A stretch of DNA of 64,000 bases. It comes from Marinomonas alcarazii (GTDB taxonomy: Bacteria > Pseudomonadota > Gammaproteobacteria > Pseudomonadales > Marinomonadaceae). The notes beneath the pieces are model-generated. The model did no database searches. It was not told the origin of the DNA and saw only the letters and a list, made by a program, of their open reading frames with translations. Of this stretch, positions 1 through 64,000 are shown one piece after another (positions within the stretch are counted from its first letter, which is position 1; each line of letters opens with the position of its first letter). The stretch lies in the NCBI RefSeq assembly GCF_003208215.1, contig NZ_QKLW01000002.1, forward strand, positions 62,001 to 126,000. The letters run 5' to 3'. The position numbers and the translations under genes are program-made.

Positions 1-464
1 AATAAGTCACAGCGTCCTTTCGATTTAGCGGGCACAAAGCCTGCAAAAAAGAACTGATCGGTAGGCAAACCAGAGGCACACAATGCTGAAATCAATGCAC
101 AAGCGCCAGGAATTGGCACAACTTTATGACCTAACTCACGTAAAGCATGCACCACATGATAGCCAGGATCTGAAATCAAAGGCGTTCCAGCGTCCGATAC
201 CAAAGCCACACTTTTTCCTTCATCAAGCAAGCTGGCAACATAGTTCGCTTTATCTTTTTCATTATGGTCGTGAATAGAAAATAATTTTGCTTCAATGTCA
301 AAATGATTCAGCAAACGTCGTGTGTGCCGAGTATCTTCTGCAGCGATATAGTCTACATCGCGTAAAGTTTGTTCAGCTCGTTTACTGAAATCGTCTAGAT
401 TACCAATTGGGGTCGCAACTATGTACAGCGACCCTCTCGCATCATCAGAACTATGTGGTAACAT
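1..464 (-). CDS. rsmI: 16S rRNA 2'-O-ribose C1402 methyltransferase, N-terminal part
   Basis: The gene is cut by the left edge; the first 154 codons are visible. The ATG is at 464. The protein has the RsmI N-terminus, with [13 protein letters not shown], the [12 protein letters not shown] stretch, the [13 protein letters not shown] loop and the [18 protein letters not shown] segment, all typical of the tetrapyrrole-methylase fold that binds S-adenosylmethionine. Known family role: 2'-O methylation of the cytidine at 1402 in 16S rRNA, paired with RsmH. It diverges from lpoA with only 32 bases between the two starts, the arrangement seen in many gammaproteobacteria. Confidence 0.95.
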
Positions 465-496
465 GTTGCCTCTTTTATTTGTCATTTTATAAGCTT

Positions 497-2350
497 ATGA
501 GCCTAATTAATTACCGCATCATATCATTAACTCTTTGCAGTGTGCTGTTAAGTGCCTGTAATTCCATGAATTTAAACATGGAGCAACAAACTGCAGCTCA
601 AAAAGCCAACATGAAGGCAAAGCAAGAAAACACTTTGCCAGCAAGCATTTATCATCCAAGAAAAACATCAGATGTTTCTGAAGAACTTGCCAACAGCTTC
701 TCGTCAGCAAGAAGTCTTTATGAACAAGGTGAATTCCAACAAGCTTTAGATGTACTTGAGAGTGACGTTCTCACTAAGACCTCTTCACTTCGTTTTTCTG
801 GCTATTTGTTAGCAGCACAGGCCGCCGCGCAATTAGACAGCGCCATCGATGCCATGAATTATCTAGCTCAAGCTGATACCTTGGCCGCTGCTCGTCACCC
901 AGATAATCAAAACAACCTAAAAGAAACCAAAGCCAGCATTCTCGCACACTTTGGTAACTGGTTAGACGTCGTTAAACTTCGTATGGATTTGTCTTTTAAC
1001 CTTCCTCTAAATGAAGGCGAAAGCAATCAAACTAAGTTATGGCTTGCTATCCAAAACCTCACTCAAAATGAGGTTGATGAGCTGTATCAACAACAAATCC
1101 CTCTCTTGAATGGCTGGCTAACAATCAGTGGGATTTTACGCAATCAATCCCTCTCAATCGAACAACAGCTAAAAGTATTCGAAAATTGGAAAGCGGAAAA
1201 CCCAAACCATCCAGCCGCTGTATCACCGCCACAAGACTTTAAAATTATGGCGACTGTTGGCCAGATGGCACCTAAAAAAATCGTTTTATTACTGCCAATG
1301 AGCGGCCCCCTAGAGCGAGCGTCTCAAGCGATTGTGGATGGTTTTTTTGTTAGCTATTATAAACAAAAAGAAGACAAGCCTAAGGTCGTCATTGTCAATG
1401 TCGAAGACTACTCAAATATATCTGATGCTCTGGACGCTGCAAACGAGTTACAGCCAGACGTCATCATCGGGCCTCTTCAAAAAAATAACGTGGCTCAAAT
1501 TAGCCGTTTAAATCTGCCTATCCCAGTGATCGCACTAAATCAGTTAGATGTGAATCAGCACCCAAAAAATTTATACCATTTTTCTCTAAACCCTGAAGAT
1601 GAAATTCACGAAATCATTGCCTTCGCCAAAAAAGAAGGGGCTAATAAAGCCGCCATTTTAAGCATTCAAGATACATGGGCACTAAAACAAGGAGATGATT
1701 TTAGGGCCGCTGCAGAAAAAGAAAATGTGGACCTGATCTCAAATCAAACCTACGCCAACACCCCCAAGGGCAGACAAGACGCAATACAAAAACTGCTCTT
1801 AATAAACGAGAGTTATGCTCGTCGAAGACTGATTGAGAGATGGACCGGAACCTCTGTCGATAGCATCGCCAGATCACGAGAAGACCTTGATTACGTATAC
1901 TATGTTGGCAAGTTAAATGACGCGAAACAAATTAGACCTTTATTAGATTTCTACTTTGCAGAAAAAATCCCAATGCTGGCCAGCAGCACACTCAATGATA
2001 GCGCTCCAGAAAGATCAACTAAGCCTGAGGACATAGAGCGCATACTCTTTACCGAGCTTCCAGCCCTTACACCTCAAGATACGGCGCTGAATGAATTACC
2101 AAAAAATCAAAGCTCAAACATTTTACGTCGCTTACAAGCCTTAGGAGCAGATTCGTACCTATTGGCTAACAAGTATACATTGTTCACCCTACTGCCAAGC
2201 ACCAAAGTATCTGCAAATACTGGCATTATTACGATCGATGAAAATGGTATCTTTCATAAGAGACCTGAAATCATGACTTACCGAAAAGGAAATTTGGTAT
2301 ATGCAAACAGTCAGCAGTTTTTTGAACAGAAGGAAAGCATCGAAAAATAA
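497..2350 (+). CDS. lpoA: Penicillin-binding protein activator LpoA (LppC family lipoprotein)
   Basis: A 617-residue outer-membrane lipoprotein that in E. coli stimulates the transpeptidase of PBP1A. The start at 497 gives a signal peptide ending in the lipobox LSAC with Cys21; an in-frame upstream ATG at 407 would add 30 residues that do not look like a signal and would run into the rsmI start. The N-terminal part (about 50-230) is helical, TPR-like; the C-terminal part (about 265-600) resembles a periplasmic binding protein and opens with KKIVLLLPMSGPLERAS. It is followed by yraN, which overlaps its last 50 bases, and diaA, as in E. coli. Family assignment is strong; the partner PBP is inferred. 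Confidence 0.92.
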   Translation: MSLINYRIISLTLCSVLLSACNSMNLNMEQQTAAQKANMKAKQENTLPASIYHPRKTSDVSEELANSFSSARSLYEQGEFQQALDVLESDVLTKTSSLRFSGYLLAAQAAAQLDSAIDAMNYLAQADTLAAARHPDNQNNLKETKASILAHFGNWLDVVKLRMDLSFNLPLNEGESNQTKLWLAIQNLTQNEVDELYQQQIPLLNGWLTISGILRNQSLSIEQQLKVFENWKAENPNHPAAVSPPQDFKIMATVGQMAPKKIVLLLPMSGPLERASQAIVDGFFVSYYKQKEDKPKVVIVNVEDYSNISDALDAANELQPDVIIGPLQKNNVAQISRLNLPIPVIALNQLDVNQHPKNLYHFSLNPEDEIHEIIAFAKKEGANKAAILSIQDTWALKQGDDFRAAAEKENVDLISNQTYANTPKGRQDAIQKLLLINESYARRRLIERWTGTSVDSIARSREDLDYVYYVGKLNDAKQIRPLLDFYFAEKIPMLASSTLNDSAPERSTKPEDIERILFTELPALTPQDTALNELPKNQSSNILRRLQALGADSYLLANKYTLFTLLPSTKVSANTGIITIDENGIFHKRPEIMTYRKGNLVYANSQQFFEQKESIEK

Positions 2351-2684
2351 CGGCAAAAAAGCAGAGCAATTTGCTGAGGCCTTTCTAAAAAAAGAAGGGC
2401 TTCGCTTTGTTGAAAGAAATTTTTTCTGCCGTATGGGTGAAATAGATTTAATATTTTTAGACAATAACGTTTATGTCTTTGTAGAAGTTCGTTATAGGAC
2501 AAACCTACAACATGGTAGCGCTGCCGAAAGTCTAAGCACGTCTAAATTACAAAAAGTCCGCAACAGTGCGGCACTATGGTTACAAAAAAACCATAAAGAA
2601 CACCACGCAAGTCGTTTTGATGCAATCTTATTTGACGCAGAAATAAACCGACAACACTTAACTTGGCTGAAAGCAGTATTTTAA
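2301..2684 (+). CDS. yraN: UPF0102 protein, YraN endonuclease-like family
   Basis: A 127-residue protein of the YraN family, which has a restriction-endonuclease-like fold and no settled function. The conserved features are GKKAEQFAEAFLKKEG, RFVERNFFCRMGEIDLIF and VFVEVRYR, giving the E-D-ExK-like spacing (GEIDLI then EVRYR). The start overlaps lpoA by 50 bases; no later ATG precedes the conserved region, so the overlap is probably real. Its C-terminus is close to the diaA start. The length is normal for the family. The order lpoA-yraN-diaA is conserved in many gammaproteobacteria. Confidence 0.9.
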   Translation: MQTVSSFLNRRKASKNNGKKAEQFAEAFLKKEGLRFVERNFFCRMGEIDLIFLDNNVYVFVEVRYRTNLQHGSAAESLSTSKLQKVRNSAALWLQKNHKEHHASRFDAILFDAEINRQHLTWLKAVF

Positions 2685-2689
2685 TAACT

Positions 2690-3283
2690 ATGGATTTTCA
2701 AGAAGCAATTTATACACAATTTGCCCAGAGTTTTGAAGCACAACAACAAGCTCTGGAAAGTTTACCCCCTTACATTGAACACGCTGCTAAAGTCATTTTT
2801 TCCAGCATTGCTTCGGGCGGCAAGGTAATTTGTATTGGTAATGGTACGGGCTCTCACCTATCACAATACTTCAGTACCTTGATGCTAGATCGCATGGATA
2901 GAGAACGCCCTGGACTGCCTGCTATTTGCCTAAGTGGCGAAGGCGCTTCTTTACTAGCCATAACACATAACGACAGTTACCACGACGTGTTCTCAAAACA
3001 GATCACCGCCTTAGGTAATCCTGGAGACATACTGTTCGTTGTTGCTAATCGCGGCAACACCTCCCCTATCATTCAAGCCATTCAGGCAGCACATGAACGC
3101 AAAATGGGAATAGTCGCCTTGACGAGCCCCGAAGCTAAAAATGTGTCATCTCTTACGTCTCAGGACGATACAGAAATAAAGATCAATCTACTTGGCACAG
3201 CACGAGTGCATGAGTGCCAATTGAATGTTATCCATATATTAATAGACTTACTTGAACGACAACTTTTTGGCTACGAAGACTAA
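2690..3283 (+). CDS. diaA: SIS-domain protein, DiaA-like DnaA initiator-associating factor
   Basis: A 197-residue single SIS domain protein. The start at 2690 was chosen because it gives the usual DiaA length (196 in E. coli) and lies just after yraN; an ATG 27 bases upstream would overlap yraN. The phosphosugar-binding-type loops are visible: IGNGTGSHLSQYFST and VVANRGNTSPIIQAI, then the VHECQLNVIHILIDLLE helix. In E. coli DiaA is a tetramer that helps DnaA assemble on oriC. GmhA (sedoheptulose-7-phosphate isomerase) is the close paralogue, but the position after yraN favours DiaA. The E. coli neighbour dolP does not follow; a terminator does. Confidence 0.85.
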   Translation: MDFQEAIYTQFAQSFEAQQQALESLPPYIEHAAKVIFSSIASGGKVICIGNGTGSHLSQYFSTLMLDRMDRERPGLPAICLSGEGASLLAITHNDSYHDVFSKQITALGNPGDILFVVANRGNTSPIIQAIQAAHERKMGIVALTSPEAKNVSSLTSQDDTEIKINLLGTARVHECQLNVIHILIDLLERQLFGYED

Positions 3284-3315
3284 AAATTGTAGAACAGCAC
3301 TCAATTCCAGACACA

Positions 3316-3345
3316 AAAAACCGCTACATAAATAGCGGTTTTTTG
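3316..3345. terminator. Bidirectional rho-independent terminator between diaA and sspB
   Basis: An A-tract, the stem CCGCTA / TAGCGG with a 6-base loop, and a T-tract. It is symmetrical and can end both diaA (plus) and sspB (minus). Confidence 0.85.
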
Positions 3346-3371
3346 CATTACTAAAGTAGCAAAAAAATCTC

Positions 3372-3752
3372 TTACTTAACCACTTTTAACTGAAAACCTT
3401 TTTTAGGTTCTGGTGGTGTCGGTGGAGTTGGCTCATCTAGAAATTCTTCGTCTGGGAAGACAAAACCGTCACCATTTTCTTTGGCGTACAAAGCGAGGGC
3501 CGCCGATATAGGAACATAAACCTGCATTGGCTTACCACTAAATCGCGCTTCAAAAGAAACAGCTTCTTTATCCATTATCAAATGACGTACAGCACTCATA
3601 CTGATGTTAAGTACAATTTGGCCATCTTTAACAAACTCTGTAGGAATAACAACGCCTTTTTGCTCAGCATCAACCAAAAGATAAGGCGTCATATCATTAT
3701 CAGCAACCCAAGAATACGCTGCATTCAATAAATAAGATCGTTTCGGTAACAT
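3372..3752 (-). CDS. sspB: ClpXP protease specificity-enhancing factor SspB
   Basis: A 126-residue adaptor that delivers ssrA-tagged proteins to ClpXP. The N-terminal substrate-binding domain (about 1-110) has the family stretches RSYLLNAAYSWVADNDMTPYL, VVIPTEFVKDGQIVLNIS and EARFSGKPMQVYVP. It ends in an acidic, proline-rich linker and a short hydrophobic tail, LKVVK, that matches the ClpX-docking end. The start is the ATG at 3752: a GGAG at 3758-3761 lies 5 bases upstream of it, whereas the alternative GTG at 3758 would overlap that site. It lies downstream of sspA, with a hairpin and T-tract between them. Confidence 0.95.
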   Translation of the reverse strand: MLPKRSYLLNAAYSWVADNDMTPYLLVDAEQKGVVIPTEFVKDGQIVLNISMSAVRHLIMDKEAVSFEARFSGKPMQVYVPISAALALYAKENGDGFVFPDEEFLDEPTPPTPPEPKKGFQLKVVK

Positions 3753-3781
3753 TTTCACTCCTACTACATATAAATCTTTGT

Positions 3782-3807
3782 AAAAAAAAGGAGCTATAAG
3801 AAGCTCC
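3782..3807 (-). terminator. Terminator-like hairpin between sspA and sspB
   Basis: Read on the minus strand: GGAGCT, a 6-base loop, AGCTCC, then eight Ts. It lies inside the sspA-sspB gap, so it would reduce, not abolish, transcription into sspB. Confidence 0.7.
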
Positions 3808-3845
3808 TCTTTTGTTACTGAACAAAGCTCAATAAGTCTCTCAAC

Positions 3846-4478
3846 TTAGTCTAAGCGCATTTCCTGTTCAGCTTCGGACAAGCTTTCTTGGAAAGATTCA
3901 CGAGCAAAAACAAGGTCCATATATTTATACAGAGCTCTTGCCTGTTCTTTAGGAATCTCTACGCCCAATACAGGCAAACGCCATAAAATCGGAGCTAAGC
4001 AGCAATCAACAATAGTAAACTCATCGCTCATAAAATAAGGCTTTTCTTCAAAGATTGGCGCAACATTCAATAGACCTTCGCGCAATTCTTTTTGAGCCTG
4101 AGCAACCGCTTCTTTGTCTTTACTAGTCAAAATCAAATCAACTAACTTTGCCCAGTCACGCTGAATACGATACATAAATAAGCGACTTTCAGCACGAGCA
4201 ACAGGGTAGACAGGTAGTAATGGCGGATGCGGGAAACGCTCATCCAAATACTCCATCATTACATTTGGCTCGTATAAAACCAAATCACGATCAACCAATG
4301 CTGGAAGCTCATTGTATGGATTAACATCAGCCAGTTCATCCGGCTTGTTAAATGGGTCTACGTCTATGATGTCCACTGTGACGGCTTTTTCAGCCAATAC
4401 AATACGAACTCTATGGCTGTAATGATCTTCTCCATCTGAGAAGAACGTCATTGAGGAGCGCTTTGCAATAACACCCAT
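3846..4478 (-). CDS. sspA: Stringent starvation protein A (GST-fold RNA polymerase-associated protein)
   Basis: A 210-residue protein with a thioredoxin-like N-terminal half ([21 protein letters not shown], about 10-30; [26 protein letters not shown]) and a helical GST C-terminal half. The family's surface motif is present as RFPHPPLLP. SspA binds RNA polymerase with sigma-70 and alters transcription in stationary phase and stress; it lacks the catalytic residue of true glutathione transferases. The gene lies upstream of sspB and downstream of rpsI, as is usual, but the cytochrome bc1 genes that often separate rpsI and sspA are absent here. Confidence 0.95.
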
Positions 4479-4803
4479 GTCTAACCCCTATATTGAAAAC
4501 ATCAACGCCCTTTTCGAAGAAAAGGACAAACTATAATATGGAAACGAAGTCACAAAAATATCACCCAACTTCGTCACGCTAAAAGTATTTCTACGGTTTA
4601 ATAACCACGCAGCTTCAGAAAACAAGAGATTTGCAACACCAAGAAAACCTTTTGTTTTATAGAGCCGCTATTCTAACATTTTTTGAAACAATTTTTCTTA
4701 GAAAAATCATCATGCTGAACGATAGTAACACTGTATTTATTTCAAACAAAAAAAACGCTTGGCGAATACACCAAGCGTTTTGATAATAATTCCAAAGCGA
4801 AAA
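4479..4803. other. 325-base gap between sspA and rpsI
   Basis: No reading frame with family features was found. It holds the rpsI terminator at its rpsI end and must hold the sspA promoter. I could not identify a convincing promoter by eye. Confidence 0.6.
4746..4779 (-). terminator. Rho-independent terminator of rplM-rpsI
   Basis: Stem ACGCTTGG / CCAAGCGT with an 8-base loop; on the minus strand it is followed by a run of Ts. It lies 25 bases beyond the rpsI stop. Confidence 0.85.
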
Positions 4804-5196
4804 TTAACGCTTAGAGAACTGAGGACGACGACGTGCTTTGCGTAGACCAACTTTCTTACGTTCAACTTCACGAGAGTCGCGTGTAACGAATCCAGCAGAA
4901 CGTAGAGTACGACGTAGAGTCTCATCGTATTGCATCAATGCACGTGTGATACCATGACGGATCGCACCAGCTTGACCAGAGATACCACCACCTTTAACAG
5001 TGATGTAAACGTCAAATTTTTCAGTTGCATCAACAAGTTCAAGAGGCTGACGAACAACCATTTGAGCAGTTTCACGACCAAAGTACTGAGAAAGAGTACG
5101 GTTATTGATAACTAAGTTACCAGAACCCGCTTTAAGGAAAACACGAGCGGTAGACGTTTTGCGACGACCTGTACCGTAGTATTGAGTAGCTGACAT
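4804..5196 (-). CDS. rpsI: 30S ribosomal protein S9
   Basis: A 130-residue protein, the normal bacterial length. The N-terminus [19 protein letters not shown] and the C-terminus [11 protein letters not shown] are hallmarks; the terminal KR contacts P-site tRNA in the ribosome. It follows rplM with a 14-base gap in the usual two-gene operon and is followed by a strong terminator. Confidence 0.98.
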
Positions 5197-5210
5197 AATG
5201 ATCTTCCGTA

Positions 5211-5639
5211 TTAAATGTTAAGGGCTTGAGGCTGTTGAGCAGCATGTGGATGCTCAGTACCAGCGTACACTTTCATTTTCTTGTGCATTGCACGGCCCAA
5301 AGGACCTTTTGGCAACATACCTTTTACGGCGATTTCAAGAACGCGCTCAGGAGCGTGATCAATCAACTTCTCGAAATTCATAGAACGCAAGCCGCCTGGG
5401 TAACCAGTATGGCGGTAGTATTGTTTAGCAGCTGCTTTGTTACCTGTAACGTGAATTTTCTCAGCATTGATAACAACGATGTAATCACCAGTGTCAACAT
5501 GAGGAGTATATTCCGCTTTATGCTTACCGCGAAGACGGCGAGCAATTTCAGTAGCCAAGCGACCTAGAGTTTTGCCTTCAGCATCAACCACGAACCAGTC
5601 GCGGCGTACTTCAGCAGGTTTAGCTGTAAAAGTTTTCAT
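5211..5639 (-). CDS. rplM: 50S ribosomal protein L13
   Basis: A 142-residue protein, exactly the E. coli length. Visible family features are the start [52 protein letters not shown] and the [15 protein letters not shown] end. It is an early-assembly protein of the large subunit. It is the first gene of the rplM-rpsI operon; in E. coli L13 represses its own operon, and the leader here can form two hairpins (5659-5676, 5700-5716). Confidence 0.98.
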
Positions 5640-5791
5640 GAAAAAACCCTATCAATATGCGTGCTCAATGACACGCTATACCTATTATTATTGGTTGGCC
5701 GAAAGCAAAGCTTTCGATCAACGTACACTTACCTTTAAAAAGGCGAGCGAAGTATATAATAAAATTAGCGATTATGAAAGTCGAAAGACAC
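5640..5791 (-). promoter_or_regulatory. Leader of rplM with two hairpins
   Basis: Between zapE and rplM. Reading towards rplM there is an AT-rich TATTATATA stretch that could be a -10 region, then a hairpin CGAAAGC / GCTTTCG with a 3-base loop (5700-5716), then GCGTG / CACGC with an 8-base loop (5659-5676), then a weak AGGG ahead of the ATG. E. coli L13 is known to autoregulate rplM-rpsI, so a leader target is plausible; that these hairpins are the target is inference. Confidence 0.4.
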
Positions 5792-6892
5792 TTATGGGCG
5801 GTGCTCTAAGGACAAATATTCCTCAGACTGCATCTCTAACAATCGGCTTACTGTACGATCGTACTCAAAGGCCAATCGTGTCCCAATGTATATATCAGGA
5901 ATCGCCACCTCCGCCGAAAATATCACCTTAACATGACGATCATAAAACTCATCAACCAAGTTGATAAAGCGTCTTGCCAAATCATCACGAGCGGCATCCA
6001 TCTGAGGCAAATTAGAGATAATCACCGTAGTATAAAGGCGCGCGATTTCAATATAGTCAATTTGACTTCTTGGCCCATCACAAAGGGCTTTAATGTCAAA
6101 CCATGCAAGGTCTTCACAACTTCTCAACAAAGGAATTGCACGTCCCTCTATCTCGACATTACCTCCCTCAACAATGTGGGAAGCATCTGAAATAAGGCTC
6201 ATAAATCGGTCATTCAGTTCCTTATCTGCCGCTTCACTCAAAGGGTAGTGATACAGTTTAGCTTGCTTCAAAGTACGCAATCGGTAGTCAACACCACCAT
6301 CAACGTTCATCACTTTGGTGTGCTGCTTAACCAAATCAATAGCAGGCAAAAAGCGCGCTCGTTGTAAGCCATTCTTATATAAGCCATCTGGTTCAATGTT
6401 AGAAGTCGCCACTAAGGTTGTGCCATTTTTAAATAACACATCTAGCAAGCCTGCCAAAATCATGGCATCAGTAATATCGGTCACAAAAAACTCATCAAAG
6501 CACAAAACCTGTGCTTTGGAAGATATCTGCTTACCTACTATCTCTAAAGGGTTTTTAACGTCATTCAATTTACGCAGTTCTTGGTGAACCATTTGCATAA
6601 AGCGATGAAAATGCAAACGCATTTTCTTCTCTGTCGGCAAACAATCAAAAAACGTATCCATTAGGTAGGTCTTGCCTCTACCCACGCCACCCCAAAAATA
6701 GAGCCCTTGTTCTACAGTAGATGTTTTCTTCTTTAAAAGCCTTCCCAAAAAGCCATCGGAAGACTTGTTGGCCTGATTTGCGACTAAACGATCAAATAAA
6801 TCTTGAAGAGCCTCTACCGCTTCTTCTTGAGCTGGATCATAATGAAAGTCTTCTCTGGTCAAATCTTGTTTGTAACGTGTAATGGGTGTCAT
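5792..6892 (-). CDS. zapE: Cell division protein ZapE, AFG1-family ATPase
   Basis: A 366-residue AAA-type ATPase (375 in E. coli). The Walker A loop is GGVGRGKTYLMD, followed by the family's HFHRFMQMVHQEL and the Walker B CFDEFFVTDITDAMIL; later ATSNIEPDGLYKNGLQR and the arginine-rich sensor. ZapE associates with the Z-ring and destabilises FtsZ polymers late in division, and in some bacteria it affects membrane-protein turnover. The ATG at 6892 was chosen over an upstream start at 6958 because the additional 22 residues are not family-like. It sits upstream of rplM on the same strand, as in other gammaproteobacteria. Confidence 0.95.
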   Translation of the reverse strand: MTPITRYKQDLTREDFHYDPAQEEAVEALQDLFDRLVANQANKSSDGFLGRLLKKKTSTVEQGLYFWGGVGRGKTYLMDTFFDCLPTEKKMRLHFHRFMQMVHQELRKLNDVKNPLEIVGKQISSKAQVLCFDEFFVTDITDAMILAGLLDVLFKNGTTLVATSNIEPDGLYKNGLQRARFLPAIDLVKQHTKVMNVDGGVDYRLRTLKQAKLYHYPLSEAADKELNDRFMSLISDASHIVEGGNVEIEGRAIPLLRSCEDLAWFDIKALCDGPRSQIDYIEIARLYTTVIISNLPQMDAARDDLARRFINLVDEFYDRHVKVIFSAEVAIPDIYIGTRLAFEYDRTVSRLLEMQSEEYLSLEHRP

Positions 6893-6967
6893 CGCCGCTC
6901 TTATTCGCTCAATTAGGTGAATTGCAATTATTCTAACAAATTGCGTCTTAAACAACACCTATCAAGC

Positions 6968-6996
6968 TGTTATCGTAGAAGTGATTTCGCTATAAT
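6968..6996 (+). promoter_or_regulatory. Possible promoter of zapG
   Basis: A perfect TATAAT at 6991-6996, 27 bases before the zapG ATG. The -35 region (about 6968-6973) is poor. Weak call. Confidence 0.35.
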
Positions 6997-7022
6997 AGAT
7001 CATCTGTTTTTTGGAGAAAGTC

Positions 7023-7478
7023 ATGAACTTGGAAGAATTCAACATCATCATCTTTATTACGGGCATCATTATTGGCTGTGTTGCCACGCTTTTTGTTAAA
7101 AGCCTTAATACAAGACAAAACAAACAAGCAACCTCTAACTCAAGCATCATCACTATTAAATCGCTACAACAGGAGTTAGACAGCAAACAAGTTATCATTG
7201 ATAACTTCTTCACTGACAGCAATGAACAACTTAACGCTGCCGAGAAGCGCCTAGCAGAATTAAGAAACGTCCTTGCCAACAATGCGTCTCAATTAAGTAA
7301 TGTTAAAATTGAAAAACACCAAGCTAGCACTACCGTAACCACTGATGATTCTGAAATAACAGAACCACCTAGAGATTACGCGCTCAAAAAAGATAAAGAG
7401 CCAGGTATGCTAAGTGAAAGCTTTGGCCTTGATGATCGAAACCGTGACTTAGACCTAGAACCAAAACGCACCATATAA
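7023..7478 (+). CDS. zapG: YhcB/ZapG family envelope protein (DUF1043)
   Basis: A 151-residue protein with one N-terminal membrane segment (about 6-25, IIIFITGIIIGCVATLFV), then a coiled-coil region rich in Q, E and L, and a polar disordered tail. This is the YhcB layout; in E. coli YhcB/ZapG links division and envelope synthesis. The start at 7023 has a GGAG 6 bases upstream; an upstream TTG at 7011 would overlap it. It diverges from zapE, which is the usual neighbour. Divergence in the tail is large, so the family call rests on layout, length and position. Confidence 0.8.
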   Translation: MNLEEFNIIIFITGIIIGCVATLFVKSLNTRQNKQATSNSSIITIKSLQQELDSKQVIIDNFFTDSNEQLNAAEKRLAELRNVLANNASQLSNVKIEKHQASTTVTTDDSEITEPPRDYALKKDKEPGMLSESFGLDDRNRDLDLEPKRTI

Positions 7479-7508
7479 AAAAAAGGGCTTTTTAAAAGCC
7501 CTTTTTTT
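7477..7508. terminator. Bidirectional terminator between zapG and the Nif3 gene
   Basis: A run of As, the stem AAGGGCTTTT / AAAAGCCCTT with almost no loop bases, and a run of Ts, directly at the zapG stop codon. It can serve both converging genes. Confidence 0.85.
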
Positions 7509-7524
7509 GTGCTTAACTTCAAGT

Positions 7525-8286
7525 TTAGGCAGGGTTATCCACATCAATAAACGTCGCATCCAAGCCACACTCATTCGCTAAATAAGCCGCCATTGATCTA
7601 GCTCCAAAGCGTTCAGTAGAATGGTGTCCGGCCGCAATAAAATGAATCCCCATCTCACGAGCAATATGAATAGTCTGCTCAGACACTTCACCCGTAATGA
7701 AAACATCCGCCCCAATAGCCACAGCCTGCTCTATATAACCTTGCGCACCTCCAGTACACAAAGCCACTCGACGTATAGGCTGATCACTAACACGCTCAAA
7801 CAACACACTTCGACTGACCGCTGATTCAACTCGTTGCTGAAAAGCATCAAGTGACATAGCTTCCTCTAACTCACCCACAATACCGATGGACTCCTCGATG
7901 GGAACCCCAGCCTGTAGAGCAGATCGACAAGACAAACCAATAGCATCAGCCAAGCCCGCATTATTGCCCAGAGTTGGATGCGCATCCAACGGCAAGTGAT
8001 AACCATACAAATTGATGTCATGCTTTATTAATGCAGCGATACGGCGATACTTCATACCTACAATACGAGGATCTTCGTTTTTCCAAAAATACCCATGATG
8101 AACAAAGATTGCATCGGCCTTTAGCTCAATAGCAGCATCAATTAACGCCTGACTTGCTGTAACACCTGTCACAACACGGTTAATCTCTTTTTTTCCTTCC
8201 ACCTGCAAACCATTGGGCGCATAATCTTTGAAACGACTTGGACTTAATGTTTCATTAAGCAATAACTCAAATTCACTGCGTAGCAA
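7525..8286 (-). CDS. Nif3/YbgI family dinuclear metal-centre protein
   Basis: A 253-residue protein closely resembling E. coli YbgI (247). It has DYAPNGLQVEGK, the metal-binding VHHGYFWK and YGYHLPLDAHPTLGNN, FITGEVSEQTIH and AAGHHSTERFG motifs, whose histidines, aspartates and glutamate bind two metal ions in YbgI. The biochemical role is unsettled; it is often labelled GTP cyclohydrolase I type 2. The start is a TTG: a GAGAGG lies 5 bases upstream, and an in-frame stop comes four codons upstream, so no ATG is available. It diverges from degS with 17 bases between them. Confidence 0.92.
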   Translation of the reverse strand: MLRSEFELLLNETLSPSRFKDYAPNGLQVEGKKEINRVVTGVTASQALIDAAIELKADAIFVHHGYFWKNEDPRIVGMKYRRIAALIKHDINLYGYHLPLDAHPTLGNNAGLADAIGLSCRSALQAGVPIEESIGIVGELEEAMSLDAFQQRVESAVSRSVLFERVSDQPIRRVALCTGGAQGYIEQAVAIGADVFITGEVSEQTIHIAREMGIHFIAAGHHSTERFGARSMAAYLANECGLDATFIDVDNPA

Positions 8287-8303
8287 AGTAACCTCTCACA
8301 TCT

Positions 8304-9356
8304 ATGAATCAAAAAACTTACTGGGTTTCGGCCATTATCTCTATTCTCACCGGCACTTGTATAGGCCTAGCCGTCTTACTTATTCAAGAGAAACAAAAAA
8401 CACCTATTACAAGCTACTCTTCACCTGTAAAAGCTGCGACTCCTTCCGTTGTAAACATCTACACTCAAATTGCAGAACCAAAAGCGTTTAACGATACAAA
8501 TGAAGTGAAACACAGCATAAATTTAGGCTCTGGCGTTATAGCGACTAAAGATGGTTTCATTCTAACCAATCATCACGTCATCCAAAATGCCCATAGCATT
8601 GTTGTCGCCCTACATGATGACAGGCGTGTCGAAGCTAAAATTATTGGCTCAGATCCATCTACCGACTTAGCGGTTTTAAAAATAGGCCTGCCCAATTTAC
8701 CAAGTATTAAAATGGGTAAAAGTGATGATGTCTTTGTAGGCGACCAAATTCTCGCTATTGGCAATCCTTTTGGCATAGGCCAAACAGTAACAGCTGGGAT
8801 AATCAGCGCCAAAGGCCGCAATAGCATAGGACTTAACACTTATGAAAACTTCTTACAGACAGACGCAGCCATAAACCCTGGCAACTCAGGCGGCGCACTC
8901 ATCAACTTAAAAGGTGAGCTTATTGGCATTAGCTCGGCTATTTATTCAAGCACGGGAGGCTCACAAGGCATTGGATTTGCTACACCTGTTGATGATGCAC
9001 TTGAGGTTATGGCAGACATAATCAAACACGGTGAAGTGATCAGAGGCTACTTAGGAATGGACGCGAAAAAAATCACCAAAGCACTAGCAGAAAACCTATT
9101 ACTGCCGTCAGAGAGTGGGCTACTAGTGAGTGATATTACAAAAGAAAGTCCAGCCGACAAAGCGGGCATAGAAATTGGAGACATTATCCTTGAAATCAAT
9201 AACACCCCAAGCAAAGATCCATTTCAGATTAGACACTTAATTGCATCACTAAAGCCTGGCACAAATATTTCTTTGCGTGGTATTCGTGGGCAGCAGTCCT
9301 ATCAAACCAATATCATGCTAGAAAAACAGCCCACAATGCAGCGAATTACCTATTGA
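8304..9356 (+). CDS. degS: Periplasmic serine protease DegS/AlgW
   Basis: A 350-residue HtrA-type protease with an N-terminal membrane anchor (about 7-27), a trypsin-like domain with the triad His91 (TNHHV), Asp121 (STDLAVL) and Ser195 (GNSGGAL), and one PDZ domain (about 250-340). One PDZ and a membrane anchor indicate DegS/AlgW rather than DegP/MucD. The known role is to sense misfolded outer-membrane proteins and cut the anti-sigma-E factor RseA/MucA. No RBS of good quality is seen before the ATG. It lies next to hisD-hisG-murA, as in Pseudomonas. Confidence 0.92.
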   Translation: MNQKTYWVSAIISILTGTCIGLAVLLIQEKQKTPITSYSSPVKAATPSVVNIYTQIAEPKAFNDTNEVKHSINLGSGVIATKDGFILTNHHVIQNAHSIVVALHDDRRVEAKIIGSDPSTDLAVLKIGLPNLPSIKMGKSDDVFVGDQILAIGNPFGIGQTVTAGIISAKGRNSIGLNTYENFLQTDAAINPGNSGGALINLKGELIGISSAIYSSTGGSQGIGFATPVDDALEVMADIIKHGEVIRGYLGMDAKKITKALAENLLLPSESGLLVSDITKESPADKAGIEIGDIILEINNTPSKDPFQIRHLIASLKPGTNISLRGIRGQQSYQTNIMLEKQPTMQRITY

Positions 9357-9357
9357 A

Positions 9358-9915
9358 CTAACGCATAAGCTCTACTTGCTCTTTTAGGTTTTGCAAACTG
9401 TGCTCGAAATTACGCCCAGCAATATCGTTAGCAAAAAAAGCAAGATAAGGACTCAACCAACCAGCATTCAGGTCACCTTCTATTGTCCAGGTAACCAAGG
9501 TTTCACTACCATTATCCTGAAGTTCGATCTGATTTCGAACCAAATTAACCCCAGGCTTAGGGCGAACATCGAAACGGATAACGGATGATGAGGATTCAAT
9601 AACAGACAGCAAACCCTGCTCAGTTTCGCCATTGTAAACTAAAGCAACGGAGTCCCCTTCTCCTAAAACCCCTTCAAAGTCATCCACCTTACCATCCTGA
9701 ATAAACATCCAATTTGGTAAACTGTCCCCTTGCAGAATGTGTTGGTAAATTGCATCCCGTGACGCTTTAACCACAACGCTGCGCTCCACTCGATAGTCAG
9801 TCGGCATGAAAAAGCCAACAACTACCAAAAGCAAAATAACCAACGCGGAAATACGCGTTACTTTTCGCAGCGCATAAAGAGCCGACGGGTGAGACAAATT
9901 ACTCACCCTTCTCAT
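9358..9915 (-). CDS. SRPBCC (START/polyketide-cyclase-like) membrane-anchored protein
   Basis: A 185-residue protein with one N-terminal membrane segment (about 22-40) and a START-like SRPBCC domain (about 45-183) that starts with [20 protein letters not shown] and ends in a long helix [20 protein letters not shown] domains hold hydrophobic ligands, but the ligand cannot be told from sequence. Its first codons overlap the hisD end by 17 bases, so it is probably translated with the his operon. In Pseudomonas the place after hisD holds hisC. It converges on degS with one base between stop codons. Confidence 0.75.
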
Positions 9916-11218
9916 CCTGCAAAATACGATATTCCGCAGACAAAGCGTGCGCCTCTAGAGATTCGCCACGCGCCAAAGGCGAAGCAATTTTCGCCAACTC
10001 ACTTGCCCCTTCAGGAGAACAATAAATCAAGGAGCTGCGTTTTTGGAAATCGTATACACCTAAAGGCGATGAAAAACGTGCCGTGCCTGACGTCGGTAAA
10101 ACGTGATTTGGTCCAGCACAATAATCACCAAGCGCTTCTGGCGTATGACGCCCCATAAAAATAGCACCTGCGTGACGAATTTTTTCAACCCACTTTTCAG
10201 GCTCATCCATAGACAACTCTAGATGCTCCGCAGCAACGATATTAGCAATATCCATTGCCTCATCCATGTTTTCAACATGAATAAATGCGCCACGGCCTTC
10301 CAATGATGCCTTAATAATATCTTTGCGACTTTGTGTTTGAAGCAACTTATCCATCGAGCTCTTCACCGCTTTCAGGAAAGCAGAATCCGGTGAAATCAAA
10401 ATCGATTGAGCGTCTTCATCATGTTCAGCCTGTGAAAATAAATCCATCGCAATCCAATCAGGATCGGTTTTACCATCACACACAACCAATATCTCAGAAG
10501 GGCCGGCAATCATATCGATACCAACCACACCAAACACCATCTTTTTAGCGGTAGCTACGTAGATATTTCCTGGCCCAACAATTTTATCGACCTTAGGAAC
10601 ACTTTCTGTTCCGTAGGCCAGAGCCGCAACGGCTTGAGCACCACCAATAGTAAAGACACGATCAACACCCGCGATGTAAGCCGCTGCTAAAACGATGTCA
10701 TTAACAACCCCATCAGGTGTTGGAACTACCATGATGATTTCACTAACACCTGCCACTTTAGCAGGCATAACGTTCATCAACACAGATGAAGGATACGCCG
10801 CTTTACCACCAGGAACGTAAACACCCACTCGATCTAATGGCGTTATTTTTTGACCCAAAACAGTGCCGTTGTCTTCCTGATACTGCCAAGAAGGCTGTAT
10901 CTGACGCTCATGATAATTATGCACTCGCTTAGCCGCTGCTTCCAAACTAGCAACTAACTCCGCACTCACACGGCCTTTCGCCAATGCCAACTCGTCACGA
11001 GTGATTTCCAGCTCAGAAGAGGACGCAACGTTTCGACGGTCAAATTTATTGGTAAACTCGATAAGCGCAGTGTCACCTTGTAGACGAACTTGCTCAACGA
11101 TATTAGCTACGGCTTGCTGAACGCCAGCATCAGACACTGAATCCCATGCAAGTAAAGATTCTAGCTCTGAACGAAACCCTTCAGCACTAGAAGAAAACTC
11201 TCGAATATTCAGACTCAA
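9899..11218 (-). CDS. hisD: Histidinol dehydrogenase
   Basis: A 439-residue NAD-dependent, zinc-containing enzyme that oxidises L-histidinol to L-histidine in two steps. Visible family regions are [50 protein letters not shown], the AGPSEILVV stretch, [10 protein letters not shown] (zinc-binding Gln/His) and [17 protein letters not shown]. The length is normal. Its start directly follows the hisG stop. It forms a minus-strand group with murA and hisG, with other histidine genes outside this window. Confidence 0.97.
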
Positions 11219-11863
11219 TTACTTACCCTCGTTATCTTCAACTGCACTTCTTATCATTTCTAAAATAGGCTCAATTTCTGAGTATTTAGTCTTGTAAGCG
11301 GCTTTATTGACCACCAAACGTGTACTAATAGGCGCAATCAAATCTCGCGCTTCTAGACCATTCGCTTTTAAGGTGTTGCCCGTATCCACTATATCGACGA
11401 TAAGGTCAGCAAGCCCCATAATTGGAGCCAGCTCCATCGCGCCATACAGCTTGACCACATCCGCTTGTACACCTTGTTCAGCGAAGTACGCTTTCGCAGT
11501 TTTAATAAACTTAGAAGCCACTTTTAAGCGTCTGTTTGGTAACGCTTGACCAACAACACCGGCTGTCATCAAGCGACACTTCGCTATTTTAAGGTCTAAT
11601 AACTCATACAAGTTTTTAGTAGAGGCTTCCATTAATACGTCTTTGCCCGCCACACCAAAGTCTGCCACACCGTGATCAACATAAGTAGGCACATCGGTTG
11701 CACGCAAGATAACTAACTTTATATGCTCGTGATTGGTATCAAAAATTAGCTTTCGACTTTTGCTTATATCTTCAACAGGAACAATATTCGCCTTCTCTAA
11801 AAGCGGCAAGGTTTCACCGAGAATACGCCCTTTCGACAGCGCAATCGTTAATGTCTTACTCAT
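11219..11863 (-). CDS. hisG: ATP phosphoribosyltransferase catalytic subunit, short form
   Basis: A 214-residue enzyme that joins ATP and PRPP, the first step of histidine synthesis. Family stretches are [51 protein letters not shown] and the PRPP loop [17 protein letters not shown]. At about 214 residues it lacks the C-terminal histidine-binding domain of the long form (about 300), so by family knowledge it should work with the regulatory subunit HisZ, which is not in this window. It sits between murA (1 base) and hisD. Confidence 0.96.
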
Positions 11864-11864
11864 A

Positions 11865-13139
<1,275 letters not shown>

Positions 13140-13153
13140 TTATAATCGCTTAA

Positions 13154-13390
13154 TTACAGCTTATTTATTTGTTCTGGCGTGTAGGTTTTCATCGTAACGG
13201 CATGAATGGCGCCACTGGAAATAGCTTCCTGAAGATGAGAGTAGACAAGCTGCTGTCTTTTAACAGTCGATAATCCTTCAAATTCGCTTGTTACTACTAC
13301 TACTTGAAAATTGCATCCTTCCCCTTCAGCGATTACTTCGCAATTAGGGATAGAGGATTCTAAAAGTGCTTTAACTTCACCTGCGTTCAC
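13154..13390 (-). CDS. ibaG: BolA-family protein IbaG/YrbA
   Basis: A 78-residue BolA-like protein; E. coli IbaG has 84. The conserved core VVVVTSEFEGLSTVKRQQLVYSHL and AIHAVTMKTYTPEQ is present, with the invariant His of the second part that binds an Fe-S cluster with monothiol glutaredoxin. The start is GTG at 13390 with a GGAG five bases upstream. It begins the ibaG-murA-hisG-hisD group and is separated from mlaC by a terminator. Confidence 0.93.
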   Translation of the reverse strand: MNAGEVKALLESSIPNCEVIAEGEGCNFQVVVVTSEFEGLSTVKRQQLVYSHLQEAISSGAIHAVTMKTYTPEQINKL

Positions 13391-13533
13391 AGTCGCTCCA
13401 ATAGATTAAATATACATAATTGCCTTTATTCTACATTAGTACAGCCAACTACTTAACACCTCAAAGCCCAACTCTGAATAAAAAACTAGCTGTTTTCTAA
13501 CATTTTAATCTAGGCTGACAATTGGGCAGACAA

Positions 13534-13569
13534 AAAAATCCGAACCCACAGAGTGAATTCGGATTTTTA
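13534..13569. terminator. Terminator after mlaC
   Basis: Stem AAAAATCCGAA / TTCGGATTTTT with a 13-base loop, followed on the minus strand by T-rich sequence. It ends the mlaFEDC transcript and isolates it from ibaG-murA. Confidence 0.8.
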
Positions 13570-13591
13570 AGGTGTTCTGTTGCCGTAAAAA

Positions 13592-14209
13592 TTATGACTT
13601 TTTAGCTAACGACTCTTTCCATGCCGAAATAGCAGACTCAATATCGTTTCTATTTTGCTGCATCATCACACCGAACTGCTTGCGAAAAGTCAGACCAAAG
13701 TTAATGTTATTAATAACGACGTTACTCAACATCCAATTACCTTGCTCTGCCTGCTCCATATAAAAAGAAATATTTAGAACACCACCCGCTTCCATTTGAA
13801 AATTGACATCCACTTTGGTTTCGTTACCGCGACCTTGAGGCCCTAAAGGCAGAACGTTAATTCGGTCCGCATCCAGCTCTAAAAGAGATGCGCCATAAGT
13901 TTTGAGCAAGGTATCCTTGGTGACATTGGCGAAACGAATTCTTTGTTCTGGGGAAGCTCTACGGTAATACTTACCCATTACCTTTTTAGAGAAGTCATCA
14001 AAATCAACCACATCCTTCAAAATATCATTAACTCGCTGCTCAAGTAGCGCAGGATCTTTCGCTAAAACAGCCTTATCAGCAACAATATTAGTTCGAAACG
14101 CCTCAACAACATTAACCACAGTGTTTCTAGCATCATCCACGTTAGACCACGCGAAATTTGCACCGACTAGGGAAAGAAATAAAAACACACCTGAGAAAAA
14201 TCTAGTCAT
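13592..14209 (-). CDS. mlaC: Phospholipid-binding protein MlaC
   Basis: A 205-residue periplasmic protein that shuttles phospholipids between the outer-membrane MlaA complex and the inner-membrane MlaFEDB transporter. The start at 14209 has a GGAG 7 bases upstream and gives a signal peptide (FFSGVFLFLSLVGANFAWS). Family features are the VVDFDDFSKKVMGKYYRRASPEQRIRF helix region and the final VVINNINFGLTFRKQF strand. It is the last gene of the operon; no mlaB follows. Confidence 0.92.
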   Translation of the reverse strand: MTRFFSGVFLFLSLVGANFAWSNVDDARNTVVNVVEAFRTNIVADKAVLAKDPALLEQRVNDILKDVVDFDDFSKKVMGKYYRRASPEQRIRFANVTKDTLLKTYGASLLELDADRINVLPLGPQGRGNETKVDVNFQMEAGGVLNISFYMEQAEQGNWMLSNVVINNINFGLTFRKQFGVMMQQNRNDIESAISAWKESLAKKS

Positions 14210-14213
14210 AATA

Positions 14214-14675
14214 TTACTCCGAATCACCTGCTTTGAATAAAAATTGACTAATTAAGGTTTCCAAAACGAGAGCTGACTGCGTATCAAATATCTCGCCACC
14301 ATCTTTCAGCATTTCATCCTCTGCACCGATTGATATCCCTAAATACTTTTCACCCAACAAGCCACTGGTCAAAATAGCAACAGAGCTATCCGTGGGGATA
14401 TTATCAACATCCGAATCTATGTTCATGGTAACTAGCCCCATGTATAAATCCTTATCAAAGGTAATGGATTCAACACTACCGACATTAACACCAGCAATCG
14501 TCACTTTAGCTCGATTACTTAACCCACCAATATCATCAAACCTTGCCACTATCTGATATGTGTCTTTTTTATCGGAAAACGCCAATCCACTGACCTGAAC
14601 GGCTAGGTAAACAAAGGCCATAATACCAACAACAATAAAGGCCCCTACAGCCAATTCAATACGCTTACTTCTCAT
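14214..14675 (-). CDS. mlaD: Phospholipid transporter subunit MlaD (MCE domain)
   Basis: A 153-residue protein with one N-terminal membrane helix (about 5-25) and one MCE domain (YQIVARFDDIGGLSNRAKVTIAGVNVG, about 35-115). Six copies form the ring through which lipids move. The ATG at 14675 has GGAG nine bases upstream; a TTG 15 bases earlier would overlap mlaE. The mlaE stop and this start are one base apart, so translation is probably coupled. Confidence 0.95.
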   Translation of the reverse strand: MRSKRIELAVGAFIVVGIMAFVYLAVQVSGLAFSDKKDTYQIVARFDDIGGLSNRAKVTIAGVNVGSVESITFDKDLYMGLVTMNIDSDVDNIPTDSSVAILTSGLLGEKYLGISIGAEDEMLKDGGEIFDTQSALVLETLISQFLFKAGDSE

Positions 14676-14676
14676 C

Positions 14677-15459
14677 TTAAAAATCTCCAAACATGGCGGC
14701 AGTTAATACAAAGTCCAACGCCAAAATAGCCAATGAACCTAAAACAACAGTGCGAGTAGTTGCTTTACCAATCCCCTCAGAGGTTGGTACACACTCATAT
14801 CCTTGATAGACAGCAATCCAAGTAACAGCAACAGAGAAAAAGACCGCTTTAATAAAGCCGTTAAGAATATCAGTATCAAAATAGACTGACTGCTGCATCA
14901 AGGACCAAAAAGCGCCATCATGGACGCCCAACCAATTAACGGAAACCACAAGCCCCCCGATAATCCCAGTCGCTGAAAATATCAAACTCAACAAGGGCAA
15001 ACAAATGACACCTGCAATAAATCTAGGCGCAATCACTCGACGAAGCGGATCAACGCCCATCATTTCAAAGCTAGACAACTGCTCCGTTGCTTTCATCAAG
15101 CCGATTTCAGCAGTTAACGATGATCCGGCACGGCCAGCGAACAATAGAGCCGTTACCACAGGCCCCAATTCTCGTAGCAGAGCCAGTGCCAACAACTGAC
15201 CAACCGCTTCTTCTGAGCCAAATTTTGCCAGTATGCTATAACCCTGTAGCGCCAACACCATCCCTATAAAAGCACCAGAAACAACGACAATAACAAGAGA
15301 TAAAACACCCACAGAATACAACTGTTTGACCAGCAGATTTAAAGACTCTTTCGGTCTAACTGGCAACCTCACGATACTCTGCACCAAGAAAATACCTGCA
15401 CGTCCTACTGACTCTAGCCAGTTCAGTAATGCGGCTCCAAGCTCTGCAATCATCTTCAT
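14677..15459 (-). CDS. mlaE: Phospholipid transporter permease MlaE
   Basis: A 260-residue MlaE-family permease, the same length as in E. coli. Conserved segments are [48 protein letters not shown] and [24 protein letters not shown]. Five to six membrane segments are apparent. It overlaps the mlaF stop by four bases (ATGA). Confidence 0.96.
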
Positions 15460-16253
15460 AAAACACCCTTACCAGCATCAGCGCGGTTTTCTGGATAATG
15501 AAATGGCACTGGCCCATCTGGCTCACCGTTTAAAAACTGTTGAACCTCAGCATTATCTGATGCCCTTATCTCATCGGCAGAGCCTTCAGCGATAACTCGA
15601 CCGCCCGCTAAAATGCACACATGATCCGCAATTGAAAGAGACTCTTCAACATCATGAGACACAAGCACTGAAGTGATGTTCGCCGTATCATTTAACTGGC
15701 GTATTAATTTAACCAGAACGCCTTTTGAAATAGGATCTTGGCCTGTAAATGGCTCGTCATACATGACTAATTCAGGGTCCAACGCAATCGCCCTAGCCAA
15801 TGCCACGCGTCGAGCCATACCACCAGAAAGTTCAGAAGGCATTAATTTCGCTGCGCCACGCAAACCGACACTGTATAGCTTATCCAAAACTCTTTTAGAG
15901 ATGGTTTCTGCATCAAGCTTGGTGTGCTCCTCCATAGGAAAAGCGATATTTTCAGCTACACTCATATCACTGAACAAAGCACCACTCTGAAAAAGCATGC
16001 CCATTTTTTTCCTCGCCTTATACAGGTTCGACCTAGACAAAGCGTGGATGTTTTTACCGTCCACCAACAACTCACCGGAGTCTGGTGCTAACTGAGCAGC
16101 AATAAGGCGTAACAACGTTGTTTTACCTGTCCCGCTTGGCCCCATGACAGCAGTAATCTTCCCGCGAGGAATGGTCAGGGAAACGTTTTCGTAAATAACC
16201 CTATCCCCCCTCGAAAAACTCACATTTCGGACTTCAATATAAGCATCAGTCAC
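15456..16253 (-). CDS. mlaF: Phospholipid transporter ATP-binding protein MlaF
   Basis: A 265-residue ABC ATPase of the Mla lipid transporter. Walker A is GPSGTGKTT (about 37-45), the Q-loop is FQSGALF, the signature is LSGGMARR, Walker B is [13 protein letters not shown] with the switch His in VSHDVEES. The C-terminal tail (about 245-265) is the region that in E. coli MlaF reaches over the neighbouring subunit and MlaB; it is kept here although no mlaB is present in the operon. First gene of mlaFEDC. Confidence 0.96.
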
Positions 16254-16424
16254 TAGTACACCCTTACCATCCTTCCTAAATATGGATTGATACTATCACT
16301 GCCCCCCAACAATTAGAATCGTGGCAAAGGCAAAACTACTTTGTTTGCAAGATCAAGCCTTGAATTTAGTTGCTAAACCTCATTAAATGGTGCCTTCTAA
16401 TTTCAATGAGTCTTACTACCCATT

Positions 16425-17387
16425 ATGCTGCTATTTTCCGTTGCTCTCATCGCTGGACTAATTCTACTCGTCATTAGCTCTGACAAATTCATTGAGCATG
16501 CCGCATTGGTGGCTGAAAAGCTTAATGTAAGCCCTATGGTCATTGGTATCACACTGGTGGCGTTTGGTACTTCTGCTCCTGAAATGGTGGTTTCTGCTAT
16601 CGCCGCACTGGATAATGCACCTGAAATAGCAATCGGTAATGTTTTAGGCTCCAACATTGCCAACATCGCTCTAGTGTTGGGTGTCACTTTATTATTCTCT
16701 GCCATCCCTATCGCAAAAGGGCTTTCGACGAAAGAAGTACCTCTGGTGTTAGCCATCACAGTACTGACTGGTTTTTTACTCTATGACCAAGCACTAGGGT
16801 TATGGGATGGTGTAATACTCATCATTGCATTTGTCGCCGTGCTGATAATCCTATTACGCGGTAACAAAGATCTGGAAAGCGAACTAAAAGAAGAGCTTCC
16901 CGCAGATGATGGCTCATCAACATTAAAATCCTTAATCATTGCGTTAATTGGACTGATTGTACTCATAGGTAGCTCTAAACTTCTAGTTTGGGGCGCCATT
17001 GGCATAGCGACTGCTTTGGGAGTGAGCGAGCTAGTTATCGGCCTAACTATCGTTGCAGTTGGAACCAGCCTTCCTGAGTTAGCAGCTTCTGTTAGTAGTG
17101 TGAGAAAAGGACATCATGATATCGCCATAGGCAACGTACTAGGCTCAAACGTATTTAACCTTGCCACCGTATTACCTTTACCAGCACTGATTGCCCCCGG
17201 CATAATCGACCCAAGCGTCGTGCAGCGTGATTTCCCTTGGGTACTAGGATTAACGGTCGCACTTGCTATTGCCATCTTTATATTCAAAAAATCTAAGAGC
17301 AATGCAATCCCTAGATGGATAGGCCTGCCTTTCATTGCATCATATGGCATATATATATTTGCAATCAGTACAAATGGCGCGCCATAA
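16425..17387 (+). CDS. yrbG: Calcium/sodium antiporter YrbG (CaCA family)
   Basis: A 320-residue inner-membrane protein with about ten membrane segments and the two inverted alpha repeats of the CaCA family: GITLVAFGTSAPEMVVSAIA with GNVLGSNIANIALVLG, and GLTIVAVGTSLPELAASVSS with GNVLGSNVFNLATVL. It exchanges cations, probably Ca2+ for Na+ or H+. It begins the plus-strand run to darP and diverges from mlaFEDC. Two genes (kdsD, kdsC) that normally follow yrbG are missing; lptC starts two bases after its stop. Confidence 0.93.
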   Translation: MLLFSVALIAGLILLVISSDKFIEHAALVAEKLNVSPMVIGITLVAFGTSAPEMVVSAIAALDNAPEIAIGNVLGSNIANIALVLGVTLLFSAIPIAKGLSTKEVPLVLAITVLTGFLLYDQALGLWDGVILIIAFVAVLIILLRGNKDLESELKEELPADDGSSTLKSLIIALIGLIVLIGSSKLLVWGAIGIATALGVSELVIGLTIVAVGTSLPELAASVSSVRKGHHDIAIGNVLGSNVFNLATVLPLPALIAPGIIDPSVVQRDFPWVLGLTVALAIAIFIFKKSKSNAIPRWIGLPFIASYGIYIFAISTNGAP

Positions 17388-17389
17388 CA

Positions 17390-17965
17390 ATGAATTTAGC
17401 AAAGACACTTAAAACCAGAAACATTCTACTATTAGCTGTAGTAACTGTGGTTATTGCTTCGATTAGCTGGTACAGCACAAAGCCATCAAGAAACTTAGTC
17501 GAAAGCGATGCACTTCGTGGCTCGCCCGATTATTTCATCACCGATGTGCAGGTAAAAGAGTTTGATGAAAATGGAGGGCTAATCGAAACACTGAACGCCA
17601 AACAAACCTCTCACTATGACCTTAAAGAGAAAACCTTGCTCGAACAGCCTAGTGTTGCCCGATATTCAGAATCGGGACAATGGCATGGAAAAGCAGATAA
17701 AGGGGTTATTGAAGACGGAAGTAATGATATTCTATTAACAGACAACGTAAGAGCAACGAAAAAATATCAGCAGTCTGAAGACATCCAGCTTAGCTCGGAC
17801 AACATGCACTACGTAGACAAAGACAAATCATTGACCAGCTACGGAGCTGCTACCTTGATATCAACCCAAGGAAAAACCTCCGCGAATAAGATTACAACCT
17901 TTATAAACTCAGAAGAAGTCGTGATGACAGGATCTGTACGAGGAAACTATGAAACAACTCATTAA
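17390..17965 (+). CDS. lptC: LPS export protein LptC
   Basis: A 191-residue bitopic inner-membrane protein with one N-terminal helix (about 10-28) and a periplasmic beta-jellyroll domain, typical of LptC (191 in E. coli). It links LptB2FG to the LptA bridge and passes on LPS. Recognisable stretches are SPDYFITDVQVKEFDENG and the repeated strand pattern up to EEVVMTGSVRGNY. The start at 17390 was chosen; the upstream frame runs inside yrbG. Its end overlaps the lptA start by 17 bases. Confidence 0.93.
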   Translation: MNLAKTLKTRNILLLAVVTVVIASISWYSTKPSRNLVESDALRGSPDYFITDVQVKEFDENGGLIETLNAKQTSHYDLKEKTLLEQPSVARYSESGQWHGKADKGVIEDGSNDILLTDNVRATKKYQQSEDIQLSSDNMHYVDKDKSLTSYGAATLISTQGKTSANKITTFINSEEVVMTGSVRGNYETTH

Positions 17966-18455
17966 CGCCAGCATGTTGCTCACTTCTGCCCTTATTGGAC
18001 AATACACTTACGCTTTACCAGATGACCTTAACAAGCCATTAGAAATTCAAGCTGATGAAGCCTCTTTCGACCAGAATTCAGGCGAAGCCATCTATAAAGG
18101 CAACGTCTTTGTAAAACAAGGCTCCATAGAAATCCAAGCACAGTATTTAAAAGTCACAACAGACCCAAGCACCCGCAGATTTAACAGCCTAGAAGCCACA
18201 GGGTCGCCAGCAAAATTCAGTCAACAAATAGATTGGAATGGCAACATAGTTATCAGTAGAGGGAATGAAATCCACTACCAAACCGACGAATCCAAACTTG
18301 AAATCACTGGAGATGGATACCTAAGCCGTATGCAGAATTCTATCTCCGCTGATTACATTCTATACATGATCCAAGATGGCACCTTTAGCGCAGAGAAAAA
18401 AGATTCTGGTCGCGTCAATATGACCTTACAGCCACAAACTACTGAGGCAAAATAA
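17949..18455 (+). CDS. lptA: LPS transport periplasmic protein LptA
   Basis: A 168-residue periplasmic protein with a signal peptide (to about residue 22, QYTYA) and an OstA-like domain: KPLEIQADEASFDQNSGEAIYKGNVFVKQGSIEI. LptA oligomers form the bridge that carries LPS across the periplasm. It sits between lptC and lptB in the standard order. Confidence 0.95.
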   Translation: MKQLINASMLLTSALIGQYTYALPDDLNKPLEIQADEASFDQNSGEAIYKGNVFVKQGSIEIQAQYLKVTTDPSTRRFNSLEATGSPAKFSQQIDWNGNIVISRGNEIHYQTDESKLEITGDGYLSRMQNSISADYILYMIQDGTFSAEKKDSGRVNMTLQPQTTEAK

Positions 18456-18458
18456 TAG

Positions 18459-19184
18459 ATGGCCTTACTAGAAGCAAAACACCTTGCAAAAAGCTATAAA
18501 AAACGCAAAGTAGTAAAAGACGTCTCAATTTCCGTTGAATCAGGCCAAGCCGTTGGTTTATTAGGACCAAACGGAGCAGGAAAAACCACCTGTTTCTATA
18601 TGATAGTTGGTATGGTCGCCAATGACGCTGGCGGCATATTTATTGACGGCATAGACATCACCCATGACGCCATGCACACTCGCGCCCAAAAAGGTGTTGG
18701 CTATCTTCCTCAAGAGGCATCTATTTTTAGAAAAATGTCTGTAGAAGACAATATTTTAGCGATTTTAGAAACACGCAAAAATCTCACTAAAGCACAACAA
18801 CATGAAAGATTAGAAGAGCTCTTAGAAGAGTTCCATATCACCCATATTCGCACCAACTTAGGAATGGCATTATCAGGGGGTGAAAGACGCCGGGTAGAAA
18901 TAGCAAGAGCGGTTGCAATGAATCCAAAATTCATTCTGCTTGATGAGCCATTTGCTGGAGTAGACCCAATTTCCGTTGGTGACATAAAACAAATAATTAA
19001 ACACCTCCAAGAAAGTGGAATCGGTGTCCTAATTACCGATCATAACGTCAGAGAAACCCTCGACATCTGCGATAAAGCTTACATTGTTGGTAATGGTTAT
19101 ATCATCGCATCAGGCGATGCCAGTACAGTCATCAACAATGAACAAGTAAAAAAGGTCTATTTAGGCGACGACTTCCGCCTATAA
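18459..19184 (+). CDS. lptB: LPS export ABC transporter ATP-binding protein LptB
   Basis: A 241-residue ABC ATPase, identical in length to the E. coli protein. Walker [10 protein letters not shown] (about 35-43), Q-loop [16 protein letters not shown], signature [13 protein letters not shown], Walker [17 protein letters not shown], switch His in ITDHNVRE. It powers extraction of LPS from the inner membrane with LptF and LptG, whose genes are not here. It starts four bases after lptA and is followed, 75 bases on, by rpoN. Confidence 0.97.
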
Positions 19185-19205
19185 CCCCTTATCATTGCTG
19201 TAGAA

Positions 19206-19263
19206 AGGGAGTAGTATGCACAACTCGTTCCAATTCACTCAAACAAAAAGAGTTGCTCCATGA
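19206..19263 (+). other. 15-codon reading frame ahead of rpoN, overlapping its start
   Basis: AAGGGAG at 19206-19212 precedes an ATG at 19216. The frame codes MHNSFQFTQTKRVAP and stops with a TGA at 19261 that overlaps the rpoN ATG as ATGA. rpoN itself has no good Shine-Dalgarno sequence, so this small frame may supply ribosomes to rpoN. That it is translated is inference. Confidence 0.5.
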
Positions 19264-20729
19264 AGCAGTCTTTACAATTAAAGCTAGGTCAACAGCTAAC
19301 CATGACCCCACAACTGCAGCAAGCTATACGCTTACTGCAGCTTTCTACGTTGGATTTGAAGCAAGAGATTCATGAGTTCCTAGAGTCGAACCCACTGCTT
19401 GAGCTTGATGATGACGAGCAAACTCATAATGAGTTACCTGCTAGCATAGAGTCAAAAAGTGCAACGGAAACACCTCTAGATAACGGTGAAGAAGCACGCC
19501 TAGAGTCCGAATGGACAGAAAGCATTCCAGAAGAGCTATCCATAGACAGCAATTGGGATGATACTTACCAAAGTTCCGCAGCAGTCAGTGACAACCTTAG
19601 CTTTGAAGGCGATAGCGATTTTGAAAGCCGTAACGCACCTGCTGAAAGCATTCAAGACCATCTTATCTGGCAACTAAACCTTACTCACATGTCTGATCGA
19701 GACCTTGAGATTGCCTATGCCATCATTGAATGTGTCCAGCCTGATGGATACTTAAGCATTACACCTGACGACATCTGCGAATCACTAAGCATTGAACTTG
19801 AAGACCTAGAAATGGAAGAAGTCATTGCGGTTCAACATAGACTGCAGCGCTTCGACCCAGTCGGCGTCTGCTCTATTGATTTACGTGATTGTCTATTGGT
19901 GCAATTAGAAGCTTTCCAGACTCACCCTCTATACAAAAGCACCTATAACCTTATTGACCATTATTTACCCCTATTGGGCAATAGAGATTTTGCGCAACTA
20001 AGCCGCAAAACAAAATTAAAAGACGAAGCGCTAAAAGAAGTCATTAGCTTAATTCAACAACTAAACCCGCGCCCAGGCTCGGTTATTGATGCCGATGATA
20101 CCGATTACGTTATTCCTGACGTGTCAGTCAAAAAACGTAATGACGTTTGGCAAGTTGAATTAAACAACGACGCTCTTCCGCCAATAAAAATCAATGAAAC
20201 CTATTCTGCCATGGCCAGCACCGCTGCCACATCCGAAGATGCTTCTTACATCAAAAACTCACTACAAGAAGCTAAATGGTTCATGAAAAGTTTACAAAGC
20301 CGAAATGAGACGTTACTAAAAGTAGCCAGTTGCATTGTCAGCAGACAAATCGATTTTTTTGAGCTTGGTGAAGAAGCCATGAAACCAATGGTGCTTCATG
20401 ACGTAGCTGAAGAAGTAGGCATGCATGAGTCAACCATTTCCAGGGTAACCACTCAAAAATACATGCATACACCAAAAGGGATATTTGAATTAAAATATTT
20501 CTTTTCGAGCCATGTTAATACAGCCTCTGGTGGTGAGTGCTCTTCGACAGCAATTAGGGCCATGATCAAAAAACTCGTTGCTGACGAACCTGCTAAAAAA
20601 CCTTTGAGTGATAATAAGTTAGCTGCCATTTTGGCAGATCAAGGCATACAAGTTGCTCGACGGACTGTAGCCAAATACCGTGAGGCGATGAACATCCCTC
20701 CTTCCAATGAACGCAAACGACTGATCTAA
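19260..20729 (+). CDS. rpoN: RNA polymerase sigma-54 factor
   Basis: A 489-residue sigma factor. Region I is the Gln-rich N-terminus KQSLQLKLGQQLTMTPQLQQAI; then an acidic linker (about 60-125); the core-binding domain (about 125-300); an HTH (ESTISRVTTQKYMHTPKGIFELK); and the RpoN box ARRTVAKYRE at 466-475, which reads the -24 promoter element. It needs an enhancer-binding protein to melt promoters. It stands between lptB and ptsN; hpf, which usually lies directly downstream, is absent. Confidence 0.97.
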   Translation: MKQSLQLKLGQQLTMTPQLQQAIRLLQLSTLDLKQEIHEFLESNPLLELDDDEQTHNELPASIESKSATETPLDNGEEARLESEWTESIPEELSIDSNWDDTYQSSAAVSDNLSFEGDSDFESRNAPAESIQDHLIWQLNLTHMSDRDLEIAYAIIECVQPDGYLSITPDDICESLSIELEDLEMEEVIAVQHRLQRFDPVGVCSIDLRDCLLVQLEAFQTHPLYKSTYNLIDHYLPLLGNRDFAQLSRKTKLKDEALKEVISLIQQLNPRPGSVIDADDTDYVIPDVSVKKRNDVWQVELNNDALPPIKINETYSAMASTAATSEDASYIKNSLQEAKWFMKSLQSRNETLLKVASCIVSRQIDFFELGEEAMKPMVLHDVAEEVGMHESTISRVTTQKYMHTPKGIFELKYFFSSHVNTASGGECSSTAIRAMIKKLVADEPAKKPLSDNKLAAILADQGIQVARRTVAKYREAMNIPPSNERKRLI

Positions 20730-20746
20730 ACGGAAAGCATTTTATC

Positions 20747-21196
20747 ATGTCCTTGAAATCATTATTAAAAGCAGACCTCGTTCTCGCAAAACAAGATATA
20801 ATTAGCAAGAAACGCGTATTAGAAAACCTCGCGGAAGTAGCGTCAAACCGACTTCACTGTGATAACGAAGCCGTCTATGATGCACTGCTAGGTCGAGAAA
20901 AACTTGGAAGTACTGGTATAGGCAATGGAATAGCCATTCCGCATTGTCGACTAGAGTCCGCAAATCACACTGCTGTAGTGGTAATGTCACTACAGACGCC
21001 TATCGATTTTGACTCTATAGACAAACAAGCTGTCGATCTTATATTTGCGTTAATTGTTCCGCCACATGAATGTGACCAACATCTATCAACACTGGCTCAA
21101 ATTGCAGAATTAGCACAGTCTCCAGAATCATTGGACAAGCTGCGTACTGCTCAAAGCAACGAAGAGCTATTCAGTATTTTCAACTCATTAATATAG
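20747..21196 (+). CDS. ptsN: Nitrogen PTS enzyme IIA (EIIA-Ntr)
   Basis: A 149-residue PTS EIIA domain with the phosphorylated histidine at His66 in GIGNGIAIPHCRLE. It takes phosphate from Npr and, in enterobacteria, regulates potassium channels, phosphate starvation signalling and sigma-54-linked processes. It lies 17 bases after rpoN and 9 before npr, so it is co-transcribed with both. rapZ, which usually lies between ptsN and npr, is missing. Confidence 0.95.
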   Translation: MSLKSLLKADLVLAKQDIISKKRVLENLAEVASNRLHCDNEAVYDALLGREKLGSTGIGNGIAIPHCRLESANHTAVVVMSLQTPIDFDSIDKQAVDLIFALIVPPHECDQHLSTLAQIAELAQSPESLDKLRTAQSNEELFSIFNSLI

Positions 21197-21205
21197 GTAT
21201 AAAGC

Positions 21206-21475
21206 ATGCTGGAAGAGTCTATTGTTATTATAAACAAACTTGGCTTGCATGCCCGTGCAGCAGGCAAACTCATAGAAACAACCACACGCTTTTCTTGTGA
21301 TATCACCATCGAAAAAGATGGGCGTAATGTGGATGGAAAAAGCATCATGGCAATGATGATGCTTGCTGCAGGAAAAGGCACCGAAATCAAAATCAAAGCG
21401 AATGGTGAAGATGAGCAAGAAGCCATTAACGCGATCGTTGAATTAATCAACAATCGTTTCGGTGAAGATGAGTAA
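21206..21475 (+). CDS. npr: Nitrogen PTS phosphocarrier Npr (HPr family)
   Basis: An 89-residue HPr-like protein with the active His15 in KLGLHARAAGKL and the GRNVDGKSIMAMMMLAAGKGTEI core. It carries phosphate from the PtsP enzyme I to PtsN; ptsP is not in the window. Symbol ptsO is used for the same gene in Pseudomonas. The following mgtE starts eight bases after its stop. Confidence 0.93.
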   Translation: MLEESIVIINKLGLHARAAGKLIETTTRFSCDITIEKDGRNVDGKSIMAMMMLAAGKGTEIKIKANGEDEQEAINAIVELINNRFGEDE

Positions 21476-21483
21476 AGAGCATC

Positions 21484-22836
21484 ATGTCGGAGCAAAACAC
21501 CCTTAATCATTTGCAAACGGTAACCGAGTCCCTTGAGACCGGTGCCACAATGCAAATTCGCTACCTACTTAATGGTGCCCTACCTGCACAAGATGTTGCT
21601 CGACTATTAGAATCGTCTCCGCCAAAAGAGCGTAAGCTTTTATGGGAACTCATCGAAGACAAAAACGAAGGCGAAGTATTACAGTATCTGACTGAAGATA
21701 TTGGCGTTCAATTCATGAAAAACATGAATACAGAACGCCTTATCGCCGTATCAGAACACTTTGAAAGTGATGACTTAGCCGACTTATTACAGCACCTGCC
21801 AGAAAAGATCGTGAAAGAAGTGCTTGCGTCGATGACGGCGCAAGACAGAAAAAGAGTTGAAGACCTATTAAGCTACTCAGAAGACTCTGCTGGCGGCTTA
21901 ATGAATACGGATACGATAACAATTCGTCCAAATATCAATGTGGACATTGTTTTTCGCTATCTTCGCAGGCACGCAAAGATTCCAGACATGACTGACAGTT
22001 TATTAGTCGTCAGTCGCTCAGATAAACTTCTCGGTGTACTCCCCCTTACTAAATTGCTGGTTTCCAACCCTAATGCCACCGTGCGTGACATTATGGAAAC
22101 CGAGTTTACTGTGATCAATGCAGAGACACCTGCAAGTGAAGTTGCGCAGTTATTTGAAAAAATGGACCTTGTCTCCGCTCCCGTTATTGATGGTGAAAAC
22201 AGAAAATTACTAGGTCGTATCACTATCGATGACGTTGTCGATGTTATTCGTGACGAAGCTGAACACTCCATGCTAAGCATGGCAGGTCTCGATGACGACG
22301 AAGACACCTTCTCCCCAATTATGAAAACCACCAAACGACGTGCAGTTTGGCTTGGCATAAACCTTATTACAGCCTTTATCGCCTCTTATGTGATTGGACT
22401 ATTTCAAAACACACTCGATCAAGTGGTTGCATTGGCAATATTAATGCCTATTGTTGCCAGTATGGGCGGTATCGCTGGCTCACAGGTACTGACACTGGTA
22501 ATTCGAGGCATCGCACTGAACCAGATTGGCGCAACCAATACACGCTGGCTTTTAAATAGAGAACTTGTTGTCGGACTTCTTAATGGCATATTGTGGGCAA
22601 CCGTTATTGCCGCACTCACCGCTCTTTGGTTTGACAACATAAAGATTGCCTATATCATTGCAGGCGCCACTATAATAAACCTGCTATTTGCAGCAACCAC
22701 TGGTACACTTCTGCCAATTTTCTTAAAAAAGATTGGCATCGACCCTGCCCTTGCTGGCAGCGTAATTTTGACTACTGTGACCGACGTAATTGGATTCCTT
22801 TCCTTCCTAGGTCTCGCTACTATTTTTTTAATATAG
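21484..22836 (+). CDS. mgtE: Magnesium transporter MgtE
   Basis: A 450-residue channel-like Mg2+ transporter. The N domain (about 20-125) has the LLEWxPE-like repeats, two CBS domains follow (about 130-255, with VRDIMETEFTVINAETPASEVAQLFEKMD), then a connecting helix and five membrane segments (about 285-450) with the conserved LAILMPIVASMGGIAGSQ pore segment. The cytoplasmic domains close the pore when Mg2+ is plentiful. It is translated directly after npr; I see no Mg2+ riboswitch in front of it. Confidence 0.95.
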   Translation: MSEQNTLNHLQTVTESLETGATMQIRYLLNGALPAQDVARLLESSPPKERKLLWELIEDKNEGEVLQYLTEDIGVQFMKNMNTERLIAVSEHFESDDLADLLQHLPEKIVKEVLASMTAQDRKRVEDLLSYSEDSAGGLMNTDTITIRPNINVDIVFRYLRRHAKIPDMTDSLLVVSRSDKLLGVLPLTKLLVSNPNATVRDIMETEFTVINAETPASEVAQLFEKMDLVSAPVIDGENRKLLGRITIDDVVDVIRDEAEHSMLSMAGLDDDEDTFSPIMKTTKRRAVWLGINLITAFIASYVIGLFQNTLDQVVALAILMPIVASMGGIAGSQVLTLVIRGIALNQIGATNTRWLLNRELVVGLLNGILWATVIAALTALWFDNIKIAYIIAGATIINLLFAATTGTLLPIFLKKIGIDPALAGSVILTTVTDVIGFLSFLGLATIFLI

Positions 22837-22842
22837 GTTCCC

Positions 22843-23379
22843 ATGACAGACTTTGATCAATTTGAAAACGAAGAAGACATTCCTAAAAGTAAAACCCAGA
22901 TCAAGCGTGAAATGGAAGCCTTGCAAGATCTTGGTAAAAAAATGCTCGGCTTAAGCAAAAACCAGCTTAAGAAAGTTGAAATGTCGGACACTTTACGCGA
23001 AGCCTTCGTTGAAGCTGGACGCATAAAACAACACGAAGCCATGAGAAGACACCTTCAATACATCGGCAAGATCATGCGCACAGAAGACCATGAGGCCATT
23101 GCTAATCGAGTGGCTATGTTTGATTCAACATCGGCTGCGTACAACAAGCTTTTTCATCAGCTTGAAATTAAGCGTGATGCACTAATTGGCGAAAACAGCA
23201 AAGAAGTATTGTCCCAATACCTAGATGAAAACCCTCAGATCGAAGACATTCAGCTGCTTAGACAACTTATCCGACTCTCCCAAAAAGAAGTGTCTCAAGG
23301 ATCAAACACAACAAACCGTAAGAAATTATTCCGTTTTTTGCGTGAAGCCGAAGAGAAACGTTTAGGCTTAAAAGACTAA
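22843..23379 (+). CDS. darP: Ribosome biogenesis factor DarP (YjgA)
   Basis: A 178-residue charged, helical protein of the YjgA family. Visible are the KSKTQIKREMEALQDLGKKMLGLS start, the HEAMRRHLQYIGKIMR helix and the C-terminal LRQLIRLSQKEV...RKLFRFLRE stretch. In E. coli it associates with 50S precursors and helps peptidyl-transferase-centre maturation. It ends the plus-strand run, followed by a terminator. Its frequent neighbours pmbA and tldD are not here. Confidence 0.93.
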   Translation: MTDFDQFENEEDIPKSKTQIKREMEALQDLGKKMLGLSKNQLKKVEMSDTLREAFVEAGRIKQHEAMRRHLQYIGKIMRTEDHEAIANRVAMFDSTSAAYNKLFHQLEIKRDALIGENSKEVLSQYLDENPQIEDIQLLRQLIRLSQKEVSQGSNTTNRKKLFRFLREAEEKRLGLKD

Positions 23380-23415
23380 TACAGAAAAGTAAAATCTACT
23401 GCGATTTACTTCGAC

Positions 23416-23453
23416 AAAAGCCCTGACTCAGAAAAAACTGACCAGGGCTTTTT
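23416..23453. terminator. Terminator between darP and the nitrilase gene
   Basis: Stem AAAAGCCCTG / CAGGGCTTTT with a 17-base loop containing As, then Ts. The nitrilase stop codon on the minus strand overlaps its right end. Confidence 0.8.
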
Positions 23454-24291
23454 ACTGAAATCTACGATGGGATAAACAAGGCATTTTTTGCCGACATTGA
23501 TCCAGTCTTTGCTTTTCTACCTCAAAGATAAAATACCCCGGCTCTTCTTGCAAATCCGCCAAGCATTCTCCAAAAGGAGAATACAAAACACTATTACCAT
23601 AAGTTTGCCTGATTGAATTATGCCAACCACATTGGCCAACGCCTAAGACATAACATTGATTTTCAATAGCACGGGCGGACAACAAGGTACGCCAGTGAGC
23701 TTTACCTGTCACATAAGTAAAGGCGGCAGGCACCAATAAAATTTCAGCCCCCATATTAACAAGTTGTCGATATAACTCAGGAAACCTCAGGTCATAGCAA
23801 ATGCTTAAACCCACTTTAAAGCCATCCACATCCACCACTTTTAATGACAACTCACCCGCCTCTATAAAATCAGACTCCTTATAAGAGGCTGCTTTATCAT
23901 CCACAGCAACGTCAAACAGATGAATTTTGTCATAGCGTTCAAGTATGGCGCCATCAGGACCAATCACCCAACAAGACTGCCTTACCCGCCCATTCGGCAC
24001 TAATTGGCCATCAAACCGAATATGAGAAGGGTGAGAGCCGATCACGATATAAACAGAGTAACGCTTGGCGAGCGTCGCGATCTCAGCAAAAATAATCGCT
24101 TGATCCTCAGACTCCGCCAAAGGTCGCATATTTTTACCATCAAACAAAAACACATTTTCCGGCAAAACAATAAGGCGCGCTCCTTCTTGCTGAGCAGCAG
24201 AAACGACCATACGTTTGACTTCTTCCAGATTACTTCGCCAATCTTTCGTGCTGGTAAGTTGAATAGCCGCGACACGCAATCTATTTGTCAT
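23452..24291 (-). CDS. Nitrilase superfamily amidase (Nit1/NitFhit-like, probable deaminated-glutathione amidase)
   Basis: A 279-residue CN-hydrolase. The catalytic triad is visible: Glu45 in LPENVF, Lys122 in YDKIHLFDV and Cys165 in SICYDLRFPELY. The Nit branch with YDKIHLFDV repairs deaminated glutathione, so that is the most likely substrate. Its start overlaps the yhdP end by 11 bases, which makes it the last gene of the mreB-to-nitrilase run. In Pseudomonas this run continues with tldD and pmbA; here it does not. Confidence 0.85.
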   Translation of the reverse strand: MTNRLRVAAIQLTSTKDWRSNLEEVKRMVVSAAQQEGARLIVLPENVFLFDGKNMRPLAESEDQAIIFAEIATLAKRYSVYIVIGSHPSHIRFDGQLVPNGRVRQSCWVIGPDGAILERYDKIHLFDVAVDDKAASYKESDFIEAGELSLKVVDVDGFKVGLSICYDLRFPELYRQLVNMGAEILLVPAAFTYVTGKAHWRTLLSARAIENQCYVLGVGQCGWHNSIRQTYGNSVLYSPFGECLADLQEEPGYFIFEVEKQRLDQCRQKMPCLSHRRFQ

Positions 24292-27200
24292 TGGATTTAC
24301 CCACTGGTTGATATCGAACAGGGGTTATAACAGGATCGTTAAAGGAACCTTCAACTTTATACTGCACACTCGTTACCTTAGATAACTGATCCCCGATTAG
24401 CTTATCAGTGATAAATAGCAGACCCGCCAACTGAGGAGTTCCCCATATCAACCCGGCCAAAGGCAGCGTTCCTGATATAGGAAAAGTGGCCGTTAGCCTT
24501 TCATTCAATTTTTCATTTACGATATCAGCTTCACCAGCAACAACAAGCTCAGCGGTTGGGGACTTGATGGTGATTGGGGAGATTGTTTTCAAAATACCAT
24601 TAGAAAGAGAAAGAACACCGTTAAAGTCGTCGTAAGTTAAGCCTGGTTCATAAACATCAGAAAAATCCAACAACAAACGTCGACTCAACGCCCCAACATT
24701 AAAGATCCCCAGCACCTTCAAAAATGGCGGTAACTCATCTACTTGACTGAAATTACCATTCGATGAAGAAAAAGCAATCCGCCCAGAAACCGACTCTCGA
24801 TCAAAATAAAATGGGTGTCCTTTCCAACTTAAACCCACGTCAATTTTGTACTTTTTAGAGGTAACAATCGGCTTATTGGAAAACTTTTGCGTCAATTCAG
24901 CCAGATCCGCACCGTCAGCAGCCACAACCAGCTCAACACTAGAAGACTCCCCTCTATCTTGCCAGAATAAAGACCCTGTAAAATGACCTGTCTTTAATTT
25001 AGATGAAATAGGGTCAACCCTTAGAACATCACCCTCTCTGGTAATATTAAGCTGCCAATCGCCGTAAGGCTTTTCATTAAAATAAAGCTGATCCACAGAC
25101 AATTTCATATTTGGAATTTGCCTAGCAGAAAAAGGCGCTTCTTTACTACTGCCGGCTTCCTCTGAAGGATCTGAATTCCAGCTCAAGAAACCAAAATTGA
25201 GATTGATCACACCATCTTTCTTTATGAAAGCAAAATTCATTTCATCCGAATTCACAAAAAGGGGCTTATTAGTCGAGGCGTTATAAGCCACCTTAAAGTT
25301 ATGCCAAGTGTTATTTGGATTAACCACCACTCTATCGACTATAAGATCAACTCGACTCAACCAAGCGGGTAATGCAGGAATATCGTCCGCATCAGTTTGA
25401 GTACTTCCGCCTGAAAAATCCGCCATTACAGACTGCCACTCAGGCACAAGAAGCTGCTTCAAGTTTCCACTAATCACCAAGCCATTCGGTATTGTTGAAC
25501 TGAATTCTTCCCCTTGAACCGTACTAACAATCAACTCACCGCCAATAAACTCATTGCGTTGAAGCAGCATTCTCGCCTTTGCAAGGCTGTCATAACTCGC
25601 ATCAATAACAAGATCAGATTCATGCTGCCTCACTTTGACTTGCAGCGGTTTTGTTTCATCCGATTCCTTTCCTATTGGTTCTGGCAGATCTATTTTCACC
25701 CCTACCAGCTCACTATCAATGGTAAAATCGACCTGCCCCATTTGAGACTGATTAACCAACAACTTTCCTGCGTAACCAGTCAGACCAGACGCTCTATTGA
25801 TTGCCAAATCACTAACATCACGCCATTTAAGAACGTCTTTAATATCCACTTCACCTGAAAAATCACCAATCACAGCCAGCCCACCAGCCTCTCCTGTAGC
25901 CTTAGATGAAAGTGTAAGGTGTGACTTTCCTCCCAATGCTTGAATATCAAAAGCGGAATCCGTTATGCCTTCACTAGAACTATAATTCAGTCTTCCTTCT
26001 TGAACATAGCCAGCTAAATCAAGGTCATTAATTCTCAATGGGTTATTTTTAAAATCAAGCGCTAGCTGAACTTTGGGCTCCGTATCTGGAACAAATGGCA
26101 CAGCAACATCAAATTTACCCTTTACTCGCCCCTCCAATTGCCAGTTAGCAAAAGGTGACAAAACAGAGTCGGCCAACGGCGTTGATTGCAACGTAGAAAT
26201 AACTAAGGGGGCCTCTTCATCAACAGCACCCGAAATATTCAGCCAATCTGCTTTCTCATTTATGATCGGCACTGTCACCAAAAGATTACTTACGGGCAAA
26301 TCTGCTAACTTAGCTGAGTCCACATGAACACTGATACCTGTCGCATCATATGAAAAATTGCCTTTGACATCCGTCGCTGTAGGCCAGTTTTCATCAAACG
26401 CCACATCCGTATCATTTAGCCCCATTTGCATTCTTACGTGAGGCTTAGCACCGTCTGACAACTCGCTCTGCACCAATACATCAACATCCGTGATTTCACC
26501 AGAATTAGGAAATGCCTTCTGAATCCAAGACATAACCGCTTCATCAAGCACTTTAGGCGGAATATAATCCAGTCGATCTGCAACAGATAAATTTTGACCA
26601 TGCAAATCTAAAGCAAGCCAATCAGGTTCATCACTTCTAACTTCTAAACGAAAGCCGCCATTAACATCAGCACCACGGCGTTGCACCAACAAATCACGAC
26701 CGCTCACTAAAAATATATCTTGTTGTTTTTGCCAGCTCACGTAGCCCAAAACTTTATCAACCTGCCAAGGCGATTCGTACACCGTATCAAACCACAGCTT
26801 GCTGTCATTACCCCGAAAATCGATATAGCCACTGTCTTCAGACAAACTAAAAACAGCATTAATTTTATCGGCCTGAGGAATGCCATTGTAGGCATTAACG
26901 GATGCGGCTTGCAGATTACTTAAAAACTCAAATGACAACTCACCGTCTTCTCGCCACACCTGAACGCTACCATTCTTAGCAACACCCAATGGGTGTAAGC
27001 CGTTCAAAATACTGAATGCGTTAGAATCTTTTGGCAAAAAATGCGCTAATATTTCATGACCCAAGCCCAAATCAGCTTGGTTAAAGCGGACTGTCGAACG
27101 GTCCGTTAAAGACGACCAATCAAATACAGCATCAATAGCAGGATAACTAACATCACTGCTATCACTTATTACCAAATCCTTTAGATCGAGACGAATCGCT

Positions 27201-28099
27201 GGCTGCCGCTGTGAATAGTGAAGTTTTACAGAGGAAGTCGCATCAAAATTCCGCCCATCCTCAAAACCAATGTTGACGTTCGTAGACTCTGCACGAACTT
27301 CGTATTCCTTACCGACAACAGCGTCTAGCCAAAGCTCACCAGCAAAATCGGCGGACGCAATAGAATAGGCATTATTCGCTAATACACTATCAATAGGCAA
27401 AGATATCTTAGGGGCCACAAGCGACGCTTTTACTCGATAATCACCCAGCAAACCGCGCGTTTGCGCAATACGAGCATTAAGTACGAATGGCGACTGATAA
27501 TCATCTAAAAAGATCTTTGATGTCAGCAAAGACTCAAATGATTTCTGGAAAAGGTACAAATGTGGGAAGCGAACTTTATGCTCACCCAATTGCTCACTGT
27601 TAATGTCTATTTGACCATCATAAATAGAAAAGTTTTTCTGAGCAGACAAGTAATCTAACGCACGCTCAACACCCACATCATTGCGAACATTACGCGAAGT
27701 AGCCCCAGCCAGATGCCAAACACCCTTATTTTCCTGCATCTGCACATAGGGGCGGACAAATCGAATATAGGTAAACTGAGGGCTTAAACTAAGTAGAGAT
27801 TTAACGGTATCTAAGCGAATCCGCATTTCATCAACACGAACAGAGGCCTTTCCGTTAGCCAAAATATTAAAGCCGCTAATTGATACAGTTGGATCAACGC
27901 CTTCTAAACCGCCATCAATCCTTTCCAGCGTCACTGGGTAGCCAATGATTTGCTGTAAATTATTCTCGATTTGTGGGCGATAGCGATCCATATAAGGAAG
28001 CAGTTGCCCAACACTGACCGCAAAGATAGCCAGCAGTGCTGTTAAAACAACAGCCGCCCAAAAAGAAAAAAGGATCAGCTTACGCAATACCCAACGCAT
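24281..28099 (-). CDS. yhdP: YhdP family AsmA-like inter-membrane lipid transport protein
   Basis: A 1272-residue protein (1266 in E. coli) with one N-terminal membrane anchor (about 9-32) and a long periplasmic beta-rich body of AsmA-like/DUF3971 type. The motifs near the end, PLAGLIWGTPQLAGLLFITDKLIGDQLSKVTSVQYKVEG, are typical. YhdP is one of the proteins, with TamB and YdbH, that move phospholipids to the outer membrane. It follows rng by 16 bases and overlaps the nitrilase gene. Mla and Lpt genes lie in the same window, so several lipid routes are encoded close together. Confidence 0.93.
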   Translation of the reverse strand: MRWVLRKLILFSFWAAVVLTALLAIFAVSVGQLLPYMDRYRPQIENNLQQIIGYPVTLERIDGGLEGVDPTVSISGFNILANGKASVRVDEMRIRLDTVKSLLSLSPQFTYIRFVRPYVQMQENKGVWHLAGATSRNVRNDVGVERALDYLSAQKNFSIYDGQIDINSEQLGEHKVRFPHLYLFQKSFESLLTSKIFLDDYQSPFVLNARIAQTRGLLGDYRVKASLVAPKISLPIDSVLANNAYSIASADFAGELWLDAVVGKEYEVRAESTNVNIGFEDGRNFDATSSVKLHYSQRQPAIRLDLKDLVISDSSDVSYPAIDAVFDWSSLTDRSTVRFNQADLGLGHEILAHFLPKDSNAFSILNGLHPLGVAKNGSVQVWREDGELSFEFLSNLQAASVNAYNGIPQADKINAVFSLSEDSGYIDFRGNDSKLWFDTVYESPWQVDKVLGYVSWQKQQDIFLVSGRDLLVQRRGADVNGGFRLEVRSDEPDWLALDLHGQNLSVADRLDYIPPKVLDEAVMSWIQKAFPNSGEITDVDVLVQSELSDGAKPHVRMQMGLNDTDVAFDENWPTATDVKGNFSYDATGISVHVDSAKLADLPVSNLLVTVPIINEKADWLNISGAVDEEAPLVISTLQSTPLADSVLSPFANWQLEGRVKGKFDVAVPFVPDTEPKVQLALDFKNNPLRINDLDLAGYVQEGRLNYSSSEGITDSAFDIQALGGKSHLTLSSKATGEAGGLAVIGDFSGEVDIKDVLKWRDVSDLAINRASGLTGYAGKLLVNQSQMGQVDFTIDSELVGVKIDLPEPIGKESDETKPLQVKVRQHESDLVIDASYDSLAKARMLLQRNEFIGGELIVSTVQGEEFSSTIPNGLVISGNLKQLLVPEWQSVMADFSGGSTQTDADDIPALPAWLSRVDLIVDRVVVNPNNTWHNFKVAYNASTNKPLFVNSDEMNFAFIKKDGVINLNFGFLSWNSDPSEEAGSSKEAPFSARQIPNMKLSVDQLYFNEKPYGDWQLNITREGDVLRVDPISSKLKTGHFTGSLFWQDRGESSSVELVVAADGADLAELTQKFSNKPIVTSKKYKIDVGLSWKGHPFYFDRESVSGRIAFSSSNGNFSQVDELPPFLKVLGIFNVGALSRRLLLDFSDVYEPGLTYDDFNGVLSLSNGILKTISPITIKSPTAELVVAGEADIVNEKLNERLTATFPISGTLPLAGLIWGTPQLAGLLFITDKLIGDQLSKVTSVQYKVEGSFNDPVITPVRYQPVGKSNDK

Positions 28100-28115
28100 C
28101 TTACGTCCTTTTTAG

Positions 28116-29570
28116 TTAACGCAAAACAACATCATATTGATCTTGCGTATAAACAGAATCCACTTGAAAACGGATAGTTTTGCCGATGAATGCTTCCAAT
28201 TCAGCAACAGCAACACTTTCTTCATCAAGAAACCTTTCCACTACAGCGCTCGCAGCCAACACAGTGTATGTCTGAGAGTTATATGCTCGGTCCGCTCTTA
28301 AAATTTCTCGGAACACCTCATAACATACGGTTTCCGGTGTCTTAACAAGCCCACTCCCCCGACAAGAACGACAAGGCTCACACAAGGTTTGCCCCAGACT
28401 CTCACGCGTTCTTTTTCTTGTCATTTCTACCAGACCAAGCTCAGAAACCCCGGTAATTTTGGTTTTAGCATGGTCTGCATCTAATACTTTCTCGAGCATA
28501 CGTAGAACTTGACGCTTATGCTCTTCATCTTCCATATCAATAAAGTCTATGATGATGATACCACCAAGATTTCGCAACCTCAGTTGTCGACCTATTGCCG
28601 TAGCAGCCTCAAGGTTCGTCTTGTAGATAGTCTCTTCAAGGTTTCGACTCCCGACAAAGGCCCCCGTATTAACATCGATAGTGGTCATAGATTCCGTTTG
28701 CTCAACCAACAAATAGCCACCCGACTTCAACTGTACCTTACGGTCTAAAGCCTTATGAATCTCATCCTCAACACTGTATAAATCAAAGATTGGACGCTCA
28801 CCAGGATAATACTCAATACGGTCTCTAAGATCTGGAATGAAATCTTCAGCAAAAGAGCGCAACTTAGCGTAATTCTCTTTCGAATCAATACGAATTTTTT
28901 CTGTCGAAAGCCCTACCAAATCACGCATGGTACGCAAATGCAGCGGAAGGTCTTCATAAATAATAGAGGGCGCCTTCGCATTTTGCATACGACGCTTAAC
29001 GGATTGCCATAGACGGGTTAGGAATTTGATATCTGAAAGAATTTCTTCTTCACCAGCCCGCTCTGCTGCTGTTCTTAGAATATAGCCACTGTTTTCATCC
29101 GCATCAGTAAGAGCTTCAGATACGAGCGTTTTAAGACGCTCACGCTCAACCTCATCTTCAATACGTTGACTCACCCCTACGTGTGCTTGATCTGGCATAT
29201 AAACCAAGTAACGAGAAGGAATAGAAAGATGAGTTGTTAACCGTGCCCCTTTTGAACTAATAGGGTCTTTTGTCACTTGAACCACTAACGATTGCCCTTC
29301 ACGCAAATAATCACCAATCTGATCACTTGGGTTAACAGCATCACGGCTCACGACTTCTGACACATGGATAAAAGCCGCCCTCTCTAAGCCAATATCAACA
29401 AATGCCGCTTGCATACCTGGAAGAACACGTACAACCTTGCCTTGGTAAATATTGCCAACAATCCCTTTACGACTTGAGCGCTCTATATAGACTTCTTGCA
29501 ACACGCCGTTCTCAACTAGAGCAACGCGAATCTCCATAGGAGTAACATTAATGAGTACATCTTCACTCAT
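28116..29570 (-). CDS. rng: Ribonuclease G
   Basis: A 484-residue RNase E/G family endonuclease. An S1 domain (GNIYQGKVVRVLPGMQAAFVDIG, about 38-120), the catalytic core with metal-binding aspartates in TIDVNTGAFVG and IIIDFIDMEDEEH, and a zinc-link cysteine cluster LCEPCRSCRGSG. The short length and lack of the long disordered tail separate it from RNase E. It processes 16S rRNA 5' ends and degrades mRNAs. It overlaps maf by eight bases. Confidence 0.96.
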   Translation of the reverse strand: MSEDVLINVTPMEIRVALVENGVLQEVYIERSSRKGIVGNIYQGKVVRVLPGMQAAFVDIGLERAAFIHVSEVVSRDAVNPSDQIGDYLREGQSLVVQVTKDPISSKGARLTTHLSIPSRYLVYMPDQAHVGVSQRIEDEVERERLKTLVSEALTDADENSGYILRTAAERAGEEEILSDIKFLTRLWQSVKRRMQNAKAPSIIYEDLPLHLRTMRDLVGLSTEKIRIDSKENYAKLRSFAEDFIPDLRDRIEYYPGERPIFDLYSVEDEIHKALDRKVQLKSGGYLLVEQTESMTTIDVNTGAFVGSRNLEETIYKTNLEAATAIGRQLRLRNLGGIIIIDFIDMEDEEHKRQVLRMLEKVLDADHAKTKITGVSELGLVEMTRKRTRESLGQTLCEPCRSCRGSGLVKTPETVCYEVFREILRADRAYNSQTYTVLAASAVVERFLDEESVAVAELEAFIGKTIRFQVDSVYTQDQYDVVLR

Positions 29571-30174
29571 GTGACATTTCCTCTAGCGAATGAATTCCGA
29601 ATTGGGCTAACAATTCAGCCGTTTCATACAGGGGCAGCCCAACAACAGCAGAATATGATCCTGACATAGTGCGTACGAAAATAGAACCCAAACCTTGAAT
29701 ACCGTATGAGCCAGCCTTGTCTTTAGGCTCATTCGTCTTCCAATACAAGTCTATTTCTACGTCTGAGATATCACGAAAAACCACATCACTTACAACACAT
29801 TTAGTAGCAACATGCTCAAGGTCAATATTACATAAACAAAGAGAGGTAATGACTTGGTGGGAACGGCCCGATAGCCGCCTTAACATGGATCTTGAATCTT
29901 CAAGAGAATCTGGCTTACCAAGAATGCAGCCATCTACGACCACACTGGTATCGGACGCAAGAAAAACAACGGAAGAGTCAAACTGAAGATTTTGCTGTGT
30001 ATACATCTTTGATGCCGCACGCGCTTTTTCTACTGCCATGCGCACAACATATTCTTTCGCCTCCTCCCGCTCTCTTGGCGTCTCATCGATGTCGGCAGGC
30101 AACACCTCAAAATCGTTAACCAAAAGACTAAGCAGCTCTTTCCTTCTCGGCGAAGCTGAAGCCAAAACAAGCAT
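29563..30174 (-). CDS. maf: Maf/YhdE family nucleotide pyrophosphatase
   Basis: A 203-residue Maf protein with LASASPRRKELLSLL at the start, SDTSVVVDGCILGKP and GLGSIFVRTMSGSYSAVVGLPLYET. Members hydrolyse dTTP, UTP and modified nucleoside triphosphates; the YhdE subgroup, located next to mreD and rng as here, is a dTTP/UTP pyrophosphatase. Confidence 0.93.
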   Translation of the reverse strand: MLVLASASPRRKELLSLLVNDFEVLPADIDETPREREEAKEYVVRMAVEKARAASKMYTQQNLQFDSSVVFLASDTSVVVDGCILGKPDSLEDSRSMLRRLSGRSHQVITSLCLCNIDLEHVATKCVVSDVVFRDISDVEIDLYWKTNEPKDKAGSYGIQGLGSIFVRTMSGSYSAVVGLPLYETAELLAQFGIHSLEEMSHE

Positions 30175-30194
30175 AATGTTTCCCTAAAATAAAC

Positions 30195-30668
30195 CTAGCG
30201 AATAGCATAAATACGTCGCACACTGCGAAGTATGACGAAAGACCAAGGCCATAACGCCCCAGTAATAACCGCAGGCATAAATATCATTAATGTTGGTTCA
30301 GCATTACCAAGGTAATGATCAACCCAGAAATCGATAAGTTGATTCACACTAACCAACATACATATAAAAAACCCTTGCTGCCAACGGTGGTACATCCGCA
30401 AACGTTTATAAAATACAGCACAGGTATAGGCAATAATGACATAGGTTAATGAGTGCTGACCGATTATACCGCCCTGTAATAGATCAACCATTAAGCCCAA
30501 AAACCAAGCCAAGCCGACACCAACACGGAAAGGCAAGGCAATCACCCAATACAAAATAACCAGCAAAGCCCACTCAGGACGGAACCAGACAAGGTCTCCG
30601 GGGAAAGGCACCGCTTCAAGCATCAAGGCGGTTAGCAAGGTAATACAGAATACAAAGATAGGCTTCAT
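30195..30668 (-). CDS. mreD: Rod shape-determining protein MreD
   Basis: A 157-residue inner-membrane protein with about five membrane segments, of normal length for MreD. It belongs to the elongasome with MreB, MreC, RodA and PBP2. Its start overlaps the mreC stop by four bases (ATGA). Sequence conservation in MreD is low, and the call leans on position and hydropathy; GGIIGQHSLTYVIIAY and LFMVNLLIG-like helices agree. Confidence 0.92.
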   Translation of the reverse strand: MKPIFVFCITLLTALMLEAVPFPGDLVWFRPEWALLVILYWVIALPFRVGVGLAWFLGLMVDLLQGGIIGQHSLTYVIIAYTCAVFYKRLRMYHRWQQGFFICMLVSVNQLIDFWVDHYLGNAEPTLMIFMPAVITGALWPWSFVILRSVRRIYAIR

Positions 30669-31501
30669 GATCGTCCCGCCTTAGGCTTTTCTATTAGCAT
30701 AACGTGGCGACTTCGCCCCAATTGAGCTAAAGGCACAACTTCCACATCAGCATAGGCTTTGCCCTGTGTATATTTCACACTGCGAACCACACCGACAGGA
30801 TAACCACTAGGGAATCGATTATCTAAACCAGAAGTAGTAAGCACATCACCTTTTCTAATGTCGACAGAACGTGGCACGCTCATCAGCTCCATTACGGTGA
30901 CACTTCCAGTGCCTCGTAAAATACCTCTAAAGCCAGTACGAGATAACTGCACGGGCACAAAGTGATTGGCGTCTGCAATCAATAGCACTCGGCTACTGTA
31001 AGCGGAAGTTTCAACGACTTGACCCAACACACCGGTGGCATCTAAAACAGGCTGACCAACATAAGCACCAGAGGAAAACCCTTTATCGATCATCAATCTA
31101 TGGCTGTAGGCATTTTGGTCAAAACCGATTACTTCAGCCATAACGACTTTTTCATCAACCCGCTGGGATGCATCCAACAACTCGCGCAAGCGCACATTTT
31201 CGGCCTGCAGAGATTCAAGACGCTGCTGCCGGCTACGTAGAAGTAAAATTTCAGCCTGCAAAGATTTATTCTCTCTAACCAAGCCTTCCCTACTCGCTAG
31301 ATGCTCACCAGCCCAGTTGAACATTTTTTGAGGAGTATTAACCACAACTTGAATAGGAGTCACAAGCAAAGTCAGATATGGCCTTACTTGTGAAAACGCA
31401 GAATAACGCACATCAGCAACGATCATTGCAACAGACAAAATAACCAACACAACAAAACGCGCGCTGGATACTTTGCCACTGAAAAGAAGCGAATTATTAA
31501 T
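30665..31501 (-). CDS. mreC: Rod shape-determining protein MreC, apparent ATT start
   Basis: MreC is a bitopic protein that links MreB to PBP2. The visible protein has a membrane helix (VVLVILSVAMIVADVRY), a coiled coil (about 60-110) and a beta-rich C-terminal domain. The first ATG/GTG/TTG in frame is the GTG at 31450, which starts inside the membrane helix, has no ribosome-binding site and gives 261 residues. Upstream, an open stretch encodes INNSLLFSGKVSSARFV, the expected short basic cytoplasmic segment, up to an ATT at 31501 with TAGGAG six bases ahead of it. That gives 278 residues. The frame closes with a stop at 31511-31513. ATT starts are rare but known (infC). Confidence 0.9.
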   Translation of the reverse strand: MNNSLLFSGKVSSARFVVLVILSVAMIVADVRYSAFSQVRPYLTLLVTPIQVVVNTPQKMFNWAGEHLASREGLVRENKSLQAEILLLRSRQQRLESLQAENVRLRELLDASQRVDEKVVMAEVIGFDQNAYSHRLMIDKGFSSGAYVGQPVLDATGVLGQVVETSAYSSRVLLIADANHFVPVQLSRTGFRGILRGTGSVTVMELMSVPRSVDIRKGDVLTTSGLDNRFPSGYPVGVVRSVKYTQGKAYADVEVVPLAQLGRSRHVMLIEKPKAGRS

Positions 31502-31517
31502 GGTACGCTCCTAACGC

Positions 31518-32797
<1,280 letters not shown>

Positions 32798-33085
32798 ATG
32801 TCCATAGACAAACAAGACGTGCAAAAGATTGCACACTTGGCACGCCTCGCTCTTACTGAGGCAGACGCCGATCAATACCAACACTCTCTTTCAAGCGTTT
32901 TATCACTCGTTGAGCAAATGCAATCTGTTGATACCGATGGTGTTGAACCTCTTTCTAATCCACTTGAGATGACGCAACGCTTAAGAGAAGACATAGTCAC
33001 CGAAGAAAACCGTCGTGACGCATTCTTAGCAAACGCACCTCAGACCGAAGCTGGCCTTTTCCTAGTACCGAAAGTGATCGATTAA
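32798..33085 (+). CDS. gatC: Asp/Glu-tRNA amidotransferase subunit C
   Basis: A 95-residue GatC with the usual start [22 protein letters not shown] and the [13 protein letters not shown] motif. It wraps around GatA and GatB and stabilises the complex that makes Gln-tRNA and Asn-tRNA from mischarged Glu/Asp-tRNA. GatA follows after 11 bases. Confidence 0.96.
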
Positions 33086-33096
33086 GAGAGACAAGC

Positions 33097-34557
33097 ATGT
33101 TCGAACAAAGCATCTCGACATTGGCGCAAAAGCTGCGCAATAAAGACATTTCAAGCGTTGAGCTAACGCGCCTATTTTTAGCGCGTATCGCTAAGCTTGA
33201 TCCGCAATTAAATAGTTACATTACTGTTAGCGAGCAGCGCGCTCTTGAACAAGCAGCCGCAGCTGATGCGCTTATTCAAAATGGCCAAGGCACTAGCCTG
33301 ACCGGCATCCCTATTGCCCACAAAGATTTATTCTGCACGGAAGGCACATTAACCACATGTGGCTCAAAAATGCTGAACAACTTTATTCCGCCCTATGAAT
33401 CCACCGTAACCAGTCGCATCCAACAAGCTGGCGCAGTAATGCTAGGCAAAACCAACATGGATGAGTTCGCGATGGGTTCTTCCAATGAGAACAGCTTCTA
33501 CGGTGCTGTGAAAAACCCATGGAACCTAGACATGGTTCCAGGTGGATCTTCTGGTGGCTCCGCTGCTGCCATTGCGGCCGGTCTAGCCGTAGCAGCAACC
33601 GGCACAGATACAGGCGGCTCCATTCGACAACCGGCTTCTTTCTGCGGCATTACTGGTCTTAAACCGACCTACGGCCGTGTATCTCGTTTCGGCATGATTG
33701 CTTATGCATCCAGCCTTGACCAAGGTGGCCCAATGGCGAAAAGCGCAGAAGATTGCGCGCACTTAATGCAAGCCATGGCAGGTTTTGATGAAAAGGACTC
33801 AACGTCAGCAGAAACACCCGTTGAAGACTATTTAGCCAACCTAAACGCGCCATTAACGGGTCTAAAAATTGGCTTACCAAAAGAGTACTTTGGTGAAGGC
33901 CTAGACCCACAAGTTGCCGATATCATTATGGCCGCCGTAAAAGAGTTTGAGAAACTAGGCGCAACAGTAAAAGAGATTTCACTGCCTAACTTGCAGCTTA
34001 GCATTCCTTCGTACTACGTAATTGCACCTTCTGAGGCATCTTCAAACCTATCTCGTTTTGACGGTGTTCGTTTCGGTCATCGCTGCGACGATCCAAAAGA
34101 CTTGCTGGATATGTACAAACGCTCACGCGCTGAAGGTTTTGGCAGTGAAGTACAAAAACGCATCATGGTTGGCACCTATGCGCTTTCTGAAGGCTACTAC
34201 GACGCCTATTACCTAAAAGCACAAAAAATTCGCCGTCTTATCAAAGAAGACTTCGTTAAAGCGCTTAATGAAGTGGATGTGATCATGGGCCCTGTTGCAC
34301 CAACGACAGCATTCGGTCTTGGCAGTAAAACCAGCGACCCAGTTGCCATGTATCTAGAAGATATTTATACGCTATCCGTCAACCTTGCTGGTATCCCAGC
34401 GATGTCTGTTCCAGCTGGCTTTGCCAATGGCATGCCTGTCGGCCTACAAGTAATGGGTAATTATTTTGCCGAAGCCAAGCTATTAAACGTAGCGCATCAG
34501 TATCAGCAACACACTGATTGGCATTTACAAACACCAACTATGGCAAAAGGAGCATAA
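33097..34557 (+). CDS. gatA: Asp/Glu-tRNA amidotransferase subunit A
   Basis: A 486-residue amidase-signature enzyme that releases ammonia from glutamine. The Ser-cisSer-Lys triad is Lys76 (IAHKDLF), Ser151 ([11 protein letters not shown]) and Ser175 ([11 protein letters not shown]). Length is normal. GatB starts two bases after its stop. Confidence 0.98.
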
Positions 34558-34559
34558 GC

Positions 34560-36005
34560 ATGAACTGGGAAGTTGTTATCGGCCTTGAGATTCATACTCA
34601 GCTCTCTACAAAATCAAAATTGTTTTCTGGCGCTGCCGTTGGCTTTGGCGCAGAACCAAACACACAAACCACACTGGTTGATCTAGGTATGCCTGGTGCA
34701 TTACCTGTATTCAACAAGGAAGCCTTGCGTATGGCGGTTATGTTTGGCCATGCAATTAATGCCGAAATCGGCATGTCATCCGTTTTTGCTCGTAAAAATT
34801 ACTTTTACCCAGACCTTCCAAAAGGCTATCAAACCAGCCAAATGGATCACCCTATTGTGGGCAAAGGCTATCTAGATGTAATGCTTGACGACGGAACCAC
34901 TTCTCGTATCGGCATCACTCGCGCGCACCTTGAGGAAGATGCAGGGAAATCCTTGCATGAAGACTTCCAAGGAATGACAGGCATCGACCTAAATCGCTCT
35001 AGCACACCTTTATTGGAAATCGTATCTGAGCCAGATATTCGCTCTGCAAAAGAAGCGGTTGCTTACGTTAAGATGATTCACTCTATTGTGACTTACCTAG
35101 GCATTTGTGATGGCAACATGGCAGAAGGCTCTATGCGTTGCGACATCAACTTATCGCTACGACCAAAAGGACAGCAAGAATACGGTACACGCACCGAGAT
35201 TAAGAACGTCAACTCGTTCCGTTTTATCGAAAAAGCCATTTACACTGAAATCGAGCGTCAAGCAGACATTTTAGAAGACGGCGGTCGCATCATTCAGGAA
35301 ACACGCCTGTATGACCCAGAAAAAAACGAAACTCGCAGCATGCGTTCAAAAGAAGACGCGAACGATTACCGCTACTTCCCATGCCCAGATCTACTTCCAG
35401 TAGTACTGACGCAAGAATACGTAGACGGCATTAAAGCAACGCTACCAGAACTGCCAAGCCAAAAAGCGGCACGCTTCCAAAGCGAGTATGGACTAAGCGA
35501 ATACGATGCCAACGTCCTATCCTCTTCGCGCGCCATGGCGGACTTTTTTGAAACAGCCAATACCATTGTGGCAGACGCTAAACTGACGGCAAACTGGGTA
35601 ATGGGCGAACTAAGCAAGCTTCTTAACCAAGAACAGCTAGAAATTGAAAACGCACCAGTTAGCGCTAAAGCATTTGGCGAGTTGCTCGTTCGAATTAAAG
35701 ACAACACCATCAATGGCAAAACAGCAAAAGATGTGTTGCAAGCCATATGGAACGGCGAAGGCTCTGCCGATGAAATCATCGAAGCCAAAGGCCTAAAACA
35801 AGTGACAGATACTGGCGCGATCGAAGCCATGATCCAAACTATTTTAGACGCTAATGCCGCTCAAGTTGAGCAATACCGCGCAGCAGACGAAGACAAGCAG
35901 AAGAAAATGATCGGCTTCTTTGTTGGGCAAGTTATGAAAGCATCGCAAGGCAAAGCCAATCCAGGTTTGGTGAACCCTATATTGACCAAGATGCTGAAAG
36001 GCTAA
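34560..36005 (+). CDS. gatB: Asp/Glu-tRNA amidotransferase subunit B
   Basis: A 481-residue protein. The N-terminal kinase-like cradle ([41 protein letters not shown]) activates the mischarged tRNA carboxylate; the helical YqeY-like C-terminal domain binds the tRNA. The start at 34560 is chosen because it starts with the conserved WEVVIGLE; the upstream ATG lies within gatA. It ends the operon at a strong terminator. Confidence 0.98.
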
Positions 36006-36024
36006 AATCGCTCATTTACAATGC

Positions 36025-36055
36025 AAAAAGCCGCACCATGAGTGCGGCTTTTTTT
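36025..36055. terminator. Bidirectional terminator after gatB
   Basis: A-tract, stem AAGCCGCAC / GTGCGGCTT, 5-base loop, T-tract. It serves gatB and the converging response-regulator gene. Confidence 0.9.
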
Positions 36056-36082
36056 ATTGCGCTTGAGTTACGTAATCACACA

Positions 36083-37321
36083 TCAAAAACTGGCGACAAT
36101 TCGATCTCGACCAGAACATTTCGCTTCGTGCAAATTCTGCTCTGCTATTCGAATCAACTCCTCGAACGTATCGACTTTATCGCTGCAAATACCAACACTG
36201 AAAGCCAAACGAATTTTACCTTCCGTAAACTCCTTTAAACGTAAAGTTTCCAAGAAAGCATTCACTTTATCCTGTAGTTCTTGGCCTGCTACTTTTGCAA
36301 CAACACAAAACTCTTCTCCACCAAAACGACCAAGCAACACACCAGGAAACGCGTCGATAAATTCTCGACCAACCGACTCAAGCAAGCTGTCCCCAACCTG
36401 ATGACCGTATGTATCATTAACTTGCTTAAAATGGTCGATATCAAACATCGCTAGGGAAACATCCGAAGCATTGTCACTGAGCAGCAACTCCCCTTCTTCA
36501 AACAAGCAGCGACGATTTTTTAATTTGGTCAAAGGGTCGATATTCGCCAGATTTCGTATAGTCTCAAGCATCTCCTGCGCTTCTAAACTATGTATAACCC
36601 GACAATGAAACTCTTCGTGATAAAAAGGCTTCTTGAGAAAATCATTGGCACCTGCCTTAATAAATTTGGCCGATAACGTATTATCTCCTTCTGCTGACAA
36701 ACCAATAATCACCAGATCTTGAAAGCGGGAGTTATAACGAAGCATACGAACAAGATCATAACCATTAACCAAAGGCATATTATAATCTGCAATCAACATG
36801 CGAATATCAGAATCTTCCTCAAGCTTAGCCAGAGCAGCCTGACCATTCTCGGCCTCAACGACATTAAAGCAATATTGCTCCAACAATATTCTGATAAACA
36901 ACCGACTGGTAGAGGAGTCTTCAGCAACCAACACTTTAACACCTTGGTTACGATTCAAGCGTTCAATCACCTTGATCACATGATTAAAAGAGTAACGGCT
37001 GTCTTTGGTAATATAGTCCAAAACCCCTTTATTAAGCAGTCTTAGCCGCAAGTTATCATCAAAGTTCCCAGTCAGCACCACACAGGGAATTCTACGAGAT
37101 AAAATCAGATCAACAATCTCGCCATTTGGCGCATCAGGCAAGTTAAGATCAACAATCGCTGCAAAATATTCTTCACCAGAATGCGCCAATTTATCTTCAG
37201 CTTCTTTGTAACAAGTACACAAAATCGGTGTAAACAAAGCCGTTTGGGAAAGCAAATGATGGAGAACCTTCAAATCGACAGGACCGTCCTCAACGACTAA
37301 TATTTTTCTTTCCTTTACCAT
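36083..37321 (-). CDS. PleD-like diguanylate cyclase (REC-REC-GGDEF)
   Basis: A 412-residue response regulator. REC1 (about 5-120) has the phosphoacceptor Asp58 (AAIVDLNLPD) with Thr84 and Lys106; REC2 (about 127-245) has Asp179 (IADYNMP) with KKPF at the end; a GGDEF domain follows with GGEEF at 334-338 and FDIDHFKQVNDTYGH. It should make cyclic di-GMP when phosphorylated. The inhibitory RxxD site nine residues before GGEEF is absent (FPGV instead). The ATG at 37321 is preferred to a TTG six bases upstream. No kinase gene is adjacent. Confidence 0.92.
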   Translation of the reverse strand: MVKERKILVVEDGPVDLKVLHHLLSQTALFTPILCTCYKEAEDKLAHSGEEYFAAIVDLNLPDAPNGEIVDLILSRRIPCVVLTGNFDDNLRLRLLNKGVLDYITKDSRYSFNHVIKVIERLNRNQGVKVLVAEDSSTSRLFIRILLEQYCFNVVEAENGQAALAKLEEDSDIRMLIADYNMPLVNGYDLVRMLRYNSRFQDLVIIGLSAEGDNTLSAKFIKAGANDFLKKPFYHEEFHCRVIHSLEAQEMLETIRNLANIDPLTKLKNRRCLFEEGELLLSDNASDVSLAMFDIDHFKQVNDTYGHQVGDSLLESVGREFIDAFPGVLLGRFGGEEFCVVAKVAGQELQDKVNAFLETLRLKEFTEGKIRLAFSVGICSDKVDTFEELIRIAEQNLHEAKCSGRDRIVASF

Positions 37322-37492
37322 GCTCAATTCCCAATATAAAAAGTAAGGCCATACTTTTTGAATATTTTTAAATTATCCCCTATGACCCACGATTCCGATA
37401 CTCTAAAATACTTACTCTACATCATGGTTTTGTAAAAATCAGACAATACTTAACATTAACTTAATCTAACTAAATGCAAGGCGGTTCTATAT

Positions 37493-37780
37493 ATGCAATG
37501 CAGAGAAAATTGCGGAGCATGCTGTACAGCCCCATCCATAAGCTCTCCTATACCAGGTATGCCAAATGGAAAAGCCGCTGGAGAGCCTTGCATACAGCTA
37601 CTTGCAGATTATCGCTGCGCTATATTTGGCGACCCCTCAAGACCAGAGGTATGCGACAAATTTAGTGCCGAAGAATACATATGCGGAACTAACCGCGAAG
37701 AAGCACTCTATATATTGACCCATTTGGAAGATGAAACTAGCCCAATCAACACTGGCTTATTAAAAAGGAAATATCAATGA
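37493..37780 (+). CDS. YkgJ family cysteine-cluster protein
   Basis: A 95-residue protein with the pattern CRENCGACCTAP near the N-terminus and further cysteines in GEPCIQL, YRCAIF, EVCDKF and YICGTN, which match the CxxCxxCC-type YkgJ family, thought to bind zinc or an iron-sulphur cluster. An AAGGCGG lies eight bases before the ATG. The stop overlaps the start of the L,D-transpeptidase gene by four bases (ATGA), so the two are translated together. Function is unknown. Confidence 0.85.
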   Translation: MQCRENCGACCTAPSISSPIPGMPNGKAAGEPCIQLLADYRCAIFGDPSRPEVCDKFSAEEYICGTNREEALYILTHLEDETSPINTGLLKRKYQ

Positions 37781-39447
37781 TACCAGCGAAGCACCTTCTA
37801 CCTTTACTCTGTGTTAGCTTATTGCTCGGAGCCTGTTCCACCTCAAATACAAGCAAACAATTCATTGTTGTTCCTCCAAGTGAATCACAAATAGAAAGCA
37901 GCGTAAAAGAGCAAGTATCACTCGCCCTTAATGCTTTCACCCCTGTGGCTGGGCAAGCACTACCCAACAACACAGTCCTTGAAGCCTATGAAGCTCGCGG
38001 CTACGATCCAATTTGGATTCAAGACAAAAAAATCAACATGTCGATTTATAAGCTCGTTGATATTCTAGAGCAATCTCAAAGCCAAGGTCTAAATCCCATT
38101 CATTACCATGCTGGGATTATCAAAGAATATTTAGCCCTAAAAAGCCCAACACCTCAGCAACTAGCAGAGATGGATGTCATTTCGACTATTGCCTTAACCA
38201 GCTACGCCCATGACATTAGCAATGGCCGCTACGAACCTCAGCTGATAGACCCAAATTGGCAACTTGATGCGCCAAGCAACACCTGGAAAGATTTACTGTA
38301 TCTCGACTCTGCAACCGACATGGTAAATTCACTGCAACTTCTGTCACCACGCAGCCCACAATATCAAGTTTTACAAAAATGGCTGGTTTATTACCAAGAC
38401 CTAGCTGCAAAAGAAAGTGATATTTTCGTTAGCGCTGGTGTACCTTTATCCCTTGGCGATACAGGACCAAGAGTCGCTCAATTAAGAGCAAGGCTAGTAC
38501 AACTTGGCGACATTCGCTTTTCTACCCGCAAAGTTAACGAAGAGCAATTTGATGCACGTCTGCGAGAAGCATTGATGCGCTTTCAGCGTCGCCACCACCT
38601 AACAGCGGATGGCGCTGCAGGCTCTCGGACAATTGAAATGCTAAACGTTCCACTTGAAACCAGAGCCAAGCAAATCGCTTATAACTTAGAGAGATGGCGC
38701 TGGCTACCAAGCGAATTAGAAGCAAACCGTATCTGGGTAGACCTGACCAACTACACGGTTGATATGCACCTAAATGGCGAACTCACCTCAATGAAAGCCG
38801 TTATTGGTAAACCTGACAGGAAAACCCCTGTGTTTAAAGGCTTAATGACCTATATGGTCACTAATCCAACATGGCGTGTACCGCATCGTATCGCCAGAGA
38901 AAACCTTTTACCAAAACTGCAAGCAGACCCAAATTATCTCGTAAAACATGGCTATAAAGTTTTCTCTAGCTGGAGCATTGGTGCAAAAGAACTTGATTCA
39001 ACCAAAATCAATTGGCAAGCAATCAGCGAAGACAAGCTAGCCTTCCGCTTTGAACAAGAACCAGATGAAGGCAACGCCCTAGGCCAATATAAATTTATGT
39101 TTCCGAACAAAAATGAAATTTATTTGCACGACACACCCGCTAAACACTTATTTCGTGAAAGCGACAGAGCATTTAGTTCAGGTTGCGTGCGCCTAGAAAA
39201 CCCAGTTGAGTTTGCCAGAGAAATCACCAAAGGCAGCAAGCAATACAATGCCATGAACAACTCACTAAAAAATCAAAGCAATACTGTTATCTCACTGCCT
39301 ACCTATATCCCAGTGTATTTGGTGTACTTCACAGTCGTTCCTAATGCAAACGGTATGCTGGAGTTTCGTAACGATGTATACGAAAGAGATGCTCTAATGG
39401 AAGAAGCGATGGGCTACTCACCCTTCCGATCAAGAGACTCCATTTAA
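37777..39447 (+). CDS. L,D-transpeptidase lipoprotein, YcbB/LdtD-like
   Basis: A 556-residue protein with a lipoprotein signal ending LLLGAC (Cys20), an Ldt scaffold region (about 55-200), a peptidoglycan-binding domain (LSLGDTGPRVAQLRARLVQLG and LREALMRFQRRHHLTADGAAG, about 225-290) and a YkuD domain (about 318-500). The catalytic site is His451 and Cys470 in HDTPAKHLFRESDRAFSSGC. The family makes 3-3 cross-links in peptidoglycan. A lipid anchor with Ser at +2 suggests the outer membrane; E. coli LdtD instead has an inner-membrane anchor. It is coupled to the YkgJ gene upstream. Confidence 0.9.
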   Translation: MIPAKHLLPLLCVSLLLGACSTSNTSKQFIVVPPSESQIESSVKEQVSLALNAFTPVAGQALPNNTVLEAYEARGYDPIWIQDKKINMSIYKLVDILEQSQSQGLNPIHYHAGIIKEYLALKSPTPQQLAEMDVISTIALTSYAHDISNGRYEPQLIDPNWQLDAPSNTWKDLLYLDSATDMVNSLQLLSPRSPQYQVLQKWLVYYQDLAAKESDIFVSAGVPLSLGDTGPRVAQLRARLVQLGDIRFSTRKVNEEQFDARLREALMRFQRRHHLTADGAAGSRTIEMLNVPLETRAKQIAYNLERWRWLPSELEANRIWVDLTNYTVDMHLNGELTSMKAVIGKPDRKTPVFKGLMTYMVTNPTWRVPHRIARENLLPKLQADPNYLVKHGYKVFSSWSIGAKELDSTKINWQAISEDKLAFRFEQEPDEGNALGQYKFMFPNKNEIYLHDTPAKHLFRESDRAFSSGCVRLENPVEFAREITKGSKQYNAMNNSLKNQSNTVISLPTYIPVYLVYFTVVPNANGMLEFRNDVYERDALMEEAMGYSPFRSRDSI

Positions 39448-39464
39448 AACCTTAACACCACCAT

Positions 39465-39505
39465 AAAAATGCCCGATAAGTATCATCTACTTATCGGGCA
39501 TTTTT
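39465..39505. terminator. Bidirectional terminator between the L,D-transpeptidase gene and rlmM
   Basis: Long perfect stem AAAAATGCCCGATAAG / CTTATCGGGCATTTTT, nine-base loop. Serves both converging genes. Confidence 0.92.
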
Positions 39506-39549
39506 ACATCAACCACGTTCAGGCTTTCAGCTTCAAAGAACAAGCTACT

Positions 39550-40602
39550 TTATCGAACCATAATACATACCGTGACTTCTTCACGATCATGATAAAGGTG
39601 CTTTATTTGATATTGATAACCGACGCCAGCTTTTCTTAGCATTGCCTCTATCGTCTGCAAGCACAAAGACACTTCTTGGTAACGTTTTTTCATTGGCAGC
39701 TTTAAGTTAAAAATAGCACGTCTTGTCCAACCACTTGCCAACCAGTGTGCCATCAACTCTGCCACTTTAATTGGTCGCTCCACCATATCACACACCAACC
39801 AATCAACAGTGTATGGCGGTTCGTACTTGAAGCCATCTGCTTTCTCATGCTGAACCAAACCTGTCGACATCAATTCTTTTTGCATTGGGCCGTTATCAAT
39901 TGCAATAACATGAATGCCTTTTTTAACGAATTGATAAGTCCAACCACCAGGAGCAGCACCAAGATCTACAGCTGTCATACCTTCGGTTAGATCAGACTCA
40001 AGCGTTTGCTCCGGCACAAACTGTAAAAAAGCCTCTTCCAATTTAAGCGTAGAACGACTTGGGCCAGCCGCTGGAAAACGCAACCGGCGAATCCCCATCG
40101 GAAATTCACTACGACAAGCCGCGTATGACACACCTAAGTAAGCCGCTTCACCGTCCAACATAAACACATGGTGACGCACACCTACTGCCTTGTTGCGCAA
40201 AACGCCTGACTTTTTCCATCCTTCGCGCAACGGCTTCTCTAGTTTTTTAATCAGACCAGACAAAGACTTTGCTTCATTCGTATCTGCTGTTTCAATCCAG
40301 ATTTCTTCTGCGAGCGGCAATTCACGAGCGGCTTCTAGCAAAGACTCAACTCGGCCACCCTGCTCTAATTCAATCACATCATTCACTGCGATAATCTGAC
40401 GAGCAAATATAAGACGATTAAAGTTCAATTGCTGGATCAAAGTTTCGCCAGCATCAGGCTGATCAAAATTATACACAACATAACCAGCGTCCGGCACGAC
40501 CTTAGCGTAGCCGTAAAAACCTTTACTACTCGCTACTTCGGACAACTCAGCCGCACAATCTTTTTCAAAACCCTGACGGCAATAAACCAACACATTTTTC
40601 AT
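39550..40602 (-). CDS. rlmM: 23S rRNA 2'-O-ribose C2498 methyltransferase
   Basis: A 350-residue RlmM (YgdE). It has an N-terminal THUMP-like domain and a C-terminal Rossmann methyltransferase with AVDLGAAPGGWTYQFVKKG as the AdoMet loop; the catalytic K-D-K-E residues include K in the region CSTRA-like SRSTLKLEEAF, D in VCDMVERP and K in NLKLPMKK. The product methylates C2498 in the peptidyl-transferase centre. Length and motif order are normal. Confidence 0.95.
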   Translation of the reverse strand: MKNVLVYCRQGFEKDCAAELSEVASSKGFYGYAKVVPDAGYVVYNFDQPDAGETLIQQLNFNRLIFARQIIAVNDVIELEQGGRVESLLEAARELPLAEEIWIETADTNEAKSLSGLIKKLEKPLREGWKKSGVLRNKAVGVRHHVFMLDGEAAYLGVSYAACRSEFPMGIRRLRFPAAGPSRSTLKLEEAFLQFVPEQTLESDLTEGMTAVDLGAAPGGWTYQFVKKGIHVIAIDNGPMQKELMSTGLVQHEKADGFKYEPPYTVDWLVCDMVERPIKVAELMAHWLASGWTRRAIFNLKLPMKKRYQEVSLCLQTIEAMLRKAGVGYQYQIKHLYHDREEVTVCIMVR

Positions 40603-40647
40603 TCAAATTCCTTCTTAGCGAGCATTCAAGCTGACTAAGTTAATCAA

Positions 40648-41319
40648 TTATTTTTTAGAGGGCCATTTCAATAAAGACTCATCAAACTGAGCAGTCACAA
40701 AATCCCCTAAATCTGGCGAAAACAACGCCCCTGTATTTGGCTTACAAACATAAACCTTATCTTCTCCATGCCAATCAAATTGCAATCTATAAGCATGAAG
40801 ATAACCCCTATCCGACGATTCCCCACCGTATCTATCGTCGCCTAAAATTGGTGAACCAATACTTTTCAATGCTACACGAATTTGGTGAGTTTTCCCCGTT
40901 AAAGGCCGTACTATAAAAACCCTAACACCTTGATAAAATGAAGAAAAAAACTGAGTAACAGCCATATTTTCTCCATCTTTAGTCAGCTTCCACTGACCTC
41001 TTCTACTGGGTGACATACCACCAGCGATCATACCTTGTTTTTTTCTAGGCTTACGATTTGATAACGCTAAGTAGCGCTTCTCAACTTCATGCTTCTCAAA
41101 CATCCTACCGAACTCGGCCGCCGCTTTTGCATGACACGCCACAATCAACAGACCTGAGGTCATTTTATCCAATCGATGTACAGGATAAAACGTTTGCTCA
41201 GGGTACGAAGCAGACAAAGAACGCATAACGCCCATCTCTTCGGACTCAGAATGAAAACTCATACCAGCGGGCTTATCTATCACCCAATAATCATCACAAC
41301 GAAACAATATAGGAAGCAA
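40648..41319 (-). CDS. RluA-family pseudouridine synthase (RluA-like, TIGR01621 type)
   Basis: A 223-residue RluA-type synthase without an S4 domain. The catalytic aspartate is in PVHRLDKMTSGLL; the GKTHQIRVALKSIGSPILGDDRYGG motif follows. The start is a TTG at 41319 with GAGG five bases upstream; no ATG is available in the open frame before a stop further upstream. RNA target unknown from sequence. Confidence 0.9.
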   Translation of the reverse strand: MLPILFRCDDYWVIDKPAGMSFHSESEEMGVMRSLSASYPEQTFYPVHRLDKMTSGLLIVACHAKAAAEFGRMFEKHEVEKRYLALSNRKPRKKQGMIAGGMSPSRRGQWKLTKDGENMAVTQFFSSFYQGVRVFIVRPLTGKTHQIRVALKSIGSPILGDDRYGGESSDRGYLHAYRLQFDWHGEDKVYVCKPNTGALFSPDLGDFVTAQFDESLLKWPSKK

Positions 41320-41423
41320 ATGAGCCTCATCACGAAAAAATAAAGAAAAAATTGATTAGCCAACAAGTTTATCCACAGAGAAAGTGGACAACTCATATGT
41401 CAATACAGAGAAGTAAATTTAAT

Positions 41424-42521
41424 CTAATGTTGATAGTCTGATTGTACCGAAAGACGATTTCGACCACTACGCTTAGCGACATAAAGACCTTTATCAGCTT
41501 GTGCCAAAATCTCCTCATAGCGAGAAACACTAGGATCTATTCCAGCCAAACCAATACTAATTGTAACAGGAATAACAATGCCGTTTTCCGTTTCGATGAG
41601 CATATCTTCTACTGACTGCCTCATATGCTCCATCATTTCAGTTGCTTCTTTTATACCAGTGGAACGCATAATAACAATGAACTCTTCACCGCCGTAACGA
41701 CCAATTTCATCTTGGAGGCGGATCACTGAGGCCATCATTGCCGACACTTTCGCCAGCACAAGATCACCCGCTTCATGACCAAAGGTGTCATTTATCTTTT
41801 TAAAGTGATCCAAATCCACGATACAGAATACACAAGATTCTCTATTGATCACTGAGTCCGCAAAAATATTAACGGCATCAGCCAGCACCTTGCGACGGTT
41901 AGACAAGCCCGTCAGTTCATCTTTTTCAGCAAGAATACGTAAATGGTGATTAACCGACTTCAAACGACTGATGACAAGGTTGATCACCATGGCAAAATTA
42001 AAGGTGACCGCAAAGAATACCAAAACAATAGATAACTCTTGGTCTGCTGAACTAAGATACAAGCCATTAGTGTGAGTCAATTCACAAACTAAAAATAACG
42101 CCAATGAGATACCAACAACCCAATATTTAACGGCTTGCCGATCTGTTCTAAAAACAACAAATGCATAAGCAATCACACTGATAAAGAACCAATGAAAACC
42201 ACTGGCTGTACCAAAATAAAATAAACTGAGAATGGCTGTTTGGGCGATCTTAATAATAGGCATCAAGATTTGCGCTTTGAAAAAATGCCCAATTAAATTA
42301 TACCTAAGACCGACTAAGGCCATCAGTAAACTTAAACTAGAAAGGATGGTAACAGAGTACATCTGGCGAAAGGTAAATACAGCAATCAATAACAAACAGC
42401 CCACACAAAAGATCATGTAAGAGAAGTTTACTACGTGCTTTTGATTGAGGTCATTTTCAAACTCATCCTCAAAATTAATATGCAAAAGCGCATTTATGAA
42501 TTGCTTTACCGATGAAAACAC
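41424..42521 (-). CDS. Membrane diguanylate cyclase (GGDEF domain)
   Basis: A 365-residue protein with about six membrane helices (about 32-185) that form the sensory part, then a GGDEF domain (about 196-360). The active-site GGEEF is at 277-281 and the inhibitory RxxD site RLQD at 268-271, so both cyclase and product inhibition are expected. It carries LAEKDELTGLSNRRK and VDLDHFKKINDTFGHEAGD. The signal it senses is unknown. An upstream GGAGAG ten bases from the ATG serves translation. Confidence 0.92.
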   Translation of the reverse strand: MFSSVKQFINALLHINFEDEFENDLNQKHVVNFSYMIFCVGCLLLIAVFTFRQMYSVTILSSLSLLMALVGLRYNLIGHFFKAQILMPIIKIAQTAILSLFYFGTASGFHWFFISVIAYAFVVFRTDRQAVKYWVVGISLALFLVCELTHTNGLYLSSADQELSIVLVFFAVTFNFAMVINLVISRLKSVNHHLRILAEKDELTGLSNRRKVLADAVNIFADSVINRESCVFCIVDLDHFKKINDTFGHEAGDLVLAKVSAMMASVIRLQDEIGRYGGEEFIVIMRSTGIKEATEMMEHMRQSVEDMLIETENGIVIPVTISIGLAGIDPSVSRYEEILAQADKGLYVAKRSGRNRLSVQSDYQH

Positions 42522-42988
42522 AACTCTCCGTATCTATTTGTCTGCAATAATTAAAATTACGATTAAACCGCGGTATTCATCACCCAATACGTACAAAAAA
42601 AACAGATTTCTATAATGTGCAGGCTAAAAAGCGTACTTTACAGAAAAGCGTTCGTTTTTTCTATAAATTAAGCCAAGTAAGAAGCTTATCGCTTGAGTTT
42701 AACAGCGTATTTTAAGATGATGTCAAAAACAGCACGAATGACCCTCTATTATTTTACGCCCCCCAAGCACAGTACCAAACAACACATTCATTGGCATGAA
42801 ACTTGATAGCTATTAATAGCAAAAAGGCAAAACATTAACTGATCGGTCAAACATTACTAAAAAAGCCAAACAATGCCCCAAAATAAAGCAGATAAAGAGC
42901 AAAAACAGTGCACTCCACCCCTAATATCATTATTGGTTACGACCACTTTAATGTTTTTTAATCATTCAAAAAATAAGGTGTTAGTACA
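42522..42988. promoter_or_regulatory. 467-base gap between the GGDEF gene and the BMP transporter operon
   Basis: AT-rich and without a family-like reading frame. It must contain divergent promoters for the two flanking genes. A palindromic TGATCGGTCA lies at about 42840-42849, which could be an operator. I found no purine riboswitch core and no PurR-type box. Confidence 0.4.
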
Positions 42989-44545
42989 TTGAAAAAATAC
43001 AATTTGGTATCACGCCTTGAGTTAACAAACATCACCAAGCAATACCCTGGTTGCCTTGCTAACGACAATGTAAGCCTCACCCTCATGCCAGGAGAAATTC
43101 ACGCTCTACTGGGAGAAAATGGAGCAGGGAAAAGCACCTTGGTCAAAACCATTTATGGTGTTGTCGCCCCAGACAAAGGAGACATCATTTGGAATGGAAA
43201 AGAAGTATCTATCAAATCACCCTCCGTTGCTCGTGACCTCGGCATTGGGATGGTGTTTCAGCATTTCTCATTGTTCGAAACCTTAACCGTTAGTCAAAAT
43301 ATCGAATTATGCTTAAGCAAGGCGCAATTAAATGAAATCGGAGATTTAGGGGAAAGAATCACCAAACTCTCTGAAGAATATGGTTTAAACGTAAAACCAA
43401 GCCGTTATGTACATTCACTCTCAATAGGCGAAAGACAACGTGTTGAAATAATGCGCTGCCTAGTTCAATCCGTAAAACTACTCATCCTGGACGAACCAAC
43501 CTCCGTACTAACCCCCCAAGAAGTATCAGGCCTATTTGACGTTCTACGTACACTTTCTAATGAAGGTTGCAGCATTTTGTTTATCAGCCACAAACTTCAT
43601 GAAGTCACAGAAATTTGCCATAAAGCCACCATTTTACGAGGCGGTAAAGTCGTTGATACCTGCATACCACAAGATGAAACACCGGCCTCTATCGCAAAAA
43701 TGATGGTAGGCGACCTTGCCGAACAAGATGCGGGCTATGCAAAAAAAGAAGGCACGGTAAGCATTTTTAATATTGAAGACTTATCTCTACCAGCCAAACA
43801 GCCTTTTGGCACGGCGCTTAAAAACCTTAGTTTCGAATTAAAGTCAGGTGAAATTCTCGGCATTGCTGGCGTTGCAGGCAATGGTCAAGACGAATTGATG
43901 GCCATTATTAGCGGCGAAGATGAACGCACAGTGAACAACAGCATCTCACTTGATGGCGCAGACATTAGTCACTTACATGCTGGCGAGCGTCGAAAGCTTG
44001 GCATGGCATACGTTCCAGAAGAACGTTTAGGTCGAGGCGCAGTTCCAGACATGAGCTTAACTGAAAACACCCTGCTAACTCACAGCGAAGGCTTCATCAA
44101 AAATGGTCTAGTCGACTGGCCAAGCATCAAAGACTACACCAGCAAACTGATCGCAAAATATAAAGTGAAATGCCACGGTGAATTTTCAGAAGCAAAAAGC
44201 CTGAGTGGCGGCAACTTACAAAAATTCATTATGGGACGAGAAATTGGACAGAACCCTAAAGTATTGATCTGTGCCCACCCTACTTGGGGCGTCGATGTAG
44301 GCGCAGCTCTCGCCATTCACCAAGCCCTATTAGAACTGCGAGATAAAGGCGCAGCCATCTTGCTGATTTCAGAAGACATAGACGAATTATTTTTACTGGC
44401 CGACCGAATGGCAGCGGTATGCGACGGGTATTTATCCCCTGTTGTGAAAACCGAAAACACCAACATAGATCAAATAGGACAATGGATGGCAGGCACCTTT
44501 ATAGGCAATGCGTCAGTCTCTAACAAACAGGAGACAACAGCATGA
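42989..44545 (+). CDS. BMP-family (purine/nucleoside) ABC transporter, double ATPase subunit
   Basis: A 518-residue protein with two ABC domains, as in nucleoside/sugar importers. First domain: Walker A GENGAGKST, Q-loop FQHFSLFETLTV, signature LSIGERQRVEIMR, Walker B LLILDEPTSVLTP. Second domain: a degenerate Walker A VAGNGQDE, signature LSGGNLQKFIMGRE, Walker B VLICAHPTWGVDVGA. Two different sites are usual in this family. The start is a TTG with TAAGGTG eight bases upstream. Its stop overlaps the first permease by four bases. Confidence 0.93.
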   Translation: MKKYNLVSRLELTNITKQYPGCLANDNVSLTLMPGEIHALLGENGAGKSTLVKTIYGVVAPDKGDIIWNGKEVSIKSPSVARDLGIGMVFQHFSLFETLTVSQNIELCLSKAQLNEIGDLGERITKLSEEYGLNVKPSRYVHSLSIGERQRVEIMRCLVQSVKLLILDEPTSVLTPQEVSGLFDVLRTLSNEGCSILFISHKLHEVTEICHKATILRGGKVVDTCIPQDETPASIAKMMVGDLAEQDAGYAKKEGTVSIFNIEDLSLPAKQPFGTALKNLSFELKSGEILGIAGVAGNGQDELMAIISGEDERTVNNSISLDGADISHLHAGERRKLGMAYVPEERLGRGAVPDMSLTENTLLTHSEGFIKNGLVDWPSIKDYTSKLIAKYKVKCHGEFSEAKSLSGGNLQKFIMGREIGQNPKVLICAHPTWGVDVGAALAIHQALLELRDKGAAILLISEDIDELFLLADRMAAVCDGYLSPVVKTENTNIDQIGQWMAGTFIGNASVSNKQETTA

Positions 44546-45609
44546 TTCATATCCAAGCTCGTACTGAGCCAAGCTCACTAATGAAGATTGCTTCACCGCT
44601 CCTTGCTATTGCACTAACCTTGGTGTTCGGTTGCGTTCTTTTCTCTGCCATCGGCAAATCACCGACACAAGCATTGCATGTCTTGTTAATCGCACCACTG
44701 GCGGACAGTTACAATATAGGTGAAATGTTTGTCAAAATGGGGCCTCTTCTGCTCTGTGCTGTCGGCCTATCTTTATGTTATCGAGCTAATTTATGGAACA
44801 TTGGTGCAGAAGGACAGTTATTAGCAGGCGCACTCGGTGGCTCAGCAATGGCGCTTTACTTTGGCGATTCCAACTCCCTCTTTGCCCTACCAGTAACTTT
44901 ATTAGCAGGGATAGTATCCGGCATGCTCTGGGCAGCCATTCCCACCTACCTAAAGCTGCGCTTTAACTCAAACTTAATATTAACCACCATCATGTTTAAC
45001 TACATTGGCCTGTATCTTCTTATTTGGGCGGTCCATGGTCCATTGCGTGACCCGCAAGGCTTTGGCTTTCCCGAATCAGCAATGTTTGCCGATGCCACGC
45101 TTTTACCAACGCTATTTGAAAGCAGCCGTATACACCTTGGTGTCGCGTTTGCCGTCATATCCGCGTTTATCGCTTGGTTTATTTTGAGTAAATCTCATCT
45201 TGGCTTTCAGATACGAGTTTTTGGCTCCGATGAACCGGCAGCCAAATACGCAGGCTTTAGTGGTAAAAAATTAAGCTGGATGGTGATGTTATTTGCTGGT
45301 GCGTTAGCGGGTTTAGCGGGTGTCAGTGAAACCACAGGCCCCATTGGCCAGCTAGTGCCTAACGTCTCCCCTGGCTACGGCTATTCCGCCATCATTGTGG
45401 CGTATCTAGGACGGTTACACCCACTTGGCGCTATTTTAGCCGCCGTGTTCATGGCGGTTCTTTACATGGGTGGAGATTTAGCACAAATCGAAATGGGCAT
45501 TCCCGTTGCCGTAGTAAGCATGTTCCAAGGCGTTTTATTGTTTTTCCTTTTAGCGTGTGACTTTTTTATTAACAACCGACTCGCCTTTTCCAATCAAGCG
45601 ACAAACTAG
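44542..45609 (+). CDS. BMP-family ABC transporter permease 1
   Basis: A 355-residue permease with about nine membrane segments, of the BPD_transp_2 family. Motifs include NLWNIGAEGQLLAGALGGS, RFNSNLILTTIMFNYIG and EPAAKYAGFSGKK. It pairs with the second permease to form the channel. ATGA overlap with the ATPase gene; the second permease starts nine bases after its stop. Confidence 0.93.
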   Translation: MIHIQARTEPSSLMKIASPLLAIALTLVFGCVLFSAIGKSPTQALHVLLIAPLADSYNIGEMFVKMGPLLLCAVGLSLCYRANLWNIGAEGQLLAGALGGSAMALYFGDSNSLFALPVTLLAGIVSGMLWAAIPTYLKLRFNSNLILTTIMFNYIGLYLLIWAVHGPLRDPQGFGFPESAMFADATLLPTLFESSRIHLGVAFAVISAFIAWFILSKSHLGFQIRVFGSDEPAAKYAGFSGKKLSWMVMLFAGALAGLAGVSETTGPIGQLVPNVSPGYGYSAIIVAYLGRLHPLGAILAAVFMAVLYMGGDLAQIEMGIPVAVVSMFQGVLLFFLLACDFFINNRLAFSNQATN

Positions 45610-45618
45610 GAGACTATT

Positions 45619-46551
45619 TTGGACTCAGATCTAATCGTACAAATATTGTTTGCCGCTGTAAAAACCGGCACCCCGTTGCTTTTTATTGCTCTAGGCGAGG
45701 TCATTTGTGAAAAATCAGGTATCTTAAATCTAGGCCAAGAAGGCATGATGCTAATGGGCGCCGTGGTTGGCTTTCTAGCGGCCTATGGCACTGGAAGTGC
45801 TGGTTTAGGCGTTCTCGCAGCCATGATAATGGGTTGCATAATGAGCTTAATTTTCGCCGTCCTTGTTCTGCACCTAGGCGCAAATCAAGTCGCGACAGGA
45901 CTGGCTTTAACCATTTTCGGTACGGGATTAAGTGCTTTCATTGGCTCTGGCGTGGTAGGTCAAACCATTCAAGGCTTTCAACCCATTGCCATCCCACTGC
46001 TATCAGACATTCCGTTTATAGGTCGCATTCTCTTTAGCCATGACATATTGGTTTACACCTCTTTTGCCATGACCTTTATTCTTATGTTTGTGGTCTACAA
46101 AACACGCATTGGCCTAACCTTAACCGCGGTCGGTGAAAACCCGCACGCAGCCAATGCCATTGGCATAAAAGTGCTAAGAGTGCGTTATCTAGCGGTTATG
46201 TTTGGCGGTGTAATGGCGGGCATTTCTGGCGCCTATATGTCGCTTGTTTATACACCTATGTGGGTAGAAAACATGACAGCAGGACGCGGCTGGATAGCGC
46301 TTGCCTTAGTCGTCTTTGCATCGTGGCGTATCGGCAGAATCATGCTGGGTGCCTACCTCTTCGGTGTGGCAAGCATTATGCATTTAGTACTTCAAGGGTT
46401 AGGTTGGTCAATTTCGCCAAACCTACTGGCAATGCTGCCTTATGTCGCCACCGTAATCGTCATGGTGATCATAAGCGCGGATAAGTTTAAAGAAAAATTA
46501 TTGGCCCCTAGGTCCTTAGGGAAAACCTTCGACCCAAGACAAATGGCTTAA
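45619..46551 (+). CDS. BMP-family ABC transporter permease 2
   Basis: A 310-residue permease of the same family as the one before, with GEVICEKSGILNLGQEGMMLMGAV and LGANQVATGLALTIFGTGL and ENPHAANAIGIKVLRVRY. The start is a TTG at 45619 with TAGGAGA about six bases upstream; no earlier ATG fits. About eight to nine membrane segments. Confidence 0.93.
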   Translation: MDSDLIVQILFAAVKTGTPLLFIALGEVICEKSGILNLGQEGMMLMGAVVGFLAAYGTGSAGLGVLAAMIMGCIMSLIFAVLVLHLGANQVATGLALTIFGTGLSAFIGSGVVGQTIQGFQPIAIPLLSDIPFIGRILFSHDILVYTSFAMTFILMFVVYKTRIGLTLTAVGENPHAANAIGIKVLRVRYLAVMFGGVMAGISGAYMSLVYTPMWVENMTAGRGWIALALVVFASWRIGRIMLGAYLFGVASIMHLVLQGLGWSISPNLLAMLPYVATVIVMVIISADKFKEKLLAPRSLGKTFDPRQMA

Positions 46552-46606
46552 GCGAAAAGAGTTAATACCATAAATAAAATGCCTTCGGGCACAAAAGGAG
46601 CAAGCA

Positions 46607-47674
46607 ATGAAACTTAAAAGTATCTTAGTAAGTTTAGGGCTTTTAGCGGGAGCAAGCTTTGTCCAAGCTGATGATCCACTAAAAGTAGGTTTTGTCTATG
46701 TTGGTCCCGTAGGTGACTTAGGTTGGAGTTACGAACACGATAGAGGACGTAAAGGCATAGAAGAATATTTTGGCGATAAAGTAAAAACCACTTACGTTGA
46801 AAACGTGCCTGAAGGGGCTGATGCCGAGCGTGTTATCACGCAACTAGCAAAAGCCGGCAATGACCTTATCTTCACAACGTCTTTTGGTTTCATGAACCCA
46901 ACCGTGAAAGTGGCCAAACGCTTCCCTAACGTGAAGTTTGAACACGCGACTGGCTACAAACTTTCTAAAAACTTAGGGACTTACGTTCTTCGCACTTACG
47001 AAGGCCGTTATGTTTCAGGTGTTGCTGCGGGCATGATGACCAAAACCAATACCATTGGTTATATCGGATCCTTCCCAATCCCTGAAGTTATCCGCGATAT
47101 CAACGCGGCTTACATGGGCGCCAAAAGTGTTAACCCTGATGTGAAGATGAAAATTGTTTGGGCGAATACTTGGTATGATCCAGGTAAAGAAACGGACGCT
47201 GCTAACGCGTTAATGGACCAAGGTGTAGATGTCATGCTACAACACACCGACAGCCCTGCACCGCTGATTGCGGCAGAAAAACGTGGCTTGCGTGCCATTG
47301 GCCAAGCTTCAGATCAGAGTAAATTTGCGCCAAACGCACACATTTTCTCTGTTCGTGATGACTGGGCTCCATACTACATTAAACGAGTACAAGCCGTTAT
47401 GGATGGCACATGGGACTCTAAAGATTTCTGGGGCGGCTTCCATGAAGACATGTTGTCTCTAGCCTCTATTAACCCAAATCTTCCTGCCGCGGTACGCACT
47501 AAAATTGATGAAACTTACTCGGCTATCAAATCCGGTGAATTTAAACCCTTCACAGGACCAATTAAAGATAACAAAGGCAACATCGCTGTACCTGCCAATC
47601 ACTCTTTAACAGATGTCGAGCTTGCCCAAGTAAATTGGTACGTTGAGGGCATTACTGACGAAATTCCTCGTTAA
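46607..47674 (+). CDS. BMP-family ABC transporter substrate-binding protein
   Basis: A 355-residue periplasmic protein with a signal peptide (to about Ala22, FVQA) and a BMP/PnrA fold: KVGFVYVGPVGDLGWSYEHDRGRKGIEE, TTSFGFMNPTVKVAKRFPNVKFEHATGY, VLRTYEGRYVSGVAAGMMTKTNTIGYIG. BMP proteins bind purine nucleosides or, in related members, purine bases. The adenine deaminase gene downstream favours a purine. It lacks the lipobox seen in Gram-positive BMP proteins, as expected. Confidence 0.92.
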   Translation: MKLKSILVSLGLLAGASFVQADDPLKVGFVYVGPVGDLGWSYEHDRGRKGIEEYFGDKVKTTYVENVPEGADAERVITQLAKAGNDLIFTTSFGFMNPTVKVAKRFPNVKFEHATGYKLSKNLGTYVLRTYEGRYVSGVAAGMMTKTNTIGYIGSFPIPEVIRDINAAYMGAKSVNPDVKMKIVWANTWYDPGKETDAANALMDQGVDVMLQHTDSPAPLIAAEKRGLRAIGQASDQSKFAPNAHIFSVRDDWAPYYIKRVQAVMDGTWDSKDFWGGFHEDMLSLASINPNLPAAVRTKIDETYSAIKSGEFKPFTGPIKDNKGNIAVPANHSLTDVELAQVNWYVEGITDEIPR

Positions 47675-47688
47675 GACCTACCATGCTT

Positions 47689-47730
47689 ATATACAGCCAG
47701 CCCCGCTGGCTGTATATTCTGCCGTTTTTT
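47689..47730 (+). terminator. Hairpin and T-tract after the BMP operon
   Basis: Perfect 12-bp stem ATATACAGCCAG / CTGGCTGTATAT with a 5-base loop, followed seven bases later by TTTTTTT. The T-tract is not immediate, so it may also act as a stabilising 3' stem. Confidence 0.7.
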
Positions 47731-47827
47731 TCTAATCGCTATTCTTAAACACAGCCAACCATTCTTTTTCAACTCAGGTTTTATCGCTATATTTAAGAAT
47801 CAAAGGCAAAGCAACGAAAGGTAATCT

Positions 47828-48835
47828 ATGGACAATCTAATCGAACTATCAAAGAAAATGCCCAAAACAGAACTTCATCTCCACATTGAAGGCACCTTTG
47901 AGCCAGAACAGATGTTTGCCATAGCTCAACGAAATAATGTCAAACTAAAGTACAGTACAGTAGATGCTTTAAAGGCGGCCTACCAATTCACTAACCTACA
48001 AGATTTTTTAGACCTTTATTACCAAGGCATGTCTGTCCTGCTTCACGAAGCCGACTTTTATGACCTTACCATGGCCTATTTGGAAAAAGTAAACAGTGAA
48101 AACGTCGTACACGTAGAGATTTTCTTTGATCCACAAGGCCACTTATCTCGAGGAGTCAGTTTTGACGTCCAAATTCGAGGCATTTACAACGCCTTGCAAG
48201 ATGCAGAGAAAAAATGGGGAATGACATCCAAACTCATTATGTCCTTCCTACGACACCTCAGTGAAGAAAGTGCTTTTGACACTCTTGAACAAGCAAAACC
48301 TTACCTTAGTTGGATTGATGGTGTTGGATTAGACAGCTCTGAAGTCGGACATCCACCAGAAAAATTCTTACGCGTTTTTGAAGCCTGCAAAAAACTCGGC
48401 TTAAAAGTAACCGCGCATGCAGGTGAAGAAGGTCCACCAGAATACGTTTGGCAGGCCATAGATCAAATTGGCGTTGACAGAATTGATCACGGCAATAGAG
48501 CGTTAGAAGACGATAAGCTTATCGATACGATAAAAGAGCGTAATTTAACTCTGACGGTTTGCCCACTTTCTAATTTAAAACTGTGCGTCGTCAATGACAT
48601 GAAAGATCACCCTATTAGAAGCATGCTGAAACTTGGGCTAAACGCTACCGTCAATTCTGATGATCCAGCTTATTTCGGCGGTTACATGAACGATAACTAC
48701 ACATCTTTGATTAATGACACTGGCATTAGTAAAGAGGAACTATTTCAACTCGCTAAAAATGGCATTACCGGCAGCTGGATGGAAGAACATCACAAAGAAC
48801 AGCATTTAAAGCAATTAAACAGCCTATTTGCATAA
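47828..48835 (+). CDS. Adenine deaminase (adenosine deaminase-like family)
   Basis: A 335-residue amidohydrolase that turns adenine into hypoxanthine. The zinc-binding HxH is His17 and His19 (ELHLHIEG), with HAGEEGPPEYVW as the catalytic His/Glu region and SDDPAYFGGYMNDNY carrying the zinc Asp. DLYYQG, FLRHLSEES and the PAYFGG segment match the proteobacterial adenine-deaminase branch (as in Pseudomonas aeruginosa), not true adenosine deaminases. It follows the BMP importer, so uptake and salvage of adenine or adenine nucleosides is the likely joint job. Confidence 0.88.
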   Translation: MDNLIELSKKMPKTELHLHIEGTFEPEQMFAIAQRNNVKLKYSTVDALKAAYQFTNLQDFLDLYYQGMSVLLHEADFYDLTMAYLEKVNSENVVHVEIFFDPQGHLSRGVSFDVQIRGIYNALQDAEKKWGMTSKLIMSFLRHLSEESAFDTLEQAKPYLSWIDGVGLDSSEVGHPPEKFLRVFEACKKLGLKVTAHAGEEGPPEYVWQAIDQIGVDRIDHGNRALEDDKLIDTIKERNLTLTVCPLSNLKLCVVNDMKDHPIRSMLKLGLNATVNSDDPAYFGGYMNDNYTSLINDTGISKEELFQLAKNGITGSWMEEHHKEQHLKQLNSLFA

Positions 48836-48941
48836 AGCATTTTATCCACCACATTGATGACAATAAGTGTTCGAATTAGTCACTCTTTTTAGTCAATGTG
48901 GTAAGATGCCATTTTTTATATTACCTAACTGAGCCGCCTCC

Positions 48942-49310
48942 ATGTCAAACACAATCCTTCTTGATGATACCTTCTATCGTTTACCTAGCAGCGACCGCTA
49001 TGAGCACGTTTTAAACCTCGTGAAGAAAGGTGCATCTGTATGGACGCTGGCGGACGCAGAAGGCTGTTTAATCATTGATCTTGGTAGCGATAAAGTACTA
49101 CCGATTTGGCCTGCGGAAACCCTAGCAACCGCTTGGGGCGAGAAAGATTACCAAGGATTCAATAGCCTAGAAATTAACGCTGCCGACTGGGCTGAGAAGT
49201 GGCTGCCAGGCATGCAAAATGATGGCTTCTCTGTTGGTGTCGCTCCAAACCTAGCTGGCGAATGCATCGTTTCTTCCGCTGAAGAACATGCTGCAGACCT
49301 ACAAGGTTAA
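48942..49310 (+). CDS. DUF2750 family protein
   Basis: A 122-residue small soluble protein with SSDRYEHVLNLVKKGASVWTLADAEGCL, PIWPAETLATAWGEKDYQGF and the GFSVGVAPNLAGECI end, the signature of DUF2750. No function is known. It has its own upstream AT-rich region and no obvious operon partner; the next gene begins 30 bases later. Confidence 0.85.
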   Translation: MSNTILLDDTFYRLPSSDRYEHVLNLVKKGASVWTLADAEGCLIIDLGSDKVLPIWPAETLATAWGEKDYQGFNSLEINAADWAEKWLPGMQNDGFSVGVAPNLAGECIVSSAEEHAADLQG

Positions 49311-49340
49311 GCCAGAACGCCAACTTAAGACAAACACGCT

Positions 49341-49832
49341 TTGCACTTTCAATTAAAAACCCCAGTTAAAAAGGGTCGACTATTAAAAGGCCACCGAAAC
49401 AAACGCACACAACTTGCTGTGTGCGCTTCTTTGCTTGCTGTTTTTCTTATTTACTTTGGCCCTCTCTTCTCCCAAATAAGCAACGCCCTTTCACCCCAAC
49501 CAACCACGATACAAATGTCGATGGAAAGTATGGCTATGTCAGGGCACAACCATGCAAAAATGCTTTCAGAGCAAGCAAGCAACACACAGGTAAGCTCAGC
49601 ACATATTAGCCACCATGGTCATCACGGACACGGCGAAAGCGCCAACTTACTAGAAGCCTGTGGCTATTGCTCTCTACTCTTCCACTTAAACTGGATAGAC
49701 GCAAAAAACGTTGAGCTAATCCCCCTAGAACACATTCGCTACCCACACATCACAACAAAGACCCTTTCGCACAAGCATCATCTAACTTTTCCTTCCCTCC
49801 TGCCTAGGGCACCACCGGCCCTTATGAGCTAA
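49341..49832 (+). CDS. DUF2946-like His-rich membrane-anchored protein
   Basis: A 163-residue protein, apparently starting at a TTG. One membrane helix (about 26-47, LAVCASLLAVFLIYFGPLF) follows a basic segment (KKGRLLKGHRNKR), then a His/Met-rich stretch (MSMESMAMSGHNHAKM; HISHHGHHGHGE) and a CGYC motif, all features of DUF2946, a family found near copper genes. The His/Met-rich and CxxC parts could bind copper, but function is not shown. It is followed, after 125 bases, by the PepSY protein. Confidence 0.65.
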   Translation: MHFQLKTPVKKGRLLKGHRNKRTQLAVCASLLAVFLIYFGPLFSQISNALSPQPTTIQMSMESMAMSGHNHAKMLSEQASNTQVSSAHISHHGHHGHGESANLLEACGYCSLLFHLNWIDAKNVELIPLEHIRYPHITTKTLSHKHHLTFPSLLPRAPPALMS

Positions 49833-49957
49833 CACAACCAACAACAAAACAATGACACGCCAAATCGGACTCGACTTAAGCCGATCATTTTGCGTGCGCC
49901 TTTTATATTTCAGAAAAGTGAGATTTCACGCTCAGAGGCGTTACCTAGTCCTTTTCT

Positions 49958-51367
49958 ATGAAACGAGTAATCAACATGTCGATCAAACCAAATAAGACCT
50001 CAGAGTCTTCTTCTAATGCTATGTTGCTACTAATTACGCGACTGCATTTTTACATCGGCCTTTTTATTGGGCCATTTATCTTTGTAGCCGCCCTCACTGG
50101 CACTATTTATGTCATCACTCCACAACTTGAGAACGTCCTTTATAAAGACGTCCTGACAACGCAAAGTAAGGGAGAAAGCAAACCTCTTGCCGAGCAAATT
50201 GCCGCTGCAAAATCACAGTTAACAAGTGACCTGACCTTATTCGCTGTTCGACCCGCACCTGAACAAGGCGACACCACACGCGTTATGTTTCTTGATAAAG
50301 AAGCTCAGCTTTCCGGTGCAAGAGCACTGTTTGTAGACCCCGTAACACTAGAGATAAAAGGCAATCTGCCTGTCTATGGCACAAGCGGCATACTGCCCTT
50401 TAGAACAACCCTAGACTTTATGCATCGTCAGCTACTTTTGGGCGAAGCGGGACGCTACTACAGCGAACTGGCAGCCTCTTGGCTTTGGATAGCGGCACTG
50501 GGAGGGCTTTTCTTGTGGTACAAAGGTGGTAAGAAAAATAAAGCTGAATTTGCCAACAGAACCAGCCATCTACGCAAACGCCGCAAACATTACCAAGTGG
50601 GCTTGTGCCTTTTTATTGGTCTTGTGTTTGTTTCAATTACTGGCTTAACTTGGTCAAAATGGGCTGGCGCAAACATTAGCACATTGCGCTCAAGCATCGG
50701 CTGGGTAACACCATCGGTTAACCAAGATCTTACCGCCAACGTGAACCACCATGCTGGCTCCAATATGCACGAAGATCACCCAAATCATGCAAGCCATCAT
50801 CCTATGACGGCAAAGAAACACATCACTGAAAAGTTTGAAAATGTCGACATACTGTTTGATGGTGTTCTAAAAGCAGCAAGAGATGCTGGCATTGATGCGA
50901 ATAAGTTGGAAATCAGACCCTCATCCACAAAAGACAAAGCATGGCGAGTCAGTGAAATAGATCGCTCATGGCCGACTCAGGTAGACAGTGTGGCAGTAGA
51001 TGCCAGCACCATGACAGTAACGAGTCGTGCAGACTTTGCCAACTTCCCTCTTGTTGCTAAGCTGATTCGCTGGGGCATCGATGCGCATATGGGCGTTTTG
51101 TTTGGGGTAATTAACCAGATCATTCTTACCCTTTTTGGGCTCTCCCTTTGCTTTATGATCATCTTAGGCTACAAGATGTGGTGGATTCGTCGCCCACAGG
51201 CTGGGTCGACTTCTAAACCACTGCTACAGACCTGGTCTAAACTGTCTACTTTACAGAAGACACTGACCCTAATTATCGCTATTGCTCTGGGCATCAGCAT
51301 GCCGGTGATGGGCGTCAGCTTATTAGTTTTCTTACTAATTGATGTCGTTCGCTGGAAGTACCAATAA
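49958..51367 (+). CDS. PepSY-associated membrane protein with His-rich insert
   Basis: A 469-residue PepSY_TM protein. Four or more membrane helices (about 30-52, 172-190, 215-232, 380-410, 440-465) flank two periplasmic PepSY-like regions. The insert (about 262-290) has many histidines in HHAGSNMHEDHPNHASHHP. Such proteins often sit with siderophore or copper genes and are thought to reduce or process metal complexes. No such receptor gene is adjacent; the His-rich DUF2946 gene upstream is the only partner. Confidence 0.8.
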   Translation: MKRVINMSIKPNKTSESSSNAMLLLITRLHFYIGLFIGPFIFVAALTGTIYVITPQLENVLYKDVLTTQSKGESKPLAEQIAAAKSQLTSDLTLFAVRPAPEQGDTTRVMFLDKEAQLSGARALFVDPVTLEIKGNLPVYGTSGILPFRTTLDFMHRQLLLGEAGRYYSELAASWLWIAALGGLFLWYKGGKKNKAEFANRTSHLRKRRKHYQVGLCLFIGLVFVSITGLTWSKWAGANISTLRSSIGWVTPSVNQDLTANVNHHAGSNMHEDHPNHASHHPMTAKKHITEKFENVDILFDGVLKAARDAGIDANKLEIRPSSTKDKAWRVSEIDRSWPTQVDSVAVDASTMTVTSRADFANFPLVAKLIRWGIDAHMGVLFGVINQIILTLFGLSLCFMIILGYKMWWIRRPQAGSTSKPLLQTWSKLSTLQKTLTLIIAIALGISMPVMGVSLLVFLLIDVVRWKYQ

Positions 51368-51377
51368 CAATTAAAAC

Positions 51378-51407
51378 TTCACCGGGCTGTTTTCTCAGCT
51401 CGGTGAA
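51378..51407. terminator. Stem-loop after the PepSY gene
   Basis: TTCACCGGGCTG / CAGCTCGGTGAA, 6-base loop, one G-T pair. No T-tract follows, so it is a weak terminator or a 3' stabilising stem. Confidence 0.5.
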
Positions 51408-51522
51408 CCCTTCAATTTCATATCACCTCTCTAATTCCTTCATTCTTTTGGCTTTCTTCTGGCCTCTCGCCCTGTAATCGGTAAAATATGCCACTCATTT
51501 CATTACCATCAAATACTATCTT

Positions 51523-52479
51523 ATGACCCCACAAGCTCTCACCGTGTTAACTGATCACGTTTTTAACCAGCTCGCGCAGCAACCAAGTGGCGCTAAGAGG
51601 CTTTTCCATGGACGAGGTCGCTGCTTTCCTAACCTAGAGCAAATCACGGCAGACTGGCTGGAAGGGCAAATACTCGTATCTCTTTTTAAAGAACCGTCTG
51701 TAGAAGAATTAGATAAATTAAATAAAGAAATTATCAATTGGACTGTTCGAACAGAATGGAACGACCATAAGGTGCAATCTATCCTACTCCAACACCGCAG
51801 CCGAGAGCGCAGTCCAACAGAATGTCTGTGGGGAAATTATCAAGAACAGCAAGTGGTCAATGAAGAAGGCCTTCTCTTTCAATTAGACCTTGGAAAAAAC
51901 CAAAACTCTGGCCTTTTCTTAGACATGAGATACGGTCGCCGTTGGGTGAAAGAAAACAGCCAAGACAAACGGGTTCTCAACCTGTTTGCTTACACCTGTG
52001 GCTTTTCTGTCGCCGCAATAAGCGGTGGTGCCGATTTTGTCGTTAACTTAGACATGGCTAAGGCCGTGTTAAGCCGAGGTCGAGAAAACCACCGCTTAAA
52101 CCAGCATGACTTGAACAGGGTTAAATTCTTCGCCCATGATATTTTTAAATCCTGGGGTAAAATTAAAAAATATGGTCAATATGATCTCATTGTTATTGAT
52201 CCACCCACCTTTCAGCGCGGTAGCTTTGCTCTAACGAAAGATTACCAAAAGATTCTGCGTCGCTTGCCTGAGTTACTAACAGAAAATGGTCAAGTGCTGG
52301 CTTGCGTCAATGACCCAAGTATCCCGGCGCAATTTTTGATTGATGGCATGCGTGAAGAGGCCCCCACACTTGAATTTCAATATCGGCTGGATAATCCACC
52401 TGAATTTATGGATATTGATCTCGAAAGCGGCCTAAAGGCGCTCATATTTCAAAAAACACCTGATAATGCAATAAATTAA
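51523..52479 (+). CDS. Class I SAM-dependent RNA methyltransferase (RlmI/RlmK-like)
   Basis: A 318-residue methyltransferase. The AdoMet loop is VLNLFAYTCGFSVAAISGGAD (about 147-167) and the catalytic DPPTF occurs in IVIDPPTFQRGSF. QNSGLFLDMR just before is typical of the RlmI/RlmK C-terminal domain (PF10672). It lacks the PUA domain of RlmI. The RNA target is unknown. It begins a small operon with the 56-residue protein ten bases downstream. Confidence 0.85.
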   Translation: MTPQALTVLTDHVFNQLAQQPSGAKRLFHGRGRCFPNLEQITADWLEGQILVSLFKEPSVEELDKLNKEIINWTVRTEWNDHKVQSILLQHRSRERSPTECLWGNYQEQQVVNEEGLLFQLDLGKNQNSGLFLDMRYGRRWVKENSQDKRVLNLFAYTCGFSVAAISGGADFVVNLDMAKAVLSRGRENHRLNQHDLNRVKFFAHDIFKSWGKIKKYGQYDLIVIDPPTFQRGSFALTKDYQKILRRLPELLTENGQVLACVNDPSIPAQFLIDGMREEAPTLEFQYRLDNPPEFMDIDLESGLKALIFQKTPDNAIN

Positions 52480-52489
52480 GGAAGCTAAG

Positions 52490-52660
52490 ATGTCAAAAAC
52501 CATCGTCACGTTTGAATACGAAAAAGAAACCAAGAACAGTGTGCGCTATCAAGAAATACCTGAAGAAGGAAAAGCGCCTATCATGGGCACACTTTACGTC
52601 CAAAAATGGTTTGCTGGCGGCAGCAAAACATTAGAAGTCACCATCGAAAAGAAAGACTAA
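52490..52660 (+). CDS. Conserved small protein, 56 residues
   Basis: An ATG at 52490 with AAGGAAG about eight bases before it. The product of 56 residues is charged, starts MSKTIVTFEYEKETKNSVR and has a GTLYVQKWFAGG core and a LEVTIEKKD end, which suggests a small beta sheet. It lies ten bases after the methyltransferase stop and is followed by its own terminator, so the case for a real gene is good. I do not know its function. Confidence 0.75.
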   Translation: MSKTIVTFEYEKETKNSVRYQEIPEEGKAPIMGTLYVQKWFAGGSKTLEVTIEKKD

Positions 52661-52668
52661 TCTAAAGA

Positions 52669-52697
52669 CAAGGCAGCTATGTCTGGCTGCCTTTCTC
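52669..52697 (+). terminator. Terminator after the small protein gene
   Basis: Stem AAGGCAGC / GCTGCCTT with an eight-base loop, then TTTCTCT. Confidence 0.65.
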
Positions 52698-52698
52698 T

Positions 52699-52983
52699 AG
52701 CAAAAGCCCATTACCTTTCCTAGAAAAGCAGCATAAGGCTGTAAAGCAACAAATCCGCCATTATTTTTTATCAATTCGCTCTCTTATTACAAACATACAA
52801 ATAGATCTCATTTCTTTTTCATGCTAAATTTGCCCCACTACGGTGCACTTTTTATGCGCAATTTACATTTCAATTAGTAACATTCTGCAAAGTAATCGCG
52901 GCCATATCTACTACCGCTGCACTTTAGTACCAATAAAACAACTAATAAGGCTCTAGGAGCCATTCTTATCGAGGACACTATCT
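52699..52983 (+). promoter_or_regulatory. Upstream region of the amino-acid symporter gene
   Basis: 285 bases without a gene. A 17-base dyad TGCAC-N7-GCGCA (52844-52860) resembles the NtrC site pattern TGCAC-N7-GTGCA with one mismatch. GGCTC/GAGCC at 52949-52961 is a small hairpin near the start, and GAGG lies ahead of the ATG. I saw no glycine riboswitch and no -24/-12 promoter. Confidence 0.35.
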
Positions 52984-54501
52984 ATGCAAGCATTCATTGA
53001 TTTCTTAAATGGAGTCATTTGGAGCCCTGCCTTAATATACCTATGTTTAGGTGCTGGCTTGTTCTACTCAATACTGACACGTTTTGCTCAAGTACGTCAT
53101 TTCAAAGAAATGTGCTCACTATTGTTCAATTCAAACGATTCAGACAAAGGTATTTCGTCTTTCCAAGCATTGGCCGTATCACTATCCGGTCGCGTTGGTA
53201 CTGGTAATATTGCAGGTGTCGCTGCTGCCATTGGTTTTGGTGGTCCAGGTGCTGTTTTCTGGATGTGGGTTGTTGCCTTCTTGGGCGCAAGCACAGCTTA
53301 TGCAGAATCCACTTTAGGCCAACTTTATAAAGTCAGCGAAAACGGTCAATACCGTGGTGGTCCAGCGTATTACTTCGAACGTTGCCTAGGCTGGCGTTGG
53401 TTGGGTGTCTTGTTTGCTTTGTCTTCCATTATTGCCTGTGGCGTTTTCCTACCCGGCATTCAAGCAAACTCTGTTGGTAATGCTGTAACGCAAATCTTCG
53501 GTGAAGGCGTTATTGTCTCTAGCTCTTTCGGTGATGTTGGCTCTACCAAATTGGTTGCCCTCGCTGTGATCTTGGTCGTTTTGGCATTCATCATCTTCGG
53601 TGGCATCAAACGAATTGCAAACTTCACGCAAATCATCGTGCCATTTATGGCGATTGGTTACATTGTGATGGCTTTGATCGTTGTCTTCCTAAACATAGAC
53701 AAAGTGCCTGGCATTTTCGGCATGATCTTTTCTGATGCCTTTACTGCACAAGCAGGTTTTGGCGCGGCAATCGGTTGGGGTGTAAAACGCGGTGTTTACT
53801 CAAACGAAGCAGGTCAAGGTACAGGCCCTCACGCAGCCGCTGCGGCAGAAGTTCAACACCCTGCACAGCAAGGTCTAGTTCAAGCCTTCTCTGTATACGT
53901 TGATACACTATTCATCTGTACAGCAACAGCCTTGATGATCCTAATTACTCAGCAGTACAACATTCAAGGTTCTTTGCCTGATGGTCAGTTCATCGTACAA
54001 AACGTTGATCCGTCTACTATCATTGCTTCACCAGCCTTTACTCAAATGGCATTGGCAAGTGTATTTGGTCATTCAGGTCCTATCTTTGTCGGTGTTGCGT
54101 TGTTCTTCTTCGCCTTCACCACGATCCTTGCGTACTACTACATTGCTGAAACCAATGTTGCTTACCTACGCCGTGCACTGAATATCAATGTGTCACTAAC
54201 CTTCGTAAAACTGCTTATCATGTTCATGGTAGCTTACGGTACGGTTAACACTGCAGGTTACATCTGGAACCTAGGTGATGTTGGTGTTGGTCTAATGGCT
54301 TGGCTAAACATCGTGGGTATTCTCATGATTTTCTTCATGGCAAAACCTACAATGAAGGCATTGCGCGATTACGAAGATCAGAAAGCTGCTGGCGTAACAG
54401 AGTATACTTTTAACCCGAAAGCGCTTGGCATCAAAGGCGCAGAGTTCTGGGAAAAACGTTACGACAAGCAACAAGCTGAAAAAGCGTCGGAAAACAAATA
54501 A
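52984..54501 (+). CDS. Sodium:alanine/glycine symporter (AgcS family)
   Basis: A 505-residue transporter with ten to eleven membrane segments. Family hallmarks are FQALAVSLSGRVGTGNIAGVAAAIGFGGPGAVFWMW and GWGVKRGVYSNEAGQGTGPHAAAAAEVQHPAQQGLVQ, the sodium- and substrate-binding regions of AgcS. It brings in alanine, glycine or similar small amino acids with sodium. It is a single-gene unit with a terminator after it. Confidence 0.94.
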   Translation: MQAFIDFLNGVIWSPALIYLCLGAGLFYSILTRFAQVRHFKEMCSLLFNSNDSDKGISSFQALAVSLSGRVGTGNIAGVAAAIGFGGPGAVFWMWVVAFLGASTAYAESTLGQLYKVSENGQYRGGPAYYFERCLGWRWLGVLFALSSIIACGVFLPGIQANSVGNAVTQIFGEGVIVSSSFGDVGSTKLVALAVILVVLAFIIFGGIKRIANFTQIIVPFMAIGYIVMALIVVFLNIDKVPGIFGMIFSDAFTAQAGFGAAIGWGVKRGVYSNEAGQGTGPHAAAAAEVQHPAQQGLVQAFSVYVDTLFICTATALMILITQQYNIQGSLPDGQFIVQNVDPSTIIASPAFTQMALASVFGHSGPIFVGVALFFFAFTTILAYYYIAETNVAYLRRALNINVSLTFVKLLIMFMVAYGTVNTAGYIWNLGDVGVGLMAWLNIVGILMIFFMAKPTMKALRDYEDQKAAGVTEYTFNPKALGIKGAEFWEKRYDKQQAEKASENK

Positions 54502-54533
54502 TCTCAACACTTTGAAGTAACAATATTTGAAAT

Positions 54534-54569
54534 AAAAAAGGGTTAGCTTATTAAAGCTAACCCTTTTTT
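54534..54569. terminator. Bidirectional terminator after the symporter gene
   Basis: A-tract, stem GGGTTAGCTT / AAGCTAACCC, 4-base loop, T-tract. It serves the symporter gene and the converging transporter gene. Confidence 0.9.
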
Positions 54570-54619
54570 ATTTCTGCACACTGAAGAACCTTTGAATTCC
54601 CCAGTAGCACCATGCACTC

Positions 54620-56200
54620 TCAATAAAGACTTATGACAGAGAACAAAGCTGCCACCAGCCCATAAGCTAATAATGGAATAATAGTCCGCTTAATAATAAA
54701 GCCCTCTTTATTGCTTACTCCCAGAATCGTCGATACAGCAATAATATTATTAATGCACACCATATTACCCATGGCCGCTCCCGCTGATTGCAAAGCCAGC
54801 ACCAGACTAACTGGCAGGCCAACCTTCTCCGCGATACCCAACTGAATCCCGCCAAAGGTTAAATTTGATACAGTGGCCGAGCCTGAAAAGAAAGACCCAA
54901 GCGCCCCCAGAAGGGCAGCGGCATAACTCCAACTGTCACCCAGTAACTCAGCAAAAGCCTGAGCCAATAACAACATAGGAGCTTGATGACCACCTTGCAT
55001 CATCAGATTAACCATCACCAAGGCACCTATTAGCGAAAGCATAGGCAGAAACAAACGCTGGCCAGTGTCCCGTATAGAGGCCACAACAAGCTCTCGCGAC
55101 ATACCAAACAAAGGAATACAAACCAATGAAACGACAAGAAAAGGAATCGCTGCAGGCACATACAGGCTTTTATATTGCCAACTCACCTCCATACCCAAGA
55201 TATTATTAATACTAAATACCAAGGCTCGACTCACTTCAAAACCCGCATCACCCAAACGCCAAGTTAACCAAGGCGTCATATCATTAAGTAATGCCTTCAA
55301 CCCCAATTGAGGAATACGCGTCACGATAAGAATACTAATCAGCAAAGCGAAAGGCAGGAAAACCCTCATCACCGATTTCATCGTCATCGCGTTACCAGAT
55401 GGACCAGTTTCAGCGGTTTCCCTTAAGCCAATCCCCTGCTTTGCCAACAAAACACTTAAAGCCAAGCCAATAGCGCCGCCAATTAACGAAGGGAATTCAT
55501 AGTTCCATTGAGCAAACAGCACATAAGGCGCTGTACAAGACACAATACTGAGTAAAATAAACAAGGCGTTTTGACGAATATCTCGCCATGCCACCACAAA
55601 AGACAAAGCGATAAAAGGAACAACTAAAGCGGCCAAGCTATTAAGTAACGCGGTTTGTTTAGCGATTTCCATAAGCTGCATGTCGGATAATGACAGCCCA
55701 GACAAACCAAACCAGATTGGTGTTCCCACCGCCCCAAAGGACACAGGGACTGTATTCATCGCCAAGGTAAAAATAGCCACAGGGATAGCGGGGAATCCCA
55801 ACCCAACCAATATAGGCGCAGCGATGGCGGCTGGAGTACCAAAACCAGACGCCCCTTCGATCATAAAAGCAAAGGCCCAACCTATGATCATCAGTTGCGC
55901 GACTTTATTTGAGCTGATGCTTTTTAACCATTGGCTGAGTTGTGCTTCCGCACCAGAAAAAAACATCACCCTGTTTAATAAAATTGCACCTGCAACAATA
56001 GAAATAGGCGTTAGTACAGACAAAGCCCCAGCGATTATATTGGCGCTTAACAACCCCACATCAGCCTGAAAAAACACCAACTGAATACAGGCAACCAAAA
56101 CAGCAACAGCAGGCAAGGCTATGTGCGAAGGCACGGCATTCCGCTTTGTCATCGCCCAAATCAAAAGTAAAATCGGTAACGCTGACAAAATGGTATTCAT
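54620..56200 (-). CDS. L-lactate permease family transporter (LctP)
   Basis: A 526-residue protein with about 12 to 13 membrane segments. The pattern MIIGWAFAFMIEGASGFGTPAAIAAPILVGLGFPA is the LctP signature, and NTVPVSFGAVGTPIWFGL and SAGAAMGNMVCINNIIAVSTILG are further family regions. It imports lactate or glycolate with protons in known members. No lactate dehydrogenase gene is adjacent, so the substrate is uncertain. It follows the FMN reductase gene on the same strand, 183 bases away. Confidence 0.9.
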   Translation of the reverse strand: MNTILSALPILLLIWAMTKRNAVPSHIALPAVAVLVACIQLVFFQADVGLLSANIIAGALSVLTPISIVAGAILLNRVMFFSGAEAQLSQWLKSISSNKVAQLMIIGWAFAFMIEGASGFGTPAAIAAPILVGLGFPAIPVAIFTLAMNTVPVSFGAVGTPIWFGLSGLSLSDMQLMEIAKQTALLNSLAALVVPFIALSFVVAWRDIRQNALFILLSIVSCTAPYVLFAQWNYEFPSLIGGAIGLALSVLLAKQGIGLRETAETGPSGNAMTMKSVMRVFLPFALLISILIVTRIPQLGLKALLNDMTPWLTWRLGDAGFEVSRALVFSINNILGMEVSWQYKSLYVPAAIPFLVVSLVCIPLFGMSRELVVASIRDTGQRLFLPMLSLIGALVMVNLMMQGGHQAPMLLLAQAFAELLGDSWSYAAALLGALGSFFSGSATVSNLTFGGIQLGIAEKVGLPVSLVLALQSAGAAMGNMVCINNIIAVSTILGVSNKEGFIIKRTIIPLLAYGLVAALFSVISLY

Positions 56201-56383
56201 GCTTTTCCTTGCTCAATAATGTCTGATGTCTCGCTGCGCCATAAGAAAACCTATTAGAAAACAAGCAACTTCCCCTTGTCAGTTTACACTTTTAAGAGGT
56301 TTTATTTATTGATGTGAATCAGCCATGAAAGCAAATAAAATCAAGCAAATAACCGGTAAAACATCTTAATAAATAAGCCTTTT

Positions 56384-57043
56384 CTATGGAGCATTCCTTT
56401 GACCAGGGTCTTTGGTAAAAGCAGGAGCCAAACTGTGTGGGTCAACTTGTTCTTTATAACAAGCAGACGCCTGTGCCCACCAAACTAATTGATTCAACGT
56501 ACGACCAAAATAGCCAAGCCACTCGTTTTGATCTTCACCGTCTACTAAATCCCCATCCTCAGAAAAGACATTTTGTGCTTTCGGTACATGAATCATCGAC
56601 GATACCGGCAAACAACCTAATTCCGACAAAAATGTTCGCATACCAATCGCAGCGCGCATTCCACCCCATTGGCCCGCTGAATAAGTCACAATAGCGCTAG
56701 GCTTATATGAAAATAAAGAACTGCCAAAATGATTAAGCAAGTTAGCCAACGCCGGGCTCATTGAATGATTGTATTCAGGACTCACCATAATATAACCATC
56801 GGCCGATGCAATTTTCTTAGCCAATGCATCCAGTTTTTCTGGGACCTGACTTTTTGAGTAAGAAAAATGCGGCTTAAAAACAGGTTCCAACGGATAATCC
56901 AACGCATCCACCAGCTCAATCTCATGATCGACATGCAGAGCGTTAAAAGCCGCCAAGCATGCTTTAGCAACCCTCTCACCTAATCTAGCGGGTCGCGGAG
57001 GCGTACTGTTTCTAACTGTTCCAAGAAAGATTAAAACCTTCAT
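56384..57043 (-). CDS. NADPH-dependent FMN reductase family protein
   Basis: A 219-residue flavodoxin-like protein. FMN-binding stretches are LGTVRNSTPPRPARLGERVA and MVSPEYNHSMSPALANLLNHF and AGQWGGMRAAIGMRTFL. Members reduce FMN or quinones with NADPH. The C-terminal tail (about 185-219) is longer than usual, with WWAQASACYKEQV. The substrate cannot be named. It diverges from the EAL gene. Confidence 0.88.
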   Translation of the reverse strand: MKVLIFLGTVRNSTPPRPARLGERVAKACLAAFNALHVDHEIELVDALDYPLEPVFKPHFSYSKSQVPEKLDALAKKIASADGYIMVSPEYNHSMSPALANLLNHFGSSLFSYKPSAIVTYSAGQWGGMRAAIGMRTFLSELGCLPVSSMIHVPKAQNVFSEDGDLVDGEDQNEWLGYFGRTLNQLVWWAQASACYKEQVDPHSLAPAFTKDPGQRNAP

Positions 57044-57247
57044 AAATGCTCACCCGATACGAATTATCAAAATGTATTTTCTGTAACATCCTACAATACC
57101 CAGTGAAATACAAAACTCTACACTGGTAAATTTGGGATGAAACCTCTATCGTTTAATCTATACAAATCATTGCAGTAGAGAATAAAGTAGCAAAGAAATA
57201 CCTGACTCCCCTCTACTCACCAAACGAATCACACAGAGAACCGCAAT

Positions 57248-58009
57248 ATGATACAAAAGGACTTTCGAAAACTTGGCTGTGCAGAATGTTCAACTGGATG
57301 CGATTTAGGATTTGACTTCACTATGGCGTTTCAGCCGATTATTAATAGCCAAACCAAAACCGTGTTTGCACAAGAAGCCCTTGTTCGCGGCTTAAATCAA
57401 GAAGGCGCATTTCATGTTTTTCAAAACGTCAATGAAAGCAATCGCTATCGCTTCGATCAAAGCTGCCGCGTGAAAGCCATCAAGTTAGCTGCGGAACTGG
57501 GCATTTATAAAGACAGTTTTCTCAGTATTAACTTCTTACCTAATGCGGTTTACAAACCAGAACTATGCATAAGAACCACATTAAACGCGGCGGAAGAGTA
57601 CCAATTTCCAAAAGAAAAAATCATTTTCGAATTCACTGAAAACGAACAAATCACAGACAGCAAACATTTAGAATCCATCATCTTGCATTATCAGCAACAA
57701 GGATTCCTAACCGCAATGGATGATTTCGGCTCTGGATTTAACGGCCTTAACCAACTTGCTGATCTAAAAACGGACATCACCAAAATTGATATTGCGCTGA
57801 TTAAGAACATAGACCAAGACAAAAAACGCCAAATCATCGTAAGAAACTTAGTGAACCTATTTAACGAGCTCAACATGGTTGTTGTCGCCGAAGGCGTTGA
57901 AACACAAGCTGAATACCACACATTACGAGATATGGGCATTCATCTTTTCCAAGGCTACTATTTTGCTCGACCAAGCTTTGAATCGCTTGCTGAAATCAAC
58001 TGGGACTAG
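57248..58009 (+). CDS. Single-domain EAL protein, probable cyclic di-GMP phosphodiesterase
   Basis: A 253-residue EAL domain with almost nothing else. EAL is at 43-45 (QEALVRG), with catalytic-type residues in SINFLP, FEFTEN, MDDFGSG, TKIDIAL, EGVET and FQGYYFARP, so an active phosphodiesterase is expected. The N-terminus carries Cys11, Cys14 and Cys18 (CAECSTGC), which could bind a metal or respond to redox state. It shares the window with two GGDEF proteins. No operon partner. Confidence 0.92.
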   Translation: MIQKDFRKLGCAECSTGCDLGFDFTMAFQPIINSQTKTVFAQEALVRGLNQEGAFHVFQNVNESNRYRFDQSCRVKAIKLAAELGIYKDSFLSINFLPNAVYKPELCIRTTLNAAEEYQFPKEKIIFEFTENEQITDSKHLESIILHYQQQGFLTAMDDFGSGFNGLNQLADLKTDITKIDIALIKNIDQDKKRQIIVRNLVNLFNELNMVVVAEGVETQAEYHTLRDMGIHLFQGYYFARPSFESLAEINWD

Positions 58010-58019
58010 CTAACAATAT

Positions 58020-58225
58020 TTATTGATAAACAACCTTGAAGCGCTCTAAAACCAGCAGCATATCTTCCGTTGGCTCAATACCTAGTTCCTCACATTCAGC
58101 AGAGAAAAATGCCCAGTGTGCTTCTCGCCACCAAGCCAAGGTTTTATCACCCTCACCTTCAGCGGCAGCGAACTCTGCACTAACATCACAGTAGTAGTCA
58201 GCACTAAAAGGCGTATATTTTTCAG
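58020..58225 (-). pseudogene. C-terminal remnant of an ASCH-domain gene
   Basis: The frame (open from 58289) encodes about 60 residues matching the C-terminal end of ASCH-domain proteins: SAEFAAAEGEGDKTLAWWREAHW, FFSAECEELGIEPTEDM and ERFKVVYQ. The N-terminal half of the fold (about 80-90 residues) is missing; upstream the frame runs into the 3' end of the DUF3185 gene in another frame. It is most likely a broken gene; a short expressed product cannot be excluded. Confidence 0.65.
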
Positions 58226-58228
58226 CAT

Positions 58229-58420
58229 TCACTTCAACCTCGTTAGACCCACTAATACACAAGCAACACCACCCACCATCCCGATCCAAGCTTCTACGGG
58301 TGTCTCGCCACTTATTGCCCGTGTCACTTGTGAGCTAGCCGCATCGTAGATGTTATAGCCCCATACCGCCAAAGCTGCACCAGCAACAACCAAAATAATA
58401 CCAATGATTTTATTATTCAT
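58229..58420 (-). CDS. DUF3185 small membrane protein
   Basis: A 63-residue protein with two membrane helices (about 4-22 IIGIILVVAGAALAVWGY and 45-60 WIGMVGGVACVLVGLT) around a polar loop with ETP and W. This is the DUF3185 pattern. No function is known. The ASCH remnant overlaps its 3' end on the same strand. Confidence 0.8.
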   Translation of the reverse strand: MNNKIIGIILVVAGAALAVWGYNIYDAASSQVTRAISGETPVEAWIGMVGGVACVLVGLTRLK

Positions 58421-58452
58421 ATCGACTCCAAGGGGTGATCATTCAAAAATAG

Positions 58453-59367
58453 CTAAACATTAGCATTTGGTAGTTGAACATACTTTCGCCAATTATGTTG
58501 TTCTTTAAAGCCCAATACTTCACGAATTTTACGGTTCGAAAACAAGGCTTCATGCTCACCCATTTCACGAGTAAATGGCACCTTAGGAAAAAAACGTTCG
58601 GCTAACTCTTTTGTTGGGATAATGGCACCATTGTGATCGTTACCGGCATTAAAGACTTGAAAGCCTAAACCGTCTTTTTGCAAACACAAATCGACGATTT
58701 GCCCAAGATCACGCGCATCGATATAACAAAACGCGTTGCGACGACGCACTTCAGGATGCTCAAAATAATGCGGAAACAGCGACGCGTATTCATGCGGTTC
58801 AATCACATTGCCAATACGCAACGCGTAAATATCAATCCCTGAGCGACGTTGGAAACTGCGTGCCGTCTTTTCATTCACCACTTTAGACAAACCGTAACTG
58901 TCCATCGGGTCGACGTCGTAATCTTCTTCTAAGGGTAAAGAGTGGGGGTTAGTTTCACCGTCTGAAAAGCAAATACCGTAAGTCGTCTCGGACGAGGCAA
59001 TAATGACTTTCTTAATACCAAGCTTCACCGCCGCTTCGATGACGTTATAAGTCCCTATGGTATTTACACGGAAGGTTTCATTATCTGGATTAATTAAGAT
59101 TCTTGGCACCGCCGCAAAATGCACAACCGCATCAAATTTAGGCACACCGGTACCCGGCTCTAACTCGTCAAAACCAGCGTATGAAGTCATGGCATTAAAC
59201 ATTTGACCAGAATCCGTGATATCGGCAATAAGATTATCTACCTGCGGATGATCTAATGGCGTCAGGTCAAGGTTCAAGACTCGATAGCCCTGCTCCAGTA
59301 GATACGCAACCGCATGTTTTCCTGCTTTCCCGGATCCACCTGTAAACAAAACACGCTTTGCTGTCAT
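58453..59367 (-). CDS. NAD-dependent epimerase/dehydratase family protein
   Basis: A 304-residue extended-SDR enzyme. NAD-binding GxxGxxG is VLFTGGSGKAGKHAV; VHFAAVPRI and ASSETTYG (catalytic Ser/Thr) and the YGLSK catalytic Tyr/Lys follow. Members act on sugar nucleotides or related sugars (epimerase, dehydratase or uronate dehydrogenase). No sugar-nucleotide gene is near, so the substrate is open. It sits 19 bases after rsuA on the same strand. Confidence 0.85.
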   Translation of the reverse strand: MTAKRVLFTGGSGKAGKHAVAYLLEQGYRVLNLDLTPLDHPQVDNLIADITDSGQMFNAMTSYAGFDELEPGTGVPKFDAVVHFAAVPRILINPDNETFRVNTIGTYNVIEAAVKLGIKKVIIASSETTYGICFSDGETNPHSLPLEEDYDVDPMDSYGLSKVVNEKTARSFQRRSGIDIYALRIGNVIEPHEYASLFPHYFEHPEVRRRNAFCYIDARDLGQIVDLCLQKDGLGFQVFNAGNDHNGAIIPTKELAERFFPKVPFTREMGEHEALFSNRKIREVLGFKEQHNWRKYVQLPNANV

Positions 59368-59386
59368 ACACTCACCTCCATGAATT

Positions 59387-60091
59387 TTAATTATTATTGA
59401 AAGACTCTACTTCATTCTTAGATAAATAGCGCCATTGTCCGATACCAAGGTCTAAAAAAACGTCACCTATTCGCTCTCTGTGCAATGCTACAACTCGATT
59501 GCCAACGGCGGCAAACATACGCTTAACCTGATGAAATTTGCCTTCGGTGATGGTTAAAAGGACTTCTCTTGGTGCAATAATGTCTAATTTGGCAGGACGA
59601 GTTAAACCTGTCTCACCTTGCAATTGCAGCCCTTGATTGAACTGAGCCACCAGATCGACACTCTGCTCTGCTGGAATGGCTTTAGACAATTGAACTCGAT
59701 ACACTTTGCCGCAATCATTCGTGGGTTGTGTAATATGGAAAGACCAACGACCGTCATCGGTGATCAACACCAAGCCCGTTGTATCAGCGTCCAAACGCCC
59801 CGCAATATGCAGTTCAGAAACCTTATCAACGTCTAAATAATGAAACAGAGATGGGTACATTTCATCGATATTCGAACACACAGTACCGGCTGGTTTGTGC
59901 ATCATGATGTAGCGAAAATCACGCGCTTTTAGCCTAATACCATTTAACAATACAAGATTGTTTTCATGCACTTGAGCCGCTTCATTTGTCAGCACCTCAC
60001 CATTTACGACAACAGCACCAGAGTGAATATATCGCGTCGCTTCTTCTCTGGTCAGTTCTGTGCTTTTACAAACAAACTTATCAAGGCGCAT
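59387..60091 (-). CDS. rsuA: 16S rRNA pseudouridine 516 synthase
   Basis: A 234-residue RsuA. S4 RNA-binding domain at the start (MRLDKFVCKSTELTREEATRYI), catalytic Asp in AGRLDADTTGLVLITDDGRWSFHIT, and the GKFHQVKRMFAAVGNRVVALHRERIG end. It converts U516 of 16S rRNA. The start at 60091 matches E. coli RsuA; an ATG four codons upstream is possible and neither has a good Shine-Dalgarno. Confidence 0.92.
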   Translation of the reverse strand: MRLDKFVCKSTELTREEATRYIHSGAVVVNGEVLTNEAAQVHENNLVLLNGIRLKARDFRYIMMHKPAGTVCSNIDEMYPSLFHYLDVDKVSELHIAGRLDADTTGLVLITDDGRWSFHITQPTNDCGKVYRVQLSKAIPAEQSVDLVAQFNQGLQLQGETGLTRPAKLDIIAPREVLLTITEGKFHQVKRMFAAVGNRVVALHRERIGDVFLDLGIGQWRYLSKNEVESFNNN

Positions 60092-60103
60092 AACAGACAA
60101 CAT

Positions 60104-60288
60104 TAAATAGTGAAAGAACCAGACATTATCCTTGCTGATTCGCTTTTATCAACCACACATAGCTAAGGATACTTCGCATCAGTCACCTTGAATTGGTGGC
60201 CTTTTAGACTTCTTAATCAAAAAAGGATTCGTTATAATCCGCGCCCTATTATTAAAAACAGATAACTCAAAAAAAGAGACTAGCCTAG
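60104..60288. promoter_or_regulatory. Divergent region between rsuA and the TRAP receptor gene
   Basis: 185 bases, AT-rich, expected to carry both promoters. AAAAGAGAC lies ahead of the TRAP receptor ATG. No operator was identified. Confidence 0.4.
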
Positions 60289-61242
60289 ATGAAATTTTAC
60301 CAAGCAGTAATCGGCACAGCCCTCGGTTTGGCTGTAACGCAATTGAGCTTCGCTCAAAGTCAAATTACCTTTAAATCAGCTAAGACTAGCTCTTCTTATT
60401 ATCAAATGGCGGTAGAAATTGCTCAGGCTGTAAAAAAAGACACAGACAGCAAGATCATTGTTACCGTAGAAGAAAGCCAAGGCTCAGTGCAAAACGTCAT
60501 GGAAACCGCCTTTCGAGGTGCCAATTATGTATTCACAACACCGCCTGCGTTAGTCAAATTAGCGCAGAACGGTCAAGCCATGTTCAAAAACAGAAGCAAC
60601 CCGAAATTTAACGATATTCGAGCGCTTTTCCCTATTCCTTCCTTAGCCATGCATTTCGTCGTATCCGATAAGAGTGGCATTGATAGTTTTGCAGATATGG
60701 AAGGTAAAAAAATATTGCTTGGCAAAGGTACGTTCGGAGCCAATGAAGGCGCTAAATACATCAATCTGTTTGGTTTAGATGGTAAAATCGACCTTGCGCA
60801 AATAGAACTGTCTAATGCTGTACCCGCCTTGAAGAACGGTCAAATTGACGGTTTTGTCACTTCTGGTTCTTTCCCTGCTCCAAACGTGATCGAAGCTTCC
60901 GCTGGCACCAAAGTAAACATTTTGTCCTTCAACGATGATCAAATTGCCCAAACCAAAAGAACCAAATTGGTCATTCCAGCGGGCACTTACGCCGGGCAAG
61001 ACAAAGACATCACCACAACGTCATTGCCAGTTGTCGTCTACACCAACAGCGCAATGGATGATGAAACCGCCTACACCTTAACCAAAGCCTTTTGGGATCA
61101 AAAAAAGAACATGTCCGATTCCTCTCCTTGGTGGAAAGGCGTTACCACGGACATGCTCAGCAACATCAATGGCAAAATCCACCCAGGCGCAGCAAAGTAT
61201 TATCGTGAAATGGGCGTCACTCTAAGCGAAAACCAGCAATAA
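60289..61242 (+). CDS. TAXI family TRAP transporter solute receptor
   Basis: A 317-residue periplasmic protein with a signal peptide ending LSFA. The TAXI family pattern is visible in KTSSSYYQMAVEIAQAVKK, VEESQGSVQNVMET, LGKGTFGANEGAKYI and AFWDQKK. It feeds the fused TRAP permease downstream. TAXI receptors often bind glutamate or other carboxylates, but the ligand here cannot be told. Confidence 0.9.
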   Translation: MKFYQAVIGTALGLAVTQLSFAQSQITFKSAKTSSSYYQMAVEIAQAVKKDTDSKIIVTVEESQGSVQNVMETAFRGANYVFTTPPALVKLAQNGQAMFKNRSNPKFNDIRALFPIPSLAMHFVVSDKSGIDSFADMEGKKILLGKGTFGANEGAKYINLFGLDGKIDLAQIELSNAVPALKNGQIDGFVTSGSFPAPNVIEASAGTKVNILSFNDDQIAQTKRTKLVIPAGTYAGQDKDITTTSLPVVVYTNSAMDDETAYTLTKAFWDQKKNMSDSSPWWKGVTTDMLSNINGKIHPGAAKYYREMGVTLSENQQ

Positions 61243-61305
61243 GCCACGGATTTAATGTGTCATACGCGACCTTAAATCCATCACGATGCATGATTTTTGG
61301 CTGAT

Positions 61306-61345
61306 AAATAAGCAGAACGTTCTCAATTGTCCGTTCTGCTTATTT
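61306..61345 (+). terminator. Stem-loop between TRAP receptor and permease genes
   Basis: Stem AATAAGCAGAACG / CGTTCTGCTTATT, 12-base loop, followed by TTACTG. It may make less permease than receptor by partial termination or by protecting the receptor mRNA. Confidence 0.6.
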
Positions 61346-61416
61346 ACTGCTTATGTATTCAATGCTTGTGATACAAAGCAACCTACTTACTCAACTTCTT
61401 AAACAGGCCGTACTTT

Positions 61417-63177
61417 ATGCCTAGCAAATATTTTTGGGCCGGTTTTGGCTTCATTAGTATCATTTTCCATTTAACGCTGATTTTTTCAGGATTAGTGCCA
61501 AACTTAGTTAGTCGACCGCTTCATATGGCGCTGGCTTTGCCTTGGGCCTTTATTTTCTTAAGCAAAACACCTTTGCAGCGCTATACAGGTTATGTATTCA
61601 CTGTTCTTGGGCTAATCGCCACTTTTTGGGTCGCTTACAATGCCGATCAATTAATCGATCAATATGGTTACATCAGTGAAAACTACCAACTGTGGATCGC
61701 AGGCATCTTATTACTTAGTGTTTTAGAAATGGCAAGACGTTGCATCGGTTGGCCCTTGCCTCTCGTCGCCGCCATCGCACTTTGTTACGGCCTGTTTGGG
61801 CAATATATTCCAGGCGAATTTGGCCACCCAGGAACACCCATCGGCAGTTTCTTGGGCACCTTAACCATTGCGGAAGGCGGCATTTGGGGCAAACTGACAG
61901 GCGTTTCTGTCAGCATTGTTGCCATCTTTGTTATCTTTGGCGCTGTACTAAACGCAGGGGAAGCAGGACAAGGCTTTATGAACCTCGCCATGGCGGCAGC
62001 GGGAAGACTTCGCGGTGGCGCAGCCAAAGTATCCGTTATTTCCTCGGCGTTATTCGGCTCTATTTCAGGTTCGGCTTCAGCTAACGTGGCCTCAACGGGC
62101 GCAATCACCTTGCCAGCCATGACCAAACTGGGCTACCCAAAGTCTCTTGCGGGAGCAACAGAAGCGGTTGCCTCTTCTGGCGGGCAAATTATGCCACCTT
62201 TGATGGGAGCTGGGGCTTTTGTCATGGTTGAGCTGACGGGCATTCCTTACCAAAGCATTATGATGGCGGCCATCTTGCCTGCTATTTTATACTTTTGGGC
62301 CGTTTGGGTTGGAATCGACGCCTTTGCACTGCGTTATGACCTAAAAGCCGTCAGCAAAGATCAGCAACCAAGTCGACGACAGCTACTGATTACTTGCAGC
62401 TTTTTCATGATTCCATTTGCCATTTTGCTTTGGGGAATGTTTGGGCCTGCATTTACGCCACAATTTGCGGCCAGTATTGCCATCTTTGGCGCGGCGCTTC
62501 TGCTCTTCTTTAACTCAAAAGGCGTATCGAATAAAAAGCAGATTTTTGAGCGTCTAGAAGACATTGGCATTAACGCTGGCAAACAAATCTCTATGATTGC
62601 CGCCATCATCTTGTGTGCGTCTATCGTGGTTGGCGTCTTATCCATTACTGGATTAGGCGTAAAAATCACGTCACTGATTATCTCAGGCTCATCAGGCATG
62701 CTTTGGCCTGCGATCATACTTACTGCTATTGCTTGTTTAATATTAGGTATGGAAGTACCGACAACGGCAGCTTATGTCATCTGTATTTCAGTCGCTGGAC
62801 CTGCCTTAGCTCAGCTAGGACTTTCAGCGCTTCAAGCGCACTTATTTGTATTTTGGTTTGCTCTGCTTTCCACCATCACACCACCCGTTTGCGGAAGCGT
62901 CTTTATTGCGGCTGGCATGGTAAAGGAAAACTGGTTAAAAGTGGCGGGCGTCGCCATGATGCTGGGAATCGGCTTGTATTTAATCCCACTAGCGATGATC
63001 GCGAATCCATCATTGATCGAACTCGGCACAAGCCCATGGCTCGCCATTGCCAGTGCGCTAAAAATCGCTCTCGCATTATATTGCATTTCCATGGCCTTAA
63101 TTGCGCCATTTAAGCCAGTGAAACGTGCACTGTATTTGTCTGTTGGGCTAGTGTTGATTTTTGCGCTTTCTATCTAG
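61417..63177 (+). CDS. TRAP transporter fused permease (4TM and 12TM)
   Basis: A 586-residue fused DctQ-DctM-type permease, as is usual for TAXI-type systems. The N-terminal part (about 1-140) holds the small-permease helices; the large part has FGAVLNAGEAGQGFMNLAMAAAG, GSISGSASANVASTGAITLPAM, ASSGGQIMPPLMGAGAFVM and LILGMEVPTTAAYVI, the conserved sodium and substrate regions. Imports a carboxylate with sodium. Confidence 0.93.
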   Translation: MPSKYFWAGFGFISIIFHLTLIFSGLVPNLVSRPLHMALALPWAFIFLSKTPLQRYTGYVFTVLGLIATFWVAYNADQLIDQYGYISENYQLWIAGILLLSVLEMARRCIGWPLPLVAAIALCYGLFGQYIPGEFGHPGTPIGSFLGTLTIAEGGIWGKLTGVSVSIVAIFVIFGAVLNAGEAGQGFMNLAMAAAGRLRGGAAKVSVISSALFGSISGSASANVASTGAITLPAMTKLGYPKSLAGATEAVASSGGQIMPPLMGAGAFVMVELTGIPYQSIMMAAILPAILYFWAVWVGIDAFALRYDLKAVSKDQQPSRRQLLITCSFFMIPFAILLWGMFGPAFTPQFAASIAIFGAALLLFFNSKGVSNKKQIFERLEDIGINAGKQISMIAAIILCASIVVGVLSITGLGVKITSLIISGSSGMLWPAIILTAIACLILGMEVPTTAAYVICISVAGPALAQLGLSALQAHLFVFWFALLSTITPPVCGSVFIAAGMVKENWLKVAGVAMMLGIGLYLIPLAMIANPSLIELGTSPWLAIASALKIALALYCISMALIAPFKPVKRALYLSVGLVLIFALSI

Positions 63178-63184
63178 AACACAT

Positions 63185-63219
63185 CTAAGCTCCTAGAATC
63201 GTAAGATCTAGGAGCTTAG
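63185..63219 (+). terminator. 13-bp hairpin after the TRAP permease gene
   Basis: Perfect stem CTAAGCTCCTAGA / TCTAGGAGCTTAG, 9-base loop, no T-tract. Confidence 0.6.
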
Positions 63220-63321
63220 GATATGTTTCCACAGCAAATAAGAATGTATTCCCCCCACCGAAAACCTTCAAACTTTTTATAAAACAACGAGTAAGACAAT
63301 TTATTAATGTCTTAAACAAAA

Positions 63322-63345
63322 ACGAACAAGACAAAACTTGTTCGT
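63322..63345 (+). promoter_or_regulatory. Stem-loop upstream of the DEAD-box gene
   Basis: ACGAACAAG / CTTGTTCGT with a 6-base loop, 117 bases before the helicase start. A TATAAT at 63406-63411 lies downstream, so it may be upstream of the promoter. On the minus strand it would be followed by Ts. Confidence 0.4.
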
Positions 63346-63461
63346 CTTATCACGACACTTAGCCAGTAAAATAGATTTAAGCGCCCCATAAACGCATTTA
63401 TAAGCTATAATCCCCATCCCTTTCTTTTCAATTCCCTTACGACAGTCTGTCAGAGCACTTT

Positions 63462-64000
63462 ATGCCATTTTCAAAACTGGGATTATCCAATCCTATTGTT
63501 CAAGCTATTACTGAATTAGGTTACCTAAAACCAACCCCAATTCAGAAACAAGCCATCCCAGCAATACTATCAGGCAAAGACCTAATCGCCACTGCACAGA
63601 CAGGAACGGGCAAAACGGCTGCCTTTGTTCTGCCACTATTAGAACGATTCACTAAAGCCGGCACATTACGCGGAAAACGCATCCGAGTGTTGATTCTTGT
63701 GCCCACTCGCGAGCTAGCGGTTCAAGTCGAAGCCAGTGTGGCCCAATACGCGAAACACACAAAGCTCACCTCGATGGCGGTGTATGGCGGTGTGGATACC
63801 GAAGCGCAAAAAGAACGCTTAATTGAGGGCGTTGATATTCTGGTTGCCACGCCGGGCAGGTTGCTCGATTTGGCTCATCAGCGCGCACTGCACTTTGATG
63901 AACTAAAAGTCATGGTATTGGATGAAGCCGATAGAATGGTCGACATGGGCTTTGTTGACGACATAAATAAGATCATGGAGCGGTTGCCTGAAAACCGCCA
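63462..64000 (+). CDS. rhlE: DEAD-box RNA helicase, RhlE-like, N-terminal part
   Basis: The gene is cut by the right edge; 179 codons are visible. Motifs in order are the Q-motif region PFSKLGLSNPIVQAITELGY with PTPIQKQAIP, motif I AQTGTGKT, motif Ia PTRELAVQ, GG (YGGVD), motif Ib ATPGRLLD, motif II LDEADRMVDMGF. It belongs to the RhlE/RhlB-type DEAD-box helicases, which work on RNA in ribosome assembly and decay; the exact subtype is not certain from the half present. Confidence 0.88.
   Translation, partial: MPFSKLGLSNPIVQAITELGYLKPTPIQKQAIPAILSGKDLIATAQTGTGKTAAFVLPLLERFTKAGTLRGKRIRVLILVPTRELAVQVEASVAQYAKHTKLTSMAVYGGVDTEAQKERLIEGVDILVATPGRLLDLAHQRALHFDELKVMVLDEADRMVDMGFVDDINKIMERLPENR

Follow-up and report, generated by a model that had tools for sequence, protein, structure and literature searches.

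The mreC gene of Marinomonas alcarazii very probably starts at an ATT codon (we put the probability at roughly 0.9) and, judged by the codons found at the same place in its relatives, an AUH start of mreC (ATT, ATC or ATA in the DNA) is an old trait of many Gammaproteobacteria and not a local oddity. To our knowledge, very few bacterial genes have an AUU-type start, infC being the textbook case. Such genes are familiar as a kind; that mreC belongs to them, and over such a breadth of bacteria, appears to be new. Among the matches listed by a full-text literature search with mreC and start-codon terms, which had supplementary tables outside its scope, there was no report of such an mreC start. 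The gene is part of the elongasome and is said to be essential in rod-shaped bacteria (available text of PMC8137920). Gene finders limited to ATG, GTG and TTG lose the cytoplasmic tail and half the membrane helix of MreC. Marinomonas MreC is, from its sequence, probably annotated too short, and the published numbering of the Pseudomonas aeruginosa protein looks like such a truncated annotation. With this gene one can also readily ask whether IF3 acts on genes other than infC, which encodes it, and what sets the dosage of MreC.

The mreC locus of M. alcarazii

The window, the whole stretch of 64,000 nucleotides of M. alcarazii DNA that was analysed, contains the following features around the start of mreC.

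30665..31501, minus strand: mreC read from the ATT, 278 codons plus stop, without an inner stop
31499..31501, minus strand: ATT, proposed mreC start codon
31508..31513, minus strand: TAGGAG, Shine-Dalgarno-like, six bases ahead of the ATT
31513-31511, minus strand: TAG closing the mreC frame upstream, part of TAGGAG
31451..31498, minus strand: mreC codons 2–17, NNSLLFSGKVSSARFV, a short basic cytoplasmic segment and the first part of the membrane helix
31448..31450, minus strand: GTG, mreC codon 18, first in-frame standard start, probably not the start
31424..31426, minus strand: ATG, mreC codon 26, second conceivable inner start
31518..32561, minus strand: mreB, operon gene upstream of mreC, with its TAA stop at 31520-31518
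30195..30668, minus strand: mreD, 3' of mreC, with an ordinary ATG start

The gene lies between mreB and mreD, scores 137.5 bits against the PF04085 profile (cut-off 28) as the single match in the genome, and encodes a protein 97% identical to MreC of M. foliarum. By direct reading, only GAG CGT ACC stands between the upstream TAG and the ATT, and no ATG, GTG or TTG occurs in the window from the upstream in-frame stop to the ATT at 31501; the ATT is followed by AAT AAT TCG CTT CTT TTC AGT GGC AAA. The first-pass annotation had proposed that mreC opens at this ATT, with TAGGAG six bases ahead and a stop further upstream, that the first standard start is the GTG at 31450, within the membrane helix and without a ribosome-binding site, and that 16 bases separate the ATT from the mreB stop. 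These sequence features were all borne out, and the coordinates were correct throughout. Further along the minus strand, 3' of mreD and within 24281-31501, lie Maf/YhdE-like, RNase G-like and long YhdP-like frames, named by resemblance.

Codon 1 of mreC in relatives

The frame read from the ATT was aligned with 124 + 108 + 48 homologues (order, class and Marinomonas group). Codon 1 was located with a motif or an HMM, its position was corrected manually in twelve rows (L145, L149, L169, L220, L222, L233, L234, L237, L244, L347, L349 and L355), and in diverged rows standard starts were assigned by hand. Two rows, L257 and L356, are doubtful and stand outside the tallies of isoleucine codons; the sets of 57, 156 and 23 rows used below contain one or other of them.

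In the Marinomonas group, which is the genus as defined by the search tool (a family search gave the same 48 genomes), codon 1 is ATT in 44 genomes, ATC in 2, ATA in 1 and GTT in 1. The GTT genome (G041, locus L026) is 77% complete and has an in-frame GTG four codons upstream of codon 1; either the start has moved or the incomplete genome contains an error. The 22 named loci, mostly Marinomonas with one Maribrevibacterium and many from the same species as the 48 genomes, have ATT in 21 cases and ATA in one. These counts bear directly on a sequencing or assembly error at 31499-31501, which had been put forward as an alternative to an ATT start. The same ATT recurs in 44 of 48 separate genome sequences, and an ATT, ATC or ATA stands at codon 1 in 47 of the 48 and in all 22 named loci, so an error is excluded for practical purposes. 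The comparison with relatives had itself been proposed as the check, with ATG or GTG at another position named as the outcome that would speak against the ATT; in Marinomonas such a codon appears only in the GTT genome.

The trait extends well beyond the genus. In the order, mreC was found in 152 of 155 genomes, 146 of them outside the group, and codon 1 could be read in 124 of these 146. It is an isoleucine codon in 99 of the 124 (ATT 44, ATC 47, ATA 8), with ATG in 19, GTG in 3, TTG in 2 and one row unassigned. The share is 77 of 84 among the first, most similar rows and 22 of 40 among the remaining rows, which include more diverged genomes. For the remainder of the class, 124 genomes matched and 108 of them were read; the aligned codon encodes isoleucine in 56, not counting L180, L199 and L262, three rows in which a plausible isoleucine start lies one to three codons away from that position. 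The aligned codon is ATG in 18 of the 108 and GTG or TTG in 4; in the remaining rows the N-terminus has diverged, and an ATG often lies within a few codons. Among the rows examined, an mreC start at an isoleucine codon was found in 37 of 43 families in the order and 54 of 104 in the remaining class. Rows resembling enterobacteria in a sample of the phylum have ATG at the mreC start. Fourteen rows from other classes of the phylum (L305-L318), with N-termini too diverged for alignment at codon 1, showed no clear AUH start of mreC, and standard starts are available nearby.

Standard codons are scattered over a FastTree phylogeny of 206 rows, in which the group was thinned to 13. The best tree requires 26 changes, and at least 8 are forced by supported branches; many inner branches are weak, and the tree alone gives no direction of change. 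The scatter fits an old AUH start that would have been replaced several times by standard codons.

Codon 1 as start codon or inner codon

Alternatively, the ATT could be an inner isoleucine codon of a frame that ribosomes enter further upstream, whether through a frameshift or read-through out of mreB or at another unusual codon. Against such an entry, the window has an in-frame TAG three codons ahead of the ATT. Among rows with an isoleucine codon at codon 1, the interval from the upstream stop to this codon is free of in-frame ATG, GTG and TTG in 47 of 47 in the group, 64 of 77 in the order, 50 of 57 in the class and 20 of 23 further rows of the order (the sets of 57 and 23 hold one doubtful row each). 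The 13, 7 and 3 rows of the last three sets that do have an upstream in-frame standard codon are on the side of an inner codon. Entry from mreB is also hard to reconcile with the distance between the two genes, which varies (19–324 bases in the order, –7 to 377 in the class) and shows no common frame link. Codon 1 moreover aligns without gaps with Met1 of E. coli MreC (7eft compared with the Pseudomonas-like row L097).

The codons that replace isoleucine are also informative. Where codon 1 is not an isoleucine codon among the first 84 rows of the order, it is always ATG, GTG or TTG (7 of 7), compared with 41 of 114 replacements at inner isoleucine columns (p = 0.0012); the figure of 7 of 7 refers to the curated placement, whereas in the automatic alignment standard codons account for 6 of the 8 non-isoleucine letters of column 1. 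The usage of ATT, ATC and ATA points the other way, since outside the group their shares at codon 1 equal those of inner isoleucine codons, as would also be expected if codon 1 were itself an inner codon. In the group, ATT exceeds the background, with 44 observed and 29.9 expected in rows that are related. A preference for ATT as such is thus confined to the group and absent in the order and the class.

A Shine-Dalgarno site at start spacing is a further argument against an inner codon. A match of at least 4 bases, 3–13 bases 5' of codon 1, is present in 45 of 47 isoleucine rows in the group, 64 of 77 in the order (the isoleucine rows among the first 84) and 45 of 57 in the class (one row doubtful), and the commonest spacing is 6–8 bases. 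At control offsets, matches occur in 2–49% of rows in the group, 13–45% in the order and 14–28% in the class, the high values (49% at one place in the group) being due in part to the close kinship of the sequences. The median anti-Shine-Dalgarno energy of the isoleucine rows is –7.1, against –2.9 at upstream control places. On this evidence it is highly improbable that the ATT is an inner codon.

We therefore favor initiation at codon 1, as the first-pass annotation had proposed; the codons of the relatives, the Shine-Dalgarno site, the alignment with Met1 and the selection on codons 2–17 described below all support it. We infer that the ribosome really initiates at the AUH codon, with methionine. 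Initiator fMet-tRNA would pair with the AUU of the mreC mRNA despite a third-base mismatch, aided by the good Shine-Dalgarno site, and the rate of initiation would be low. The product would be a normal full-length MreC, in which the methionine is followed by a short basic tail in the cytoplasm, a single membrane helix and the periplasmic domain.

Translation of codons 2–17 and inner starts

A shorter MreC could instead begin at the GTG (31450) or the ATG (31426), with the stretch upstream untranslated. These are the first standard codons in the frame, the ATG at codon 26 is kept in 45 of 47 group genomes with an isoleucine start, and the published numbering of P. aeruginosa MreC seemingly uses such an inner GTG. 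Against this, codons 2–17 are under purifying selection at the amino-acid level in Marinomonas, judged by their substitution pattern. The dN/dS ratio is about 0.23 over codons 2–17 and 0.15 over codons 9–17, calculated from the 42 of 48 genomes that show no length change, with 292 of 400 sampled pairs usable. Third codon positions vary most, and Gly9, Lys10, Ser12, Arg15 and Phe16 are conserved in the group through synonymous changes. Selection on this stretch implies that the GTG cannot be the sole start.

Codon 18 is GTG in 30 of 47 group genomes with an isoleucine start, and is thus poorly conserved. In the window there is no Shine-Dalgarno match ahead of this GTG, which is preceded by tccagcgcgcgttttgtt, and neither a Shine-Dalgarno match nor a purine-rich site ahead of the ATG at codon 26. 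The highest hydropathy over 19 residues is 2.37 for a protein read from the ATT, 1.82 from the GTG and 1.13 from the ATG, meaning that a start at either codon shortens the membrane helix. The GTG was accordingly rejected as sole start on upstream selection, weak conservation and the cut helix, and a shorter MreC as the sole product, which had been offered as an alternative to the ATT start, is very unlikely. On the side of inner starts, a standard codon preceded by a Shine-Dalgarno match occurs between codons 6 and 30 in 13 of 47 rows in the group, 17 of 77 in the order and 16 of 57 in the class. An additional inner start at the conserved ATG of codon 26 is conceivable, next to the preferred start at codon 1.

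Spacing between mreB and mreC

The C-terminal part of mreB lies upstream of mreC in all 47 group genomes with an isoleucine start. The gap between the two genes is 16–21 bases in the group, and coupling of mreC to the termination of mreB is possible in Marinomonas. With medians of 97 bases (order) and 68 bases (class), the gap elsewhere leaves termination-reinitiation unsupported as a general need. The growth of the gap outside Marinomonas, with a median of 97 and values up to 324 in the remaining order, suggests that many relatives may have a separate leader or promoter for mreC. At the other end of the gene, a script that sought standard codons only located an mreD start close to the mreC stop in all 82 loci tried.

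Comparison with known systems

The pcnB gene of E. coli starts at AUU, and thus resembles mreC in having an AUU start in a gammaproteobacterium. The likeness does not extend to pcnB of Marinomonas, where the AUU is not kept in the rows at hand; in the three of nine that could be extracted (L282, L284 and L286) an ATG stands at what looks like the place equivalent to the E. coli start. The mreC of E. coli K-12 (L266) has ATG AAG CCA at the homologous place. It shares with the window the operon order mreB-mreC-mreD-yhdE-rng-yhdP (the window genes after mreD being named by resemblance) and has a similar N-terminus, MKPIFSRG compared with IKPIFSKG, but differs in having ATG in place of AUH and a poor Shine-Dalgarno site (–3.0 kcal/mol).

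The gene for IF3, infC, served as a control. In all nine Marinomonas rows (L270-L278, genome G000 included) it reads ATA AAA GGT AAT ATG after a GGAGAT-like sequence, and such codons are thus found where they are expected. From these rows Marinomonas infC appears to start at ATA, with the ATG four codons on as a possible rival. According to the available text of PMC5472188, infC starts at AUU in E. coli and at ATC in Streptomyces. Both infC and mreC combine an AUH start with a Shine-Dalgarno site, and in both, annotation programs expect a standard start. They differ in that infC encodes the very factor that rejects such codons, which creates a feedback loop, whereas mreC encodes a cell-wall elongation protein whose control by IF3 is only predicted. 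The same source describes sigR of Streptomyces, with a GTC start that is misannotated in genomes and repressed by IF3, as shown experimentally. Like mreC, sigR is the first gene of a protein pair in which the ratio matters, and has an odd start with a strong ribosome site; unlike mreC, it uses GTC instead of AUH, is described for one genus and has its repression by IF3 established by experiment (PMC5472188, available text).

Possible regulatory role of the AUH codon

With a weak AUH codon, less MreC than MreB would be made from the operon that they share. We regard it as an even bet that weak initiation serves to set the level of MreC in this way. Keeping that level low would be reasonable given that E. 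coli is sensitive to the dosage of MreC; in the available text of PMC7793260, surplus MreC changes cell shape there, and the authors judge a balance between the expression of MreC and that of MreD to be important. IF3 may control the AUH of mreC as it does the AUU of infC. This is a reasonable prediction because IF3 represses AUH-type start codons elsewhere, namely in E. coli and Streptomyces (PMC5472188, available text), but we make it tentatively, with the odds somewhat against it.

Among the relatives, those whose aligned codon is ATG tend to have poor Shine-Dalgarno sites. Their median anti-Shine-Dalgarno energy is –2.9, which is background level (n = 29), compared with –7.1 in the isoleucine rows (n = 156, one doubtful), and energies of –5 kcal/mol or lower occur in 140 of the 156 isoleucine rows and 8 of the 29 ATG rows. 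We treat this raw contrast, strong as it is, as a lead suggesting that the total rate of initiation may be held low either way. A trade-off between start codon and Shine-Dalgarno site received 3.4 tree-corrected pairs for and 1.5 against (median p 0.69, too few supported pairs), and good Shine-Dalgarno sites, with a median of –6.5, precede the 7 standard starts found among the first 84 rows of the order.

The AUH start could also be real and have no regulatory role, as an old accident tolerated through a good Shine-Dalgarno site. We give this reading a little less than an even chance. The interchange of ATT, ATC and ATA outside the group, as at inner codons, agrees with it, as do the many replacements of AUH by standard codons (at least 8 forced, 26 on the best tree). 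ATG is one base change away, yet AUH has been kept in 47 of 48 genomes in the group and 99 of 124 in the order, which argues against a neutral relic. The excess of ATT over background in the group (44 against 29.9, in related rows) does so as well, and so does the background-level energy of the 29 ATG rows, to be read with the tree-corrected p of 0.69 and the –6.5 of the first standard-start rows. A fuller regulatory scheme can be drawn in which the AUH start would be ancestral in much of the Gammaproteobacteria and rejected by IF3; together with a strong Shine-Dalgarno site it would keep MreC low relative to MreB and tie cell-wall elongation to IF3 and the supply of ribosomes. Lineages that acquired ATG, such as E. 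coli, would have let the Shine-Dalgarno site decay so that the rate stayed the same. As a whole this scheme is less likely than not.

Numbering of P. aeruginosa MreC

The MreC piece in PDB entry 6zlv is 100% identical over 176 residues to the protein of genome G401. The mreC of this genome (L319) opens at ATC with TAGGAG ahead, has no standard start upstream of the ATC, and carries TTG at codon 16 and GTG at codon 17. Codon 1 is ATC or ATA in all 12 loci that a search of its genus gave. The available text of PMC8137920 describes an MreC of 330 residues and a crystal construct of residues 97-258, and places the cytoplasmic part and the membrane region in the first 14 residues. The crystal chain of 164 residues, two of which probably come from a tag, begins at a leucine that is residue 113 when counted from the ATC. 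With this offset of 16 (113 compared with 97), residue 1 of the published numbering falls on the GTG at codon 17, within the helix. A G401 protein beginning at that GTG has 328 residues, compared with the published 330, and the alanine-proline tail may differ between strains. The published P. aeruginosa MreC thus most likely lacks 16 N-terminal residues. The periplasmic structure in PMC8137920 is unaffected by the missing residues.
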